Origin: Thermoplasmata archaeon
Lineage (GTDB): Archaea > Thermoplasmatota > Thermoplasmata > RBG-16-68-12
Reading direction: 5' to 3'
Length of the DNA stretch: 44,627 nt
NCBI GenBank assembly: GCA_036395115.1
Contig: DASWDU010000020.1
Coordinates: forward strand, 1 to 44,627
Numbering within the stretch: position 1 is the first letter of the stretch; every line of letters begins with the position of its first letter. The notes under the pieces are model-generated. The model was not told the DNA's origin and did not search any database. It saw only the letters and a list, made by a program, of their open reading frames with translations. Positions 1 through 44,627 of this stretch are shown here, in pieces. Position numbers and translations under genes: made by a program.

Positions 1-129
1 CTTCTGCAGGGACGGTTCATGGTCTCACAGGTTCGTGCGCTGCAACTGACTGATGACGAAACGAGCGTGGTGAACTTCGAGGTGGAAGGAACACAGACCT
101 ATGCTCTGACCGGGATCGTCACCCATAAT
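1..129 (+). other. Intein C-terminal splicing region inside lhr
   Basis: The first 43 codons do not match a helicase. They end in a typical intein block F/G: a beta-strand VVNFEVEGTQTYAL, then TGIVTHN, directly followed by Cys (codon 130-132) as the +1 extein residue. The terminal His-Asn followed by a Cys nucleophile is the canonical C-terminal splice junction. The spliced helicase would continue CTSTLELGIDIG, which is motif V, a conserved active-site region and a usual kind of place for inteins. Whether the intein carries a homing endonuclease cannot be seen because its N-terminal part lies outside the window. Inteins in archaeal Lhr proteins (Pyrococcus) are known. Confidence 0.92.
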
Positions 130-2064
130 TGCACAAGCACTCTGGAGCTTGGCATCGACATCGGCACCGTCGACAAGGTCGTCCAGTACAACTCGCCTCG
201 GCAGGTCACGTCCCTCATCCAGCGCGTTGGACGGTCGGGCCACACGCTCGACCGCACGTCCAAAGGACTCGTCCTGGCGGTGTCCTCGGATGACGCCATC
301 GAATCTCTCGCGGCGGTCCAGGCCGCGCAGGAGCAGGACCTCGAGCCGCTGCACATCCATCGTCTCGCTCTCGACGTCCTCGCCCACCAGATCGTCGGCT
401 GCGCCTTGGACCAGGGCGGCACCGCCCCGTGGTCGGAGATCCTCTCGACGATTCGCACGGCGGACCCGTACCGCGAGCTCGAGGACGCCCAGGCGGAGCG
501 GGTCGCGGAATTCCTCGCCCACCTCGGCGTCGTCCGCCAGGAAGGCGACCGGATCCGCGTCACGGCGAAGGGCCGCCGGTACTACTTCGAGAACCTCTCG
601 ACGATCCGCGACGAGCGCCGCTACCCGGTCCTCGACCTGACGACGCAGCGGCAGGTCGGGATTCTCGGCGAGGAGTTCATGATGATCAAGGCGCGCGAAG
701 GCCTGCACTTCATCGTCCGCGGGCGCCCGTGGAAGATCGAGCGGATCGGGAAGGACGGCATGGTCTACGTGACCCCGGTATCGGATCCGAACGCGATGAT
801 CCCCGGATGGGACGGCGAGATGCTGCCGGTGCCGTTCGGCTTGGCGCAGCGCGTCGGGCGGATTCGGAAGGACATCGACGCGCGACTGGAGCGGGACGGC
901 GTCCCGAAGACGGTGGAGCACTTCGAGAGGGCTTGGCCGATCAACAAGACCGGCGCACGGCGTCTCGTCGAGGAGCACGCGAACCACCGCAAGGCCGGCG
1001 CGCCCGTGCCGACGGACGACCGGATCGTCGTCGAGGCGTTCGACCGCTTCCTCATCGTCCACGCGTCGTTCGGCGAGGTCGTGAACGTCACCCTGGGCGA
1101 CCTCATCGAGGAGCTCCTCGCCCGCAAGCACCTCGTGCGGTTCTGGTGGACGGACCCGTACCGAATCCTGTACGAGCTCGTCGCGGACACGAAGGAGCTC
1201 GACATCGAGGCGCTCGTCGACGGCCTCCTGAAGCTCGACGACGAGACCCTGGAAGGCGGCCTGAAGGCGCTCCTCGAGGACCATCTGCCCCTCGGCTACT
1301 ACATGAAGGGGATCGCGGAGCGGTTCGGCGCGATCCGCCGCGGGCTCACGGTCGGCGAGGGCGACCTGCGGTCGTTCGAGATCCGCTTCGCGAACACGCC
1401 GATCTACGACGAGGCCGTGCGGGAGGCGCTCCTGCTCCACGCGGATTTCGCGCGCGTGCGGGAGATCGTGCAGAAGATTCGTGCCGGTGAGATCGAGGTC
1501 GTCGTCCATCGGTCCGAGGAGACCCCTACATCCCTCGCATATCCGATTCTGCGGCGGTACGTCGAGGCGCCGGAGCTCTTCTCTCCGGAAGCGGAGCGAG
1601 AGGAGATTCTGGACCGGATGCGACTCCACCTATCGTCCGAGCCGGTTCACCTCCTCTGTTTCGATTGCGGGAATTTCCACGAGGAGGTGCGGATCGGCCA
1701 GATGCCCGACCATCCGGAGTGCGCGAAATGCAAGTCGCGCCTCTTGACCGTCCTCGGATGGGCCGCGTGGACCGTGCGGGACGCGTACGCGAAGCGGGCG
1801 CGGAAGCTCGACCTCACGGACGAGGAGAAGAAGCTCTTGACCCGGGCGAAGCAGGTCGCGGATCTCGTGGCGGTGTACGGCAAGCGGGCCGTGTACGCGA
1901 ATTCCGTGTATGGCGTCGGGCCGACGACCGCGAGCAAGATCCTCGCGAAGATGCAGGACACGGAGAAGGAGTTCCTGAACGACCTCTTCGAGGCGAAGCT
2001 AAAGTACGTCACGACGCGGCCGTACTGGAACGAGCCGCAGGCGAAGCCGAAATTGTATTCGTGA
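1..2064 (+). CDS. lhr: Lhr-type superfamily 2 DNA helicase, C-terminal part, with the end of an intein (5' truncated)
   Basis: ATP-dependent 3'-5' DNA helicase of the Lhr family, a DNA-repair enzyme in archaea. The frame is open to the left edge, so the gene starts outside the window; the ATG at 19 is internal to the intein. After the intein junction the helicase resumes in motif V (TSTLELGIDIG, from about 133), followed by motif VI (QRVGRSGH, about 219-242). A winged-helix region and the long Lhr-specific C-terminal (DEAD/H-associated) region come next. Near the end are two Cys pairs, CFDC (1657-1668) and CAKC (1720-1731), which probably bind zinc, and a GVGPTTASKIL helix-hairpin-like stretch. 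It is convergent with the ammonium transporter, with about 39 nt between the stops. The family call is firm; exact domain borders are estimates. Confidence 0.93.
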   Translation, partial: LLQGRFMVSQVRALQLTDDETSVVNFEVEGTQTYALTGIVTHNCTSTLELGIDIGTVDKVVQYNSPRQVTSLIQRVGRSGHTLDRTSKGLVLAVSSDDAIESLAAVQAAQEQDLEPLHIHRLALDVLAHQIVGCALDQGGTAPWSEILSTIRTADPYRELEDAQAERVAEFLAHLGVVRQEGDRIRVTAKGRRYYFENLSTIRDERRYPVLDLTTQRQVGILGEEFMMIKAREGLHFIVRGRPWKIERIGKDGMVYVTPVSDPNAMIPGWDGEMLPVPFGLAQRVGRIRKDIDARLERDGVPKTVEHFERAWPINKTGARRLVEEHANHRKAGAPVPTDDRIVVEAFDRFLIVHASFGEVVNVTLGDLIEELLARKHLVRFWWTDPYRILYELVADTKELDIEALVDGLLKLDDETLEGGLKALLEDHLPLGYYMKGIAERFGAIRRGLTVGEGDLRSFEIRFANTPIYDEAVREALLLHADFARVREIVQKIRAGEIEVVVHRSEETPTSLAYPILRRYVEAPELFSPEAEREEILDRMRLHLSSEPVHLLCFDCGNFHEEVRIGQMPDHPECAKCKSRLLTVLGWAAWTVRDAYAKRARKLDLTDEEKKLLTRAKQVADLVAVYGKRAVYANSVYGVGPTTASKILAKMQDTEKEFLNDLFEAKLKYVTTRPYWNEPQAKPKLYS

Positions 2065-2103
2065 CGTGCACCGGCGGCCGTTAAGGACGCATCACGAGGC
2101 GGA

Positions 2104-3360
2104 TTATGACTCGGTCGGGCTCGGTTCGTCGCGCTCGGTCGCGTAGGCTTCCTCGCCGAACTCGGAGGTGTCGAGGCCCGCGTGTTCCTCGGCCGGGCTA
2201 ACTCGCACCGGCGTGAAGATGTTGATGATGCGCAAGAGGACGTACGACCCGGCGAACGCGAAGGCCGCCACGATGACGCACGCCAGGGCCTGGATGCCGA
2301 CCTGGCCGGGGTTCCCGAAGAACAGGCCGTTGGGGCCGGTCGGGTTGATGAGAGTCGACGCAAAGAGACCGGTGGCCATCGTCCCCCAGATCCCGCCCGC
2401 CCCGTGGCACGCGAAGACGTCCAGCGAATCGTCCAGGGTCGTCCGCGCCCTCCAGCTGCCGACGTAGTTGCAAAGGACCCCCGCCACCAACCCGATGATG
2501 ATCGACGGCATTGGGCCGACGTATCCGGAGGCCGGGGTGACCGCGACGAGGCCACACACGGCGCCCACGGCCATGCCGACGGCGGACGGCTTCCCTTTCC
2601 GCACCCAGTCCGTGAGCATCCAGCTCACCGCGGCGCCGGCGGCCGCCAGGTTCGTCACGACGAGTGCGTTGACGGCCAACGGATTCGCGGCGAGCGCGCT
2701 CCCGGCGTTGAAGCCGAACCACCCGAACCACAACACGGAGGCGCCAAGGATGACGTACGGGATGTTGTTCGGTCGGCTGTCGAGCCGGTCGACTCCTTCG
2801 CGCCGCCCGATCACAAGCGCGGCCGCAACCGCCGACACGCCCGCAGCCGTGTGGACGACTAGGCCGCCCGCGAAGTCGATGACGCCGAGGGACTTCAGGA
2901 ATCCCCCGATGCCCCAATTCCAATGGGCGATCGGCACGTAGATGAACGTCGTCCAAGCGACGATGTAGATCAGGAGGGCCTTGAACCGGATCCGCTCCGC
3001 GAACGCGCCGATGATGAGCGCGGGCGTGATCGCGGCGAACTTCAGCTGAAAGGCGAAGTACAGCAGCTCCGGGATCGTCGAGGAGTATCCAGGGTTCGGC
3101 GCCTCCCCTACATTGTTCAGCCCGAAATTGGACAGGCTTCCGATGAAGCCGTTGGTGGATGGCCCCAGGGCGAGCGAGTAGCCCCACAGCGCCCACACGA
3201 GGCTCACGAGGGCGAAGATCGCGAAGCACTGGGCGATCGTCGAGACGAGGTTCTTCCTCCGGACGAGTCCGCCGTAGAAGAAGCCCAGCGCGGGCGTCAT
3301 GATCATGACGAGGGCCGTGGCCGCGACGACCCATGCGATGTCCCCGGAGTCCAGCGCCAC
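2104..3360 (-). CDS. amt: Ammonium transporter (Amt/MEP/Rh family)
   Basis: Eleven-helix membrane channel that moves ammonium/ammonia across the cytoplasmic membrane. At 418 aa it has the normal length. The pore residues are all present: D162 (in DFAGGLVVH), the twin histidines H170 and H319, W149 in HWNWG, the phenylalanine of AFQLKF near residue 104, and the family signature GAFAER near 118-123. The C-terminal tail contains GLDTSEFGEEAY, the conserved element that couples the Amt trimer and contacts the GlnK/PII regulator. No glnB/glnK gene adjoins it, which is unlike many prokaryotic amt loci. It faces the peptidase gene at 3520 across a 159-nt divergent promoter region; a GGTGGAG ribosome-binding site lies just upstream of the ATG. 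Confidence 0.97.
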   Translation of the reverse strand: MALDSGDIAWVVAATALVMIMTPALGFFYGGLVRRKNLVSTIAQCFAIFALVSLVWALWGYSLALGPSTNGFIGSLSNFGLNNVGEAPNPGYSSTIPELLYFAFQLKFAAITPALIIGAFAERIRFKALLIYIVAWTTFIYVPIAHWNWGIGGFLKSLGVIDFAGGLVVHTAAGVSAVAAALVIGRREGVDRLDSRPNNIPYVILGASVLWFGWFGFNAGSALAANPLAVNALVVTNLAAAGAAVSWMLTDWVRKGKPSAVGMAVGAVCGLVAVTPASGYVGPMPSIIIGLVAGVLCNYVGSWRARTTLDDSLDVFACHGAGGIWGTMATGLFASTLINPTGPNGLFFGNPGQVGIQALACVIVAAFAFAGSYVLLRIINIFTPVRVSPAEEHAGLDTSEFGEEAYATERDEPSPTES

Positions 3361-3406
3361 GTTCCGCGCTCCACCGAAACGGAATTGGGAGGGAAACCGA
3401 CATCGA

Positions 3407-3414
3407 GTATAACG
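3407..3414 (-). promoter_or_regulatory. Archaeal box A (TATA element) for amt
   Basis: On the minus strand this reads CGTTATAC. It lies about 50 nt before the amt start, placing a transcript start about 23 nt ahead of the ATG, which agrees with the visible ribosome-binding site. Inferred by position and pattern only. Confidence 0.45.
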
Positions 3415-3488
3415 CTTCTCCTGTGGCTCGGAGGAGGCCGCGCCAGGACGCGGAGAGAGAGAACGCTGGCACGGTTTCGACGAACCCT

Positions 3489-3497
3489 CTTATAACG
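3489..3497 (+). promoter_or_regulatory. Archaeal box A for the peptidase gene
   Basis: The sequence CTTATAACG is centred about 27 nt before the ATG at 3520. This is the spacing expected for a leaderless archaeal transcript starting at or next to the start codon, and it supports that start. Confidence 0.55.
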
Positions 3498-3519
3498 ATG
3501 AGCGCCATCCAATCGGGCT

Positions 3520-4437
3520 ATGGCGTGGCAGAGCGTCCCACGGATTCACGAGACGCGGCTGTTCCGAAAGCGCAACGTCGTCGGCGTGGGGATCGCCAAG
3601 AAGATCGCCGGCGGCCGTCAGACTGACGAGCCTTGCGTCGTCGTCTTCGTCGAGCGGAAGGTCCCAAGCACACAGCTCCGGCCGAAGGATCTGATTCCGG
3701 CGAAGATCGAAGCGATGAAGACGGACGTCGTCGAGACGGGACGGATTCAAGCGCTCCAGGCGAGGACGGACCGGTGGCGGCCCGCCCCCGGCGGGGTCAG
3801 CATCGGCCACTACCGGATCACGGCAGGGACCCTCGCCGCAGTGGCGCGGCGCGCCGGCGTCCGGATGATCCTCAGCAACAACCATGTCCTCGCGAACGCG
3901 AACGCCGCGGCGATCGGGGACGCGATCTTGCAGCCGGGACCGTACGACGGCGGGACCGACCAGGATCGGATCGCGACCCTCGAGACGTTCGTCCCGATCG
4001 TCTTCGACGGTTTCCTAGACTTCCTCTTGAGCCTCTTCGGCATCGCGCGGCCCGTGCGGAACGTCGTGGACGCCGCCCTGGGGAAACCGCTGAACGACGC
4101 GGACGTCTCCGACAAAATCCTGGAGATCGGGAGCGTCTCCGGGACGGCGACCGGGACGATCGGGATGCGGGTCCGGAAGAGCGGCCGGACGACCGGCGTC
4201 ACGGAAGGCCAGATCACGGCGGTCGCTGCGACCGTCCGCGTGTTCTACGGCCTGACCCGCACCGCGCGATTCCGCGATCAGCTCGTGGCGTCAGCCCTGT
4301 CCCAAGGCGGCGACAGCGGTTCCCTGATTGTGGACCCCGACCATCGGGCGGTCGGCCTCCTTTTCGCGGGCAGCTCGAACACGACGATCCTCAATCCGAT
4401 CGCCGAGGTTGAGCGTCAGCTTGGGATCGCATTTTAG
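3520..4437 (+). CDS. Trypsin-like (S1-type) serine peptidase domain protein
   Basis: Chymotrypsin-fold protein of 305 aa. The N-terminus has the VVGVGIAKKI and CVVVFVERKVP strands typical of S1-like prokaryotic/NAL1-like peptidases. The catalytic histidine is H122 in ILSNNHVLA and the serine is S266 in QGGDSGSLIV. The aspartate is probably D184 (NVVDAALG), with D147/D149 as less likely alternatives. There is no signal peptide, so it appears to be cytoplasmic, unlike most secreted trypsins. A hydrophobic loop near 163-175 (FLDFLLSLFGIA) could touch membrane. The start is fixed by the box A 27 nt upstream. The substrate cannot be told from sequence. Confidence 0.85.
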   Translation: MAWQSVPRIHETRLFRKRNVVGVGIAKKIAGGRQTDEPCVVVFVERKVPSTQLRPKDLIPAKIEAMKTDVVETGRIQALQARTDRWRPAPGGVSIGHYRITAGTLAAVARRAGVRMILSNNHVLANANAAAIGDAILQPGPYDGGTDQDRIATLETFVPIVFDGFLDFLLSLFGIARPVRNVVDAALGKPLNDADVSDKILEIGSVSGTATGTIGMRVRKSGRTTGVTEGQITAVAATVRVFYGLTRTARFRDQLVASALSQGGDSGSLIVDPDHRAVGLLFAGSSNTTILNPIAEVERQLGIAF

Positions 4438-4658
4438 GCGGGTTGTGCCGAATCGCAGCGCATCGGCCCGTCTGGAATCCAGGTCCGCCGCAAAGGGCCG
4501 GAATGCGCTCCCCATTTCGCTGGGAACATAACCTTGAAGTCTCGACCGATCGGTGTTCATCCGCCGATGAGCTCAGGAAAATCCCGAGCCCTCATTGCTC
4601 GATGGGATCGGGTGGTCCGCGGATTCGACGAACCGGGTCGCCTCGGGAGGAGACCGGC

Positions 4659-5354
4659 GTGATCCGCATCTTCGCCACCCGAGTTCCCGACGCGGTTGAG
4701 GCGATCGGACGCGCGGCGCTGCTCTCCGCGACGGCTCCGGCTCGGGGTGCGCGCCTGCGACGGATTCGCAACGAGCGGGCTCGAGAGCGTGCGGCGGTCG
4801 CCGACCTCCTCGCCCGATGGGCCTTAGGGGAGTTCCTCCATGTCGATTCCCGCGAGCTCCACCTTGCGCGAGATTCCCGCGGCCGGCCGTTTCTGCCGGG
4901 CGCGGCCCGGACGCATCTCAGCCTGACGCATTCGGGCGAATGGGCCGCGTGTGCGGTCGGCCGCGCGCCCCTCGGGATCGATGTCGAACGGGAGATCCCG
5001 TTGGAAATCGACGCGATGGCCCGGATCCTTTCCCCCGAGGAGGCCCGCGATCTGTCTCAGCGTCCGCGAAGCGAGCGCCTTCGCCGGTTCTACGAACTGT
5101 GGACCCTGAAGGAGAGCTACGTCAAGGCGGTAGGTCTCGGATGGAAGATCCCACCGGATTCGTTCACGATCTCGATCGGCCCGGATGGCGGAATCGCGGT
5201 CCATGGCCAAAACGCGCGGCGCGGATACCATTGGCGGCAATATCGCCTCGCGCGTGAGTATCCGACGGCGGTCTGTGCGAGGGAGGAGGTCACTCGCTCC
5301 TCGATCGGCTTCGTACGACCGAGCCGTCTCCGCGAATTCGCCCGCGCGATGTGA
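4659..5354 (+). CDS. 4'-phosphopantetheinyl transferase, Sfp/AcpT type
   Basis: Transfers the phosphopantetheine arm of CoA to a serine of a carrier protein. The open frame reaches back to 4443, but only the part from GTG 4659 resembles the family, and a GGGAGG ribosome-binding site lies 9 nt before that GTG. The protein is 231 aa, normal for a two-subdomain Sfp-type enzyme. Visible motifs are LSLTHSGEWAACAV (85-100), the Mg-binding GIDVE (D108, E110), and FYELWTLKESYVKAVGLG (W148, K151, E152, K156). Sfp-type enzymes are uncommon in archaea, and no carrier protein, PKS or NRPS gene is in the window. It converges with the VIT/vWA gene. Confidence 0.9.
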   Translation: MIRIFATRVPDAVEAIGRAALLSATAPARGARLRRIRNERARERAAVADLLARWALGEFLHVDSRELHLARDSRGRPFLPGAARTHLSLTHSGEWAACAVGRAPLGIDVEREIPLEIDAMARILSPEEARDLSQRPRSERLRRFYELWTLKESYVKAVGLGWKIPPDSFTISIGPDGGIAVHGQNARRGYHWRQYRLAREYPTAVCAREEVTRSSIGFVRPSRLREFARAM

Positions 5355-7633
5355 CTCGAAGTCCTCCCGCTAGCCCGGAGGCCCCTCCCGTCGCCGGGTG
5401 CGTTGACTTCCCGACGGAGTTCCGGCTTCGTCCGGACGTCTGCCGCATCGTTCCGGGACCTGGGTCCCCGCCGTGGTAGGCGCACGAGCGCCAGGACCGC
5501 CAAGATCATGCCCGCGAATCCCACGCCGTTCGCGGCGAGCTGCGCGGCCTCGGGAGAGCCGAGTCGGACGGCGACCAGCTCGCCGCCGACCTCGAGGACA
5601 CGGAAGTACGTGCCTTCGTACCGGGAGGTCGCGGCGGGTGTGTCGAGCCGCTGATATTCCGCGGACCCGACGTCGACGTAGCGGTCGATTTCGCCTTGCG
5701 CGATGAGCGGGTTCGCGAGATCTCGGTTCAGGGCGTCCGCCGTCCGGGCCTCCGCCACCAGCGGCGGGACGAACACAGGGGAGAAGCCTTGCCCGGAGGA
5801 TGCCGGCGACGCGAGGCCTGCACCGGGTCCGAAGAGCGGCGCGCCCGCGAGCGAGCCGTCCGAGACGGAGCGGTCCGCCGCTTGTTCGGTTTGCGGCAAG
5901 AGGACGAGCAACGATGTGTATGGCGTCGCGACCCGGGTCTCCGTGGCGAGGGCGGTCAGTTCCGCGACCACAGCGGGGTCCTCTCGGGCGCGGGCAGCTT
6001 CCAGGAGCGCGTGGATCCGCGTCAAAGCCCACTCCCGCTTCAGGAGAGGTTGCGCGGGGATGTCCGCACCGGCGGTCCGGACGTCGAGCGCCGGCGTCCC
6101 ACCGGACGCGGCCGGCCACGTCAGAGTGAGGTCGAGCGAGTCCTCGGCGGTCCCGCGCATCCGGGCGATCGCGAGGGCCTCCCCGCCTTGCCACACGGTC
6201 TGCGGGTTTGCGCTCGCGAACGTGAGATTCGCGGCCGCAGGGATTTCGGTCCTCAGGCCTTCGAGGATGGGCACGCGCATCGAGGCGACGAGGTCTGCCA
6301 CCGCGGCCGGGACGTCGCCGTCGAGCGTCACGAGCTCCCCGCCGTGGTAGTGCGAGAGGTTGTGGAGGACCGTCTCGTCCGCATGGTCCGCGGGTGCCAC
6401 CGCCATCGCGAAGACCGGCATCCCCTGGTCGTACGAGATCCGAGCGTACGCCGTCTCGAGCTCCGGATCCAGCGGCGAGCGGGTCGGCCGGCCGTCGGAG
6501 ACGAGGATCAGGACTGGCTGCTGCCCGAGGCGGCGGGCCTCGAGGGCCCACAGCGAAGCCTGCGCCAGCGCGGCCGTCAGGCCCGTGCTCCCGTGCGGCC
6601 GGAAGGAATCCAGGAAGCGCGCGAGCTCCCCGTCCACGGCGGGCGACCACGCTTGGAGGGAGGGAGAGAACGGCGTGACGGCGGCGCCCTGGAACACGGC
6701 GACCCCGAATGACTCGCCCGCATGCGCGTCGCCCGCGATCCGGCGGACGGCGTCTTTCGCGAGCGCCCACCGGTCCAACAGGCCCATGCTGCCGGATGTG
6801 TCGACGAGGACCACCAGGGCCCGGGGCGCGGGCCGGATCGAAGAAGCGAATGCGGCGTCGGTGCTGTCCAGGGAGAATCGGACGTAGCGATCCCCCGTGG
6901 GCTCCGCGAACTGGCTCAGGGATGCGCCCGAGGCCCGGAAGCGGATCGGCAGATCGCCCGTGCCGGCCCCTTGGGTCGCGTTGATGTACGCGTCCGCGCG
7001 GTGGGATCCACTCCAGACGACCGGGATGTCGGGGTGGCCCGGCAGGAGAACCTCGCCGAGCGGTGCCGCCGTCTCGACGCGGACGTGCACCCGCAGATAC
7101 GATACGCTGTCTCGCGCATCGATCGAGAGGCGGTACCCGTACTCGTAGAAGCCGTCCGTCTTGGTGAGCGGCATCTCGAGCGTCGTGATCGTCGTCCGCG
7201 CCTCTTTCGGCGGGATCGTCACCGCAATCCAGTAGAGGTCCCGCGGCGGATCGTACTGGACGAGGGCCGCATCCTGGCCCTTCGCGATCGCGTCGAGGAA
7301 GTCGCCGAGGGCGTCGCTTCGATTCTGCGTGGACGAGTTGTACACGACGTTTCCGATTTTCAGGCGTAGGTCCGTGATGAGCTCGTGGCCCTTCTCGAGC
7401 GGGAACGCGATTTGCCCTTGCTTGAACTCGTCGCTCGGATTGGAGAACTCCTTGATGATGACGACCCGCGCGAACCCTTCCGTGAGCTGGATTTCGACTT
7501 GGGTCCCATTCACTTGCGTCGGGAGGGGCGATGGCGGTTCGACGATGACGCAGAACGCGGCCGCGGGGCCGGGCGCGTTCAGGAATGCGGCGAGGACGAG
7601 GGCGACGACGAATGCGAATCGGGTGGCGTTCAT
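5117..7633 (-). CDS. Secreted VIT + von Willebrand factor A domain protein, membrane anchored
   Basis: Extracellular adhesion or scaffold-type protein. A signal peptide (1-26) is followed by a VIT domain (about 40-190, including VEIQLTEGFARVVIIKEFSN and FPLEKG) and a vWA domain from about 271. The vWA domain has an intact MIDAS motif DTSGSM (278-283), a later GSTGLTAAL threonine and VSDGRP, so it should bind a divalent metal. A C-terminal helix near 700-717 (GFAGMILAVLALVRL) is followed by an Arg-rich tail. As written, the last ~79 residues are antisense to the transferase gene. A single-base change in the G-rich run near 5380-5395 would instead end the protein at 5370, clear of it. The start overlaps the upstream gene by 4 nt (ATGA), so the two form an operon. 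Confidence 0.88.
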   Translation of the reverse strand: MNATRFAFVVALVLAAFLNAPGPAAAFCVIVEPPSPLPTQVNGTQVEIQLTEGFARVVIIKEFSNPSDEFKQGQIAFPLEKGHELITDLRLKIGNVVYNSSTQNRSDALGDFLDAIAKGQDAALVQYDPPRDLYWIAVTIPPKEARTTITTLEMPLTKTDGFYEYGYRLSIDARDSVSYLRVHVRVETAAPLGEVLLPGHPDIPVVWSGSHRADAYINATQGAGTGDLPIRFRASGASLSQFAEPTGDRYVRFSLDSTDAAFASSIRPAPRALVVLVDTSGSMGLLDRWALAKDAVRRIAGDAHAGESFGVAVFQGAAVTPFSPSLQAWSPAVDGELARFLDSFRPHGSTGLTAALAQASLWALEARRLGQQPVLILVSDGRPTRSPLDPELETAYARISYDQGMPVFAMAVAPADHADETVLHNLSHYHGGELVTLDGDVPAAVADLVASMRVPILEGLRTEIPAAANLTFASANPQTVWQGGEALAIARMRGTAEDSLDLTLTWPAASGGTPALDVRTAGADIPAQPLLKREWALTRIHALLEAARAREDPAVVAELTALATETRVATPYTSLLVLLPQTEQAADRSVSDGSLAGAPLFGPGAGLASPASSGQGFSPVFVPPLVAEARTADALNRDLANPLIAQGEIDRYVDVGSAEYQRLDTPAATSRYEGTYFRVLEVGGELVAVRLGSPEAAQLAANGVGFAGMILAVLALVRLPRRGPRSRNDAADVRTKPELRREVNAPGDGRGLRASGRTSSHIARANSRRRLGRTKPIEERVTSSLAQTAVGYSRARRYCRQWYPRRAFWPWTAIPPSGPIEIVNESGGIFHPRPTALT

Positions 7634-8067
7634 GCATGCGCCTCCTTCGCTGCCCTCGAATCAACCACGCTACGGTGGAACGCGTAGAGGATTAGGAAAC
7701 CAAACAACCAGAGCGGCGAGAAGTACACGACGTACACGAGGAGGCCGGTGTAGTACGTTGAGACCGCCAGCGCCACCGTCGAAAGGACGGCACCTGCTTT
7801 CGCGTAGATCCCGTTCGTGAGCTGGGCGTTCCGTGCGGCTTCGTGGACCGCGCCGTCCGCCCACCAGATGCCGAGGCCCCCCACGGCAATCGAAGCGACC
7901 ATCAGCCCGTAGGCCAAGGTGAGGTTGAACCATGGGCCGAACGTCGCGAACACGAGCGACACGAGGAACATGGCCACGAGTCCGGCTCTCGCCGAACGCA
8001 ATGCAGTTCCGCTCAGCATCGAGGCGGGCCGAAGACTCCGGACGTCGCGCCCTTCCTGGTCGGGCAT
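7630..8067 (-). CDS. Small four-helix membrane protein, operon partner of the VIT/vWA protein
   Basis: Unrecognised membrane protein of up to 145 aa. About four hydrophobic segments are visible: GLVAMFLVSLVFATFG, LAYGLMVASIAVGGLGIWW, AGAVLSTVALAVSTYYTGLL and SPLWLFGFLILYAF. The stop codon overlaps the ATG of the vWA gene, so translation is probably coupled. The last two segments (TYYTGL then a hydrophobic helix) resemble the final helix of the zinc-ribbon membrane protein at 33443-34438. The start is uncertain: the ATG at 8067 is the longest, and the ATG at 8019 would trim 16 residues; neither has a clear ribosome-binding site. It may help export or anchor its partner, which is inference. Confidence 0.75.
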   Translation of the reverse strand: MPDQEGRDVRSLRPASMLSGTALRSARAGLVAMFLVSLVFATFGPWFNLTLAYGLMVASIAVGGLGIWWADGAVHEAARNAQLTNGIYAKAGAVLSTVALAVSTYYTGLLVYVVYFSPLWLFGFLILYAFHRSVVDSRAAKEAHA

Positions 8068-8221
8068 GCCACGTCATGGCACGCATTCGACAAAACTCCG
8101 AGGAAACTGTTAGGTACGGGCCGAACGGCGCTGCGGCGGCCGCGAGCCCGCAATCAACCCCGATAACGGCGGCGTCCGGTTTATCTTGGCGTCCGGGAAC
8201 CGCCGCGACACGGGACCAGCG

Positions 8222-11200
8222 ATGGCCATCTCGTCGACTCGAAGCCTAGTCGTCCTCCTCGTCGCGATGGTCATCGCTTCCCTCCTCTCCGGCGGCGCGT
8301 CCGGTCGGTCGGTCCCGAGCGCGCGGGGCCTCCAGGTCCTGGTGTTTCAGCCCGGCGCGAGCGGCACGGACTCGTTCGTCCAGAGCGGGACACCGCTCTG
8401 GAATTACGGCGATGGCGCGACGCTGTCGGTCGGTCCGAACGAGACGAGCGGATACCTCGCTCGAGGCCTCCTGAGGTTCGACCTGGCGGGCCTCCCGTCG
8501 AATGCGACGATTGTGAATGCGACCCTCGGCATGTACGAGGTGCAAGGCGCCGGCGGCGAAGTTCGGGTCATCCCCGCGTTCGCGTCGTGGGCGGAAGGCG
8601 ATGGAGGTCACTCGTGGACCGTCCAGCCCGTCACGGTCCGCGAGACCGTTGGCGTGAACCGCACGCGGGAGCCGGTCGAGGTCGTCGTCCCGTTCCAGTC
8701 GAACTCGATCGCGGACCCCGCGCGCGACCTCCGCGTGTACGACGCGGGACAAGAGGTGCCCTCTCAGGTATACCGATATGCGTACAGCGGCGGCCAGATT
8801 GCGGCCGCGCACGTGTTCTTCGATGCGACGATCGGCGCGTACGGCTCGAAGACGTACGACATCGTCTACAGTACGAACGGGACGTCCGTGCCGGCGTACC
8901 GAACCGGGACTTGGAGCGCCGGTCCCCTCTGGACATACGGCCCCACGGGCGGCGGCGCGTCCGGGGCCACAATCGCCGACCTGGACAACGACGGCGGGCT
9001 GGACATCGTGTTCGGCGGGACGGACGGATACGTGTACTGCCTCGATGAGGACGGGACCCTGAAATGGCGGACCCTCGTCTCCTCCGGCCAGAGCGTGCCC
9101 TTCACCCCCCAGGTCGCGGACGTGGACCGCACCGGCCGACTCAGCGTCGTCGTATCGACGAACGCGCCGAGCGTGGTTCGTCTCAACCGTACGGGTGCGA
9201 TCGTCTGGACGTACAACAGCGCCAGCGTCCTCTTCACCACTCCGACCCTCGTCGACGTGAATGGCGACGGCGTCCTGGACGCCCTCGTCGGAAGCAACGC
9301 AAGGAACCTCGCCGCGATCGACGGCCGCACCGGGACCTCGCTTCCGTCGTACCCGGTCCCCGTGGCCGCCTACACGCCGACGATCGCGGACATCGACGGG
9401 AGCGGTGCCTCGGAGATCGTCGTGGATGGGGATGACAAGAACATGCACGCGTTCGCCCTCGACGGGACGGAACGCTGGGCCGCGAACGCTCCCGGCGGCT
9501 CGTTCCTCGAGGGGAGCATCGCCTTCGGCGACGTGAACGGAGACGGCTTGCCCGAGGTCGTCACGGGGGACGTCAGCAACAACGGGATTGAGTTCGCCCT
9601 ATGGGCCTTGAACGGGACGACGGTCTGGTACCGGTCCCTGCCCACGTACCGACAAGGCGGCCAAACCATGGCGGACGTGAACGGCGACGGGCTCCCGGAG
9701 ATCCTCGTGGGGGTCGAGTCCGGGACCGTGTATAGCCTGCGCGGGACCGACGGCTCCATATTCTGGAGCTACAACGCCGGGGCGACCCAGGCCGGGACGC
9801 CCGTCGTCGCGGACTTCGATCGGAGCGGCACGCGGCAGATTGCGTTCATCGAAGGCTCGGCTGTGGCCGTCCTCGCCGCCACGGGCTTCCTCGCCCACGG
9901 CTGGACGATCTCCCCGCCGAACCTGAATCTCCGGAGTGCGTACCAGTTCCCGATGACGAGCCCCGCGGTAGCGGACCTCACGGGCAACGGGACCCTCGAG
10001 ATCCTGGTGCCCATGTCGGGCGGCATGGCCGCGTACGGAACGGGCGGGCTGGACCATGACTGGCGCACGTGGGGCTACAACGTCAACCACACGCAGCGGT
10101 TCCTCGACGGGGCGTCGGGGAGCGGCGCGCCCATGCTCGAGTCGACGCTCGGCGTCTCCCAAGTCCATCCGGCCGCGGGCGCGTCTTGGAACTACCGGGA
10201 CGGTACGACCCCGTGGGCCACATCGGGAGGCGACTTCGGGCTCGCGTCGACGAGCGCCGCCGCGGCCCCCGGTTGGGTGTCGTGGAACCTCACGAACCTC
10301 GTCCAAGACTGGGCTGCCGGCCTCGCCCCGAACGACGGCGTGTTTCTCCTCGAGGGGAGCGAGATCACGGGCGCCCTCCATGGCTTCGTCACTTCGGATT
10401 CCCCGGATGCGGTGCACCGGCCGATCCTCACGGTCTCCTACACCCTTTCGTCCGCCGGCGCGGGGAGGGAGCCGCCGCGGATTGTCGGTCGGATTCCGAA
10501 CGTCGTGCTCCCGGAGAATGCCGGGCCCGCGGCGTTGGACCTCGGCGCGTACGCCTCGGACCCCGACACGCCCGCGTCGCGGCTCCGGTGGAACGTCACC
10601 GGGTTCGACCCGGCCGTCGTCGCGATTGGCGGGGCGAACATCCCGGGCGAGTCTACCGTGACGATTTCGCCCCAGAGTGGCCGTTGGGGGGATGCGCAGG
10701 TGACGTACTGGCTCACGGACCCCGAGGGAGGCTTCGACCGCCAAACCGGATGGATCAACGTCACCCAGGTGGACAGTCCGCCGGCGTTCGGTCCGCCGTC
10801 CCCGCTGTACGTGACCGCGAACGAGACGTACGTATTCGACGAGGGCCCGTACATCACCGATCCGGACACGCCCCGTGCGTCGCTCACGCTGACGAACGAC
10901 GACCCGGTCCACGTATCAACGTCTGGGACGAACGTCTCCTTCCGATATCCGGAATCGTACCTGGGGCGCTGGGCGTTCGTGAACCTCACGGTGAGCGACG
11001 GCACGTCCGGGGTCACTCGGGTCGTCGTGGTTAAGGTGACGACGGACCACCCGCCCGCGCTCTGGAGGCCTCTGCCGGACGTCACGTTGCTGGAGGGCCA
11101 ACTGGTCCGCGGCTTGTTCAACCTGTCCGAGTACTTCTCGGATCCGGATCAAGACTCTCTGTTCTACTCGACCGGCTACGCGCACCTAGTCGTCGCGATT

Positions 11201-12679
11201 CGCGCGAATCTGAGCGTGGACGTCCAAGCTCCGAACGGCTGGTGGGGCCAGGAAGAGGTGACGTTCCGTGCGACGGACCCGAGCGGGGCGATCGCGGAGG
11301 ATACCGTCCTCGTGACGGTCGTCCACATGAACGCACCGCCGGCCTGGGGCGCCGTCCCGGACTTGCGCGTCCGGTTCAGCACCCCGTTCTCTTTCAACCT
11401 GGACCCATACGTAAGTGATCCGGACACCCCCTCGGCGGACTTGGTCGTCAGCGCCTCGGACACGGCGCATGCGTTCGTCTCGGGCCATCTCCTCACGCTG
11501 ACCTATCCGTGGGTCCTCAATGATACGGTCCAGCCCCTCGTCCTCACGATGACCGACGGCGTGTTCACGGTCGACCGCACGGTCTTCGTTGCGATCGGCT
11601 CGGACTGGCCACCGATCATCGTGACGAAGATGCCGGACATCTCCTTCAGCGAAGGGACGACGCGCCGGGCCGCGTACCGCCTCTCGGACTATTTCGCGGA
11701 CCCGGACGGCAACTTGCTCTTCTGGACCGTCGGGAATTCGAGGATTGGCGTGACGATCCAGGCGAACGGGAGCGTGGACCTGACGAGCGCAATTGGGTGG
11801 TGGGGGACCGAGACGGTGACGTTCCGCGCGACGGATCCTCAGGGCGCCCTCCAGGAGGACACGGTCCGGATTACGGTCGACCATGTGGACCGACCGCCCG
11901 CCTTCCTCCCGGTGCCCGAGGTCTTCCTGAACGTCACCACGACGTACCTTTCGCTCACATCGTACATGGCCGATCCAGACACGAAAGTGTCCGACCTCGT
12001 CCTCGTGTCCACGAACAGCGCGCACGCGGTCATCGTCGGCCAGGGGCTCCTGCTGACCTACACGGCCGATGCGGACGAGTCGATCGATGTCGTCGTGAGC
12101 GACGGCAACCTGACCGATGCGACGACGATCCATGTCCGCGTGGTCCTGCCCGCGGGCCTGGTGCAAGAGATCATCCCCGGTTGGCTCTACTGGCTTCCGC
12201 TGCCGCTCGTCGGCGGGGCACTCGGCGGGTTCCTCGTCTACCGCCGCCGGCAGCTCGAGTGGGCATTCCTCGTGACGAAGACGGGCTTGCTCGTGAGCAG
12301 CGTTTCGCGCCGCGGGGACGGCTCGCTCGACACGGACCTGCTCACCGGGATGCTGACGACGATCATGGACTTCGCGCGTCGGAGTTTCTCCGATGAAACG
12401 GAGCGGCACCTCGAGGGGCTCGAGCTTGGAGAGAAGCGCGTGACGATTGTCCGGGGGAGCCGCGTCTACCTGGCCGTAGTCTACCGCGGCCGGACCCCGG
12501 GATCATTGACGTCGAGGATGCGCGTCCTGGTTCAGAAGTTCGAGAGTCGATATCCGGAGGCCTTCGGGGACATCCTCGACACGTCGAAGCTCGAGGGGAT
12601 CCCCGTCGAACTCGAGCATCTAGTGACGCGCGGGAACCTCCCATTCGTGCGCTTCGGCTCAGAGGACCGCACGGTGTGA
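8222..12679 (+). CDS. Giant receptor-like surface protein: DNRLRE-like, eight FG-GAP repeats, six Ig/cadherin-like repeats, one TM helix, cytoplasmic sensor-like domain
   Basis: A 1485-aa surface protein. It has a signal peptide (1-28), a DNRLRE-like beta-sandwich (about 35-135) and a DUF2341-like section. Then come eight calcium-type FG-GAP repeats (about 240-606), for example ADLDNDGGLDIVFGG and ADVNGDGLPEILVGV, probably one propeller. A second DNRLRE-like unit (about 640-740) leads to six Ig/cadherin-like repeats, each with a DPD turn (about 755-1310). One membrane helix (about 1319-1341) is followed by YRRRQ and a ~140-aa cytoplasmic domain starting EWAFLVTKTGLLVSSVSRR, which has the feel of a roadblock/longin-type module. 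The start at 8222 gives the clean signal peptide; the earlier in-frame ATG at 8186 does not. A TTTATCTT box lies near 8180. Ligand and partner are unknown. Confidence 0.87.
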   Translation: MAISSTRSLVVLLVAMVIASLLSGGASGRSVPSARGLQVLVFQPGASGTDSFVQSGTPLWNYGDGATLSVGPNETSGYLARGLLRFDLAGLPSNATIVNATLGMYEVQGAGGEVRVIPAFASWAEGDGGHSWTVQPVTVRETVGVNRTREPVEVVVPFQSNSIADPARDLRVYDAGQEVPSQVYRYAYSGGQIAAAHVFFDATIGAYGSKTYDIVYSTNGTSVPAYRTGTWSAGPLWTYGPTGGGASGATIADLDNDGGLDIVFGGTDGYVYCLDEDGTLKWRTLVSSGQSVPFTPQVADVDRTGRLSVVVSTNAPSVVRLNRTGAIVWTYNSASVLFTTPTLVDVNGDGVLDALVGSNARNLAAIDGRTGTSLPSYPVPVAAYTPTIADIDGSGASEIVVDGDDKNMHAFALDGTERWAANAPGGSFLEGSIAFGDVNGDGLPEVVTGDVSNNGIEFALWALNGTTVWYRSLPTYRQGGQTMADVNGDGLPEILVGVESGTVYSLRGTDGSIFWSYNAGATQAGTPVVADFDRSGTRQIAFIEGSAVAVLAATGFLAHGWTISPPNLNLRSAYQFPMTSPAVADLTGNGTLEILVPMSGGMAAYGTGGLDHDWRTWGYNVNHTQRFLDGASGSGAPMLESTLGVSQVHPAAGASWNYRDGTTPWATSGGDFGLASTSAAAAPGWVSWNLTNLVQDWAAGLAPNDGVFLLEGSEITGALHGFVTSDSPDAVHRPILTVSYTLSSAGAGREPPRIVGRIPNVVLPENAGPAALDLGAYASDPDTPASRLRWNVTGFDPAVVAIGGANIPGESTVTISPQSGRWGDAQVTYWLTDPEGGFDRQTGWINVTQVDSPPAFGPPSPLYVTANETYVFDEGPYITDPDTPRASLTLTNDDPVHVSTSGTNVSFRYPESYLGRWAFVNLTVSDGTSGVTRVVVVKVTTDHPPALWRPLPDVTLLEGQLVRGLFNLSEYFSDPDQDSLFYSTGYAHLVVAIRANLSVDVQAPNGWWGQEEVTFRATDPSGAIAEDTVLVTVVHMNAPPAWGAVPDLRVRFSTPFSFNLDPYVSDPDTPSADLVVSASDTAHAFVSGHLLTLTYPWVLNDTVQPLVLTMTDGVFTVDRTVFVAIGSDWPPIIVTKMPDISFSEGTTRRAAYRLSDYFADPDGNLLFWTVGNSRIGVTIQANGSVDLTSAIGWWGTETVTFRATDPQGALQEDTVRITVDHVDRPPAFLPVPEVFLNVTTTYLSLTSYMADPDTKVSDLVLVSTNSAHAVIVGQGLLLTYTADADESIDVVVSDGNLTDATTIHVRVVLPAGLVQEIIPGWLYWLPLPLVGGALGGFLVYRRRQLEWAFLVTKTGLLVSSVSRRGDGSLDTDLLTGMLTTIMDFARRSFSDETERHLEGLELGEKRVTIVRGSRVYLAVVYRGRTPGSLTSRMRVLVQKFESRYPEAFGDILDTSKLEGIPVELEHLVTRGNLPFVRFGSEDRTV

Positions 12680-12780
12680 TCGGACCGCGTGGAGAGCCGT
12701 TCTTCACGGATCGACCGAACGAATCGGCCCGTCGGCCATCCACATCGCCGGAGGTCGCGGGCTCCCCGAAGCCGGGACGT

Positions 12781-13105
12781 CTATCCAGGCGTCTTCCGTG
12801 ACGGCTGCTTCGTCCTCTTCGGCTCCACGACCTTGACGTCGCCGATCTCGCGCAGCAACATCGCCTCGCCCTGCCCCGGGAGGACGAATTCGGTCGACTC
12901 CTGCGCCAACCGATCCCAGGTTTCGTCCTTGTGCTCCCGGAACGCGTCGAAGTCCCCATACTTGATGCACTCCATGATCAGCGCGGTGTCGTATCTGCCG
13001 AACCCGAGGACGGTCCCGAACGTCCCGCGATACGCAAGGCCCGGCGGCGCGTGCTTCGCGAACAAGTCCTCGTTCTTCTTTCGGCCACGCCTGGAAGTCC
13101 TTCAT
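12781..13105 (-). pseudogene. Small hypothetical protein, frameshifted near its start
   Basis: Two frames must be joined to give one protein. The ATG at 13105 starts MKDFQAWPK in one frame; the rest (KNEDLFAKHAPPGLAYRG to the Lys/Arg-rich end at 12781) is in another. Removing one base from the AAA run at 13079-13081 (TTT on the + strand) joins them smoothly into about 107 aa. Without that change only a weak TTG start at 13065 is available. The protein is soluble, contains a GFGRYDTALIMECIKYGDFDAF stretch in its middle (shown to the family level only; no family recognised), and ends in a basic tail. It may be a sequencing artefact and not a dead gene. Confidence 0.5.
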
Positions 13106-13235
13106 TCGGCCCTCTTTCACGTTCCAAAACTGAATTCACAACACGCGGGTTCCCCCGCTCACCAGGATCGGTCACGTGATAATGAACTCGTCTCCACGCC
13201 TTCTGCGCGGGGACGTGCCGGACAGGCACGCCGGT

Positions 13236-13454
13236 CTATGGCCCGAATGCGTTGATGAGCCGGCGCGAGATCATCGCCCCGGTCACGAACAGGATGATGA
13301 TCGTCAACTGCCCGAGGATCCGCGGGTCATACGGCCAGGTGCGGATGTCCGCCGTCTCGCGGTTCTCCATGTCGAGGACCTGCAGGCCTGTCAGGTCCCG
13401 GAGGCGTTGTTTGAGAGGGACGCCTTCTCGCCTCGAGGTTCGGGCTAGAGCCAC
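13236..13454 (-). CDS. Small tail-anchored membrane protein, last gene of a three-gene operon
   Basis: A 72-aa protein with a basic N-terminus, a hydrophilic middle (LDMENRETADIRTWPYDPR) and one C-terminal hydrophobic helix (ILGQLTIIILFVTGAMI) followed by SRRLINAFGP. The GTG start at 13454 overlaps the stop of the upstream gene by 10 nt, suggesting coupled translation. No family was recognised. It could also be the end of a longer gene that lost its 5' part, but the overlap with its neighbour argues for a real short gene. Confidence 0.5.
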   Translation of the reverse strand: MALARTSRREGVPLKQRLRDLTGLQVLDMENRETADIRTWPYDPRILGQLTIIILFVTGAMISRRLINAFGP

Positions 13455-14086
13455 CGGTGGCGAGCCGGGTAGAACTTCGGTCGGCCGTCCGGGTACCGCG
13501 CCTTATACCGCCGGTACCGCTCGTGCCACCAGTGGTATCGCTCATCCGACGTGTGGAGGCGGCGATGTGGGATTCGGATCAGCGCCTGTTCGACGGCCCA
13601 GACGTTCCGCGGGGAGAGCCGCCAGTCCGCGTCCAGGGTCCGAAGATCGAGGATGCCGTACCCGTTGATGCGCCCCGTGAGATCGACGAACGGGTCGACG
13701 TACGAATAGACCAGGTCGCGGACGGATCGGTACAGGGGCTTGCGGCCATGGAGGCCCGGGTCCCGCGATCGTGCGACGGTGCCGTACTTCCGGCCCCGGC
13801 GGAACAGGAAGACCACGTGATCCAAGTCGTCCTGGGACTCGAGGTCGACGACGATCGGCGGGTATCCGTGCTGCTCGAGGATCGTCGCCGCGCACAGTGC
13901 GCCCTCGAGGCAGTGCACCTGAGTCGCCCGCACCACGCCGCGGAACGTGCGGAGCGTCTCGCCGTGCGTCTCGTGGTTGTACGGCAGGGACTCGAGCCAC
14001 CGCTGGACTCGCTCCGGCGTTTTCGCGCGATCGATGATCCGCCGCTCGCGGCGCGTGAACGCGGATCGGGGAGGGGCGGGGCTCAT
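13445..14086 (-). CDS. Cys-His (transglutaminase-like) family protein
   Basis: Hypothetical protein of 213 aa. The open frame extends further upstream, but there it is antisense-like, compositionally wrong, and overlaps the oxidoreductase; the ATG at 14086 overlaps that gene's stop by 4 nt (ATGA) and is the natural start. The middle has VHCLEGALCAATILEQHGYP, then DDLDHVVFLFRRG and YGTVARSRDPG. A Cys in a helix followed by a His-containing strand and an Asp is the layout of transglutaminase/papain-like Cys-His-Asp proteins, so C, H and D here are candidate catalytic residues. This is fold-level inference. The C-terminus is rich in Tyr, Trp, Arg and His (RYHWWHERYRRYKARYP). It is the second gene of the operon. 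Confidence 0.7.
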   Translation of the reverse strand: MSPAPPRSAFTRRERRIIDRAKTPERVQRWLESLPYNHETHGETLRTFRGVVRATQVHCLEGALCAATILEQHGYPPIVVDLESQDDLDHVVFLFRRGRKYGTVARSRDPGLHGRKPLYRSVRDLVYSYVDPFVDLTGRINGYGILDLRTLDADWRLSPRNVWAVEQALIRIPHRRLHTSDERYHWWHERYRRYKARYPDGRPKFYPARHRWL

Positions 14087-14706
14087 GGCCGCCGGATCAA
14101 GATGGCCTGCGCCTCGCGCACCGTCAACGGCCGGCCGTAGATCGGCGTGTCGGGCGCTTGACGGCGGCCGCCCTCCCGGAGGGATCCCGTGTCGAGGGTC
14201 GCGAAGCCGATGCTGTCGATCAGCTCCGTCACGGTCGCCTTCGCGTCGGCGTCGTCGCCGGCGACGAAGACGACGAACCGCCCCTCGTGCGCGGGCCGCG
14301 AACCGCCCGCCAAGGTGTTCCAGCCCATCGTGTTGAAGGCCTTGACGAGCCGAGCGCCCGGCAGCCTCTTGGCGACTTCCTCGCTCGATGTGCTCTCGCC
14401 GAGGTCGATGACGCGGCCCGTGGCGGCGTACGGGTTCATCGCGTCGATCACGATCTTGCCCTCGAAGAGCTCCGCGGGAGGAAGCTCCGCCTTCTTCCGC
14501 CACGGGAGGGCGAGCAGAACCGCCTCGCCGAACTTCACCGCGTCCTCGGGGCTCGCGGCCTTCGCGTTCGGGCCGATGGACGACACGAGCGACGCCAGCG
14601 TGGCGGGGCCGCGGGAATTCGACACGGCCACCTGGTGAGCGGCCCGCGCGAACAGCCGCGCCGCCGTCCCGCCGATGTGCCCGGCTCCGATGATTCCGAT
14701 TCGCAT
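14083..14706 (-). CDS. NADP-dependent oxidoreductase of the F420H2:NADP reductase (Fno/Npd) type
   Basis: A 207-aa Rossmann protein. It begins MRIGIIGAGHIGGTAARLF with the dinucleotide-binding GxGxxG, then VSNSRGP, where an Arg/Ser after the second strand fits NADP(H) preference. AVLLALPW, VIDAMNP and LVKAFNTMGW follow, all characteristic of the F420-dependent NADP reductase/COG2085 group. In archaea this enzyme moves hydride between F420 and NADP; many relatives act on other substrates, so F420 use is plausible but not proven. It is the first gene of a three-gene operon on the minus strand with 4-nt and 10-nt overlaps to the genes that follow. Confidence 0.85.
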   Translation of the reverse strand: MRIGIIGAGHIGGTAARLFARAAHQVAVSNSRGPATLASLVSSIGPNAKAASPEDAVKFGEAVLLALPWRKKAELPPAELFEGKIVIDAMNPYAATGRVIDLGESTSSEEVAKRLPGARLVKAFNTMGWNTLAGGSRPAHEGRFVVFVAGDDADAKATVTELIDSIGFATLDTGSLREGGRRQAPDTPIYGRPLTVREAQAILIRRP

Positions 14707-14854
14707 GGATGATCGACCGAGGCCTGCAAGCCCTGCACGGCTATGGACGTTCGGATTTCACTGGGCGCCTCGACGCCGTTCCAGTCGGCCCACCCACCGG
14801 AAAATAGATGGGGCAGGCGAGGATGGCCCGGGCCCCGGACGCGAGGGACCGACG

Positions 14855-16084
14855 ATGGAGCCGACGCCGACAGAACCGCCCCGCCTCCGTCGCCGGATCG
14901 GGTTCTCCGAGATCCCGCGGAACGTCCGGCGGATCGTCTACGCGAACGTCCTCGGCGGGGTGGGCTTCGGGTACCTGATCGTCTTCATCACGGCGTACCT
15001 CCCGCAGATCGGGATCGGGCCCGAGGTCGTCGGCCTGATCCTCGGCGCGCAGGGCATTTCGATGGTCGTGACTGCGATCCCGCTCGGCTGGTACTCGGAT
15101 CGCCGCGGCCGGAAAGGGCTCCTGCTGGCCGCGTCCGTCATCCTCCCGCCATCCCTGCTTGTGTTCGCCTTCACGACGGACCTGCGATGGCTCGTCCTCG
15201 CCTCCGTCGCCGCCGGCGTCGGCGAAGGCGCCTTCCTCTCGACGTGGAACGCGATCATCGCGGACCAGACGACGGCGGCGCAGCGGAACGCGGCGTTCTC
15301 CCTGTCGTTCGTCCTCAACAACGTCGCGGTCGGAGCGGGCTTCGCGCTGCCGCTCGCCTTCCCGGCCCTCCAGGCATGGTCGAGGCTCGACAGCCACACG
15401 ATCCACGTCGGCGCGCTCGTCGTGACCGACGCCTTCGGATTCGTCATGCCCGTCGCCTTCGCGGTCCTGCTGCGGGGCTACCGGGAGACATTGCGGGTGC
15501 GGGAGGGGCGGCCGAAATGGATGGACTGGAAGCCGATGCTGAAATTCTCGGGCGCGAACGGCCTCATCGGCCTCGGGGCGGGGTTCTTCATCCCGCTCGT
15601 GCCGACGTGGCTCTTCCTGAAATTCGGTGTGCCGGACACGTGGAGTGGGCCGCTGCTCGCCCTGTCCAACGTCACGATCGGGATCGCGGCGATCGGGAGC
15701 GCAGCGCTCGCGAAGCGATACGGCTCCGTGCGGGCAATCGTCATGGCCCAGGGGCTCTCGACGATCTTCCTGCTGAGCCTCGCCTTCGCCACGAACGCGG
15801 TCGTCGCGGGCGGGCTGTACCTCATCCGCGCGGCGCTGATGAACATGTCCGCGCCGATCGGGGACTCGTTCCTCATGGGGATCGTCGCGCCGGAACAGAG
15901 GGGGCTGGCGAGCGCGGTGAACTCGATCATCTGGCGCCTCCCGAACAGCGTGACGACGGTCCTCGGCGGCGTATTGATGGGCGCGGGCTACTACGACCTC
16001 CCGATCTTCCTCGCGACCGCGTTCTATGTGTCGTCGATCACATCCTTCTTCGTCATGTTCCGTAACTTGAAGCCGACGACGTGA
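14855..16084 (+). CDS. Major facilitator superfamily transporter
   Basis: A 409-aa MFS permease with about 12 hydrophobic segments. The loop between helices 2 and 3 carries motif A, GWYSDRRGRKG, and a second-half loop has KRYGSVRA. An N-terminal soluble piece (MEPTPTEPPRLRRRIGF) precedes helix 1. The open frame reaches back to 14675, but that extension is not membrane-like; the ATG at 14855, within GACGATGGAG, gives the expected N-terminus. It is divergent from the oxidoreductase operon. The substrate cannot be assigned; drug or metabolite efflux are both possible. Confidence 0.88.
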   Translation: MEPTPTEPPRLRRRIGFSEIPRNVRRIVYANVLGGVGFGYLIVFITAYLPQIGIGPEVVGLILGAQGISMVVTAIPLGWYSDRRGRKGLLLAASVILPPSLLVFAFTTDLRWLVLASVAAGVGEGAFLSTWNAIIADQTTAAQRNAAFSLSFVLNNVAVGAGFALPLAFPALQAWSRLDSHTIHVGALVVTDAFGFVMPVAFAVLLRGYRETLRVREGRPKWMDWKPMLKFSGANGLIGLGAGFFIPLVPTWLFLKFGVPDTWSGPLLALSNVTIGIAAIGSAALAKRYGSVRAIVMAQGLSTIFLLSLAFATNAVVAGGLYLIRAALMNMSAPIGDSFLMGIVAPEQRGLASAVNSIIWRLPNSVTTVLGGVLMGAGYYDLPIFLATAFYVSSITSFFVMFRNLKPTT

Positions 16085-16158
16085 GCCCGGACACCTGCTC
16101 GCGGACAAGTTGTTCTACCCGGTTCGGAGGAAGGACCGACAGCAGTGGATTGTGATGA

Positions 16159-17007
16159 GTGGTGTGGACCGCGGATAACCCGAGCAATGTTCATTTGGGA
16201 TACCGCGCTGCTACGAGTGTGGACATTACCTGGTGGAGGAACCCTTGGCACTTCATCCCTGTGCTTTGGATAGTTTCGGGTGTCATCGCGGCCGCTGTGT
16301 GGGCCTATCAATTCCTGCATCCGGAACTTGACCTCGCCCTTGTCTTCGCCCTTCCGGTCGCTGTCTTCACCGCTTCCTTCAGTGCGAGCATGGGTATGTG
16401 GCTCTACTCACACATTACTCGAGAGAGCAGAGATGCTCAGTTCAGGTTCGAACGCATCTACACACCCTTGTACGACGATTTGCAGCGAGTCATCCAAGAC
16501 TTAGACCGAGGCTTCATCGGGTCCCTTCAGAAGTGGCAGGAAATCAACGACACACATCTCAAAGTCTTCGTGGCTCAAGAAGTTGGACATGCAGTGGAAG
16601 ACCTCGTACGGGAACTTAAGACGTACCATGAGGTTTGGAACGAGGCGTATTCTGCTGCAGAGAAAATCTTGATTGATGCAACCATGCACCTGACCGACAG
16701 GGTAGGCTCCCGCAACCCCGGACCAGAAATAGTGACTGAGGTCAAAAGCAGTGGCTATCAATTCTTGTTCGATCCGAACACTACCACGTTGGACCCAAAC
16801 CGCATGACCAACATAGTCAACCGAATCGGTCAAGCTGGCTATCAGGACGCAAGGAGGCTTGCGGACGAGATGGTCAAGAAGATGAAGGAGACCCTGGTCC
16901 TGAACGGCAAGGTCGTTGCTCGGCTTCGGGAGATAGAGGCCTTGATGCCGAAAGTCGAGGCGGTCCGTGAGCTGGTACACCAACGTCTCATACGCCCGCT
17001 CTCCTGA
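16159..17007 (+). CDS. Two-helix membrane protein with a long cytoplasmic coiled-coil region
   Basis: Unrecognised 282-aa protein. Two membrane helices lie near 31-50 (FIPVLWIVSGVIAAAVWAYQ) and 58-82 (LALVFALPVAVFTASFSASMG). A predominantly alpha-helical hydrophilic region follows, with heptad-like stretches at the end (LADEMVKKMKETLVLNGKVVARL). Start codons are two GTGs in tandem at 16159. The codon and base use are visibly more AT-rich than in the genes before 16.1 kb, which suggests recent acquisition. It lies tail to tail with the DUF4145-like gene, 43 nt apart. Membrane anchors with coiled coils occur in several defence systems, but no effector domain is visible here. Confidence 0.7.
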   Translation: MVWTADNPSNVHLGYRAATSVDITWWRNPWHFIPVLWIVSGVIAAAVWAYQFLHPELDLALVFALPVAVFTASFSASMGMWLYSHITRESRDAQFRFERIYTPLYDDLQRVIQDLDRGFIGSLQKWQEINDTHLKVFVAQEVGHAVEDLVRELKTYHEVWNEAYSAAEKILIDATMHLTDRVGSRNPGPEIVTEVKSSGYQFLFDPNTTTLDPNRMTNIVNRIGQAGYQDARRLADEMVKKMKETLVLNGKVVARLREIEALMPKVEAVRELVHQRLIRPLS

Positions 17008-17050
17008 GGGAGCTTTCGTATGCGTGGCCTGCCGTACAGCCGCGACTGCA

Positions 17051-17578
17051 CTAACTAGGTAACTCCAATAGCGTCTGAAGGATGTTCGCGGCGTCCTTGA
17101 GGTCTCGTAGAGCCTCGTCCCGCGTTAGCCAGAGGCGCGCTTTAGAGATGTCGCCTTCCTGGGCAGCGGAGACCATTGCTACCTCCTGCTTTGCTGCTAC
17201 ATGGGCGATGAGGTTGCCATCCTCTTGGATTCGACCAAGAGCGGCCATCTGCTCATCGGAAAGGACTCCTCGCCTAGCTATCGCGCGTTTCATCTCTTCA
17301 AGGCGAACCGGCCGGATCCTCCCATCGTGGGTGCGCGGCGGGTTAAATCTCCACCACATACCCTTGCTCCAGTCTCTGTATAGGAAGACATAGCAAGCGG
17401 CCTCCAATGTCGCGCGGCACAGAAGCGCGGTCCCTTCGATTGCTCCTGCATCGAAGACCCGGGCCGCTTCGCCGAACAAAGTTACGCTCTGATGGAGGAT
17501 CGTCTTCTCCGGTTTGAGATGAGCCATCAAGTCTTGCAAGATCCTCTCTCCTTCTTTCGGCGGGAACTGCCCTTCCAT
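17051..17578 (-). CDS. DUF4145-like protein
   Basis: A 175-aa soluble protein that matches the layout of DUF4145 proteins: LFGEAARVFDAGAIEGTAL, then LCRATLEAACYVF, and a later helix with IQEDGNLIAHVA. The (A)HR-like and (N)xxxH-like positions in the last helix recall HEPN-type domains, to which DUF4145 is related. DUF4145 domains often accompany restriction-modification or other defence genes. The function of this copy is not known. It is lower in GC than the surrounding housekeeping genes and sits in the same block as the membrane coiled-coil protein and the broken nuclease. Confidence 0.7.
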   Translation of the reverse strand: MEGQFPPKEGERILQDLMAHLKPEKTILHQSVTLFGEAARVFDAGAIEGTALLCRATLEAACYVFLYRDWSKGMWWRFNPPRTHDGRIRPVRLEEMKRAIARRGVLSDEQMAALGRIQEDGNLIAHVAAKQEVAMVSAAQEGDISKARLWLTRDEALRDLKDAANILQTLLELPS

Positions 17579-17767
17579 GCATTGCAGAAGAGTGCTTATT
17601 ACTCATGTCTGTTTGTACAAAAATAGAGGACCGTCCTCTCCAGGTGGAACCGAGGAGCAGCTAGACTGCGAGGTTCACGCTTGGAGCGGGACTTCGGGAA
17701 GAAGTCTAAACACTTCACCGACGGTTCTCGGAATCTATATGAGCGCGCCGTCTGGCTTTGTCCACTA

Positions 17768-18150
17768 ATGAGCGACGATTCGGAAGAGTGGGAAGAACTG
17801 GTGAAGCGAGGTACGGTTGCAGCTGTGGGTGCTCTACGGAGGTTTGCAACAGAGCAAATCGCCCGGCTTGAGCGATATCAGAAACCACGCCATTCCGCGG
17901 GACGCTTCTAACCGACGAGCAGTACCAACTCCTTCTTGAACGACAGGGCGGGGTCTGCGCCATTTGCGGTGATAAGTCGAAGAGTGGACGTCTGGCAATT
18001 GACCATATCCATGGAACAACTAAGGTGCGGGGTCTCCTATGCATGGGTGCAACACGGGTTTAGGACTGTTTTAGGGATGACCCTGATCGCCTTGCCAAGG
18101 CAATGGACTACCTGAAACGGAGTGGAGAACCCAAGTCGAGAATCGGTGAG
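17768..18150 (+). pseudogene. HNH / recombination endonuclease VII-like gene, frameshifted
   Basis: An ATG at 17768 starts MSDDSEEWEELVKRG and runs in frame to HSAGRF then a stop. In another frame comes LTDEQYQLLLERQGG, then the zinc Cys pair VCAICGDK, the AIDHIHGTTKVRGLLC HNH core, and a stop. A third segment reads DDPDRLAKAMDYLKRSG. That is exactly the order of endonuclease VII-type proteins (CAIC, DHxH, GLLCxxCN, DDPxxL). Three one-base changes join everything: one G added to the GGG run near 17899-17901, one T added at GGTGC near 18045 (restoring the second zinc pair C-x2-C), and one T removed from TTTT near 18068-18071. Either it is decaying or the assembly has indel errors. The true 3' end is not clear. 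Confidence 0.7.
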
Positions 18151-18154
18151 CCAC

Positions 18155-18180
18155 GCCGGTTCGTCCATGGCCGAACCGGC
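18155..18180. repeat. Inverted repeat, 9-bp arms, 8-nt loop
   Basis: GCCGGTTCG and CGAACCGGC flank an 8-nt spacer. It lies after the last recognisable codons of the nuclease-like gene and before adenylate kinase. It is followed by AAAAA and a 10-bp palindrome TGGGGCCCCA. It could form a transcript-ending hairpin or be a protein-binding site; position favours the first. Confidence 0.5.
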
Positions 18181-18323
18181 GCCAAAAATGGGGCCCCACG
18201 ACACAGGGCGGTGAGGCCTGAGGGGACAGGACGAAGAAACTGGGTTTCGCGCGATTTTGGGGTTTGGTGCATCGAAATCGAAGGTCCAAAGTCTTTTGAC
18301 CGCCAATTCGTTCTCCACGGGCC

Positions 18324-18953
18324 ATGCGTCTCATCCTCCTCGGCCCCCCGGGCGCGGGCAAAGGCACCCAGGCCGAAAAGCTCTCCGCGTACCTCGGCGT
18401 CCCGCGGATCTCGACGGGGGACATCCTGCGCCGGAACGTCGTCGACGACACGCCCCTCGGCAAGAAGGCGAAGGCGTACATGGACTCGGGCCAGCTCGTG
18501 CCCGACGACCTCGTGATCACGATGACGGAACGACGGCTCAAGGAGCCGGACGCGAAGAAGGGGTTCATCCTCGACGGCTTCCCCCGGAACCTCGCCCAGG
18601 CGGAGGCGCTCTCCAGGCTCACGAAGATCGACGCGGTCGTGAGCCTCTTCTTGGAGCCGGAGGACTTAATCAAGCGGAACACGGGCCGGCGCATATGCCC
18701 GAAGGACGACACGGTCTACCATATCCTGATGAACCCGCCGAAGAACCCCGGCGTCTGCGACAAGTGCGGCACCCCTCTGATCATCCGGGCGGACGACAAA
18801 GAGGAGGTCGTGCGCAAGCGGATCGAGACGCACGAGAAGCAGACCGCGCCGCTCATCAAGTACTACCGGGACCGCGGCCTTCTGCGGGAGGTCTACGCGA
18901 GCGGCCTCATCGAAGAGATTTTCCTCCGGTCGATCGAAGCGCTCAAGGCGTGA
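18324..18953 (+). CDS. adk: Adenylate kinase (AMP kinase, bacterial-type long form with zinc-binding lid)
   Basis: Catalyses ATP + AMP to 2 ADP. The 209-aa protein begins LILLGPPGAGKGTQ (P-loop GPPGAGKGT) and contains the AMP-site helix ISTGDILR, GFILDGFPRN and the lid start TGRRIC. The lid is the long form with metal ligands: CPKD then CDKC, so one of the usual four cysteines is an Asp (C-x2-D ... C-x2-C). The start codon follows a T-rich box (GTCTTTTGAC, 18291-18300) by about 27 nt, consistent with a leaderless transcript. It is followed by tRNA-Arg. Confidence 0.96.
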   Translation: MRLILLGPPGAGKGTQAEKLSAYLGVPRISTGDILRRNVVDDTPLGKKAKAYMDSGQLVPDDLVITMTERRLKEPDAKKGFILDGFPRNLAQAEALSRLTKIDAVVSLFLEPEDLIKRNTGRRICPKDDTVYHILMNPPKNPGVCDKCGTPLIIRADDKEEVVRKRIETHEKQTAPLIKYYRDRGLLREVYASGLIEEIFLRSIEALKA

Positions 18954-18973
18954 GGTACGTCGCCATCACCATC

Positions 18974-18980
18974 AAATATG
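18974..18980 (+). promoter_or_regulatory. Archaeal box A for tRNA-Arg
   Basis: AAATATG centred 27 nt before the first base of the tRNA, the expected archaeal TATA distance. Confidence 0.55.
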
Positions 18981-19003
18981 GCCGGGCCGTTAGACGCCGC
19001 TGC

Positions 19004-19077
19004 GCCCCTGTAGTCTAGCTTGGATAGGACAGAGGCCTGCGGAGCCTCTGACCTGGGTTCGAATCCCAGCAGGGGCG
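19004..19077 (+). tRNA. tRNA-Arg (anticodon GCG)
   Basis: A complete cloverleaf can be drawn by hand. The acceptor stem is GCCCCTG/CAGGGGC and the D arm opens GTC...GAC. The anticodon stem is GAGGC/GCCTC with loop CTGCGGA, giving anticodon GCG (reads CGC/CGU Arg codons). The T arm is CTGGG-TTCGAAT-CCCAG, and the discriminator base is G at 19077. The 3' CCA is not encoded. No intron is visible. Confidence 0.95.
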
Positions 19078-19353
19078 TCCGCGTACGTGTGCAGGGGCTT
19101 TCGACTCGGCGAGTTCGTGACTGGGCGGGTCTCCCGCGTGTGGCACTTTTCGCGAAGGCAAGTCGCGGCAGGGCGATCCCGGTTCCGGACTTTCCGGGGA
19201 AAACGTGACAACTCAAGCCGAATTGACAACGCCGGCTATATGCAACACACGGTTGTCGGCCGCCGAGGGGACGGTATCGCACTAGTTGCGCTGGGATACG
19301 ACACCGCAGGCTTGCTCAAGGAAACTCAAATGACCTAAGGGTAGGGACGCGCT

Positions 19354-20250
19354 GTGGATTTTTATGGACCGGGTCTCGAAGAACCCTTCGCGATTGTCAA
19401 ACGGGGCATTGTCCGAACCGGAATCGTGCAGGGGCTCCTCTTCGTCGCTGGGAGTCTTCCAACAGCGATTGCGGGTGCGGTTTACGGATATTCCCCGGTC
19501 TTGGCCATCGGTGTCTTGGGACTCATTCTGAGTCTTTTTCCATTTTCGGTCGCCGTTCGCATCCATCGCAGACTACGGGGCCCGAAGGTAGCGCCGGATG
19601 GGATATACCTCCCGCTTCCGAAAGGATTCCTTGAAGGGGGATACTGGCTGCCGGCGGAAGCAATTGTCACGGCTGATCTCCACGAATCGCCGCCCGAGGC
19701 TTACGTGAGCTTCGACGTACGAACCGCACTTGGTATGCGGAGGGTCGCCATCGAGAAAGGCTTGATCGTCAGTTGGCCAGCCTTCGTCCGGGCTCTCCAT
19801 CGGCTCGGGATTACGGGCGTCCGCGCACCGCACCCACCGCGCCCTCCTTCTACATTTAAGGAATCGTCCAATCGATCGGGCCGGCGCCGATTGACCTATC
19901 TTGGTTTCGTCGGGGGCTTGGCGTATGTCATCGTGGTCGGATTTTCCCTCCGGGTGAGCCTTACGCTCGTGGCGTTTGCGTTCTCGTCGCTCGTTTCCGC
20001 CGTTGTAATCGCCATGGCGTTTTTTTCAGCCCGGCGCGTTCCTCTTCGCGTCCAAGTCGATGGACAACACGTTTCAATTCGGCTGTTCGGTCGGTCCAAG
20101 CCAGTCCGGTTGCATGTCCCGCAGATTCGAGTCGGAGCGGCTTGGGTGACGTCCTTGTCCGATGATTCACGACAGGCAACGTATGGTCCTTTGGACCCGG
20201 AAATCGTTCATCTCTTGGAGTCGATCATGGAGCAGGAGGGCGGCAGTTGA
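19354..20250 (+). CDS. Membrane protein with two hydrophobic pairs and beta-rich (possibly PH-like) soluble parts
   Basis: Unrecognised 298-aa protein, GTG start. Hydrophobic pairs lie at about 24-65 (VQGLLFVAGSLPTAIAGAVYG and PVLAIGVLGLILSLFPFSVAV) and about 190-240 (LTYLGFVGGLAYVIVVGFS and VAFAFSSLVSAVVIAMAFFS). Each pair is followed by a beta-rich section ending in a helix: YLPLPKGFLEGGYWLPAEAIVTADL and VPLRVQVDGQHVSIRLFGR. That is the layout of proteins in which a double membrane helix is followed by a small PH-like domain, here twice. It opens a five-kilobase block of similar proteins. The 276 nt upstream (19078-19353) hold no other gene that can be supported; a CTATATG box at 19229-19236 may be a promoter element. 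Confidence 0.65.
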   Translation: MDFYGPGLEEPFAIVKRGIVRTGIVQGLLFVAGSLPTAIAGAVYGYSPVLAIGVLGLILSLFPFSVAVRIHRRLRGPKVAPDGIYLPLPKGFLEGGYWLPAEAIVTADLHESPPEAYVSFDVRTALGMRRVAIEKGLIVSWPAFVRALHRLGITGVRAPHPPRPPSTFKESSNRSGRRRLTYLGFVGGLAYVIVVGFSLRVSLTLVAFAFSSLVSAVVIAMAFFSARRVPLRVQVDGQHVSIRLFGRSKPVRLHVPQIRVGAAWVTSLSDDSRQATYGPLDPEIVHLLESIMEQEGGS

Positions 20251-20472
20251 GCCTCCAGCCGTTCAGCGGTTTGTCGCGATTTCGATTAACGCGACTCCGC
20301 AAGCGCCCAATGGTTCGAATTCGTCGCGGCCTTCCTAGCGGTTAGCTTCGTCGCTTCGATGTTTGCCATGCGTTACTCAGAACTACCTGGAGTGCAGCTT
20401 CTGTCGATGATTAGCTTCGTCCTCAACATAATCGGATTCCTGGCCGCTGTTCATGAATTCGGTTTGCTGTAG
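20247..20472 (+). pseudogene. Small two-helix membrane protein, frameshifted
   Basis: A TTG at 20247 overlaps the stop of the upstream gene by 3 nt and has a GGAGG site at 20235-20239. It starts LSLQPFSGLSRFRL. In the next frame a clear membrane stretch runs WFEFVAAFLAVSFVASMFAM and LLSMISFVLNIIGFLAAV up to a stop at 20470. Removing one C from the CCC run near 20306-20308 joins the two parts into about 74 aa. If the bases are correct, only a 37-aa piece from ATG 20359 is readable. No family was recognised. Confidence 0.4.
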
Positions 20473-20505
20473 CTAAGGGGAGGTCATAGACTGAACGAAA
20501 ACCCG

Positions 20506-20937
20506 ATGGCGATGCGAATCGACGGATACCGTCGGACCCTCTACGTGGTTGGATTCGTTGGTCTCCTCGTCCTAGATCCACTTGGCACGCTCATTCTCCT
20601 TCAGATTACGAGTCGACTGATCCAAGGCCTACTGGTTGGCCTCCTGATTCTGTGCAACATGTTCGTCCTCCTGTTCATCACTTACGCTCCGACACGACTT
20701 GGCGTTCTCGGTGACAATTTCGTTGTGGTCCGGGTTCGGTGGTCTCGCAAACCGCAGGTCCAAACGATTCCCCTCTCTGAGGTACGGTCTGCAGAGCTCA
20801 CCCGTGGAATGGCGGGCATAGCCCATCTCGCAATTACTATGAAGACTGGACGTAGGGTTCGTATCGGCTTCCTTGATGGAACTCTGGCCTCTGAACTGGC
20901 ATCAGCATTCAATCCCGCTCGCGTTCCCGTATCGTGA
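20506..20937 (+). CDS. Small membrane protein with C-terminal beta-rich (possibly PH-like) domain
   Basis: Unrecognised 143-aa protein. Two hydrophobic helices, LYVVGFVGLLVLDPLGTLIL and LLVGLLILCNMFVLLFITY, are followed by VLGDNFVVVRVRWSR, IPLSEVRSAELT, LAITMKTGRRVRIGFLDG and a final helix. The last ~75 residues have the strand pattern of bacterial PH-type domains with 'IPLSEVRS' in the place such proteins have an 'I-x-x-x-x-I' strand. Assignment is by pattern only. ATG at 20506 is followed by a second ATG two codons later. Confidence 0.6.
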   Translation: MAMRIDGYRRTLYVVGFVGLLVLDPLGTLILLQITSRLIQGLLVGLLILCNMFVLLFITYAPTRLGVLGDNFVVVRVRWSRKPQVQTIPLSEVRSAELTRGMAGIAHLAITMKTGRRVRIGFLDGTLASELASAFNPARVPVS

Positions 20938-20960
20938 TTCTCAAGGTCGAGGTTGTGTAG

Positions 20961-21599
20961 CGCGAGTTCTTCGGCTCCGGACAGTCCACGTTCGACGTCA
21001 CGTCCGCGTACGGTCCGTTCGTCCTCGGCGTCAATGCGGTCGTCGTGCCGAGGTCGATCTTCCTCGACTCGAAGCTCCGGGCCGACTTCGATGCGGGCAC
21101 GTTCGTCCCGCTGACCGACGCGACCCTGTACGGCGAGGACCTCGGACAGACGAGCGTCTCGGAGAGCGTGATGAACGTCATCGCGGTGTCCCTGGCCGGC
21201 TCGGACGCGTACAACGTCCTGAGCCGGTTGCTGCGGAACGCGACGGACGTCCAGGTGTACTCGTACGTCGACCTCACCTCGTACGTCCTCCTGGCGAACC
21301 TGCCGTACGACGTCGTGCGCATCCTGCCGTGGGCCAAGGTGACGAACGGCGCGACGGGCGCGGCGCCGGACGGCATGCCGGGCTTCGCGAACGTCCTCGT
21401 GCAGCTCGGCCAGATGTTCTACGACGTCCTCGTCGCCTTGGGCACGTTCCTCGTGAACCTGGCGGAGGCGATCGTGGACTGGGGGATGAAGGCGCTCGGG
21501 GCCGTGGGGACGGATGCTGCAGAAGGTTCCTCCTCAGGCACTTCCTCCCTCGCCGCGATGCCTTTAAGACCGTCATGGACCATCGGAACGGCGGCATGA
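20961..21599 (+). pseudogene. Truncated copy 1 of an unrecognised alpha-helical protein family
   Basis: Frame opens right after a stop at 20958 with REFFGSGQSTFDVTSAYG and has no usable ATG; the first possible start is GTG 21045, inside the conserved part. It aligns over most of its length with the gene at 23802-24404, sharing PRSIFLDSKL, DATLYGEDLGQ, VYSYVDLTSYV, LPYDVVRILPWAKVT and the amphipathic helix GTFLVNLAEAIVDWGMKALG. After ALGAV the two diverge completely. The missing start and altered end suggest a truncated copy; N-terminal residues before 21045 still match copy 2 only loosely (TFDV/EFDL). Function unknown. Confidence 0.55.
21048..21508 (+). repeat. Direct repeat, copy 1 (partner at 23856-24340)
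   Basis: A coding segment shared with a second copy about 2.8 kb downstream. It begins with 31 identical bases (21048-21078 versus 23856-23886) and stays highly alike through the end, where the GTFLVNLAEAI coding segment matches at nearly every base. The middle is more diverged. This pattern suggests duplication with later gene conversion. Confidence 0.75.
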
Positions 21600-21913
21600 G
21601 GGACTACCGAAAGATCGCGGAGGATTTTGCCCTCCACCTCAAGGCGAAGTATGGCGAGAGGATTGAGCGGGTCATCTTGTTCGGGTCCGTGGCCCGCGGA
21701 GACTACCGGGAGGACTCTGACGTGGACCTGATCGTCGTGGGACGCGGCGACCGTTTGGCACTTCAGGGGGAGCTCGCCGCGGACTCCGTGCGGCTGCTCC
21801 TCGAGACGGGCGTCCTCGTCACCCCCATGGCATTCACGCAGGAAGAGATGGGACGGGTCGACCGGACGTTGTTCGGGCGCACCGTGGCCTCCGAGGGCGT
21901 TGTCCTTGCCTGA
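21596..21913 (+). CDS. MNT-type minimal nucleotidyltransferase
   Basis: A 105-aa protein of the pol-beta superfamily. It carries GSVARGDYREDSDVDLIVV, the GS-x10-DxD signature with both catalytic aspartates, and ends at TGA 21911. Starts at ATG 21596 (or 21575); a TTTAAG box at 21562-21567 sits about 30 nt ahead and supports 21596. It is directly followed by a HEPN gene with a 14-nt overlap, the usual MNT-HEPN arrangement. In characterised pairs (MntA-HepT) the MNT protein adds nucleotides to the HEPN toxin and silences it, so this would be the antitoxin. Confidence 0.9.
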   Translation: MRDYRKIAEDFALHLKAKYGERIERVILFGSVARGDYREDSDVDLIVVGRGDRLALQGELAADSVRLLLETGVLVTPMAFTQEEMGRVDRTLFGRTVASEGVVLA

Positions 21914-22283
21914 ATCCGAGGACCTCCTGAAAGCCGCCCAAGAGTCGCTCGAGGCGGCAAGGCTCCTCGCATCCCGCGGTTTTCATCCGGACGCCGTGAG
22001 CCGTGCGTACTACGCGATCGTGTACGCCGCCCGTGCCGCGCTCGCAAGCCGCGGCGTTGCCGCGAAGACCCACGGCGGGACGCTCCAACGCTTCGGAGAA
22101 CTGTTCGTCGCGCCCGGCCTCCTCTCCTCCGATCTCACCACGGCCTTCGGGAAGGCGATGGCGATTCGAAATCGGGCGGATTACTCGACGGCGGTGCGTC
22201 CCGGGAGGGAAGACTCCGAGACGGTACTCGGGGACGCCGCGCGATTTGTCGACGCCGTGACTCGCCTTCTCTCTGGGAAGTGA
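21900..22283 (+). CDS. HEPN domain protein (partner of the MNT protein)
   Basis: A 127-aa all-alpha protein with the COG1895-type core SRAYYAIVYAARAALASRG, then KTHGGTLQRFGELFV and a last helix with RNRADYSTAV. This matches HEPN proteins paired with MNT genes. In canonical ribonuclease HEPN domains, R-x4-6-H is the active site; here the pattern around RADY is not an obvious R-x4-H, so nuclease activity is open. The start is TTG 21900 (or TTG 21906). Its stop overlaps the GTG of the next small gene (GTGA). Together these form a likely toxin-antitoxin or stress module. Confidence 0.88.
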   Translation: MSLPESEDLLKAAQESLEAARLLASRGFHPDAVSRAYYAIVYAARAALASRGVAAKTHGGTLQRFGELFVAPGLLSSDLTTAFGKAMAIRNRADYSTAVRPGREDSETVLGDAARFVDAVTRLLSGK

Positions 22284-22450
22284 CCGCTGAGATGCGAGGA
22301 CGTCCCGCTTCGCCCAGCCCAACCCGAACGCGACGGACGATCGTCTCGAAGTCGCAGGGTGGCATCTTCTTGGCGTCAATCGGTTTTGCAGTAGGCGCGT
22401 TCGCATGGTACTCCGCTACCGCCTATCTTCAGCAGCATCCGCTGAGGTGA
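22280..22450 (+). CDS. Small single-helix membrane protein, coupled to the HEPN gene
   Basis: A 56-aa open frame starting GTG 22280, which overlaps the HEPN stop by 4 nt (GTGA); an ATG at 22292 is a second choice. A basic N-terminus (RGRPASPSPTRTRR) is followed by one hydrophobic helix (GGIFLASIGFAVGAFAWY). The overlap suggests translation coupled to the HEPN protein. No family recognised; below the length usually annotated automatically. Confidence 0.45.
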   Translation: MTAEMRGRPASPSPTRTRRTIVSKSQGGIFLASIGFAVGAFAWYSATAYLQQHPLR

Positions 22451-22454
22451 TGCC

Positions 22455-23125
22455 GTGGATGGGAGCGGGCGAGGGCATCGGAGCACGGCCGGGCAAGGCG
22501 AGATAATCTCCAACACGCCCGCGGTCGTCTCTTTCGGTGCCGTCGGACTCGTGTTCGCCTTTGCTGCAATCTGGGCATTCTCTCAGGGCCCTGTACGAAC
22601 GGGGAACTTCGGCGGACTCCTCCTACTATGTCGTGCTTTTTCTGCTTGCGGCGATGGCGCTTGCCCTCTTCGTCGCGGTCTTCCAATTCCCCTACTCCCT
22701 GGAGGTGTCCAGCGAAAGTTTGGAGTTGAGGTATGTTCACCGGCGGGAGGAGATACCGGCGGCCCGAATCTCGACGATTGAAGTCCGTGGTGGGGCGGTG
22801 GGCCGTAACTGTTGGATTGTGTTCGTAGACGGAGAAAGCAAGTCGATTGGATCAAGGAGCCGACGTCTGCCGGATATCTGGCGCCGTTTCCATCCACCAA
22901 TGCAGGCTCGGGGTGTCCAGAATCACTTTCAAGATCGATGACGCGGGGCATGACGTTCCCCTGTGCAACTGCCAGAACCTTGCCCGCCGAATACCCGACT
23001 CAGCCAGGCGTGCGCACTTTGCCTTCTCGAAAATGGTCCGTTGGGTGTACGGTGTCCGAGTGGTCGGGGTCGTTGGAATCATCCTCACGGTGGGGCAAGT
23101 AGTGGCCAGATGGACGGGTAATTAA
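22455..23125 (+). pseudogene. Membrane protein with beta-rich (possibly PH-like) domain, read in three frames
   Basis: Three overlapping partial frames make one plausible protein. The first (GTG 22455) holds SFGAVGLVFAFAAIWAF. The second holds YYVVLFLLAAMALALFVAVFQ and a domain ending IWRRFHPPMQAR. The third holds SRITFKIDDAGHDVP and the last helix GVRVVGVVGIILTVGQVV, ending at 23125. Removing one G from each of two GGGG runs (22596-22599 and 22911-22916) joins the three frames into about 222 aa with three membrane helices. Each join keeps the hydrophobic and beta pattern intact. Two independent one-base errors in GGGG runs are more likely assembly errors than decay, but both fit. Confidence 0.6.
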
Positions 23126-23127
23126 TC

Positions 23128-23670
23128 ATGGCGTTTTCCTATCGGGAAACCAAAGACCGAAGTCTTCGGCACCTGTTCATCGTCCTGTTGGCGGTTACGA
23201 CGGCGAGCCTTGGATATGTGCTGTTCAGACTCGTTGTCAGCGGGTTTTCTCTGGTTCTTGGCGCGCTTCTGACGGGGTTCGGGATCTTGGTCGGAGCCTT
23301 TGCTCTCGGGTTTGCATTTCAACTTGCCGAGGCCCAGGCCTTTCCCGTCCTCATTGAGGGCGACCGTCTTAGCTTCCCTCGGGCAACCATTCTCGCAGTG
23401 GTCTTGGGAAGACGCGAATGGACGCATATCAGCGATGTGAAAAGGATTGAGCTGAAACTCAACCGGATCGTTCGGACGTCGGTCCGCGATTCGCAGCTTG
23501 GAACCTCATTGGAAGATGCTCAAGTTCCGACCGACGTCGTTGTGACAACTGTGAATGGAAAGGTGTACGAGAAGCACTACAATGTCCTTCGGCGGCACCA
23601 CCGTGCGCTGGCTGCAGAGACCGCCAAAGCCCTCCTCGCCTGGGCGCCGGAAAAGGTGGTGCTGAAGTGA
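23128..23670 (+). CDS. Membrane protein with beta-rich (possibly PH-like) domain
   Basis: Unrecognised 180-aa protein. Two hydrophobic helices, LFIVLLAVTTASLGYVLF and LVLGALLTGFGILVGAFALGF, are followed by AFPVLIEGDRLSFPRATI, IELKLNRIVRTS and VVTTVNGKVYEKHYNV, then a final helix rich in Ala and Leu. It has the same order as the genes at 19354, 20506 and 22455, so these appear to be diverged relatives. The ATG comes 2 nt after the preceding stop, so it is probably cotranscribed. Confidence 0.65.
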   Translation: MAFSYRETKDRSLRHLFIVLLAVTTASLGYVLFRLVVSGFSLVLGALLTGFGILVGAFALGFAFQLAEAQAFPVLIEGDRLSFPRATILAVVLGRREWTHISDVKRIELKLNRIVRTSVRDSQLGTSLEDAQVPTDVVVTTVNGKVYEKHYNVLRRHHRALAAETAKALLAWAPEKVVLK

Positions 23671-23724
23671 TGCCTCATTCTAGCCGCCGATGATCATACA
23701 TTCGGACCGGACTGAGCGGCCCTC

Positions 23725-23805
23725 GTGTCTGTCGAAATCCGGGACATCGCAAGTCCCGATCGATTCAAGGCGGCCATCGAAGCGCTAACCATCGATGATG
23801 CATGA
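23725..23805 (+). CDS. Possible 26-aa peptide overlapping the next start codon
   Basis: GTG 23725 opens a short frame (VSVEIRDIASPDRFKAAIEA...) whose TGA overlaps the ATG of the next gene by 4 nt. It could be a leader peptide that couples translation, or the remains of a longer upstream part of that gene. Nothing else in 23671-23801 can be supported. Confidence 0.25.
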   Translation: MSVEIRDIASPDRFKAAIEALTIDDA

Positions 23806-24404
23806 CCCACTCCGAGTTCGATCTCGCATCGGAATCCAGTCCATTTGTCGTTGTCCCGAGGTCGATCTTCCTCGACTCGAAGCTCCCGAAAGACCTCGAC
23901 GCCGGGACGTTCGCGCCCCTATCCGACGCGACCCTGTACGGCGAAGACCTCGGCCAAGCGAAGGTCTCGGAGAGCGTCGCCGGGACGGTGGCGAAGTCCC
24001 TGTCCAGCGTCGAGGCGAAGAACGTCCTCGACCGCCTCCTGCAGAACGCGACGAACGTCCTCGTGTACTCGTACGTCGACGTGACGTCCTACGTCGTCCT
24101 GATGAACCTTCCCGCGGACGTCGTGAAGATCCTCCCCTGGGCCTCCGTGACGATCAGCCCGACCGGCGCGATGCCGCAGGACTTCTGGCAGAAGATCGGC
24201 GCGGCGGAGTCGGCCATTGTCAACTCTCTCGTGCAGCTCGGACAGATGATCAACGACGGACTCGTCGCCATCGGCACGTTCCTCGTCAACCTGGCGGAGG
24301 CGATCGCGGACTGGGAGATGAAGGCGCTCGGGGCCGTGTGGAACACGGTCGTCGCCGTCGCGCAGCCGGCAGCCCACGTTGTGCAGCACCTGGCCTCCCG
24401 CTAG
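23802..24404 (+). CDS. Unrecognised alpha-helical protein, copy 2
   Basis: A 200-aa protein that starts MTHSEFDLASESSPFVV and then follows copy 1 (20961-21599): PRSIFLDSKLPKDLDAG, DATLYGEDLGQ, VYSYVDVTSYVVLMNLPADV, and a long amphipathic helix LVQLGQMINDGLVAIGTFLVNLAE ending near DWEMKALG. This segment is too weakly hydrophobic for a normal membrane helix but could lie on a membrane. GC content is as high as the host's, unlike the membrane-protein genes around it. No domain recognised. The ATG is at the 4-nt overlap with a possible upstream peptide. Confidence 0.65.
   Translation: MTHSEFDLASESSPFVVVPRSIFLDSKLPKDLDAGTFAPLSDATLYGEDLGQAKVSESVAGTVAKSLSSVEAKNVLDRLLQNATNVLVYSYVDVTSYVVLMNLPADVVKILPWASVTISPTGAMPQDFWQKIGAAESAIVNSLVQLGQMINDGLVAIGTFLVNLAEAIADWEMKALGAVWNTVVAVAQPAAHVVQHLASR
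23856..24340 (+). repeat. Direct repeat, copy 2 (partner at 21048-21508)
   Basis: Second copy of the coding repeat; identical over its first 31 bases and highly alike near its end. Confidence 0.75.
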
Positions 24405-24434
24405 GGCCGTCGCCTCGCGCGGAAATAGGGATTG

Positions 24435-24442
24435 ACTTAAAG
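24435..24442 (+). promoter_or_regulatory. Archaeal box A for the surface protein at 24466
   Basis: ACTTAAAG centred about 28 nt before the GTG at 24466, supporting a leaderless transcript and that start. Confidence 0.5.
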
Positions 24443-24465
24443 CCCGCGTCCATCCTCGCCATGCT

Positions 24466-27042
24466 GTGCTCCGCGGCTATCTGACACCTCTATCGATCGC
24501 GGTCTTCCTCCTGGCCTCGGCCGTCTTGGTTCCCCATCCTGGAGGAGTCCTGCCGATCCCGATATCTTCGGCATCGACCGCTGCGGATCCCCTCGTCCAA
24601 TCCGAGTTGAGTGCTCGCGATTCTCGGCCCGCGGATCCGCTTGTCATCGCGGATTCGAGCGGGCCTGTCGGCCCGAGAGCCGCGGTCCCCGTCACGTCGT
24701 TCGAAGGCCTGATCTTCGGCGCGAACGGACCGTACACGAACCGCTACGTCCCGCCGGACGTCCAAGTCGCGGCCGGGCCGAATCACGTCGTCGAGATGGT
24801 GAACGCCCTCGGCCGCATCTGGACGAAACAGGGGACGGTCCTCGAGACCTTCACGCTCCACACGTTCTTCGGAGTCGCATCGACGGATTTCATCAGCGAC
24901 CCGAAGGTGCGGTTCGACGGCTCGGGCGGTCGGTGGTTCGCCACGATCGCCGACGTCACGACGGCGAGCATCCTCCTCGAGGTCTCGACCTCGGACGATC
25001 CGACGTCGACCTGGAATCCGTACGCGTTCCTCGCGTCCGCCGGCTGCGCCGATCAACCGCTCCTCGGCATTAGCGACGACACGGTCGTCCTCTCGGCGAA
25101 CGATTTCTCCTCCTGCACCGTGCGGAATCCGTCGTACGTTGGAGTCGAGTACTGGGTCGTGAACAAGGCGGACCTCCTCGGCGGCGCGACGGCGCGGTTC
25201 TCCCGCTTCGGCCCGGACAGTTCCCGCTTCTCGCTCCAGCCGGCCCACGCCTTCTCGTCGACGACGGCGTACCTCGTCACCGCAGGGAGTGGCCTGACGA
25301 CGATCCTCGCGGTGTTCGCGGTGACGGGCGTTCCGCCGGGGACCGTCTCCATCGCCGAACACGACCTCGCGATCCGCCCGACCGCCGGCCCGCCGAGCGC
25401 CTCGCAAGCCGGCTCGAACGGTGCCCTCGACACGGGGGACGCGCGGGTGGAGGACGCCTTCTGGGACGCGGGTCGCCTCTGGGTCGCGTTGAACGACGCC
25501 TGCATCCCGTCGGGGGACGTCGGCACGCGGTCGTGCGTCCGCCTGATCGAGGTCGACACGGGGACGTGGGCGGTCGAACAAGACTTCGACTTCGGGATCA
25601 CGGACAAGTACGTCTTCTACCCGGCGTTGCGCACGGACGGCGGCGGCCGGCTGTTCGTCGTCTTCGGATTTTCGTCGTCGACCGAATACCCGGGCGTCAT
25701 GGTCGCCATCCGATCGGCGTCGGATCCGCCGGATTCGCTCGGAGCGCCGCAAGTCATCCGGAGAGGCGATGGGCCGGTGGTGACCGGATGCTCCGGATCG
25801 AGGTGCCGCTACGGCGACTACTTCGGCGCCGGCCGGGATCCTTCGGACCCGGAGATCGTATGGGTCGCCGGAGAGTACGGCGCGACGGCCGGGTGGGCGA
25901 CGTACATCGCGGCCATGTCGGCGACGGTCCGGCTGACCGTGAGCTACGCGCTGGTGGGCGGCGGCACCGGCTTCCGGGCGCCGACGTTCACGTACGTGCA
26001 GGATGGCGTGACGAAGACCGCGTCGCTCACCGCCACGCAGACGACGTACGCGCTCGACGGCGGAACCCCGTGGTCGGTGCCGCAAATGCTCCCGGGGTCG
26101 GGCGCGAGCGAACGATGGGCGACGGACTCGAACGGGACGGGGAACGCGACCGCGTCGCTGACGATCGTCTTCACGTACGCGCATCAGTACCTCGAGACCT
26201 TCGCGTACCGCGTGACCGGCGGGGGCGCAGGCTTCGGCGCGCCGAACGCGTCGTACATGGGCGTCGGACGTGCGTTCGAATCGACTGCGAACTTCACGGA
26301 CTGGGCGGATGCGGGCTCGTCGTACGCGTTCGCGCCCTCGCTCCCGGGATCGAACGCGACCGAGCGGTGGTACGTCGATCCGTCGACGGCCGGCGGAACC
26401 GTTTCCGGCTCGGGGACCGTCGATGTCCTCTACCGGCATCAGGCGTTCGTGACCTTCGACCTGCAGGGACCGGCGGGCGGGACCGTGTCGCCGGGCACGG
26501 GATGGTACGACGTCGGCGCGTCGATCTCGCCGTCCGTCGCGGGGCCGGCGGGATGGGCCGCGGGCGAATGGATCGGTTCCGGACCGGGCGCCTATTCCGG
26601 GCCCGAGCCGACGCCGGCGCTGACGGTGAGCGGCCCCTTCTCCGAGACCGCCATCCTGTTCCCAGGCCTGACGATTGCCGCGGGATTCGGCGGCGTGTCG
26701 TATAGATACGAGGGCGGAACCGGGACGGTGCCGGGCGGCTCGTCCCGGACGATTTACGTTCGGCCGGGGACCATCGTCTCCCTCGTCGAGACATCGGCGA
26801 GCGCGTTCACCTTCGCGGGCTGGAGCGGCGGGACCTCGGGCATGCAGTCGAACGTCTCCGTGACGATCGAGGTTCCCACGCAGGTGAGGGCGAACTTCGC
26901 GCTGACGACGAGCGCCGCAATCGCCCTTGTCTCCCTTTTCGGGGGGCTGGTCCTCGGTCTCGTGCTGCTCGTCGGGGTCGTGCGGCGGAGGCGGCGGACG
27001 TCCGGTCCTCCGCCGACGGTGCCTCCGCCTCCTTCCCCTTAA
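24466..27042 (+). CDS. Large secreted, membrane-anchored surface protein
   Basis: An 858-aa protein with a signal peptide (MLRGYLTPLSIAVFLLASAVLV). A long N-terminal beta-rich section (about 75-485) follows, with PPDVQVAAGPNHVVEMVN, DPKVRFDGSGGRWF and repeated strands that look like a sialidase/propeller-type fold. Next come three related beta-units, two of them marked by GGGTGF and GGGAGF, and a bacterial-repeat unit with AGWSGGTSGMQ. A last helix (AAIALVSLFGGLVLGLVLLVGVV) is followed by RRRRR and a Pro-rich end. The GTG start has a box A about 28 nt upstream. Role probably cell-surface binding or enzymatic; no active site could be assigned. Confidence 0.8.
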   Translation: MLRGYLTPLSIAVFLLASAVLVPHPGGVLPIPISSASTAADPLVQSELSARDSRPADPLVIADSSGPVGPRAAVPVTSFEGLIFGANGPYTNRYVPPDVQVAAGPNHVVEMVNALGRIWTKQGTVLETFTLHTFFGVASTDFISDPKVRFDGSGGRWFATIADVTTASILLEVSTSDDPTSTWNPYAFLASAGCADQPLLGISDDTVVLSANDFSSCTVRNPSYVGVEYWVVNKADLLGGATARFSRFGPDSSRFSLQPAHAFSSTTAYLVTAGSGLTTILAVFAVTGVPPGTVSIAEHDLAIRPTAGPPSASQAGSNGALDTGDARVEDAFWDAGRLWVALNDACIPSGDVGTRSCVRLIEVDTGTWAVEQDFDFGITDKYVFYPALRTDGGGRLFVVFGFSSSTEYPGVMVAIRSASDPPDSLGAPQVIRRGDGPVVTGCSGSRCRYGDYFGAGRDPSDPEIVWVAGEYGATAGWATYIAAMSATVRLTVSYALVGGGTGFRAPTFTYVQDGVTKTASLTATQTTYALDGGTPWSVPQMLPGSGASERWATDSNGTGNATASLTIVFTYAHQYLETFAYRVTGGGAGFGAPNASYMGVGRAFESTANFTDWADAGSSYAFAPSLPGSNATERWYVDPSTAGGTVSGSGTVDVLYRHQAFVTFDLQGPAGGTVSPGTGWYDVGASISPSVAGPAGWAAGEWIGSGPGAYSGPEPTPALTVSGPFSETAILFPGLTIAAGFGGVSYRYEGGTGTVPGGSSRTIYVRPGTIVSLVETSASAFTFAGWSGGTSGMQSNVSVTIEVPTQVRANFALTTSAAIALVSLFGGLVLGLVLLVGVVRRRRRTSGPPPTVPPPPSP

Positions 27043-27068
27043 AGACGGCTCCGGGGAAGCCCGCCAAA

Positions 27069-27077
27069 GGTATATGC
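27069..27077 (+). promoter_or_regulatory. Archaeal box A for the HerA-like ATPase gene
   Basis: GGTATATGC at 27069-27077 would start a transcript near 27100, with a GAGGA ribosome-binding site (27108-27112) before the ATG at 27120. Confidence 0.45.
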
Positions 27078-27119
27078 CCCCGTCGGGTAACGCTCTGTTG
27101 TCCACGCGAGGACGGCCCC

Positions 27120-29222
27120 ATGTCCCTTCAGCTCGGAACCGACCCGGAGTCGAAGACCGCGATCGAGCTGCCGGAGGACGCGCTCCTCCGCCACGTCGTC
27201 ATCCTGGGTTCGACGGGCGCCGGCAAGACGGTCCTCGCGAAGGCGTTCCTCGAGGAGGCCGTCCGCGCGGGCGTCCCGGTGATCGCCATCGACCCGCAAG
27301 GGGACCTCGCGTCCCTCGCGCTCGTCCACACGGACGCGTCCGCGGAGGAACATCCGGTGGACCCGGACGTCGTCGACGAGTACTGGTCCCGGGCCGCCGT
27401 GTCGATCCTCACGCCGGGTTCGACGCGCGGCACCCCGGTCGGGTTGAATCCGCTCAAATCACCGCCCGTCGCCGCGGCACCCGAGGATCTCGTCGTCGCG
27501 CTCGATGCGCTTGCGGAGAGCCTCGCCGCCGCCATGGGCTACGATCCCTCGGAGGAGACCGGCGGCCGCGCGAAGGACGTGCTCTTCCTGACGCTGCAAT
27601 CGTCCTTGAAAGGCGGCCGGTGGCCGCGGGACATCGCGGAGCTCGCGAGGGTCCTGGAGGGGGAGGCGCCGCCGGACGCCGCGGCGCTGCAGACGAAGCA
27701 GGAGCGCGCCTCGCTCGTGCGCCGCGCGCAGTCGATGACCGTCGGGGCAAAAGGCCTCCTCTTCACCGCGGGCCCCGCGCTCGACGTCGAGTCGATGGCC
27801 CGTCGCGCTCCGGACGGCCGCGTGCCCGTGAGCATCGTGTACACCGGCGGCCTGCGCAACCCGCGGGAGCGGGAGCTCGTCGTCGCCACGTTGTGCAAGG
27901 ACATCATCGCGTGGATGACGGCCAAGCCGCTCGGCGATTTGCGGCTCGTCCTCTACATCGACGAGGTCGCCGGCCTGTGCCCGCCCCATCCGCGGAACCC
28001 GCCAGCGAAGAAGTTCCTCTCCCTCCTGTTCCGCCAGGCGCGCAAGTACGGCGTCGGCGTGATCGTCGCGACGCAGAACGTGACGGACCTCGACTACAAG
28101 GCGCTCGGCCAGGCAAGCACGTGGGCGCTCGGGAGGCTCATGGCGAAGCAGGACCTCGATCGGGTGCGGCACGTGATCGCGTCCGTCAACGGACCGCCGG
28201 AAGGCATCTTGGCCGCCATCCCGTCGTTGCGCGCGGGCGAGTTCATCCTCCTCTCGCCGGACCACCTGCAGTCGGCGCAACGCCTGACGGTGCGCGGCCT
28301 GGCGACCCGCCACGAGGTCGTGCCGGAGGAGAAGTTCCGGGAGATTCAGGCGAACGGGACGGCCTCCGCTGCGGATCCGGTGGCGGAGGACCGGATCGCG
28401 CGGCGGCGGCGGATGGCCGCCGCGGCCGCCCGGGACGCGAAGGCGTCGGTGCCCGCCAAGGTGGAGGAGGCGATCGGCTTGCGGGTGCTGAAGATCTTCG
28501 AGGACGCGCCGGGGCTGTACGGACAGTCGGAGATCGCGGGGCGGGTCGTGGTCGACGAGAAGTTCCTTCCAATCCTCCTGGGGAAGCTCGTCGAGCATCG
28601 GCTCCTTATGGCGGACCGGATCGATGGCCGCGAGGTCTACTGGGACCCCACGGTCGGATTCGATCCCCGCCGAGGCGCGCCGGAGCGACTCGCGATGTTC
28701 CCGCTCCGCTTCCCGCTCGTCCGCGCGACGAAAGTCGTCCGGGATCACATCCGCCGGTGGTTGCTCGGCCCGCGGGAGCTGATCGCCCGCAAGGCGTTCT
28801 ACTACCTCCCGCTGTGGCGGGTCGAGGCGGAGGTCCCCCTGGGCCGGAAAGGCAGCCGCGCAATCCGTCAATTCTACGTGAACGCCTCCACGGGAGAGCT
28901 CGGCCACGGGGCGTACGGCCGCATCTCGTTCGAGGAGATCCCCGGCAAAGACGCCGTGAAGCTCAAGCCGCTGACGCCGAAGACCCTCCTGGAGCACGTG
29001 CTCGCGGCCCGCATCGACGACTCGATCCGGATCGCGCTGGTCGGCCCGTCGCGGGCGCAGGAGATCGTGCGCACGACGCTCGGCGTCAAGCCGTCGGCCG
29101 TGGAGCCGGAACTCGTGCTCCTGCCGATTTGGCGGTTCGATGTCGTGTCGAACGGAGACGGCCGCGCGCGGTCGCTGTGGGTCGACGGGAGCCTCGGGTC
29201 CGTGTTCCACGAGGCGCCGTGA
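27120..29222 (+). CDS. HerA/FtsK-like P-loop ATPase with long C-terminal extension
   Basis: A 700-aa ATPase of the HerA/VirB4 (COG0433) group. Walker A is GSTGAGKT (30-37), then IDPQGDL, and Walker B is LVLYIDEVAG with D281/E282. The sensor region is IVATQNVTDLDYKAL, and ALGRLMAKQDLDRV follows. In these motors ATP hydrolysis drives DNA or protein translocation. After about residue 440 comes a winged-helix-like region (VLKIFEDAPGLYGQSEIAG), then a mixed region with WRVEAEVPLG, and beta-strands to the end. No nurA, mre11 or rad50 gene adjoins it, so it is not the classical end-resection helicase; it may be a stand-alone or 'VirB4-type' relative. ATG 27120. Confidence 0.87.
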   Translation: MSLQLGTDPESKTAIELPEDALLRHVVILGSTGAGKTVLAKAFLEEAVRAGVPVIAIDPQGDLASLALVHTDASAEEHPVDPDVVDEYWSRAAVSILTPGSTRGTPVGLNPLKSPPVAAAPEDLVVALDALAESLAAAMGYDPSEETGGRAKDVLFLTLQSSLKGGRWPRDIAELARVLEGEAPPDAAALQTKQERASLVRRAQSMTVGAKGLLFTAGPALDVESMARRAPDGRVPVSIVYTGGLRNPRERELVVATLCKDIIAWMTAKPLGDLRLVLYIDEVAGLCPPHPRNPPAKKFLSLLFRQARKYGVGVIVATQNVTDLDYKALGQASTWALGRLMAKQDLDRVRHVIASVNGPPEGILAAIPSLRAGEFILLSPDHLQSAQRLTVRGLATRHEVVPEEKFREIQANGTASAADPVAEDRIARRRRMAAAAARDAKASVPAKVEEAIGLRVLKIFEDAPGLYGQSEIAGRVVVDEKFLPILLGKLVEHRLLMADRIDGREVYWDPTVGFDPRRGAPERLAMFPLRFPLVRATKVVRDHIRRWLLGPRELIARKAFYYLPLWRVEAEVPLGRKGSRAIRQFYVNASTGELGHGAYGRISFEEIPGKDAVKLKPLTPKTLLEHVLAARIDDSIRIALVGPSRAQEIVRTTLGVKPSAVEPELVLLPIWRFDVVSNGDGRARSLWVDGSLGSVFHEAP

Positions 29223-29417
29223 TCGAGATGGCCAACTGGCGCCGACCGAGGACGGCGCTCTCGGTCGGGGCGGCCCTCGCGCGGGAGCAGGTCTCGACAG
29301 GGCCCTCGTGCAACCCCCGCCAAGCGGAAGATCGACGCGCCGAGGCGTCCGCCTCTCATCAATCTCCACGGACGTCCGCGACCACGCGGTGACCTGTGGA
29401 TTCGCACGCGGGGCTGT

Positions 29418-30023
29418 CTACGATTGGTACTCGGTCACGATCACGGTGTGCGGATAGTTGCCCGGATTGTCCCAGCACAACGTGGAACTCAGTCCACGGT
29501 CCCACACCGTGATTGTATGAGTTCCCGCGGCGAGTCCCGTGAAGATGTCCGTCGTCGAAATCGGATAGTAGTCCCCGTTGCTCGTGATCGTCGGTCCAAG
29601 GTTGTTCGGAACCGACTCGACACCGTCGACCCGGATATGGAAACTGCAATACCCGCCTCCCGACCCCGTCACGTGCGAGTTCCAGACGACTTCGATGCCG
29701 GTCGTGGCCGACGATTTCGTGAAGGTCCCGATCACCTCTAGTTCCGCAGCAGTGCTCGTGGGCGACGCGTCTTGGGCCCCTGTACTGTACGTCAACACCG
29801 TGACGGAGACGATTCCCGACGGACCTTGCGGCCCCGTAGGACCCGTGGCGCCGGTCGAACCCGTGGCACCCGTCGCGCCGTTTGCCCCGTCTGCGCCAGG
29901 GGGGCCCGCCGGCCCTGCAGGGCCAGCTATCACAAAGTTCACAGCGAGAGCGACGACCGCCAAGGCGAGGGCGATCGCGCTCAATGTCCTGCTCACTCCT
30001 CCGGCCGACTGACTGGGCTGCAT
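29418..30023 (-). CDS. Membrane-anchored collagen-like protein
   Basis: About 201 aa. An N-terminal helix ([20 protein letters not shown]) is followed at once by a collagen-like stretch of 12 Gly-X-Y triplets ([16 protein letters not shown]...). A beta-rich head then follows ([36 protein letters not shown]). That order, anchor, triple-helix stalk, globular head, is that of bacterial and viral collagen-like surface proteins, where the head trimerises. Pro in the X position and Thr/Ala in Y is typical of prokaryotic collagen lacking hydroxyproline. Start: ATG 30023, or TTG 30035 for four more residues. The 195 nt between it and the HerA-like gene hold nothing that can be supported. Confidence 0.82.
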
Positions 30024-30157
30024 ACGGTCGGACAAGAGAAACCGGACTAAGCATGTTTCGGCCGGCGTCGGCTCGGGGTTCGGAGCGTGAACAGGTCAGG
30101 AAGCCAAGGAGGCGGGGATGACACGCGCGATGGACGGCCGGCCGCAAAACCGCCTGC

Positions 30158-31282
30158 CTATTGCATCAACCCGAGCGGCCCGAGCTTCTCCGGCAGGTAC
30201 GTGTCCGTGACGTAGTCGAGGCCGTACTTCGCGAGCGCCTGCTGCTCCGCCTTCTTGTTGATCTGCAGCATCGTCTGGATCTCGTTCCTCCAGAACTCGT
30301 CGTTGAACCGCGGATCCGAAAGCTCCGCGTTCAGCGCGCCGATGTCGCGCGGCGTGAGGGCGTCTGTCGGAAGATCGTAGTTGAGGATGTCGCTGGCGGT
30401 GATTCCGACAAACTCCGCGGTCGGGGTGGCGAGGTATTCAGAGATGTGGGCCGTCTTGATGGCTCCGTAGGCGACGGAGGCATGGATCCGGAACGACCAG
30501 GGGTCCCCGTCGACGAAGACCGCGCATGGGAGCTTCATTTCCTCATTCAAGCGTTTCAGCAATCGTCGCGTGCTGCGAGACGGTTGCCCTTTCAGATGCA
30601 CGAGGACGCACTTCGCGTCATCGTCGAAGCCGTTCTCCACGAGCCGATCGAACATGCCGCCGGTCTCGATCGCCAGGACGAACTTCGCGTCCGCCTCGAC
30701 GAACTTGACCTTCTCCTTCTCCACGTTGTAGGGAATCGTGTAGCCGGCGTCGCCCACGTCGTCTCGACAGTTGATCCGTTTGCGTTCTCCATTTCGCGTA
30801 ATCTCCTCGAGGGTCAGGTTCCCGATCACGCTCGCTCCGCTTTCTTCCGGCCGCAGCTTGAAATCCTCCCGCAGCAGCTGCGTGATCACCTCGAGGTCCT
30901 CCGCGAGGAGGTTCGACTCCTCCTGCGCATGGAACTTTGCGATGTCCCAGCCCTCGGAGATGTAGTACATTTCCCTCAGGGTCGAGGACTTGCTCTCGCG
31001 AATCATGTCGCGAATGAACTCGAGGACGTGCATCGTCCGGAGGAGCATCAGGGCGCCTTTGAGCTTCTTCGCGCTCCGCACGCCCATCAGGCTGCCGTAC
31101 TTCCACACCGCGTGCTTCGTGTCGAACCGGATGTTCGCCTTCGTACGGAGCGGGATCTTCATCTTCGGGACCTGACCCGTGTCGAGCTCCTCATAGATCT
31201 CCTCCGCGATCCCGTAGAGCGCATCGACCGCCTTGTTTGCCTCCGCGGCATTCGGGGACTTCGTCGGCTTCTTACTCATCAT
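30158..31282 (-). CDS. top6A: DNA topoisomerase VI subunit A (Spo11-type)
   Basis: Cleaves both strands of duplex DNA, making a Tyr-5'-DNA bond; partner of the B subunit below. At 374 aa it is a normal archaeal length. The catalytic Tyr lies in the winged-helix part, in REMYYISEGW (Tyr106/Tyr107). The metal-binding TOPRIM part has AIETGGMF and the DxD-type VFVDGDPWSF. The start overlaps the stop of top6B by 11 nt (ATGATGAGTAA), so the two are translated together; an ATG 3 nt later (31279) is also possible. Topoisomerase VI is a near-universal archaeal enzyme and the strongest evidence for an archaeal host. Confidence 0.97.
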   Translation of the reverse strand: MMSKKPTKSPNAAEANKAVDALYGIAEEIYEELDTGQVPKMKIPLRTKANIRFDTKHAVWKYGSLMGVRSAKKLKGALMLLRTMHVLEFIRDMIRESKSSTLREMYYISEGWDIAKFHAQEESNLLAEDLEVITQLLREDFKLRPEESGASVIGNLTLEEITRNGERKRINCRDDVGDAGYTIPYNVEKEKVKFVEADAKFVLAIETGGMFDRLVENGFDDDAKCVLVHLKGQPSRSTRRLLKRLNEEMKLPCAVFVDGDPWSFRIHASVAYGAIKTAHISEYLATPTAEFVGITASDILNYDLPTDALTPRDIGALNAELSDPRFNDEFWRNEIQTMLQINKKAEQQALAKYGLDYVTDTYLPEKLGPLGLMQ

Positions 31283-33269
31283 CGAGCGCCTCCTCCGTTT
31301 CATCGTAGTCGATCTCGCCCTCCTCCGGTGCCTCGGGCGCGGGGGCTTCGGCCTCCTCTTCCTCGAAGTCCGCGTAGTTCATCTCCCAGTCCCCGGGCAA
31401 GGGCTCCGCGCCGATCACGAGGCCCGGGTTGATGCCGCTTACGTAGACCTCGGACTCATCGTACTCCGCCTCGTCGAGCCCTTCGAGGACGAACGAGACG
31501 GATCCTTTCTGCACGGAGTCGATCCGCTTCAGCTCCCACGTAATCTTCCCGTCATCGCGCACTTCGGCGGGCTTCGGCTCGAACCCTTTCGCCTCTATCC
31601 CGCGCGGGAGGAGGAGGTGGAGGTTGAGCTTCTTCCCGGCGGACGTAAAGTTGTGGACGTTGATCGTGACCGTGTGCCGTTTCTGTTTCTTTTCGTACGC
31701 GATCTCCTCGTCGATCCAGACGACGCCCATGATCTTGGTGATCGTCGCGTCCAGGGAAGGGACCTTCTTGTCCACGATCTTCGCGGACTTCTCCGCGATT
31801 CGGGGCAGGATGAGCTGGACGATTTCGAACTTCTCTTTCGTCTTCGCGCGGTGCGCCTTCTTCGTCAGGTGCGTCTTGAGCCGACGCCCGCATTCCTTCA
31901 GCGCGAGGTCGAGCTCCGTCATAATCTCGTCGACCGTCGCGACCGCCTCCTTCGCTTCGGAGGTGTAGGGCACCTTTGTCGAGCAGACGTGGACGAGGAC
32001 AATCGCGGGGCCGAACGGAAGGCCCGCGCCGCCGCGCTGCTCGAGCCCGTACCGCCGCCAGTCGACGTTGGCGACGGCCTGCGTGAGAGCGCATCCGCCA
32101 GCCTGGTAGAGGAGAGGCACGCGGTTCGCGAACCGCAGGACTTCGGCTGATTGGTCGGGCGGTAGGTCGCCACCGTAGACGATGCCGACCTCGACTTGGA
32201 ACGGATTCCCTGAGTACACTGCCGGGTCGCGAGTCAAGGGCGGCGCATAGAACTCTGGCCGCAGGCTGCCGAGGACGTTCTTGAGGCCGCGCTTGATGAG
32301 GCGCTCGCCGATCGGGCTCAGGCAGTCCGTCGGCGGGGACATCAGCTTCGCGGACTGCATCGCCTCGTGCAGCGCCTTCGCCTGCTCGAGCACCAACGAT
32401 CTCGGCTTCGCGTCCGGGTCGAGGCGCGCGGCCTCGCAGATTTCCTTCGCGACCCGAGACGACACCCGGACGAATTCCTCCTCCAGGAACGCCCCGAGCT
32501 TGTACGATTTCGTCTCCTTCATCATCGCCATCAGCGTGCCGAGCTCGATCCCGTGAGGATGGGGCGGGATCTCCTTCGTCTTCGGAGGGAGGTCCTCCGT
32601 CGCCCGCTCGAAGACCACCGTCTCACCTTCCGGCGGCTGGTAGGCGATGCGCGCGTGAGGATTCACGATCGCCGTCGCCTTCAGGTACTCCAGAACCGAC
32701 TGTTTCCCTCCGACGAAGCGGCCTTTGAGCGGGATCTCGATCCGGGTGCCGTGCGAGCGCTCCCAAACGACGAAATCTTCCGAGACGATATGCGGGCGGT
32801 TCTTCTTCGTGTCCAGGATGAGTTCGATCTCGTAGGCGACATCCTGTTCCTGGACCTTCGAACGGATCTTCGTCGGCTTGCCGGTCGTGATCTGGCCGTA
32901 CATGACCGCCCCTGAAATCCCGAGACCTTGCTGGCCTCGCCGTTGGGCGCGACTGAAGAATCGGGATCCGTATAGCAATCGCCCGAACACGTTGGCGACC
33001 TCCTTCTTCACGATGCCCGGCCCGTTGTCCTCGACCACGACGAGGAATTCGTCCTTGTCGGTCTTGCGAACCTCGACGAAGATGTCGGGGAGGATGTCCG
33101 CATCGGCGGCGGCGTCTAGGCTATTGTCAACGCCCTCTTTCACCGCGGTGAGGAGGGCCTTCGTCGCCGAGTCGTATCCCAGGATTTGCTTGTTCCGCTC
33201 GAAGAACTCGGAGACGCTGATCTCGCGCTGCTTCTTCGCGAGTTCCTCTGCGATCGATGTGGATGGCAT
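31272..33269 (-). CDS. top6B: DNA topoisomerase VI subunit B (GHKL ATPase)
   Basis: ATP-binding subunit that clamps DNA and drives strand passage with subunit A. A 665-aa protein with GHKL motifs: N-box KEGVDNSLDA (E45, N49, D52), G1 DNGPGI (81-86) and G2 GQQGLGISG (112-120). The rest is the H2TH/transducer region. After about residue 530 comes a beta-rich domain (HNFTSAGKKLNLHLLLPRG) and an acidic tail of more than 30 residues, mostly Glu and Asp. A CCTTAAAT box at 33341-33348 on this strand fits a promoter about 50 nt before the ATG. It is the first gene of the top6B-top6A operon. Confidence 0.97.
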   Translation of the reverse strand: MPSTSIAEELAKKQREISVSEFFERNKQILGYDSATKALLTAVKEGVDNSLDAAADADILPDIFVEVRKTDKDEFLVVVEDNGPGIVKKEVANVFGRLLYGSRFFSRAQRRGQQGLGISGAVMYGQITTGKPTKIRSKVQEQDVAYEIELILDTKKNRPHIVSEDFVVWERSHGTRIEIPLKGRFVGGKQSVLEYLKATAIVNPHARIAYQPPEGETVVFERATEDLPPKTKEIPPHPHGIELGTLMAMMKETKSYKLGAFLEEEFVRVSSRVAKEICEAARLDPDAKPRSLVLEQAKALHEAMQSAKLMSPPTDCLSPIGERLIKRGLKNVLGSLRPEFYAPPLTRDPAVYSGNPFQVEVGIVYGGDLPPDQSAEVLRFANRVPLLYQAGGCALTQAVANVDWRRYGLEQRGGAGLPFGPAIVLVHVCSTKVPYTSEAKEAVATVDEIMTELDLALKECGRRLKTHLTKKAHRAKTKEKFEIVQLILPRIAEKSAKIVDKKVPSLDATITKIMGVVWIDEEIAYEKKQKRHTVTINVHNFTSAGKKLNLHLLLPRGIEAKGFEPKPAEVRDDGKITWELKRIDSVQKGSVSFVLEGLDEAEYDESEVYVSGINPGLVIGAEPLPGDWEMNYADFEEEEAEAPAPEAPEEGEIDYDETEEALDDE

Positions 33270-33442
33270 GCAATCACACGATACAGTTCACGAGAACGCG
33301 AGGCGTTCCCATCCCGGAGCCCCGCATGTTTCGGAGTGCCATTTAAGGTTTCCTGAAAGAACGTGCGCGGACGATTCTATGGAGGGAGAGGCTATCAACC
33401 TGCCGGCCGGAGGTGAGCGAAAGTGCGCGATGGCGGATGCCT

Positions 33443-34438
33443 TCAGTCCTCGAAGACCGCGCCGCACTTCGGGCACTTCTCGTCGTCCTCGCCGACGTCG
33501 GCGCCGCAGTTCGTGCAGGTGAACGCGGCGGCCTTCGACGCCTTGCCGCCCGCTTCCGTCGGTTTCTCGACGGCCTTGTTCCCGGGTTCCGGCACGGGCT
33601 TCTCCTTCGGGATTTCCGTCCCGAGCATCCGCGTCCGGTTGTCCCTCATCCGTCTCGTGTACCACCACATGAAGAGGATGACGAAATAGAAGAGCGCCGG
33701 GAAGGTCATCGAGAGACCCGTATAGTACGTGAAGAACCCGTAGAACGCGGTCCCGGACGCGGTGATCGGGCCGAAGTCGGACGACGTGTAGGTCCAGTTC
33801 CCGGCGTTGTCCGTCACCGAGAACGCGTACCCGTAGATCGATCCGCCGAGCGGGAGGGTTGCCACGTACCATGTGCCGTCCCGGGTGTTCGTCGAACTGT
33901 TCGGCCCCGGGCTGTAGGCCATTGGGAAGGACGGCTGGGACCCCGAAACGCCTTCGATCACGGTGAGATTGAGGGAGACGTTGTACGTGGAGTAGTTGCC
34001 GTCCACCGTCGTGATGAGCCTCACGCGGAACGTGAAGTCCCGGCCCGGATCCGCGTGGTATGGCGACACGGTGCCGTTCTCCAGCGCCATCGTCGGGGCC
34101 GAGGACGGGACCGACGCGCTGCTCAACTCGACCGGGTCGCTCTGCGCGAGGAGCGCCTGCGTCTGCATGGCTCCGGCGAGCAACGTCGCGATGACGAAGA
34201 TGGGCAGCGCGTTCAGCGCGAAATGCCGCATCCGCCGCTCGCCGAAATAGTACGGGATGAGGAAGACGCTGAACGGCATGAGGAACAGGATCAGGCACGC
34301 GAGCGCGCTCGCCGTGAGTACGTAGAGCTGCGCGACGAGTGCGATCAGGATCGCCACATAGACGACCCGGAACCAGCGCGTCCCGCGGAACTTGCGGAAC
34401 TTCGTCCAGAGGTACGCCAGGGCCTCCTGAGAGGTCAC
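33443..34438 (-). CDS. Membrane protein with extracytoplasmic beta domain and C-terminal zinc ribbon
   Basis: Unrecognised 331-aa protein. Helices near 25-65 and 73-95 are followed by an extracytoplasmic region (about 100-240) with many NxS/T sites (ENGTVS, NYSTYNVSLNLT, NWTYTSS). A further helix pair near 240-270 (FYGFFTYYTGLSMTF, ALFYFVILFMWWY) leads to a Pro/Lys linker and a zinc ribbon, CTNCGADV...CPKCGAVF. The YYTGL element before the last helix is also in the small partner of the VIT/vWA protein (7630-8067). The N-glycosylation-type sites suggest an exposed domain; the zinc ribbon should be cytoplasmic. Confidence 0.72.
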   Translation of the reverse strand: MTSQEALAYLWTKFRKFRGTRWFRVVYVAILIALVAQLYVLTASALACLILFLMPFSVFLIPYYFGERRMRHFALNALPIFVIATLLAGAMQTQALLAQSDPVELSSASVPSSAPTMALENGTVSPYHADPGRDFTFRVRLITTVDGNYSTYNVSLNLTVIEGVSGSQPSFPMAYSPGPNSSTNTRDGTWYVATLPLGGSIYGYAFSVTDNAGNWTYTSSDFGPITASGTAFYGFFTYYTGLSMTFPALFYFVILFMWWYTRRMRDNRTRMLGTEIPKEKPVPEPGNKAVEKPTEAGGKASKAAAFTCTNCGADVGEDDEKCPKCGAVFED

Positions 34439-34525
34439 GGAACCGCGCGATGCGGGCGACTCGATAAATAGTTATGCCGCAGCGCCTGGAGACACGCTCC
34501 TCCATTCGAATTTCGTGGCCGAACG

Positions 34526-34534
34526 TTCTTATAG
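34526..34534 (+). promoter_or_regulatory. Archaeal box A for carbamate kinase
   Basis: TTCTTATAG at 34526-34534 would place a transcript start near 34557; a GGAGG ribosome-binding site at 34565-34569 precedes the ATG at 34576. Confidence 0.5.
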
Positions 34535-34575
34535 ACTCCGAAAAATAGTGCGGGCCTTCCGCCCGGAGGCGGACG

Positions 34576-35520
34576 ATGAAACAAGTCGTCGTGGCAATTG
34601 GCGGGAACGCGCTCCTGCCCGTCGGCGAAGCGGGGGACGCGGCGAGCCAGCGCCGGCGCATCGAGACGACGTCCGCGCGGCTCGCGGAGCTCGTCCAAGC
34701 GGGGTACGACCTCGTCGTGACGCACGGGAACGGGCCCCAGGTCGGCAACATCCTCGTGCAGAACGAGGAGAGCCGCCATCTCGTGCCGGCGATGCCCCTC
34801 GACGTCTGCGGCGCGGAGAGCCAGGCGCAGATCGGGTACCTGCTCGCTCAGGCGCTGCGGAACGAGTTCGCGGACCGAGGCATCGACCGCGACGTCGCGT
34901 GCGTCGTCACGCAGGTGCTCGTGGACGCGGACGACCCCGCGTTCGCGAATCCAACGAAGCCGATCGGGCCGTACTACGCCCGCGAGGACGAGATCATCGT
35001 GAAGCGCGCGAAGGGCTGGAAGATGGCGTCCGACCCGCGGGGCGGGTGGCGGCGGGTCGTGCCGTCGCCGCATCCGAAGGACGTCGTCGAGAGGGACGTC
35101 ATCATGCGGCTCGTCGGGAACGGCGACGGACGCGTCGTGATCGCTGCAGGCGGCGGCGGGATCCCCGTCGTCCGGAGGGGCTCTCGCCTCGTGGGCGTCG
35201 AGGCGGTGATCGACAAGGACCTCGCGGCCGCGGTCCTTGCGCGCGCGATCGGATGGAAGCACCTCGCGATCGCGACGGACGTCCCCCAGGTCGCCCTCGA
35301 TTTCGGCAAGCCGACGCAGCGGTTCCTCGAGCGCCTGACGATTGCGGAGGCGAAGAAGCACCTCGCCGCGGGCCAGTTCCCTCCCGGGAGCATGGGCCCG
35401 AAGGTCGAGGCGGCGATCGAGTTCCTGCAGGGAGGCGGGGAGCGGGTCGTCATCACGGATCTCGAGCACCTCGGGCCCGCGGTCGACGGGAAAGCCGGCA
35501 CCCGCGTCGTGCCGAAGTAG
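34576..35520 (+). CDS. arcC: Carbamate kinase
   Basis: Interconverts carbamoyl phosphate + ADP and carbamate + ATP. The 314-aa protein has the expected amino-acid kinase pattern: VVAIGGNALL at the start, VTHGNGPQVGN, KPIGPYY, AAGGGGIPVV and EAVIDKDLAA, then GSMGPKVEAAIEF near the end. No arcA or arcB gene adjoins it, so whether it works with arginine deiminase, purine breakdown or carbamoyl phosphate synthesis cannot be told from context. ATG 34576 has a GGAGG site 7 nt upstream. Confidence 0.96.
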   Translation: MKQVVVAIGGNALLPVGEAGDAASQRRRIETTSARLAELVQAGYDLVVTHGNGPQVGNILVQNEESRHLVPAMPLDVCGAESQAQIGYLLAQALRNEFADRGIDRDVACVVTQVLVDADDPAFANPTKPIGPYYAREDEIIVKRAKGWKMASDPRGGWRRVVPSPHPKDVVERDVIMRLVGNGDGRVVIAAGGGGIPVVRRGSRLVGVEAVIDKDLAAAVLARAIGWKHLAIATDVPQVALDFGKPTQRFLERLTIAEAKKHLAAGQFPPGSMGPKVEAAIEFLQGGGERVVITDLEHLGPAVDGKAGTRVVPK

Positions 35521-35614
35521 CTCGCCGCGAAGGGGTCGCGGCCGGAAGGAATCCGGACCCGTGGTAACGGGAGACGAATCTTTTTGCGCCGGCCTTGATT
35601 GACACCGCATCGGC

Positions 35615-36721
35615 ATGGCGACGCTCGAGGAGCAGATCCTGTCCATCGAAGACGAGATCCAGCGGACGCCGTACAACAAGGCGACGCAGCATCACATCGG
35701 CAAGCTGAAGGCGAAGCTCGCCCGCCTCAAGGACGAACAGGAAACCCGCCGGCTCAAGTCCGGCGGGGGCGGCCCGAGTTACGCGGTCAAGAAGAGCGGC
35801 AATGCGACGATTGGGCTCGTCGGCTTCCCGTCCGTCGGCAAGTCGACCTTGCTCAACCAGATCACGGACGCGACGAGCGCCGTCGCGGCGTACGACTTCA
35901 CGACCCTCGATGTGATCCCGGGATTGCTGGAACACCGCGGCGCGAAGATCCAGGTCCTCGACATGCCCGGGTTGATCCGCGGCGCCTCGAAGGGCCGCGG
36001 CCGCGGGAAGGAGGTCCTGTCCGTCGCGCGCGCGTGCGATCTGATCGTGCTGATGATCGACGTCTTCGAGACCCATGTCGACGTCCTCGCGGAGGAGCTC
36101 CGGCTCGCGGGGATCCGGCTCAACGAACGTCCGGCGGACGTCACGCTCACGAGGGGCCGCCGCGGGGGCCTCACGATCAACGCGACGCTCCGGCTCACGC
36201 ATCTCGACGAAGAGTTGGTCGCGGACATCTGCCGGGAGTGGGGCTACCTGAACGGCACGGTCGTCATCCGCCAGGACGTCACGGAGGACCAGCTGATCGA
36301 CGTGCTGGCGGGGAACCGCGTGTTCGTGACGGCGTTCGTCGTCGTGAACAAGATCGACCTCGTGTCCTCGGATTACGTGAAGCAGCTCCAGTCGAAGCTG
36401 CCGGACTGGAGGCTCGTCCCGATCTCCGCGGAGAAAGGGGTCGGGCTCACCCGCCTCAAAGACGAGATCTACGAGACCCTCCGGTTCATGCGGATCTTCC
36501 TGAAGCCGCAAGGCAAGGAGGCGGACCTCGCGGACCCGCTGATCGTCAAGGCCGGCTCCGACGTCGGCATGGTGTGCGACGCAATCCACCGCGACTGGCG
36601 ACGCCGCTTCCGGTACGCGAACGTGTGGGGACCGTCCGCGCAGTTCCCTGGCCAGAAGGTTGGCCTGGAGCACCCCCTCCAGGATTCCGACGTCCTCACG
36701 GTTGTCCTGCGGAAAGGGTGA
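35615..36721 (+). CDS. DRG/Rbg-family GTP-binding protein
   Basis: A 368-aa GTPase of the Obg-related DRG family, near-universal in archaea and eukaryotes and linked to ribosome function. An N-terminal helical hairpin (1-50) precedes G1 GFPSVGKST (70-78), the DFTT switch-I region, G3 DMPGLIRGA (116-124), and G4 NKIDLVSS. The last ~75 residues form a TGS domain (MRIFLKPQG to LTVVLRKG). Between G3 and G4 lies the DRG-specific insert with the INATLRLTHLDEE element. Start ATG 35615 lies about 30 nt after a TCTTTTTGC box (leaderless pattern). Confidence 0.95.
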   Translation: MATLEEQILSIEDEIQRTPYNKATQHHIGKLKAKLARLKDEQETRRLKSGGGGPSYAVKKSGNATIGLVGFPSVGKSTLLNQITDATSAVAAYDFTTLDVIPGLLEHRGAKIQVLDMPGLIRGASKGRGRGKEVLSVARACDLIVLMIDVFETHVDVLAEELRLAGIRLNERPADVTLTRGRRGGLTINATLRLTHLDEELVADICREWGYLNGTVVIRQDVTEDQLIDVLAGNRVFVTAFVVVNKIDLVSSDYVKQLQSKLPDWRLVPISAEKGVGLTRLKDEIYETLRFMRIFLKPQGKEADLADPLIVKAGSDVGMVCDAIHRDWRRRFRYANVWGPSAQFPGQKVGLEHPLQDSDVLTVVLRKG

Positions 36722-36924
36722 GCGGACGCGGGCGTTCGTCACGGGCGGCCTTGGACCTCGCAGCGGTCGACATCGTCATCGATGCTTCGAAGGCGCGCAC
36801 GGAACTCGGATGGAGTCCACGACCCTTCGCGGACCGCCTTCTGCAGACGATGGAATGGTACGTGGCTACGTACGGAGATCGGCGGGCCCCGCTCCCGACG
36901 AAGCCTCGTGGTGCTTCCGTGTGA
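36722..36924 (+). pseudogene. Remnant of a NAD-dependent sugar epimerase (both ends joined)
   Basis: Directly after the DRG stop, one frame reads RAFVTGGLG, the start of an extended SDR/epimerase Rossmann fold. Within a few bases another frame continues VDIVIDASKARTELGWSP, PFADRLLQTMEWYVATYG, the typical C-terminal end of such enzymes ('S-KA-ELGW-P', 'L--T--WY'). About 230-250 central residues are missing. The N-terminal end and the C-terminal ~50 residues thus sit side by side, with a frame change, which is the scar of an internal deletion. It ends at 36924 and is not functional. Confidence 0.75.
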
Positions 36925-36940
36925 GAGATTGTCACCCGCG

Positions 36941-37651
36941 TCAACGAATCAATCGGATGATCGCGCCTGCGCCGGCCGTCACCGTGGCGATCGGTTGAAG
37001 GAGAATCCACCCAAGATCGCCGCCTCCGTAGAAGAATAGGACGGGCATAGAAAACACGAAGCTCAATCCGCTTCCGACGAGGGCGAAGTAGAGCGTCCCC
37101 GCGGCAAGGAGGCGACCCTCCGGCCTCGGCCGGAGGAGGGCGACTCCGAAGAGGAGAACCAGCGCGAAGCAAAATGCCGTGAAGAATGCGAAAATGCTGA
37201 CGAATAATGCCAGACGCGATCCGACGAGGCCGATCGCAGCTCCCGCGCAGATGAGGAGGGCACCGAAGCGATTGCGGTCGATGAGTTTCGTCCCGGCAAG
37301 TTCCGCTTCCGTCAGACGGCCAATCCCGGACCCGATGAGTGAGACTGTCATACCGACTACTCCCGCGGTGCCCAAGAGGACGGCGAGGTCTCCGATAAGG
37401 AACGGGCTGCCGAGAAGCCATATGATCCAGAGACTCGACATCCCTCCCAAGAACGCGAAACAGAGGCTCGCCGTGGCGAGGGATTGGCTTCGATGCCACC
37501 CTCCGACCGTCAGCAGCCCGAACAGCAAGACGAGAGCGAAGCACACGGCGGCTAAGAGCGCAGGCGCAAACAGGTAGAACGGAACGGACCCCGCGAGCCC
37601 AAGAAGGGCGCCGAGACAGGTCAAGCCTCCGGGAATTCGGGCGGGATTCAC
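36941..37651 (-). CDS. Multi-helix membrane protein with an internal repeat
   Basis: Unrecognised protein of 236 aa with about eight hydrophobic segments. Two halves look alike: LLAAVCFALVLLFGLLTVGGW and FFTAFCFALVLLFGVALL share a FALVLLFG core. The second half follows a soluble linker (GRLTEAELAGTKLIDRNRFG). The open frame begins at ATG 37702, but that would overlap the synthetase end; GTG 37651 begins VNPARIPGG and leaves a 13-nt gap, and is preferred. Base use is less GC-rich than the synthetase. Substrate unknown. Confidence 0.65.
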   Translation of the reverse strand: MNPARIPGGLTCLGALLGLAGSVPFYLFAPALLAAVCFALVLLFGLLTVGGWHRSQSLATASLCFAFLGGMSSLWIIWLLGSPFLIGDLAVLLGTAGVVGMTVSLIGSGIGRLTEAELAGTKLIDRNRFGALLICAGAAIGLVGSRLALFVSIFAFFTAFCFALVLLFGVALLRPRPEGRLLAAGTLYFALVGSGLSFVFSMPVLFFYGGGDLGWILLQPIATVTAGAGAIIRLIR

Positions 37652-37664
37652 GTGAATCCTCAGA

Positions 37665-39974
37665 TCACGCGAGTCGATGCATTCGACGCAGGTCCCCTTC
37701 AAAAGCCTTCAGTTCGTACGGGACGACGACCCCGGAGAGTTCCGTATTGAGCGGCAGGCCCTGGTCCCGCTTCTTTCTCCATACCTCGGCGTTGAAAGAC
37801 ACAATCCCATCCGTGAAGTCCGCGCGCGACGCCGGGATGCCGTCCCGAGGCATGGGGAAGCGCTCCGCGTGGATGCCGCCTCCGTACACGGCGCGCCAGA
37901 TCTTGTCCGTGGAGAACGGCACGATCGGGGCGAGGAGCCGCAGCAGATCCCGGAGGCAGGCGTGGAGCGTCCACCGCGCCCCCGTGTCGCCCTCGTAGGC
38001 GCGGGCCTTCACCATCTCGACGTAGTGCGGCGCGAACAGATTCCAGACGAAGTCCCGACATCGGTTCGACGGGAGGAAAAGGTTCAGGTCTTCGTACGCG
38101 CCGCGGCAGGTCTCGACGAGGCGGTTCATCTCGGCGAGGATCCACTCGTCCGTGGGCTGGAGTTTCCCCGCCTCCGGCTCATCGAAGGAGGAGATGAACC
38201 GTGCGACGTTCCAGAGTTTCGTGACGAACTTCGCGGCGCCGCCGATCTTCGCCTCGCTGACGTTGAAGTCCTCCCCCGGATTCGTCTCGCCCGCGACGAA
38301 GGCCCGGATCGCGTCCGCGCCGTACTTCCGGATCAGGGGCCACGGGTCGATGACGTTGCCGAGGGTGCGGTGCATCGCGCGACCGCGGGCGTCGAGGCCG
38401 AGGCCGTGGATGAACACCCGATGGAACGGCTTCGAGCGGCGGACGACCCATGATTTGAGCGTCGTATAGTACAGCCACGTCCGGACGATCTCGCGGCCTT
38501 GCGGCCGCAAGGAGACGGGAAACGTCGCTGCGAAGAAGGCCTCGTCTTTGCCGTATCGGGTGAGGAAGAGGTTCGAAACGCTGGAGTCCATCCACGTGTC
38601 GAAGACGCGGTCCTCCCCGATGAACTCCTTCCCACCGCACTTCGGGCACTCGTCGAACGGAGCAGGGTCCTTCCACGGACGGTAGTACTTTCCCGGCGGC
38701 GGCGCGAGCGTCTCGCCGCACGCCTTGCAGTACCACAACGGGATCTCCGTGTGGTAGTACCGCCGTCGGGAGATCGGCCAGTCGATCGTCAGGCTGTCCA
38801 TCCAATCCAAGAGGAGCTGCCGATGGCGCGTCGGCCGGAACTCCATCTCGTGCGCGAGGCGCCTCAGGTCGTCGCGGAACTCGAGCTGCTTCATGTACCA
38901 CGCGTCCGAGGAGATGAACTCGATCGGGTTCAGGGAGCGCGAGCATGTCGGCGTCATGTGCTGGATCGGTTCGACCTTCTCCAGCGAGTCCGCGGCGCGG
39001 AGTTCCTCGATCGCCTTCTTGCGCGCGGCCTCGACCTTCAGGCCCTTCAGCGAGCCGGCGGCCGGCGTCATGCGGCCGGACTCGTCGATCGCCTTGACCG
39101 GCTCGAGGCGCAGCTCGCGGAACAGCGCGAGGTCGACCATGTCGCCGTACGAGCAGATCATCGCGGCGCCGCTGCCGAACTCCGGCTTGGCCATCGCGTG
39201 CGGGACGATCGGCACCTCGTGGCCGTAGAGCGGCACACGAGCCCGTTTCCCATGGAGGCCCGCGAAACGCGCGTCGTCAGGATGGACGATGATCGCCCGG
39301 CATGCGGCGAGCAGCTCCGGCCGCGTCGTGGCGATTTGGATCTCCCCGCCCGACGTCAGCGGGAACCGCATCGTCACGAGGCTCGACGGCCGCTCCTCGT
39401 ACTCGATGTCCGCTTCGGCGAGGGGCGTCTCGCACACGGGGCACCAGAAGGTCGGCCGCTCGCCGCGGTAGAAGAGCCCTTTCGGCCAGAGCTCGAGGAA
39501 GATCGACTGGCTGTACGCGCGGTACTCGTCGGAGTCCGTGTAGTACGTGTGCGCGAAGTCCGCGGACATCCCGACGCGCGTCGCGAGCTCGAGCAATCCG
39601 TTTCCGATCTCCTCGATTTCCTTGCGGCACTCCGCGATGAACGCCTCGCGGTCCCATTTGTGGAGCGGCTTGCCGGTCTTCTTCTCGACCGTGCGCTCGA
39701 TGTTGATCCCGTTCCGGTCGAGGCCGAACGGGAACAGGACGGCGCGTCCGAACATGCGCTGCGCGCGGGCGATCATGTCGATCAGGGAATACGCCATCAC
39801 GGCGCCGACGTGCCAGGAGCCGCTCGGATACGGCGGCGGCGTGTCGATCACGTAGATCGGCTGGCCGGGCTGGGGGTCGAAGCGATACGAGTCCGGCTCC
39901 CGTCTCCAGAGGTCGAGGACTTCTTCCTCGATGGAAGGCTCCCACGCTTTCTCCGGGAGTTTCGCGTCGGCCAT
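37665..39974 (-). CDS. valS: Valyl-tRNA synthetase-like class I aminoacyl-tRNA synthetase with altered KMSKS loop
   Basis: A 769-aa class I synthetase. HIGH motif: TPPPYPSGSWHVGAV (H55 to A58). Editing domain has IATTRPELLAA. Val-type core elements are present: YYTDSDEYR, FWCPVCETPLAEADIEYEE, FDTWMDSSVSNLF, WPISRRRYYHTEIP and a zinc site CKACGE ... CPKCGG. Where KMSKS is expected (before LGNVIDP, about residue 532-536) it reads AMHRT, with both lysines missing. It also lacks the C-terminal coiled coil seen in many bacterial ValS. A TTTTATG box centred about 31 nt upstream supports a near-leaderless ATG at 39974 and not the longer frame from 40046. Either it works with a variant loop or is a paralogue. 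Confidence 0.83.
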   Translation of the reverse strand: MADAKLPEKAWEPSIEEEVLDLWRREPDSYRFDPQPGQPIYVIDTPPPYPSGSWHVGAVMAYSLIDMIARAQRMFGRAVLFPFGLDRNGINIERTVEKKTGKPLHKWDREAFIAECRKEIEEIGNGLLELATRVGMSADFAHTYYTDSDEYRAYSQSIFLELWPKGLFYRGERPTFWCPVCETPLAEADIEYEERPSSLVTMRFPLTSGGEIQIATTRPELLAACRAIIVHPDDARFAGLHGKRARVPLYGHEVPIVPHAMAKPEFGSGAAMICSYGDMVDLALFRELRLEPVKAIDESGRMTPAAGSLKGLKVEAARKKAIEELRAADSLEKVEPIQHMTPTCSRSLNPIEFISSDAWYMKQLEFRDDLRRLAHEMEFRPTRHRQLLLDWMDSLTIDWPISRRRYYHTEIPLWYCKACGETLAPPPGKYYRPWKDPAPFDECPKCGGKEFIGEDRVFDTWMDSSVSNLFLTRYGKDEAFFAATFPVSLRPQGREIVRTWLYYTTLKSWVVRRSKPFHRVFIHGLGLDARGRAMHRTLGNVIDPWPLIRKYGADAIRAFVAGETNPGEDFNVSEAKIGGAAKFVTKLWNVARFISSFDEPEAGKLQPTDEWILAEMNRLVETCRGAYEDLNLFLPSNRCRDFVWNLFAPHYVEMVKARAYEGDTGARWTLHACLRDLLRLLAPIVPFSTDKIWRAVYGGGIHAERFPMPRDGIPASRADFTDGIVSFNAEVWRKKRDQGLPLNTELSGVVVPYELKAFEGDLRRMHRLA

Positions 39975-40002
39975 GCGCGTCTCGGCGGACAGCCCCGGAG
40001 GC

Positions 40003-40010
40003 CATAAAAG
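40003..40010 (-). promoter_or_regulatory. Archaeal box A for valS
   Basis: On the minus strand CTTTTATG, about 31 nt before the ATG at 39974; supports that start and a very short leader. Confidence 0.5.
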
Positions 40011-40075
40011 GATTGTTTCGGGGGCGACGCGAGTTGTTTCGCACACCCCACCGGAAGCCTGAGGACCTCCGTCGA

Positions 40076-40097
40076 TATACCTCTACTTAGAGGTATA
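40076..40097. repeat. Perfect 22-bp palindrome, copy 1
   Basis: TATACCTCTA-CT-TAGAGGTATA: two perfect 10-bp arms around a 2-bp centre. It ends 4 nt before the ATG of the small gene at 40102. The minus strand of its right end reads TTTATACC, a good box A. A related copy lies at 40351-40372. Its form is that of a site for a dimeric DNA-binding protein. Confidence 0.8.
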
Positions 40098-40101
40098 AAC
40101 G

Positions 40102-40365
40102 ATGGAAATCGGATGCGGCGCGCGGGTCCGCGACTTCGACGGGCGGCGGTACTTCTACTTCTGGCACTACGAGCGGACGAACGGTCGGTCGGCGCGCCAC
40201 GAGGACTACGTCGGCCGCGTCGGATCGGATCGGGCGAAGCAGGAGCTGCTCCGCCGGATCGCGGCCTACCATCGGCGGGTCGAGCAAGAATTCGCGCGGC
40301 GCCGGGCCAAGATCGAGCAGGCCATCGCATCCGCGACCGCGGACGGGCGGCATACCGACACTTAG
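40102..40365 (+). CDS. Small basic protein lying between two palindromes
   Basis: Unrecognised 87-aa protein. A short aromatic, beta-like N-terminal part (GRRYFYFWHYERTNGRSA) with YVGRVGS is followed by a long basic helix (ELLRRIAAYHRRVEQEFARR...). Such a beta-hairpin plus Arg-rich helix fits a DNA- or RNA-binding protein, for example the N-terminal arm of an integrase-like protein, but no family can be named. The ATG at 40102 comes 4 nt after palindrome copy 1 and the TAG stop (40363-40365) lies within copy 2. Its own promoter is not clear, because the TATA in the palindrome is too close to the ATG. Confidence 0.5.
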   Translation: MEIGCGARVRDFDGRRYFYFWHYERTNGRSARHEDYVGRVGSDRAKQELLRRIAAYHRRVEQEFARRRAKIEQAIASATADGRHTDT

Positions 40366-40372
40366 AGGTATA
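40351..40372. repeat. 22-bp palindrome, copy 2 (imperfect)
   Basis: Matches copy 1 at 18 of 22 positions; the right 13 bases (ACTTAGAGGTATA) are identical. It overlaps the stop codon of the small gene at 40102-40365. Centre-to-centre distance to copy 1 is 275 bp. Confidence 0.7.
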
Positions 40373-40401
40373 TTCCCGCGGCGGCCTTCCCGAATCGCGG
40401 G

Positions 40402-43341
40402 TCACTCGATGTACCGCAGCGCCTCGGCGGGCGGGATGCGGGACGCGCGGATGGCCGGCTGCGCGGTGCACGCGACCGCCGCGACGGCCGTTCCCCCGAT
40501 GATCACGAGCAGGTGCAGCCACGGGACGCTGAAGACGATGATGTCCGCGAAGTACACGACGTAGATCTTGTACGCGAAGACGATCCCCAGTGCCACACCG
40601 ATCCCGACGCCCAGCACGGCGATGAGCGCGATCTCGACGAGGAACATGGACAGCACCATCCGTTGCGTGAAGCCGATCGCCCGCAGGGCGCCGATCTGCG
40701 TGCGCCGCTCGACGACCGCGCGGAGCGTGATGACGGCCAGGCCGGCGATCCCGACGAGCAGCCCCATCGCCAGGTACGCCTCCATGAGCGTGAGGACCTG
40801 CTGCGACGCGTCGAACGCCTGGCCGATCGCCTCGCGGATGTCGATCGTCTGGAGCCCGTATCCGAAAAATGTCCGTTCGAGGTCCGCGCGGAAGCCGGCG
40901 ACGTCGGCCCCGGCCGCCATCTGGAAGAAGTACGCCGTGTACCGTTCCTCGACGGGGAACACGGCCCGGACGACGCCCTGGTCCACGAAGACGCCGGAGG
41001 TGAACTGCAGCGCCTGCTCGAGCACGCCGACGATCGTCAGGTTGACGCCGCGTCCCGCTGCGTCGAAGGCGCGGATGCGGTCCCCCGGGACGACGCGGAG
41101 GCGTCCCTCGTCCGGGGCGAACTGATTTGGCCCGGCCGCGCTCCGGTCGACGATCGCGAGGCTGCGGTTGTTCCGGAGGGAGAGCCAGACGTCCTGCCGG
41201 GTCGCCAGCGGCACGATCCGTCCGTCCGTCTCGTTGACGTACGACGGCAGGAAGCTGTAGAATCCGTACTGGTTGCTCTGGACGAGGAAGTTGTCGACGC
41301 CCCATAGAGTGTAATCGTACGAGCCGTTCCCGCCGATCGCCTGCACGCGCGCGGGCAGGACGCTCGCGCTCGCGGTGCCGTTCCAACCGCCGGCGAAGAG
41401 CGCCTCACTGAAGTTCGCCTCGAGCCGTTGCCGGAAGTCCGGGATCTCGCCGTACGATGTCGTGTACGCGATCACGTCGTATCCGCCGGACTGCTGCTGC
41501 ACGAACGTGTCGAGGCTCGACTCCTGCAGCCCCTGGATCATCGAGATGAGCGTGACCATGAAGAGGATGAGCGAGAACATCGCGACCGTCATCCCGGTCC
41601 GGAAGCGCTTCTCCATCGGATACGAGATTGCCGTCCGGAGGACGGGCCGTCCCGTGCTCCGGTTCGCCCGCCAGAGCAACGCCCGCAGGAGCTCGCTCAC
41701 GTTGAACACGGCGATCAGGATCCCCGACCCGACGAGGATGAGGCCCGTCATCACGAAGGCGATCGAGACGCTGTCCGTCGCTTCGTTGAGGAGGCCGACG
41801 GGCATCAGGATCCACACGAGGTTGAAGACGGATGCCAGGGTGAGGGCGGGACGTGCCCATCCCCGCGACGATGCGGCGACCCCCAAGCCGATGGCGAGGA
41901 CCGGTGGGCCGGGGATCTTGCCCATGCCCGTGTTCGCCGCGAAGCCCCAGGCCGTCAGGAGGGCGCCGCCGACCGCCACGAGCGCGCCGACGATCGCGAC
42001 CTCGCGCGACCGCTCCCGCGTCCCGGGTTCCGGCAAGTCGCGGATCGCCCGGACGATGTTCAGCCGGCTCACGCGCCACGACGCGAGGAGAATCGTCGCC
42101 CACGTCAAGGTGGCGCCCGCGACGAACGCCGTGACGACCGACGCGGGATCGAAGTGGAACGTCACGACGACGTCGCCGTGGGGCACGACCTTGTCGAAGA
42201 AGTACACCATCACGTAGCCGAGGCCCAGGCCCGCCAGGGCGCCGAGCGCCGCCGCGACGACGGCGTAGAAGGTCCCCTCGAGGGCGAACGCGGCCAAGAG
42301 GTCCCGCCGCAGGAAGCCGACCGCCCGCGTGATGCCGAGCTCCGGCTTCCGCTCCTCCGCAAGCATGACGAAGATGTTCACGATCAGCAGGACGCCCGCC
42401 AGGATGCCGAACGCGCCCATGACGAGGAACAGCTCCGTCGCGTCGCGGCCGACGCGCACCGCCTGGGCGACGTCGACCGCCTTCACCTCGCGTACGTTGA
42501 GGAAGAACAGCTGGAGTTCCGCGATGCTCAGGCGGAGGTCGTGCGTCACCCGGGCCGAGAGCGCTGCGCCGTCCGCGACGCCGCCGACGTTCGACACGCG
42601 GATGAGGTTGACCATTCCGGTCTCGTTGAACGCCGCTTGGGCCTGCCGGAGGTCCATGAACAGAATCGGGTCCCGCTCGTACGTCGCCTTGCCCTCGTCT
42701 CGCAGGATGTCCGCAACGATCACGTGGACGAGAGTCTGGTTCGTGGTGCCGTAGAAGAGCGTAAGGTCCTGCCCGGCCGTCGCGTTCAGGTCCGCCGCGG
42801 CGCGGCTGTTCGCGTAGACTTCCCCGGTCGCGAGATCGTCGACGTCGACGGACCGCCCGCCCGTCGTCGTGAGCCGCCCGAACGCGGCCTCGTGCGTCGC
42901 GTTCAGGCCCATGACGGTGATCTGCTGGTTGCCCTTGTTGCCCGCCACGTTCCGCACGGGCATCGTCTTGAGGAGCGCCGGCGCGAGTCCGTCGATCGGC
43001 GTGGACCGGACCGCGAGTTTGGTCGCGATCTGCGTGTAGTTCGCCTCGGGGAACGAGAACAGCTGTCCGTTGAATTCGTTCGAGACGAGTTCGTCCACCG
43101 CGCCCAACCGGACGTAGACGTCCTCGAGGAAGATGTAGCTCAGCGTGTCCCCGACGACGAGGCTCGAGGAGATGATCGCGGTCCCGACGAGCAAGCCGGC
43201 GACGACGATCGTCACGCGCGACTTGCGCCGTCCGATGTTCCGCACCGCGAGCCGCGCGAGCAGCGGCCGCAGACCGATGACGACGCCGAGGAGGACGAGG
43301 CCCGAGAGGATCGCGAGGACGGACGCGTCCGGGAGGGCCAC
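40402..43341 (-). CDS. ABC transporter permease with two FtsX-like domains (MacB/LolCE type)
   Basis: A 979-aa permease. It starts with two N-terminal helices (VLAILSGLVLLGVVIGL and VTIVVAGLLVGTAIISSSLVV), then a large extracytoplasmic domain and three helices (GAFGILAGVLLIVNIFVML, YAVVAAALGALAGLGLGYVM, VVTAFVAGATLTWATILLAS). Several more helices follow, then MTVAMFSLILFMVTLISMI, a second large extracytoplasmic domain and the last three helices with the FtsX ending RASRIPPAEALRYIE. This is two FtsX units in one chain. GTG 43341 sits 4 nt after the ATPase stop and is preferred over TTG 43371, which would overlap it. With the ATPase it makes a mechanotransmission-type transporter, probably for lipids, lipoproteins or peptides. 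Confidence 0.88.
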   Translation of the reverse strand: MALPDASVLAILSGLVLLGVVIGLRPLLARLAVRNIGRRKSRVTIVVAGLLVGTAIISSSLVVGDTLSYIFLEDVYVRLGAVDELVSNEFNGQLFSFPEANYTQIATKLAVRSTPIDGLAPALLKTMPVRNVAGNKGNQQITVMGLNATHEAAFGRLTTTGGRSVDVDDLATGEVYANSRAAADLNATAGQDLTLFYGTTNQTLVHVIVADILRDEGKATYERDPILFMDLRQAQAAFNETGMVNLIRVSNVGGVADGAALSARVTHDLRLSIAELQLFFLNVREVKAVDVAQAVRVGRDATELFLVMGAFGILAGVLLIVNIFVMLAEERKPELGITRAVGFLRRDLLAAFALEGTFYAVVAAALGALAGLGLGYVMVYFFDKVVPHGDVVVTFHFDPASVVTAFVAGATLTWATILLASWRVSRLNIVRAIRDLPEPGTRERSREVAIVGALVAVGGALLTAWGFAANTGMGKIPGPPVLAIGLGVAASSRGWARPALTLASVFNLVWILMPVGLLNEATDSVSIAFVMTGLILVGSGILIAVFNVSELLRALLWRANRSTGRPVLRTAISYPMEKRFRTGMTVAMFSLILFMVTLISMIQGLQESSLDTFVQQQSGGYDVIAYTTSYGEIPDFRQRLEANFSEALFAGGWNGTASASVLPARVQAIGGNGSYDYTLWGVDNFLVQSNQYGFYSFLPSYVNETDGRIVPLATRQDVWLSLRNNRSLAIVDRSAAGPNQFAPDEGRLRVVPGDRIRAFDAAGRGVNLTIVGVLEQALQFTSGVFVDQGVVRAVFPVEERYTAYFFQMAAGADVAGFRADLERTFFGYGLQTIDIREAIGQAFDASQQVLTLMEAYLAMGLLVGIAGLAVITLRAVVERRTQIGALRAIGFTQRMVLSMFLVEIALIAVLGVGIGVALGIVFAYKIYVVYFADIIVFSVPWLHLLVIIGGTAVAAVACTAQPAIRASRIPPAEALRYIE

Positions 43342-43345
43342 GGCC

Positions 43346-44041
43346 TCACGCCCCCCGCGCCTCGTCGACAACCTGCCCGTTCCGCATGCGGAGGATGCGG
43401 TGGGCGCGCGAGCTCACGGTCGAGTCGTGCGTCACGACGACGAGCGTCTGCCCTTGCCCGCGGTTCAGCCGTACGAGGAGGTCCATGATCTGCGCGGACG
43501 TCTCCGAGTCGAGATTCCCCGTCGGTTCGTCCGCCCAGACGATCGCGGGGTCGTTCACGAGCGCGCGGGCGATCGCGACGCGCTGCTGCTGTCCCGCGCT
43601 GAGCTGCGCGGGCTTGTGGTCCGCCCAGCCGTCCAGCTCGACATCCTCGAGGATCGCGAGCGCCTTCCGCCGGGCTTCACGCGCGGGGGCCCTCGCCACG
43701 AGGAGCGGCAGCTCGACGTTCTCCACGGACGTCAGGACCGGGAGGAGGTTGTATGACTGGAACACGAAGCCCATCCGGCGGGATCGGTAGCGGCTCTTCG
43801 CGTCGTCGTTCATCGCCGCGAGCGACACGCCTTCGATGCGCACGTCGCCCGACGTCACGTCGTCGAGGCCCGAGAAGCAGTTCAGGAGGGTCGTCTTGCC
43901 GCAGCCCGACGGCCCCATGATTGCGACCATCTCACCGCGTGCGATCGCGAGGTTCACGCCGCGCAAGGCGTGGACGTTCACGGCACCGGAGTTGTAGATC
44001 TTGTGAACATCGACCGCGCGGATGATCGCGTCGTCCGCCAT
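43346..44041 (-). CDS. ABC transporter ATP-binding protein (MacB/LolD family)
   Basis: A 231-aa ATPase with Walker A GPSGCGKTT (43-51), a Q-loop FVFQSYNLLPVLT, signature LSAGQQQR (Ala in place of the usual Gly at the third place), and Walker B VWADEPTGNLD. 'GFVFQSYNLLP' and 'DEPTGNLDS' place it in the LolD/MacB group, which powers FtsX-like permeases, the type encoded next. It would sit on the cytoplasmic side of the permease. A CTAAATAC box at 44067-44074 on this strand lies about 29 nt before the ATG, so the transcript is probably leaderless. Confidence 0.95.
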   Translation of the reverse strand: MADDAIIRAVDVHKIYNSGAVNVHALRGVNLAIARGEMVAIMGPSGCGKTTLLNCFSGLDDVTSGDVRIEGVSLAAMNDDAKSRYRSRRMGFVFQSYNLLPVLTSVENVELPLLVARAPAREARRKALAILEDVELDGWADHKPAQLSAGQQQRVAIARALVNDPAIVWADEPTGNLDSETSAQIMDLLVRLNRGQGQTLVVVTHDSTVSSRAHRILRMRNGQVVDEARGA

Positions 44042-44066
44042 GCGCGCGCTTTCGATGAAAGGCGGC

Positions 44067-44074
44067 GTATTTAG
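44067..44074 (-). promoter_or_regulatory. Archaeal box A for the ABC transporter operon
   Basis: On the minus strand CTAAATAC, centred about 29 nt before the ATG at 44041. Confidence 0.5.
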
Positions 44075-44095
44075 CGTTTCGTTACGACGCGGTCC

Positions 44096-44627
44096 CTACT
44101 CCGGCCGCGCGGCGAAGAAGTTCAGCCGCCACGTGTCCACGATGCCGGCCTCCGTCGTGAGGGGCCTGAGCCGCTCCGCGAGGTCCGCGTCGAAGGCCGT
44201 CCGGTCCGCCGGCGACATCTCATGCAACTCGCGTTCGTACCAGCCGTACGACGCTCCAAAGGCGACGAGGTCGTCGACGCGGCCGAATCGCACGGGGAAG
44301 TCCTTCGACGTCGCCTCCCGGTGCTCGAAGCCCGCAGTGGCGAGGGCCTTGAGGACCGCGTTCGGATCGCCGAGCGCCTTCGCCTCCGGATCCGTCCGGA
44401 CGAGGCGCACCGCTTCCCTCACCGAGGCGAGGTCCTTCGACGGGGCCCGCGTGCCGTGCGTATCGAGGAGTTCCCGCAGCGCCGCGAAGGACGGATTCGG
44501 ATCTGTCGGCCACTCGCTGAAGACGAACCGGCCGGTCGGCTTGAGGACCCGATGGACCTCCTGGAAGACGCGGTCGTACCCGAGGGCCGGGATCCCGAGG
44601 TTGCTCGCGGCTCCGTCGAACAGCTTG
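44096..44627 (-). CDS. SAM-dependent class I methyltransferase, C-terminal part (5' truncated)
   Basis: The frame runs to the right edge and continues outside. The end seen here has DRVFQEVHRVLKPTGRFVFSEW, the post-strand-4 'VLKPGG' element of class I methyltransferases of the UbiE/Methyltransf_11 kind, then a variable region (DDLVAFGASYGWYERELHE) and the last strand WRLNFFAARPE. The SAM-binding glycine loop is outside the window. The internal GTG at 44422 is not the start. Substrate unknown. Confidence 0.85.
   Translation of the reverse strand, partial: KLFDGAASNLGIPALGYDRVFQEVHRVLKPTGRFVFSEWPTDPNPSFAALRELLDTHGTRAPSKDLASVREAVRLVRTDPEAKALGDPNAVLKALATAGFEHREATSKDFPVRFGRVDDLVAFGASYGWYERELHEMSPADRTAFDADLAERLRPLTTEAGIVDTWRLNFFAARPE

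What the first reader, a model, noticed from the sequence alone, without database searches (positions are those of the whole stretch)
19354..24404. Cluster of PH-like membrane proteins woven with an MNT/HEPN pair and duplicated helical proteins: a possible undescribed system
Over 5 kb all genes are on the + strand with tiny gaps or overlaps. At least four encode two or more membrane helices followed by a small beta-rich domain (19354, 20506, 22455, 23128). Between them lie an MNT-HEPN module with a coupled single-helix protein, and two copies of a helical family with an amphipathic segment. A membrane module linked to a nucleotide-transfer toxin/antitoxin would fit a stress or antiviral response, or an effector-with-immunity array. 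No domain gives a firm function.
Basis: inference. Interest (0 to 1): 0.62.

Follow-up and report, generated by a model that had tools for sequence, protein, structure and literature searches.

The report
Worn-out archaeal toxin-and-immunity gene array
This stretch of an archaeal genome looks like a decayed collection of self-protection genes and broken toxin pieces from a weapon system that related archaea still carry intact: giant secreted proteins whose swappable tips probably damage the membranes of rival cells.

Summary
The two 'duplicated helical proteins' (20961-21599, 23802-24404) are truncated copies of a conserved ~190-residue module absent from Pfam and NCBIfam. In 16 of 17 carriers of 1000 residues or more, the module begins 297-489 residues from the C-terminus of huge surface proteins (1026-3610 aa), followed by a variable multi-helix tail; elsewhere it heads standalone 340-560 aa cassettes. 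In relatives, 31 of 45 modules with an intact tail are followed, overlapping or within 29 bp, by a 96-282 aa two/three-helix membrane gene, against 27 of 353 other genes (p about 1e-19). The window's membrane/beta-rich genes fit this partner class: orphan immunity genes, one frameshifted, two reduced to remnants. The PH-like guess holds for the one soluble domain that could be modelled (20506). The MNT-HEPN pair is a guest, present in this array only. The module occurs in 52 of 400 genomes of the class. Toxicity, membrane action and immunity are inferred; nothing was tested. The nearest described kind is the archaeal polymorphic toxin system; this family differs in its module, membrane-type tails and PH-like partners. 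Whether a 2019 archaeal survey already lists it could not be checked.

The parts
19354..20250 (+). Orphan membrane protein, 298 aa, two helix-pair plus beta-rich units in tandem; candidate (double) immunity protein
   Evidence: no Pfam/NCBIfam/PADLOC hit; no credible homologue in 99 relatives; GC 0.58. Same general layout as a 272-aa gene in the G011 array, but no detectable sequence similarity.
20280..20466 (+). Remnant of a two-helix membrane protein gene, open frame without an upstream start codon
   Evidence: Frame translation RDSASAQWFEFVAAFLAVSF...AAVHEFGLL*
20506..20937 (+). Candidate immunity protein, 143 aa: two membrane helices plus PH-like domain
   Evidence: AlphaFold2 single-sequence model, pLDDT 70.8, pTM 0.37; Foldseek matches dominated by PH/PTB folds; weak bPH_2 E 0.13 (17); weak match E 0.047 to the gene behind an intact cassette in G142 (71)
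20961..21599 (+). Toxin-cassette remnant 1: conserved module whose toxin tail is lost and whose 3' end runs out of homology into the MNT start
   Evidence: Module profile E 2e-78; 21285-21510 is 94.7% identical to C7 8978-8753 and similarity stops at 21510
21596..21913 (+). MNT-type nucleotidyltransferase (guest toxin-antitoxin pair, not part of the array)
   Evidence: PF01909 E 9e-11 (17); motif GSVARGDYREDSDVD (102); MntA model 30.5 bits, below its cut-off of 60 (91)
21900..22283 (+). HEPN protein (guest)
   Evidence: PF05168 E 2e-15 (17); no HEPN homologue in any other array stretch (72)
22280..22450 (+). Short single-helix frame, 56 aa, start overlapping HEPN; role unclear
22455..22941 (+). 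Broken immunity-type gene: helix 1 in the 22455 frame, helix 2 plus beta-rich part in the 22537 frame
   Evidence: weak bPH_10 E 0.021 (17); GC 0.59
23128..23670 (+). Candidate immunity protein, 180 aa, helical membrane part plus beta-rich part
   Evidence: Helices confident, soluble part not modelled (93); weak match E 0.051 to the immunity-position gene behind a 3203-aa carrier in G027 (71)
23690..23800 (+). 3' remnant of an immunity gene directly before module 2
   Evidence: 91% identical over 23 aa to a G008 two-helix gene; DNA 23693-23996 aligns through into the module in the same order in G008
23802..24404 (+). Toxin-cassette remnant 2: conserved module, toxin tail lost
   Evidence: Module profile E 8e-94 (51); DNA similarity to three C7 copies (81.7-92.8%) stops at 24365 or earlier (71)
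24466..27042 (+). Large secreted protein, neighbour conserved next to the G011 array
   Evidence: 67% DNA identity over 2.26 kb to G011 (71); phmmer E 3e-298 (72); weak InlB B-repeat domain (92)

Best explanation
The region is a decaying cassette array of a polymorphic-toxin-like system of archaea. In intact loci a giant secreted protein carries a conserved C-terminal module and, at its tip, a hydrophobic multi-helix tail; the next gene encodes a two-helix membrane protein, at least some with a PH-like domain. Inferred mechanism: the carrier is displayed or released, the module helps the tail enter a rival's membrane, and the tail inserts and makes it leak. The partner sits in the producer's own membrane and binds and blocks the matching tail. 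New tails arrive as cassettes (module + tail + partner) that recombine through the shared module, leaving older partners behind. In this window the tails are gone and orphan partner genes remain, some intact and some broken; the intact ones may still protect against relatives' toxins. Shown: module family, its C-terminal position, the 3' membrane partner, cassette arrays, pairing of tails and partners in the closest pairs, remnants in the window, PH-like fold of one protein. Inferred: toxicity, membrane leakage, immunity, secretion, and the assignment of the window's ORFan genes to the partner class.
For: Module within the last 297-489 aa in 16 of 17 carriers of 1000 aa or more. 31 of 45 modules with an intact tail are followed by a 96-282 aa 2-3 helix gene with gaps -59 to +29 bp, against 27 of 353 background genes, Fisher p 1e-19. 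Standalone cassette arrays in G078, G071, G099, G183, G375 and own contig C7. Carriers have Ig, fn3, TSP3, laminin-G and lectin repeats and N-terminal hydrophobic segments. Tail and partner similarity go together: 4 shared links against 0.51 expected, p 0.004; 4 of the 5 links with E below 1e-8. Cassette remnants between small membrane genes in G011. Window module DNA is mosaic with C7 and ends at the module/tail boundary. Candidate immunity genes have GC 0.55-0.59 against 0.65-0.68 for modules. PH-like fold of 20506.
Against: No known toxin domain in the tails; membrane action rests only on hydrophobicity. The window has no intact cassette, and no N-part of a carrier was found in its genome (67), though the C7 array runs off a contig end. 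The three intact window genes have no credible homologue in 99 relatives (94-98), so they are assigned by position and architecture. The pairing test rests on few close pairs and does not correct for relatedness. Only one PH-like domain was modelled, at moderate confidence and without an alignment. Partners are not uniformly PH-like (the three-helix gene behind the G008 cassette shows no such domain). The gene caller and helix predictor were simple scripts.
Confidence: 0.72

Rival explanations
1. Self/non-self recognition or adhesion system, not a weapon: a variable surface protein anchored in the membrane by its multi-helix tail, with a matching small membrane partner, as one of the readings proposed for the Thermococcales VARTIG loci.
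For: Carriers are built of adhesion-type repeats; VARTIG loci also pair variable proteins with membrane proteins and show no toxin domain (PMC8416519); no toxicity data.
Against: Standalone cassettes without carrier, cassette remnants between orphan partner genes and the immediate 3' partner order are the polymorphic-toxin pattern (PMC3482391).
Confidence: 0.17
2. Anchor plus assembly factor: the tail is only a membrane anchor and the two-helix protein its insertion or quality-control factor.
For: Tails are multi-helix and lie at the extreme C-terminus; the partner is a membrane protein.
Against: An anchor would not need standalone cassettes, degraded copies or strong divergence of tail and partner between relatives.
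Confidence: 0.07
3. One reading: a stress or antiviral module in which the membrane proteins are linked to the MNT/HEPN pair.
For: Physical interleaving; overlapping genes 21596-22450.
Against: No HEPN and one weak MNT homologue in the other array stretches; other MNT and HEPN genes cluster elsewhere in the genome; membrane proteins have no PADLOC match better than E 0.018.
Confidence: 0.03

Closest known systems
Polymorphic toxin systems (Zhang et al. 2012, PMC3482391)
   Same: Large multi-domain secreted protein, variable C-terminal tip, 3' immunity-position gene, standalone cassettes, strings of leftover immunity genes
   Different: No known toxin domain recognised in the tails; conserved module has no Pfam family; partners are two-helix membrane proteins, some PH-like; [quoted passage not shown]
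Archaeal polymorphic toxin systems (Makarova et al. 2019, mBio)
   Same: Same general kind, in archaea
   Different: Paper not held here, so overlap with its families is unknown; a later paper by the same group says DNases and RNases are the commonest toxins there (PMC8416519)
CDI ionophore toxins and CdiI (PMC11630599)
   Same: Membrane-targeting helical C-terminal toxin with a separate entry domain; small two-helix membrane immunity proteins, highly polymorphic, cognate-specific
   Different: No CdiA/CdiB parts seen; archaeal; partner has an added beta-rich or PH-like domain; works-like analogy only
VARTIG (PMC8416519)
   Same: Archaeal giant secreted protein with variable C-terminus followed by variable genes including membrane proteins
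   Different: Here the variable part is a multi-helix tail, not an Ig domain; other archaea; no shared sequence shown
MntA/HepT-type toxin-antitoxin
   Same: The 21596-22283 pair: overlapping nucleotidyltransferase and HEPN genes
   Different: A guest in the array, below the MntA model cut-off

Membership tests
Polymorphic toxin system | Large multi-domain carrier with repeats and signal for secretion | tested here: met
   In relatives: 17 carriers of 1000-3610 aa, Ig/fn3/TSP3/LamG/lectin repeats, several with an N-terminal hydrophobic segment. No carrier found in the window's own assembly (67).
Polymorphic toxin system | Variable C-terminal tip joined to a conserved region | tested here: met
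   Module conserved, tails diverge; DNA similarity stops at the boundary
Polymorphic toxin system | Immunity gene directly 3' of the toxin gene | tested here: met
   Position and size class met in relatives, 31 of 45 against 27 of 353; in the window itself not met, because both modules are truncated
Polymorphic toxin system | Standalone cassettes and leftover immunity genes | tested here: met
Polymorphic toxin system | Tail and partner change together (cognate pairs) | tested here: inconclusive
   4 shared links against 0.51 expected, p 0.004, few pairs, relatedness not corrected
Polymorphic toxin system | Tail is toxic and partner neutralises it | not testable with these tools
   No known toxin domain found; needs expression assays
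Polyimmunity locus (PMC3482391) | Immunity genes never interrupted by toxin genes or cassettes | tested here: not met
   Two cassette remnants lie among the genes
Bacterial PH domain families (Pfam bPH_2, 6, 7, 10) | Match over the curated cut-off | tested here: not met
   20506: bPH_2 12.9 bits against 22; in the survey of 27 proteins the bPH families had E-values of 0.01 or more (58)
PH-like fold | Fold similarity to PH/PTB superfamily structures | tested here: met
   For 20506 only: Foldseek probabilities up to 1.00, best E 0.015, none below 0.001; 23128 not modelled (93)
MntA/HepT toxin-antitoxin | Nucleotidyltransferase motif and adjacent HEPN gene | tested here: met
   GSVARGDYREDSDVD; PF05168 E 2e-15; overlapping genes
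MntA/HepT toxin-antitoxin | NCBIfam MntA model over cut-off | tested here: not met
   30.5 bits against 60
VARTIG | Hypervariable C-terminal Ig domain in Thermococcales | tested here: not met
   Variable part is a multi-helix tail

The most novel reading that the evidence does not exclude
An undescribed, class-wide archaeal antagonism system in which giant adhesin-like proteins deliver membrane-disrupting tips and two-helix membrane proteins with PH-like domains give cognate immunity: a membrane-acting branch of archaeal polymorphic toxins, most of whose known toxins are said to be nucleases.
Probability: 0.45. Interest if true: 0.72.

Novelty: new variant of a known kind. Interest (0 to 1): 0.55.

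Why it matters
Archaeal weapons against other cells are little known: the 2021 paper read here says predicted archaeal polymorphic toxin systems had not been characterised experimentally (PMC8416519). If right, this gives a concrete family, in about one genome in eight of the class sampled, with intact carrier, tail and partner genes to test. It also suggests a function for hypervariable two-helix/PH-like membrane proteins that otherwise look like orphans, and shows how an array decays into orphan immunity genes.

Tried and rejected
MNT/HEPN as a core part: rejected after the neighbourhood survey and genome counts. Window membrane proteins in other genomes: no credible homologues; the weak hits lie in unrelated neighbourhoods. 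Viral contigs: no relatives of 20506 or 23128; the deep module alignment was too diverse to search there. Profile-profile comparison of window genes with immunity subfamilies gave nothing. A mixed alignment for folding (A4) was poor, so single sequences were folded. A carrier N-part in the own genome was not found. Makarova et al. 2019 is not in the library.

Full report
What was checked. The window is one whole contig (C20) of a 2.40-Mb, 50-contig assembly, 98% complete. All genes of the finding are on the + strand between a tRNA-Arg (19003-19080) and a large secreted-protein gene at 24466. Gaps between consecutive genes run from overlaps to 255 bp.

The helical copies are the key. They are 67% identical over 161 aa. 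Three more copies lie at the end of contig C7 of the same genome, two of them running on into 350-430 aa proteins with several predicted membrane helices. A search of relatives found the same module in other genera, in open frames up to 2426 aa. A profile from 13 copies then matched 52 of 400 genomes of the class, in 26 of 105 genera, and 24 of 390 genomes sampled across the phylum, including three outside the class. Weak matches in these searches may partly reflect hydrophobic composition, so the counts are approximate.

Where the module sits. In 17 proteins of 1000 aa or more, 16 have the module start within the last 297-489 residues; the exception (G070) has a phosphoesterase-like region after it, judged by eye. 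Carriers contain Ig, fibronectin, TSP3, laminin-G and lectin-type repeats. Elsewhere the module heads standalone cassettes. No Pfam family is a convincing match to the module, and the two window copies have no NCBIfam family either.

What follows it. Among modules with an intact multi-helix tail, 31 of 45 are followed by a same-strand gene of 96-282 aa with 2-3 helices, with gaps of -59 to +29 bp; 27 of 353 other genes in the same stretches have such a follower (odds ratio 27, p 1e-19). Gene calling and helix counting were simple scripts, the same for both groups. Similar tails carry similar partners: 4 of the 5 strongest tail links are also partner links, and overall 4 against 0.51 expected (p 0.004). 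This test does not correct for relatedness.

The window as remains. Neither window copy has a tail. DNA similarity to the C7 copies stops at 21510 and 24365, the module/tail boundary, and 21285-21510 is 94.7% identical to a C7 copy while the rest of copy 1 is more distant, a mosaic. The 3' end of an immunity-type gene survives just before copy 2, in the same order as in G008. A two-helix remnant lies at about 20280-20466, and the 22455 gene is split over two frames. The genus-mate G011 shows the same picture with a carrier still in place: carrier N-part, then small membrane genes with two cassette remnants between them, then a homologue of the window's 24466 gene.

The PH-like question. A single-sequence AlphaFold2 model of 20506 has two confident helices, then five strands and a helix (pLDDT 70.8, pTM 0.37). 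Foldseek against the PDB returns mostly PH and PTB domains (GRK2, CCM2, Rtt106, TFIIH p62, Sin1, DAPP1), with probabilities mostly 0.92-1.00 among the top 40 and best E 0.015; none is below 0.001. The 23128 soluble part could not be modelled. Pfam PH families match several partners weakly; 20506 and 22537 are below the cut-off.

MNT/HEPN. The pair overlaps the 3' end of module copy 1 and has the sequence marks of a nucleotidyltransferase/HEPN toxin-antitoxin. No HEPN and only one weak MNT homologue occur in the other array stretches. The genome has 4 HEPN and 12 MNT domains, many of them on contig C5. It is a guest.

Explanation. The layout meets the genomic marks of polymorphic toxin systems as set out in PMC3482391: constant carrier, variable tip, toxin-then-immunity order, standalone cassettes, and leftover immunity genes from past replacements. 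The membrane action is inferred from the hydrophobic tails and membrane partners, by analogy with CDI ionophores and their two-helix immunity proteins (PMC11630599). Toxicity and immunity were not tested. The window's three intact membrane genes have no credible homologues in 99 relatives; that fits fast-diverging immunity genes but also means their assignment rests on place and architecture.

Novelty. This is a kind already described, including in archaea; the family, its membrane-type tails and the PH-like partners appear to be a new variant. The main archaeal survey (Makarova et al. 2019, mBio, known from memory and from citations in PMC8416519) could not be read, so prior listing of this family is possible.

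Noticed in passing
G070 contig C38 (L026), 1211-aa frame: Here the module is followed not by a short tail but by about 900 residues, including a region that reads like a calcineurin-type phosphoesterase; the frame runs off the contig.
   Followed up: no
L025:1371-3053 (G099): A cassette whose tail is cut and joined in frame to an immunity-type protein 71% identical to the partner of the intact G071 cassette; looks like a deletion fusion.
   Followed up: partly
window 24466-27042 and L034:12362-14992: A large secreted protein with a C-terminal membrane segment sits next to the array in two genus members although the other flanks differ; relation to the system unknown.
   Followed up: partly
G000 contig C5:18000-29500: Cluster of three HEPN and five MNT domains within about 12 kb, a toxin-antitoxin hotspot.
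   Followed up: no
L034:8342-8944: Another two-helix membrane protein with a soluble part directly behind the withheld part of the G011 carrier; position of its cognate partner.
   Followed up: no
window 16001-18000: Lowest G+C of the window (0.55 against 0.60-0.71 elsewhere), upstream of adenylate kinase; a possible separate insertion.
   Followed up: no

Follow-up and report, generated by a model that had tools for sequence, protein, structure and literature searches.

An undescribed family of small archaeal proteins, each apparently reading a palindrome beside its own gene

The window analysed here, a 44,627-nt stretch of DNA that is contig C20 of a 2.40-Mb genome in 50 contigs, carries a small gene between two copies of a palindrome (Table 1). 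Judging from related genomes, this gene very probably encodes a small sequence-specific protein, most likely a dimer, that binds the flanking palindrome and represses its own gene, the palindromes being its operators. Comparison shows a protein family, private palindromes, co-distribution of proteins and sites, conservation of sites amid diverged flanks, and covariation between residue and base. Together with the predicted fold, these make a good case for an autoregulated DNA-binding protein, which was one of the readings offered in a preliminary description of this DNA. Such proteins are a known general kind; the family and its set of sites at gene 3' ends are new.

We propose that the 87-aa protein would recognise the palindrome as a dimer, reading two 9-bp half-sites around a 4-bp centre. 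Its three-stranded beta sheet would contact the DNA, and its long helix probably pairs the two subunits. A dimer seated on palindrome 1, which lies in the leader shortly before the start codon, would repress transcription of its own gene in negative feedback. The same protein would have further sites at palindrome 2 and at the gene-free copies found elsewhere in the genome. An operator-like site is, by its position, present in the gene's own leader at palindrome 1; from the comparisons below we infer dimerisation, direct binding and the sign of the autoregulation.

Table 1. Features around the palindrome-flanked gene, in window coordinates, and solo sites of a sister subfamily elsewhere in the genome
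Feature	Position	Strand	Basis or remark
Class I aminoacyl-tRNA synthetase, LeuRS-like, divergent neighbour	37665..39974	-	own TATA-like CTTTTATGG
Promoter-like conserved stretch, approximate left limit of the cassette	40031..40075	+	subfamily consensus; edge of G013 homology
Palindrome 1, TATACCTCTACTTAGAGGTATA	40076-40097	.	proposed operator in the gene's leader
Gene for 87-aa putative DNA-binding protein, subfamily A of an undescribed family	40102..40365	+	ORF, homology, predicted fold
Palindrome 2, CATACCGACACTTAGAGGTATA	40351-40372	.	degenerate copy, 18/22, spans the gene's stop TAG
FtsX-type ABC permease gene, convergent neighbour	40402..43341	-	gene finder and domain match
TTAACCTTNNNNAAGGTTAA sites L099-L103	G000:C23:38781, C30:47202, C31:19184, C31:28191, C47:35412

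A small gene between two palindromes

The preliminary description had noted a perfect palindrome ending 4 nt before the gene, a second copy over the stop with 18 of 22 positions kept and 275 bp away from centre to centre, and an Arg-rich 87-aa product. All three points are borne out, with the proviso that perfection applies to the 10-bp arms of palindrome 1, the 2-bp centre CT being asymmetric. Written as a 9-4-9 site, palindrome 1 is TATACCTCT-ACTT-AGAGGTATA with 9/9 pairs, and the spacer AACG separates it from the ATG at 40102. Arginine makes up 17 of the 87 residues (counted by eye). The right half of palindrome 2, ACTTAGAGGTATA, is intact, and its left arm is damaged (3 arm mismatches of 14). 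Seen from the convergent permease gene, palindrome 2 lies 29 nt past the stop codon. Neighbouring genes were called with a simple codon-usage gene finder written for this analysis, and the divergent neighbour is presumably leuS. The left limit at 40031 is approximate because it was transferred from the edge of homology between two copies of the unit in genome G013.

No match to the palindrome at up to 3 mismatches arose in 100 dinucleotide shuffles of the window. Further copies do exist in the genome: six places at the same threshold in 2.4 Mb, against none in the whole genome for the pattern read backwards. The palindrome-gene-palindrome arrangement is far above chance and is one case of a wider pattern. 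Palindrome 2 is weak evidence alone because of its damaged left arm; what makes it convincing is that the copy over the stop recurs in 30 of the 39 subfamily A members with at most 1 arm mismatch, and in 34 with at most 3. It is absent from the remaining five and near-perfect in most relatives. Palindrome 1 stands at the matching position, with at most 1 arm mismatch, in 36/39. The C-terminal residues of the subfamily A protein (HTST and similar) are mere translation of palindrome 2.

The motif GAGGT within palindrome 1 may double as a ribosome-binding site. As RNA, palindrome 1 folds into a hairpin of -10 kcal/mol (z -4.1) that would cover GAGGT, which makes a translational component of control possible. 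The early suggestion that the palindrome creates a minus-strand box A found no support: leuS has its own conserved TATA-like element roughly 30 nt upstream of its start, the palindrome's outer TA varies (CATACC, CGTACC and GTTACC occur), and the sister palindromes GTTAACCTT and TCTACCTCT are not TATA-like.

A protein family found in a single order

A tblastn-type search found nine paralogues of the 87-aa protein in its own genome. Matches occurred in 28 of the 100 genomes searched, and a profile search gave the identical tally: the genome itself, 21/21 of the same genus or family and 6/15 from other families of the order, against 0/63 in the rest of the class Thermoplasmata. Within the genomes searched, the family to which these sequence matches point is therefore confined to one Thermoplasmata order. 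This order, RBG-16-68-12, is Ca. Angelarchaeales according to the available portion of PMC9038741; in that portion, term matching found no mention of regulators, palindromes or transcription factors. The named relatives with the family are Thermoplasmata MAGs from soil and sediment.

Members share the signature MxxGCG...YxYFWxYE...YVG, which the window protein fits. Among 18 aligned representatives including the window protein, M1, G4, C5, G6, Y17, Y19, F20, W21, Y36 and G38 are invariant. For M1 this carries the reservation that non-ATG starts were written as M, or else are found in other members. Neither the 87-aa protein nor the representatives reached the cut-off of any Pfam or NCBIfam profile, and PHROGs and PDB sequences gave weak matches far below any cut-off. 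The best subthreshold matches were to a PHROG (E 0.0058) and a Pfam family (E 0.0061), each with 1/18 members. Searches of phages, plasmids and viral contigs, with one protein or one peptide pattern each, returned no relative, and the literature searched held no paper on the family. A likeness to GIY-YIG nucleases, seen by eye, was dropped since no further nuclease elements follow the helix. We suggest that these archaeal proteins form an undescribed DNA-binding family, each member apparently reading a palindrome beside its own gene. In genome G024, one member (C23:31495-32696) appears split after residue 22 by roughly 970 bp, as two partial profile matches, perhaps by an insertion sequence.

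Private palindromes and sister subfamilies

Gene and palindrome go together in relatives, as the preliminary description had proposed to check, and the palindrome is not absent beside homologous genes. A 9-4-9 dyad with at least 7/9 pairs lies within 75 nt of the start in 91 of 97 distinct members; the other six have no clear dyad near the start. Both the sequence of the dyad and its spacing to the start are subfamily-specific, the spacing being 2-4 nt in subfamily A, 13-15 nt in most others and 27-38 nt in one type. Arms read TATACCTCT in A and TCTACCTCT in B, and GTTAACCTT, GTTACCCTT, GTTATAGTT, GTTATCGTT, GTTATCTAT, GTTATCACC and others in further subfamilies. Some subfamilies besides A also have a second dyad copy behind the gene. 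The site TACCTCTNNNNAGAGGTA occurs in 16/16 genomes of the genus including our own, with 1-14 per genome among the matches listed, and in 0/9 genomes from other families of the order. With a candidate site beside each gene, the sites of a whole diverged family could be read from sequence. One divergent paralogue, L043 (G000:C49:25206-25439), has a weaker dyad (6/9 pairs) whose copies flank the gene on both sides.

One sister subfamily adjoins moaD-moaE at 12 loci. In the genome studied here, G000, its palindrome recurs as five solo sites, mainly in promoter regions (Table 1). They include one upstream of moaB-moeA, one before a ThiS-ThiF-rhodanese gene and one at an isopropylmalate-dehydrogenase-like gene, the last named by eye. 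These five sites likely form the regulon of the paralogue beside moaD-moaE. At least three lie, by eye, upstream of TATA-like boxes and are therefore probably not transcribed. Other subfamilies adjoin queC, a cysteine synthase gene and a KaiC-like gene (QueC was checked, the others were named by eye). The sister subfamilies act as ordinary regulators would; subfamily A differs from them in having gene-free sites behind genes. The family thus predicts regulons in uncultivated soil Thermoplasmata, for example that of a molybdenum-cofactor regulator.

Predicted fold and candidate recognition code

AlphaFold2 modelled the 87-aa protein with a mean pLDDT of 92, as strands at residues 5-12, 15-26 and 29-39 followed by a helix at 43-81. 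The structural neighbour ranked first was the DNA-recognition region of PI-SceI (Z 6.7; 2.0 A over 59 aa), and others were an AP2 domain (Z 5.5) and the HPI integrase arm domain (Z 3.8); all matches stay below Z 8, a range that the tool calls common, and unrelated rows score alike. Foldseek with the predicted structure gave no match at E<=0.001, its matches having E>=0.25. The model is suggestive of a fold akin to the DNA-binding sheets of PI-SceI, AP2 and integrase arm domains.

Covariation between protein and site was scored by mutual information on 25 clusters at 70% identity that represent 90/97 members, one truncated and six low-dyad members being left out. Residue 32 and arm position 8 were the strongest pair tested (z 10.2; 0/1000 permutations as high, with kinship ignored). 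Arg32 goes with C at arm position 8 (G opposite) in A, B and L044, Gln32 with T (A opposite) in most other clusters, and Ala32 with A in L195/L030. The G024 cluster breaks the rule (Arg32 with A), and the L029/L031 cluster is mixed. Arginine with guanine and glutamine with adenine are the usual residue-base pairings. Across these sequences, residue 32 and position 8 covary as R/G and Q/A contacts would. This candidate recognition code, in which other positions are less clear, is testable without screening. The paralogue L043, outside the tested set, combines Lys32 with a C in arm position 8 (judged by eye), which fits the code.

Subfamily A sites behind genes

Among the matches listed, solo sites of subfamily A occupy at least about 47 places, of which 44 were fetched; 41 could be classified and three could not. 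A gene 3' end lies 15-50 nt from 32 of the 41 (78%), compared with 13% of intergenic control positions. Their setting is convergent in 19, tandem in 18 and divergent in four cases, against 11/42/47% in the control. Grouped by independent place, 10/17 have the 3'-end position; the other seven comprise two scars where a gene once stood (L046, L122), four places with B-type centres and one true exception (L105).

One example is the site behind endA, found 22-38 nt past the gene end in 17/18 congeners and in 0/10 genomes outside the genus. Its arms are 97% and 89% identical, compared with 33% for the 20 nt on each side and 82% for the last 60 nt of the gene. Different species have different genes downstream of endA, while the site stays. 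At orthologous sites the centre is AAGT or ACTT, as a symmetric dimer reading the arms would lead one to expect. A second conserved place has the site in 9/14 congeners and in 0/12 genomes outside the genus. As far as comparison can show, the 3'-end sites are real binding sites under selection. At one orthologous 3'-end place the centre is A-type in L074, L084 and L111 and B-type in L109 and L119, and the A and B proteins may therefore share or trade sites.

These positions raise the idea, doubtful though it is the likeliest role for the sites, that, besides autoregulation, the subfamily A protein halts RNA polymerase arriving from either direction when it sits 20-45 nt downstream of a stop codon, as a terminator or insulator. 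At its own gene, a roadblock at palindromes 1 and 2 would limit and end its own transcript, adding to the autoregulation proposed above. The concentration of solo sites near gene 3' ends, also by independent place, and the persistence of the endA site amid diverged flanks and beside differing downstream genes agree with this. The absence of T>=4 tracts, found at 0/53 site-bearing gene ends and 12/96 others, points weakly the same way, though T tracts are generally rare and the gene ends in the comparison are not independent of one another. Against it, a genome has only a handful of sites, and the second conserved place keeps its site in only 9 of 14 congeners. Moreover, the 3'-end positions could be tolerated after insertion of the palindrome-flanked unit and kept for another reason, such as chromosome structure. 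Archaeal transcription is known to end through FttA/aCPSF1 and U tracts, according to the available part of PMC8716108, and the genus-wide endA site raises the question whether site-specific DNA-bound proteins end it as well.

Sites in the leader and behind stop codons would also suit a palindrome acting in RNA, where the leader hairpin, with GAGGT in its stem, masks the ribosome site, 3' hairpins stabilise or process transcripts, and the protein binds RNA. The stability of the leader hairpin is in its favour, but we consider this very unlikely. Solo sites of a sister subfamily ahead of the TATA-like boxes in divergent promoters, and the strand-indifferent centre of orthologous sites, speak for DNA. 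In addition, the most frequent variant of palindrome 2 disrupts the innermost base pair on the sense strand, the predicted fold resembles DNA-binding sheets, and Rfam had no match in window positions 37000-44627.

We give scarcely any credence to a role of palindrome and protein in chromosome maintenance or partition, as proposed early on; no evidence for it emerged. A few conserved sites scattered over each genome, together with a single small DNA-binding protein, would fit it, but the surveyed subfamily A places share no ATPase partner (neighbours judged by eye), the sites track gene 3' ends, and every paralogue has its own sites.

Gain and loss of the cassette

Promoter, palindrome, gene and palindrome form a cassette of about 0.32 kb. 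Genome G013 holds two near-identical copies with unrelated flanks, which share 324 alignment columns, starting about 46 bp upstream of palindrome 1 and ending immediately after palindrome 2. At the new G013 place, 14 congeners have no palindrome in 330 nt (by eye); the flanks have diverged, and no clean empty site with target duplication was found for this event.

At three places surveyed, relatives hold the gene, a solo palindrome or nothing. At the leuS place, eight of the 12 congeners for which this neighbourhood was available have the gene, two a solo palindrome and one nothing, and one is N-masked. At the radical-SAM place, the gene is intact in six congeners and truncated in one. Our own genome keeps a solo palindrome with the promoter motif there; the others have one decayed solo, one decayed gene and two times nothing, and in one the contig breaks off. 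The transporter place carries the gene in five congeners and, in five more, a solo at a different position and mostly reversed; two have nothing there, and one is cut off. Outside the genus, the tallies for the leuS, radical-SAM and transporter places are 0/8, 0/4 and 0/6 readable ones, respectively. In G002, a solo with the stop-side signature occupies the start-side position, the result expected of a deletion from one palindrome to the other. In the decayed gene upstream of the radical-SAM gene (L243, in G012), which has an internal deletion, both palindromes are decayed; here the palindromes erode together with the gene.

It is possible, if on balance doubtful, that the unit is a miniature mobile element first and foremost, copying as a cassette to new places with the solos as its footprints. 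The G013 duplicate, absent as a palindrome from 14 congeners, the varying occupancy of the three places, the solo beside a kept promoter motif in our genome and the G002 solo all fit. The preliminary suggestion of a miniature mobile unit stands to that extent: duplication into unrelated flanks and losses that leave one palindrome did occur. It falls short in that no transposition function was recognised in the unit and, in the gene tree, the copies cluster by place, which indicates mostly vertical inheritance. No recombinase, target duplication, or viral, phage or plasmid relative was seen, other subfamilies sit in stable contexts, and the endA solo sites are conserved like functional sites, not scars. 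None of the known catalytic family profiles is matched by the 87-aa protein, and the cassette ends may be acted on in trans.

A combination of mobility and termination seems unlikely: the cassette would spread a self-limiting protein with its sites, and gene loss would leave palindromes that, occupied by protein from the remaining copies, act as bidirectional roadblock terminators or insulators between genes and then come under selection. If true, it would be a sequence-specific, protein-dependent archaeal terminator built by domestication of a mini-element.

Comparison with known systems

The predicted fold, a three-stranded antiparallel sheet packed on a helix, is suggestive of AP2 domains, the arm-type domains of tyrosine integrases and the PI-SceI recognition region. 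No sequence relation to these was found (Pfam, NCBIfam, PDB, PHROGs), and family members differ in being free-standing proteins of 75-87 aa with a long helix and a 9-4-9 site, outside any integrase or homing endonuclease. Small autoregulated repressors likewise have a palindrome in the promoter or leader of their own gene and a few sites elsewhere. Here, in contrast, one genome has nine paralogues, each with its own diverged palindrome, and one subfamily has sites at gene 3' ends.

RAYT/REP and other mini-elements combine a small gene flanked by palindromes with solo palindromes elsewhere, as the subfamily A unit does. Unlike them, this unit matches no nuclease or transposase family, has palindromes in direct repeat and few copies, and is mostly inherited in place. 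TTF-I is a roadblock terminator of eukaryotes. So is Reb1, as the available text of PMC10310618 describes it. By analogy, both are DNA-bound at gene 3' ends as the subfamily A protein might be, but they are eukaryotic, large and unrelated to the 87-aa protein, for which termination is hypothetical.

Elsewhere in the window (21045-24404), a nucleotidyltransferase and HEPN-like pair (by eye) lies between two reading frames that resemble each other (VVPRSIFLDSKL...), and is possibly a toxin-antitoxin module inside a duplication.
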